Shown here: piece after piece, positions 1 through 5,599 of the stretch
How positions within the stretch are numbered: position 1 is the stretch's first letter
Layout: every line of letters begins with the position of its first letter
Source: Betaproteobacteria bacterium
GTDB lineage: Bacteria > Pseudomonadota > Gammaproteobacteria > Burkholderiales > UBA9220
Reading direction: 5' to 3'
DNA: 5,599 nt
NCBI GenBank assembly: GCA_003519965.1
Contig: DOVS01000313.1
Coordinates: 1 to 5,599, forward strand
Position numbers and translations under genes: made by a program
The notes under the pieces: generated by a model
What the model was told of the DNA's origin: nothing
The model's input: only the letters and a program-made list of their open reading frames with translations
Database searches by the model: none

Positions 1-401
1 AACATGATGTCGCCGGACGGGCCGTGGAAGGCGATCAGGCCGGAGCCATACTTCTCCCATATGTCGCAGAACTTGCGGATGGTATTGGTGTCGTAGTGCA
101 TGCCCGGCGGCGGCATGATGCGCAGGGTGTGGAACTCGGCAGCCGCCGGAAACAAAGGCGCGCCATCCTCGCCCTTCAATTCGGTGAACCGCGGGATCAC
201 ACCACCGCCGTAACCGAAAACGCCAACCGTACCACCCTTCCAATAGCCCTTCTTTGTCTCGTAGGAAGTTTCCAACTGACCCAACAAATCGACCATCATG
301 TCGTTGTCTTTGGCCAGACGCTTCAGCCCGGTAACGAAGCTGGGCCAGGGACCGCTCTCCAACTGATCCAGCATCGGCGTATCGTGCATTTTCTTTGCCA
401 T
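1..401 (-). CDS. dsrA: Dissimilatory (reverse-type) sulfite reductase alpha subunit DsrA, N-terminal part
   Basis: The reverse strand encodes 133 residues from an ATG at 401 to the left edge, where the gene continues out of the window. The protein begins MAKKMHDTPMLDQLESGPWP and contains the glycine-rich stretch GTVGVFGYGGGVIPRF (residues 57-72) and later MHYDTNTIRKFCDIWEKYGS, all characteristic of DsrA. The full protein is usually a little over 400 residues, so about one third is present; the cysteines that bind the iron-sulfur cluster and siroheme lie outside the window. With DsrB it forms the cytoplasmic siroheme enzyme interconverting sulfite and sulfur bound to DsrC. The sequence is closer, as I remember the families, to the oxidative (reverse) enzymes of sulfur oxidisers than to those of sulfate reducers, so it probably releases sulfite from stored sulfur. 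The start is supported by AGGAG seven bases upstream. It is divergent from the genes starting at 842. Confidence 0.95.
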   Translation of the reverse strand, partial: MAKKMHDTPMLDQLESGPWPSFVTGLKRLAKDNDMMVDLLGQLETSYETKKGYWKGGTVGVFGYGGGVIPRFTELKGEDGAPLFPAAAEFHTLRIMPPPGMHYDTNTIRKFCDIWEKYGSGLIAFHGPSGDIM

Positions 402-408
402 ACATTAT

Positions 409-413
409 CTCCT
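409..413 (-). promoter_or_regulatory. Ribosome binding site of dsrA
   Basis: On the minus strand AGGAG lies seven bases before the ATG at 401. This decides between that ATG and an overlapping out-of-frame ATG at 405-403, which would be only three bases from the AGGAG and gives no DsrA sequence. Confidence 0.8.
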
Positions 414-550
414 AACCAAAGTGTGCGTGAACGTAAACTTGTTTGACCCGCTTCCAGCCTGGCTGCTTACCAAAGCACCAAACATAGGGCGGAAACTCCC
501 TAGCTAACCGTTTGCGTTATCCTAGATGAAATGTTGGCGGCATGCCAATT

Positions 551-562
551 ACCCACATGGGT
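551..562. repeat. Short inverted repeat ACCCA-CA-TGGGT
   Basis: Perfect 5-base arms (551-555 and 558-562) are separated by two bases, a spacing that would suit a dimeric DNA-binding protein. It lies about 150 bases upstream of dsrA and eight bases from a second inverted repeat sharing the CCCA/TGGG core. It may be an operator; no regulator is assigned. Confidence 0.4.
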
Positions 563-570
563 AGTCTTCG

Positions 571-585
571 CCCATCAATGATGGG
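571..585. repeat. Inverted repeat CCCATC-AAT-GATGGG (hairpin or operator)
   Basis: Perfect 6-base arms (571-576 and 580-585) flank a three-base loop. A wider pairing, 538-546 with 584-592 (nine pairs including one G-T), encloses both this repeat and the one at 551-562, although it competes with this hairpin for bases 584-585. As DNA it could be an operator. As RNA it could be a small stem-loop in a long dsrA leader, if transcription of dsrA starts further upstream. No T-run follows on either strand, so it is not a typical terminator. Confidence 0.45.
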
Positions 586-598
586 TATGCCGTTGCCA

Positions 599-626
599 TT
601 GATTCCGCCGGGAGCATGGATATAAT
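599..626 (+). promoter_or_regulatory. Candidate sigma-70-type promoter, rightward
   Basis: TTGATT (599-604) and a perfect TATAAT (621-626) are separated by 16 bases. It points toward the gene starting at 842 and would give a leader of roughly 210 bases. It lies just downstream of the inverted repeats at 551-585. It also sits inside the possible regulator remnant read on the other strand. The match is by eye only. Confidence 0.35.
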
Positions 627-841
627 TGCTCTACTTAATTGGCGCCGGGAGCGGCCGATGATAGCAGCGACATCCTCAAGCGCCAAGCCATATCGCAGGC
701 GCCAACCGGGCTGAATGCCTAAGTTTGAAGCAATGTTATTCGCAATGGCCGCGCACACGCTATGCGCGCTATCATCGCGCTCTGCGCTTAGGCGGGTTTG
801 CCGCTTGCGATCGCCGCGATGATTAACGATTTAGGTAGAGG

Positions 842-1087
842 ATGTCACTCAGAATGGACGATGCCGGTCGTATTGACCAATTTACCGCGCCCTTCGGCGG
901 CCAGGAAATCGAGCTGCTCGAAGTACAATATCCTGCCGGCGGCATCCCGCTGTTGAGAGTCCGCATCCGGGAACGGAAGCGGTTCACGATCTTCGAGATC
1001 GATCCCATAACCGCCGAACGTTGGGGCAACGATATGCTGCAATGGGCGCGCCAGCAAAAAGCGGCGGCGAAAGATGCGGAAGACTAA
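842..1087 (+). CDS. Small protein of unknown function, first gene of the rightward run
   Basis: This encodes 81 residues and I do not recognise the family with confidence. It is soluble, with no signal peptide, membrane segment or cysteine. Residues 14-52 read as alternating hydrophobic and charged strands (EIELLEVQYPAGGIPLLRVR, then RKRFTIFEIDP), suggesting a small beta-sheet fold. These are followed by a helix around RWGNDMLQWARQQ (60-72) and a charged alanine-rich tail. The ATG at 842 follows TTAGGTAGAGG; an ATG at 854 (residue 5) is also possible. The reverse strand here gives longer but meaningless frames; this frame is preferred for its position and protein-like composition. It lies 43 bases before the Cas6-like gene and may be cotranscribed with it. 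Its position opposite dsrA suggests a link to sulfur oxidation, by context only. Confidence 0.7.
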   Translation: MSLRMDDAGRIDQFTAPFGGQEIELLEVQYPAGGIPLLRVRIRERKRFTIFEIDPITAERWGNDMLQWARQQKAAAKDAED

Positions 1088-1130
1088 ATAATCGACGACA
1101 CTATTTGAAATACCAACCATACTCGAATTT

Positions 1131-1745
1131 ATGCAAACTCAGAATCCAGCCGCCTCCGTTGATGTCGTGTTCACGTTGGAGGGAACAGCTATCCCCCGCT
1201 ATCATGGTGAATACCTATGGCGGGAAATCAGACGCCTGCTCCCGTCGCTTGCCGGCGATGACACGCTCGGCGTCCATCCCATTCACGGTGCGGTAACGGA
1301 AACCAACGCGTTACTACTCTCCAAGCGCGCGGCGTTGACGATCCGCATCCACCGCGAACGGGCGGAGACGCTAATGCCGCTCAGCGGCCAAACAGTCCAC
1401 ATCGATGGCAATCCCTTGCGGATCGCGGCGGGAAAAGTCCGCGAATTGATGGCGCACAACGCAGTTCATGCCTATTATGTCGTCACCGACAACGCGGAAG
1501 AAAGCGCGTTCGCGGCCGACATCCAGGCGCAACTGGACGCCCGGCGTATTGTGTGCAAGCTGCTCTGCGGCAAACCGCATCGTCTGCCGAGCCAGGGTGG
1601 CGAGATGACGGCCTACAGCCTGGCGCTGTACGATCTTACGCCGGAAGCGTCGCTCCAGATACAAGAAACGGGACTTGGGTATAAGCGCGAACTCGGCTGC
1701 GGCGTTTTCGTGCCGCATAAGTCATTTACCGCGGTGGGCGCTTGA
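1131..1745 (+). CDS. cas6: Cas6/Cmx6-type CRISPR-RNA endoribonuclease homologue, without a visible CRISPR array
   Basis: This encodes 204 residues resembling the Cas6 subfamily called Cmx6 (type I-MYXAN). Early residues VDVVFTLEG (10-18) match the family's first strand. GVHPIHG (47-53) contains two histidines, either of which could be catalytic. LLCGKPHRL (144-152) and TAYSLALYDL (160-169) follow. The end carries the diagnostic glycine-rich loop GLGYKRELGCGVFVPHK (181-197), which binds RNA in this ferredoxin-fold family. Known Cas6 proteins cut CRISPR precursor RNA at the base of repeat stem-loops. Here no repeats, other cas genes or transposon lie nearby; the neighbours are sulfur-oxidation genes. 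It may therefore act on another RNA, or in trans on a distant array. No good ribosome site precedes the ATG, but the conserved strand begins ten residues later, so a much later start is unlikely. Family assignment is from memory of its motifs. Confidence 0.75.
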   Translation: MQTQNPAASVDVVFTLEGTAIPRYHGEYLWREIRRLLPSLAGDDTLGVHPIHGAVTETNALLLSKRAALTIRIHRERAETLMPLSGQTVHIDGNPLRIAAGKVRELMAHNAVHAYYVVTDNAEESAFAADIQAQLDARRIVCKLLCGKPHRLPSQGGEMTAYSLALYDLTPEASLQIQETGLGYKRELGCGVFVPHKSFTAVGA

Positions 1746-1756
1746 CGCCTTACCTG

Positions 1757-1800
1757 GCCGCCCTTTCGACCGATGGAGGGTATGGGGCGGCATGTTTTTT
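1757..1800 (+). terminator. Candidate Rho-independent terminator or attenuator after the Cas6-like gene
   Basis: GCCGCCC (1757-1763) can pair with GGGCGGC (1785-1791) around a 21-base loop, followed after three bases by six T (1795-1800). The loop can also form a small CCCT/AGGG pairing. A second, overlapping inverted repeat GCATG/CATGC (1790-1794 and 1804-1808) encloses the T-run. The long loop makes it a weaker terminator than most. It sits between the Cas6-like gene and the DsrC-like gene and could lower expression of the downstream genes. Confidence 0.5.
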
Positions 1801-1824
1801 ATTCATGCATTATTTTACTAAGCT

Positions 1825-1830
1825 AGGAGG
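1825..1830 (+). promoter_or_regulatory. Strong ribosome binding site of the DsrC-like gene
   Basis: A full AGGAGG lies six bases before the ATG at 1837. It is the best ribosome site in the window, suggesting that the DsrC-like protein is made in quantity compared with its neighbours. Confidence 0.85.
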
Positions 1831-1836
1831 GAAATC

Positions 1837-2169
1837 ATGGGGTATGTAGTTAACGGTGTAGAGCTAGAAACCGACGACGAGGGTTTTCTACTGGAGCCGG
1901 ATTATGGCGAAGAGGTCGTGAAGGTGATCGCCGCCGCCGAAGGTATCGCGCTCACCGACGACCACTGGACGGTCATCCAATACATGCGCGACAAATATAA
2001 GGACGAAGGCCACACGCCGAATTTCCGCGCCATGACAAAGGATTTCGACCAGGAACATCCCGGCAAGGATTGGAAGAAGCTCTTGTACGTGCTCTTCCCC
2101 ATGCAGCCTAACCGCCAATCCGCGCGCATCGCCGGCCTGCCTAAGCCTTTCGGTAAAGCGGGCTACTAA
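1837..2169 (+). CDS. Cysteine-free DsrC/TusE-family protein (RspA-like)
   Basis: This encodes 110 residues of the DsrC/TusE fold, the usual length for the family. The start VVNGVELETDDEGFL, the middle LTDDHWTVIQYMRDKY (39-54) and LYVLFP (83-88) are family landmarks. The carboxy-terminal arm QSARIAGLPKPFGKAGY (94-110) aligns with the DsrC arm QAC-x-x-AGLPKP-x-GC. True DsrC carries two redox cysteines there and TusE one. Here the first is Ala96 and the second Lys107, and the protein contains no cysteine at all. It therefore cannot carry persulfide or trisulfide sulfur. DsrC homologues lacking both cysteines have been called RspA and proposed to be regulatory, and DsrC itself has been reported to bind DNA upstream of dsr genes in Allochromatium. 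A regulatory or scaffold role near dsrA fits, but is inference. It is followed four bases later by the sulfurtransferase gene. Confidence 0.9.
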   Translation: MGYVVNGVELETDDEGFLLEPDYGEEVVKVIAAAEGIALTDDHWTVIQYMRDKYKDEGHTPNFRAMTKDFDQEHPGKDWKKLLYVLFPMQPNRQSARIAGLPKPFGKAGY

Positions 2170-2173
2170 GCGC

Positions 2174-3040
2174 ATGGGATTGACCACCCTCGTCAGCACG
2201 GAAACGTTGGCGCGGCGTCTGGACGATCCCGCATGGATCGTTTTTGACTGCCGCTTTACTCTGACCAACGCCGAGACCGGCCGCCGCGCCTATGCGAGCG
2301 GTCATGTGCCGGGGGCGCGTTACGCGCATTTGGAAGAAGCGCTATCCGCCCCCGTTACACCAGCCAGCGGCCGCCACCCCTTGCCCAGTCCCGATGCGTT
2401 TGCCGATCAGCTAGGGCGTTGGGGCGTAAACGCCGACAAACAAGTCGTTGTGTATGACGACAGCTTCGGCTCCATGGCGGTGCGGCTATGGTGGATGTTG
2501 CGTTGGGTGGGGCATGAGTCGGTTGCACTGCTGGATGGCGGCTGGCCTAAGTGGCGGCGGGAAAAACACCCGGTCACGACGGCGCTCCCGGCGGTTCAGC
2601 CGACCGACTTCCCGCTGCGCCTTGCCCCTGGCCTCCAGATAGACGCCGGCCAGGTGAACACCCGGCGCCAAGACAAAAATACGCTCATTGTCGACGCCCG
2701 TCCGGAAGAACGCTTCACCGGCGATTATGAACCTCTGGATAAGATTGCCGGCCACATCCCAGGCAGCGTTAACTGGCCGTTCGAGGAAAATCTCGATCTC
2801 GGCGGCGCCTATCTCCCCGCGGAAGAGTTGCGGGAAAACTATCTCAAATTGCTCCATGACGTTCCCCCCGAGCAGGTGATCCATAGCTGCGGTTCGGGAG
2901 TCACCGCGTGCCATAACGTACTCGCGATGGAAATCGCGGGACTTAGCGGATCCCAACTATACGCCGGCTCGTGGAGCGAATGGATCACCGATCCCGCGCA
3001 TCCGGTGGAAACCGGAGAAAATGGCGTGTTATGCGTGTAA
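2174..3040 (+). CDS. sseA: Two-domain sulfurtransferase, 3-mercaptopyruvate sulfurtransferase/rhodanese type
   Basis: This encodes 288 residues with tandem rhodanese domains, about the usual length for SseA. The first domain (about 5-135) has SGHVPGARY (42-50) and DGGWPKW (121-127) but an aspartate-rich YDDSFGS instead of an active-site cysteine, as expected for the inactive half. The second (about 155-280) has DARPEERF (174-181), GHIPGSVNWPF, and the active loop CGSGVTA with Cys239. The CGSGVT loop favours 3-mercaptopyruvate as sulfur donor over thiosulfate, whose enzymes usually have CRKGVT. The enzyme moves sulfane sulfur through a cysteine persulfide to a thiol acceptor. No signal peptide is seen, so it is cytoplasmic, where it could feed sulfur to the Dsr relay. 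A further cysteine, Cys246, lies seven residues after the active one. The gene starts four bases after the DsrC-like gene with no clear ribosome site, consistent with translational coupling. Confidence 0.9.
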   Translation: MGLTTLVSTETLARRLDDPAWIVFDCRFTLTNAETGRRAYASGHVPGARYAHLEEALSAPVTPASGRHPLPSPDAFADQLGRWGVNADKQVVVYDDSFGSMAVRLWWMLRWVGHESVALLDGGWPKWRREKHPVTTALPAVQPTDFPLRLAPGLQIDAGQVNTRRQDKNTLIVDARPEERFTGDYEPLDKIAGHIPGSVNWPFEENLDLGGAYLPAEELRENYLKLLHDVPPEQVIHSCGSGVTACHNVLAMEIAGLSGSQLYAGSWSEWITDPAHPVETGENGVLCV

Positions 3041-3603
3041 AAACACAATGGCACCGTAGCGGAAAACCCAAGAGCGCTGACGAGACCGCCCGGGCGCTTG
3101 CCCCGGTTTTGTGGCGTCTGGCGGACAAGTCCCTTAAGAACCTGCAATCCGAGGACTACGCCATTCTCGATCCACAGCAGGCATTCTCCATCATCGCGGA
3201 ATTCTTAGTCTTCATGACCCAGATCGCCGATCGCATCGCTTATGAAACGCTGGATAATGACACGCGGAGCGTGTTTATCACGGCATTGGCGTTGCGAACA
3301 GGAGAAATCCTCGAGGAAAATATTCTCGATTCGCCCAATATTGCGCCCGATGACTATCGGCAAATGTTCGTTCGCCTGTTGAACCGCCGCGCCGGAGATT
3401 ATGCGGCCTTCCGTTATACGAGCGAGGGTCCCGACTTCAGCTTCAAGCGCTACCTGGGCCTGCAAATACGAGAAGTCATGGGCGATCGGGATAAAGCCTG
3501 GATCATCGACCAGATCATGGAAATCGAGACGCCCGAGATGGTGGAAACGATTCAAAAAGGCGTACGCGGTCTGCTGGACGCGAGCGCCTCGATAAACCAT
3601 TAA
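3031..3603 (+). CDS. Helical protein of unknown function, last gene of the run
   Basis: This encodes 190 residues, not assigned to a family. It is predicted by eye to be almost wholly helical and soluble, with no cysteine, signal peptide or convincing membrane segment. A hydrophobic stretch AFSIIAEFLVFMTQIADRIA (51-70) is interrupted by charges and looks like a buried helix. A distinctive segment GPDFSFKRYLGLQIREVM (133-150) precedes WIIDQIMEIE. The start overlaps the sulfurtransferase by ten bases. I chose the ATG at 3031, but a GTG at 3028 sits ten bases from the GGAG at 3014-3017, a slightly better spacing. The open frame extends up to 2971, but that part repeats no family-like sequence and is the shadow of the upstream gene. 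The overlap implies cotranslation with the sulfurtransferase, so a role in the same process is likely. Confidence 0.8.
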   Translation: MRVKTQWHRSGKPKSADETARALAPVLWRLADKSLKNLQSEDYAILDPQQAFSIIAEFLVFMTQIADRIAYETLDNDTRSVFITALALRTGEILEENILDSPNIAPDDYRQMFVRLLNRRAGDYAAFRYTSEGPDFSFKRYLGLQIREVMGDRDKAWIIDQIMEIETPEMVETIQKGVRGLLDASASINH

Positions 3604-3671
3604 GCCGGCAGAGCTTTACCGGCGCACAAGGCCCGGCGCGCATAAGGGTAAAAGGGCAATAACCGGCAGGG

Positions 3672-3680
3672 GCGCTTTTT
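3672..3680 (+). terminator. Weak candidate terminator after the five-gene run
   Basis: In the 135-base gap between 3604 and 3738 there is a GCGCT followed by T's ending at 3680. GCGCT (3672-3676) can pair with GGCGC (3635-3639) over a long loop. Another short hairpin, GCCGG/CCGGC, lies at 3604-3622 but has no T-run directly after it. Neither is strong, so read-through into the kinase gene is possible. Confidence 0.2.
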
Positions 3681-3688
3681 ATCCACCA

Positions 3689-3742
3689 CCGCCCTATGGT
3701 AGATTTAGTTTCATTCTCGATTTACCTCCCGCCGCCCTATGG
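3689..3742 (+). repeat. Two direct copies of CCGCCCTATGG around the kinase start
   Basis: The 11 bases CCGCCCTATGG occur at 3689-3699 and again at 3732-3742, 43 bases apart; the second copy contains the kinase start codon. The ATG in the first copy (3696) opens a different, short frame that is not protein-like. It may be a small duplication. Confidence 0.6.
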
Positions 3743-5599
3743 ACACCCTCGCCCGCCAGCGCCTTACCTACTTCCTCCAACTCGGTGGACTAGCCGCCGT
3801 TTATTTCACCGCCGCTAAGCTAGGCAGCGCATTCACACTACCGGGAAGCAGTATTTCTCCAGCCTGGCCCGCATCGGGATTTGGCCTAGCGGTCCTATTG
3901 CATTATGGCGTCCGGCTATGGCCGGCCATCGTGTTGGGCGCGCTCGCCGCCTTAATCGGGAGCGGCTTCTCTCCGTTTGCCGCCACTGGCGCCACGCTCG
4001 GCTATACTCTAGAAATCGTGATTATCGCCGTGCTGCTACGCTGGCGCTCTTTCGATCCCAGGCTGACACGGCTCGGCGACGTCATCGCGCTCCTCGCGGC
4101 AACGGTTTTCGCCACCTTGATCGGCGCAGTAATCGGCACGGCCAGCCTTCGCTTCAGTGTAATCGCATCCACCGCCCCTCTCCAGGCGATGTGGCCGCTT
4201 GCCTGGCTGGGCCATGCGCTCAGCATTATTCTCATCACGCCGCTGCTCCTCTCTCTAGCCCACCAACGACGGAAAAATTGGACGCTGCGCCGAATGGCGG
4301 AGTTTATCGTTCTGCTTGCCGCCACCCTGGCCATTAGCCAATTCATCTTTGCGGAGTGGTTTTCCCTTGCCATCGACCGCTTCCCCCGCCCTTTCCTGCT
4401 GTTCCCTTTGCTGGTCTGGGCCACATTACGCTTCGGCATGACCGGTGCAGCGACTGCGTCGCTGCTGGCGGGCGCTGTCGTCATCCACGCCACGGCGGGA
4501 CATTTCACCCCCGCCTTCGGGGCAAGCGGCACTCTTCAGCAAAGCATCGCTTCACTATGGGCGTTCATCGGCGTGATGGCCGGCACCGCCCAAATTTTAG
4601 CCGCAACCAACGCCGAGCGCGAACAGGCGAAGAAAGCATCCGCTGCCGCGGAAAACAAATTCCGTCCCTTAGTCGAGCAATCGCTGGTGGGTATTTATAT
4701 TCTTCAGCATGACAAAATCGCCTACGCCAATCCGTGGCTCGAACACGCCACGGGATATGCGCTGCACGAACTCGCCGCGCTACCTTCGGCGCTGGACATC
4801 ATTGCCGAGAACGACCGTGAAATGGCGGCGGAACACATTCGCCAACGCATGAGCGGCGAAATGCACAGCGCCCGCTATACGCTCAACTTACGGCGCAAGA
4901 ACGGCGCCCCCCTGACGGTGGAAGCCTATGGCGCCCGTGCAGTTTACAATGGCGCGCCAGCCATTATCGGCGTCATGACGGATGTTTCGGAAAGACGGCA
5001 AGCGGAACTGGCATTGGCAAAAAGCGAGGCGCTGCTGCGTTCTCTGTTCGACACCGCCGCCGAGGGCATTTGGATACTTGACCAGGATCATAAAACGATC
5101 CTGGCTAACCAGTCGCTGCTCGACATGCTGGGTGTCAGCGAACATAACCTCCTTTTCAAATCCATCGATGACTTTATTGACGAGGACGGCAAGCAGCGGC
5201 TCCACGGGCGATTTCCCTATACGGCGGAAAATAATGGCGGCCAACGTGGAGAACTCAACCTTCTCCGCGCCGACGGCGAACAACGTTATTGCATGTTCAG
5301 CAGCGCGCCGCTTCTCGAGGAAAACGACTGGATGATCGGTTCCTTCATCATGATTTCCGACATCACCGACAAAAAACGCGCCGAAGAATCGCTTCAGCGG
5401 CTAAACGAAACATTGGAACAACGCATTAAAGGCGCTGTCGCCGCCAACCGGGAAAAAGACCATCTACTTATTCAACAGTCGCGACAAGCGGCCATGGGAG
5501 AAATGATCGGCAATATCGCGCACCAGTGGCGCCAACCGCTAAACGCGCTGGGGTTGCTGCTCAGCAACCTAAAGGACGCCCACGCGTTCCAAGAACTGG
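3739..5599 (+). CDS. MASE1-PAS-PAS sensor histidine kinase, truncated at the right edge
   Basis: The frame is open from the ATG at 3739 to the window end: 620 residues, checked codon by codon. Residues 10-290 form a multi-pass membrane MASE1 sensor with the signature SPAWPASGFGLAVLL (40-54) and RLWPAIVLGA, and later WPLAWLGHALSIILITPLLL (152-171). Two PAS domains follow at about 305-420 (FRPLVEQSLVGIYIL onward, ending DVSERRQAE) and 432-548 (LLRSLFDTAAEGIWILDQ onward, ending DITDKKRAEE). A coiled coil (550-585) leads into the HisKA helix, GEMIGNIAHQWRQPLNALG, with phospho-acceptor His595. The ATP-binding domain lies beyond the window. It is an inner-membrane two-component sensor; its signal and partner regulator are unknown. 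No good ribosome site precedes the ATG, yet the first membrane helix begins soon after it. It may be a separate transcription unit from the sulfur genes. Confidence 0.93.
   Translation, partial: MDTLARQRLTYFLQLGGLAAVYFTAAKLGSAFTLPGSSISPAWPASGFGLAVLLHYGVRLWPAIVLGALAALIGSGFSPFAATGATLGYTLEIVIIAVLLRWRSFDPRLTRLGDVIALLAATVFATLIGAVIGTASLRFSVIASTAPLQAMWPLAWLGHALSIILITPLLLSLAHQRRKNWTLRRMAEFIVLLAATLAISQFIFAEWFSLAIDRFPRPFLLFPLLVWATLRFGMTGAATASLLAGAVVIHATAGHFTPAFGASGTLQQSIASLWAFIGVMAGTAQILAATNAEREQAKKASAAAENKFRPLVEQSLVGIYILQHDKIAYANPWLEHATGYALHELAALPSALDIIAENDREMAAEHIRQRMSGEMHSARYTLNLRRKNGAPLTVEAYGARAVYNGAPAIIGVMTDVSERRQAELALAKSEALLRSLFDTAAEGIWILDQDHKTILANQSLLDMLGVSEHNLLFKSIDDFIDEDGKQRLHGRFPYTAENNGGQRGELNLLRADGEQRYCMFSSAPLLEENDWMIGSFIMISDITDKKRAEESLQRLNETLEQRIKGAVAANREKDHLLIQQSRQAAMGEMIGNIAHQWRQPLNALGLLLSNLKDAHAFQEL

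Follow-up and report, generated by a model that had tools for sequence, protein, structure and literature searches.

The described systems that lie closest to the protein treated here are Cmx6, the Cas6 of type I-MYXAN (TIGR02807, PF09559), and its counterpart in the type I-B CAST complex (PDB 8fcj/8fcu). The protein resembles them in a profile match over the whole length. On the sulfur oxidation side, DsrS of Allochromatium vinosum is said to be a post-transcriptional factor for the dsr operon, and the likeness would be one of dsr control above transcription; the two are set side by side by description and not by sequence. The gene downstream of the Cas6-like gene resembles cysteine-free members of the DsrC/TusE family (PF04358), which are known as RspA; this likeness concerns the neighbour and not Cas6, and a joint function is putative. 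According to the accessible part of one paper dsrS is the final gene of the dsr cluster (PMC3368242), whereas the Cas6-like gene is divergent from dsrA. The Cas6 of Sulfolobus solfataricus (SsoCas6, Sso1437) is a precedent for cutting without histidine, being described in the available part of its paper as cutting RNA without the usual one (PMC3652601); it serves CRISPR, whereas the dsr-linked proteins have lost their histidines only in part of the group.

The stretch of DNA that we analysed, the window, is 5,599 nucleotides long and begins with the first 133 codons of dsrA (3..401, minus strand; TIGR02064 dsrA, E 4.3e-44), which runs off the window; the remainder is found on another contig of the same genome (G000:C129, 5-895, matching dsrA model positions 121-398). 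Divergent from it, and all on the plus strand, are a DUF6967 gene (842..1087; PF22295, E 3.6e-26), the Cas6-like gene (1131..1745), a gene for a DsrC-like protein of 110 aa ending GLPKPFGKAGY (1837..2169; PF04358, E 4.2e-31, and TIGR03342), a two-domain rhodanese similar to mercaptopyruvate sulfurtransferase (2174..3040; PF00581, with NF008557 below cut-off) and U210, a helical protein of 190 aa with no family assigned (3031..3603, scanned as 2971-3600). The order from dsrA to the DsrC-like gene is the one that had been claimed from the sequence alone. Beside the cluster Pfam places a MASE1-PAS-PAS sensor kinase (3739-5598), which is a candidate sensor for the dsr promoter. The same sequence-only reading was right that the window has no other cas gene and no CRISPR-like array: no second Cas family was seen when its seven proteins were scanned with Pfam and NCBIfam (PADLOC was run on 2 of the 7), and the array scan gave none. 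Since the genome itself is a MAG of 354 contigs with a completeness of 67%, little can be concluded from a lack of CRISPR genes in it, and it is the family-wide counts that carry the point.

That the 204-aa product of 1131..1745 is of Cas6 type is borne out by Pfam, NCBIfam and PADLOC models alike. The match to PF09559 (Cas6) spans the whole model (1-191/191; E 1.1e-53, 182.5 bits against a cut-off of 26.7), TIGR02807 cas6_cmx6 is matched with 129.6 bits (cut-off 98.85), and six PADLOC Cas6 models recognise the protein. Its sole sequence match in the PDB is 8fcj_B (E 6.5e-21), a Cas6 that belongs to a type I-B CAST complex, and the predicted structure is a Cas6 (RAMP) fold with a C-terminal glycine-rich loop that agrees with the CAST Cas6 (8fcj/8fcu) within 1.4 Å over 193 residues. 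The loop stretch, GLGYKRELGCGVFVPHK, covers residues 181-197, with the loop proper at 181-191 followed by P195-H196-K197, and the protein further has H25, H49, R66, R72, E124 and C146-G147. What is missing of a type I-MYXAN (Cmx6) system is its company, as neither co-encoded cas genes nor an array belonging to such a system emerged from the window proteins, the 183 loci scanned or the Cas1 counts.

The linkage to dsr is very tight in the order, which we infer to be Burkholderiales in the GTDB sense, as we infer the class discussed below to be Gammaproteobacteria. In the sample of 399 order genomes, 87 were counted as dsrA-positive by a best E <1e-80 (84 of them above the curated cut-off); at E 1e-10 there are 192 genomes with dsrA matches, and the 105 not counted, with E of about 1e-10 to 1e-15, are taken for other sulfite or nitrite reductases. 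PF09559 is present in 80/399 genomes, as a single copy in each, and all 80 have dsrA, while 7/87 dsrA-positive genomes lack Cas6 and 0/312 dsrA-negative ones have it (Fisher p 2e-76, uncorrected for relatedness). We examined the neighbourhoods of all 80 loci (79 fetched and the window) and of the 7 exceptions, with counts that come from profile searches of six frames. In 80/80 loci dsrA is on the same contig and divergent from Cas6. DUF6967 lies immediately 5' of the Cas6-like gene in 71/80, a co-oriented DsrC-like gene lies downstream in 72/80, U210 is within the cluster in 77/80, and the rhodanese belongs to it in 41/80 and is absent from 39/80. Among 38 loci from named records, dsrA was divergent upstream in 36 and the remaining 2 begin at a contig end. 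As for the exceptions, the contig of G001 stops 0.3 kb upstream of dsrA and G145 has two dsrA copies, one of which is cut by a contig end; the other five (G084, G132, G216, G276 and G305, from three families) have an intact dsr context where DUF6967 and U210 are kept and Cas6 is absent, and in 4/5 of them the DsrC-like neighbour is missing as well. Four genomes have second dsrA copies (L159, L160, L161 and L162) with neither a Cas6-like gene nor the palindrome described below alongside.

An ordinary Cas6 that processes crRNA from arrays elsewhere and has come to lie near dsrA by chance would be suggested by the family names and the models, which are CRISPR ones, and by the presence of Cas1 in 28/80 Cas6-positive order genomes. 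Cas1 is, however, also found in 121/319 Cas6-negative genomes (p 0.70; the Fisher tests in both the order and the class sample are uncorrected for relatedness), and in the order sample the gene tracks dsrA, with which it co-occurs exclusively, and not Cas1. In the 15 Cas6-positive genomes that consist of a single contig, Cas1 is missing from 11 and a Cas3 above cut-off from 13; helicase matches below the Cas3 cut-off occur in 15/15 of them and matches above it in 2. The gene is even kept without Cas1 in two nearly complete genomes of 1.1 Mb and one single-contig genome of 1.4 Mb. Spaced repeats of CRISPR-like appearance were seen in 2/183 loci scanned, L209 and L153; these are short regular repeats, 54 nt apart at 15598-15725 in L209 and 79-82 nt apart at 9917-10097 in L153, which is a dsr locus without Cas6. 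With the separation of the dsr type from CRISPR-type Cas6 in the tree added, we regard the chance placement of an ordinary Cas6 as scarcely credible.

In the class sample of 219 genomes, dsrA (E <1e-40) is found in 75, 70 of these above the cut-off, Cas6 in 73, and both in 69. The two genes lie within 6 kb of each other in 53/69, and every one of these pairs is divergent; in 15/69 they are on different contigs and in 1/69 they are 41 kb apart. The postulated recurrence of the neighbourhood among dsr-bearing genomes is thereby supported, by 80/80 loci in the order and 53/69 class genomes with both genes, and the two findings that would have refuted the sequence-only reading, a lack of conserved dsr linkage or a protein unlike Cas6, clearly did not appear. 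Five of the 15 loci on separate contigs were fetched and have Cas6 in mid-contig amid other genes, and therefore action in cis is not obligatory. In the four class genomes with Cas6 only (G465, G491, G524 and G583) the contig breaks off no more than about 2.3 kb from the gene, in the direction in which dsrA would be looked for. Of the six with dsrA only, four have a dsrA that is truncated by the contig end or lies at most about 0.7 kb away from it, and in G520 the distance is 1.85 kb; G608 is the only one that offers a long flank, and it is Cas6-less. Some class loci show other company (L185, 8324-8512 and 9533-9739; L196, 1272-1466; L195, 4597-10029), where the Cas6-like gene is flanked by proteins of 61-64 aa and 63-73 aa (one of each was scanned and gave no Pfam family) and has TauD-like and 2OG-Fe(II) oxygenases and DUF6866 nearby; DUF6967 is found in 1/20 such class loci. 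The locus at the 41 kb distance (L193, 8279-8941, in G506, a single-contig genome of 1.4 Mb) has an RNase III-like gene head-to-head with the Cas6-like gene and an Era-like gene next after the RNase III-like one, both named by eye from the sequence. In a phylum sample of 150 genomes, scored for Cas6 and not for dsrA, the sole match was in the window's own genome, and a search of viral contigs with one degenerate pattern matched 31 stretches, among which no relative was confirmed.

For the tree and the alignment, 166 dsr-type sequences (151 distinct ones from the loci and 15 database proteins) were set against 116 relatives of a Myxococcales Cmx6. The dsr-type set includes a few class members that do not adjoin dsrA, and the neighbourhoods of its 15 database proteins were not seen; the CRISPR label of the 116, whose neighbourhoods were likewise not seen, stands for likeness to a Cmx6 and, for some, source names. 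The dsr-linked members are set apart on a branch of their own: a clade with support 1.0 holds 115/116 CRISPR-type sequences, leaving out one stray (P0133), and 0/166 dsr-type proteins, none of which thus groups with CRISPR-type Cmx6. The two groups have in common the glycine-rich loop, R72 (100% in both) and C190 and G191 (94-100%). The dsr type adds R66 (99% vs 30%), E124 (98% vs 22%), G147 (97% vs 34%) preceded by C146 (83%), and a PHK tail with H196 (92%) and K197 (98%), and it drops H41, Y27, P101 and R133-Q134. The CRISPR type, on the other hand, is marked by H25 (100%, 116/116), H41 (97%) and H49 (91%), of which the dsr type has H25 in 78% and H49 in 77% and does not conserve H41. Both candidate catalytic histidines, H25 and H49, are kept by 113/166 dsr-type proteins, the one in the window included, one of them by 31/166 and neither by 22/166.

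The close pairs of Cas6-like genes (equal-length pairs only, after exclusion of 9 of the 34 listed that had no usable dS) gave dN/dS of 0.04-0.36 in 25 pairs, and the gene is therefore under selection, also in the pairs without histidines. Pairs from several lineages with histidine loss are still under purifying selection (0.15-0.17 for L118/L122/L123, 0.36 for L145/L147). This, together with the conservation of R66, E124, C146-G147, H196 and K197 and with the statement, in the available part of one paper, that recognition or chaperone-like roles of Cas6 may rival catalysis in importance (PMC3652601), would suit an RNA-binding derivative that does not cleave and has no need of histidine catalysis, but holds on to a leader RNA with its glycine-rich loop and PHK tail and serves as a chaperone or regulates translation. 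We consider such a protein possible and somewhat doubtful, as most of the dsr type keeps H25 and H49, and as SsoCas6, as far as its description is available, cuts without one (PMC3652601), so that the loss of histidines is no proof of lost cutting. A protein whose RNA role has been lost altogether and that serves as a partner or scaffold of the Dsr enzymes would also fit the relaxed histidines and the close co-occurrence with the enzyme genes, but R72 and the glycine-rich loop show the same degree of conservation as in the CRISPR type, and we find it very improbable. Over 73 loci the pairwise distances of Cas6 correlate with those of DsrA (r 0.64, reached by 0/999 permutations), which is as expected for co-inherited genes; for U210 and DsrA r is 0.83.

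The Cas6-like gene, head-to-head with dsrA, lies beside a gene for a DsrC-like protein that lacks the last cysteine. The 118 loci, among which some genomes occur more than once, supplied 107 such neighbours; of these, 0/107 have a cysteine in the last six residues, compared to 105/107 operon DsrC proteins, so the last cysteine is absent in 107/107; the 20 C-terminal residues are fully cysteine-free in 95 and have a cysteine at -7 to -20 in 12. The protein in the window (1837-2169) belongs to the DsrC family (PF04358) and lacks both C-terminal cysteines, its tail, ARIAGLPKPFGKAGY, having none at the two positions used by operon DsrC. The contact between DsrC and DsrEFH requires Cys111 of DsrC, by the available part of the source (PMC3397948), and because the counterpart of this cysteine is absent, the DsrC-like paralogue is, judged from its sequence, likely a sensor, regulator or binding partner. 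The same partly available source describes DsrC as homologous to TusE, a protein of tRNA modification (PMC3397948), and with a DsrC/TusE-family neighbour and a rhodanese added in 41/80 loci one might think of an RNA-thiolation or tRNA-surveillance module acting on tRNA or sulfur-relay RNA, and not of a regulator of dsr mRNA. That the neighbour has lost the cysteine in question and that 39/80 loci do without the rhodanese make this unlikely. The third companion, U210, is predicted to be all but wholly helical (pLDDT 92), has no Pfam or NCBIfam match, and its predicted structure has no PDB match at E 0.001. It is kept in all five intact-context dsr genomes that lack the Cas6-like gene.

We looked for a common RNA structure in several places. 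The gaps between the Cas6-like and the DsrC-like gene (71 order loci, median 45 nt) show no common hairpin by eye, and the hairpin at about 1757-1791 in this gap of the window is not conserved. An Rfam scan of the window returned no match at gathering scores. The dsrA leaders yielded no hairpin shared between families, and in the last 110 nt before dsrA four of eight sets gave z of -2.6, -2.1, -2.7 and -3.3 and the rest +0.1 to -1.7, with no common shape and a structure signal at the level of genus or family only. When the dsrA/DUF6967 intergenic regions were searched family by family and in both orientations (z-scores from 30 shuffles, some of them inflated by near-zero spread), many conspicuous stretches contained a palindrome, ACCC-N4/5-GGGT, which in our window is ACCCACATGGGT (551..562). 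It occurs within 700 nt upstream of dsrA in 52/80 order loci, with 55 copies in 34 kb there and 36 copies in 1.25 Mb elsewhere in the same loci, a density about 55 times higher; of 38 copies of the N4 form, 37 are at a distance of 79-244 nt from where the dsrA profile starts, and spacers of 2, 3 or 6 were not seen upstream of dsrA. The palindrome is present in 7/8 loci that have Cas6 but no DsrC-like gene next to it, in 1/5 Cas6-less intact-context loci, and in 0/28 dsrA upstream regions of the class (three of them shorter than 700 nt). As an RNA substrate of Cas6 it was rejected, since base pairs outside the 4-bp core do not covary: paired counts were below the shuffle mean at 4/5 positions and at the fifth they were 25 vs 20.3, reached by 78/1000 shuffles. 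A DNA operator is likelier for this reason, and within the order the palindrome probably serves the dsr promoter as an operator.

The idea that a Cas6 was recruited to cut a cellular transcript thus holds in part: the recurrence with dsr, the separation in the tree and the association with dsrA and not Cas1 agree with it, but no shared hairpin in the dsrA leader was found and the candidate catalytic histidines are not conserved throughout the dsr type. We lean, by a modest measure, towards a Cas6-family protein that accompanies dsr instead of CRISPR and that likely binds a cellular RNA, with cutting probable in many members, so as to set the expression of the sulfur-oxidation operon. The RNA would belong to the sulfur-oxidation programme, the likeliest one being the dsrA transcript from the facing promoter with its leader as the nearest candidate, the DsrC-like neighbour would likely be the partner that reports the status of the sulfur relay, and the outcome would be post-transcriptional control of the dsr genes. 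Against this stand the lack of a common leader hairpin, the relaxed histidines with 22/166 proteins having neither H25 nor H49, the five intact-context order genomes and G608 that live without Cas6, the 16/69 class genomes where it is not near dsrA, the fetched Cas6-less second copies of dsrA in four genomes, and the fact that Cas6 tracks DsrA less closely than U210 does. More tentatively, it is conceivable that a CRISPR processing protein has been domesticated as a riboregulator across the gammaproteobacterial class, betaproteobacteria included, and that together with a cysteine-free DsrC that reads the sulfur relay it cleaves or grips the dsr transcript, with its conserved C146 and C190 as a possible switch, and times the burning of stored sulfur.

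In genomic terms the Cas6-like gene goes closely with sulfur oxidation by dsr, and even two genomes of 1.1 Mb retain it. The protein family is known, but its dedication to sulfur oxidation appears to be undescribed in the literature searched: no report of a dsr-linked Cas6 was found among the matches listed from full-text articles, a scope outside of which subscription papers and preprints fall, and as far as the text of these matches was available. P0010 and P0012, the two dsr-type relatives whose source name could be read, are annotated as CRISPR-associated Cas6, and because of this genes of this kind are probably assigned to defence and overlooked in accounts of sulfur metabolism. If the protein does act on RNA, a component of CRISPR would have become a means of controlling a central energy pathway, and the poorly understood control of the dsr genes would gain a concrete candidate.
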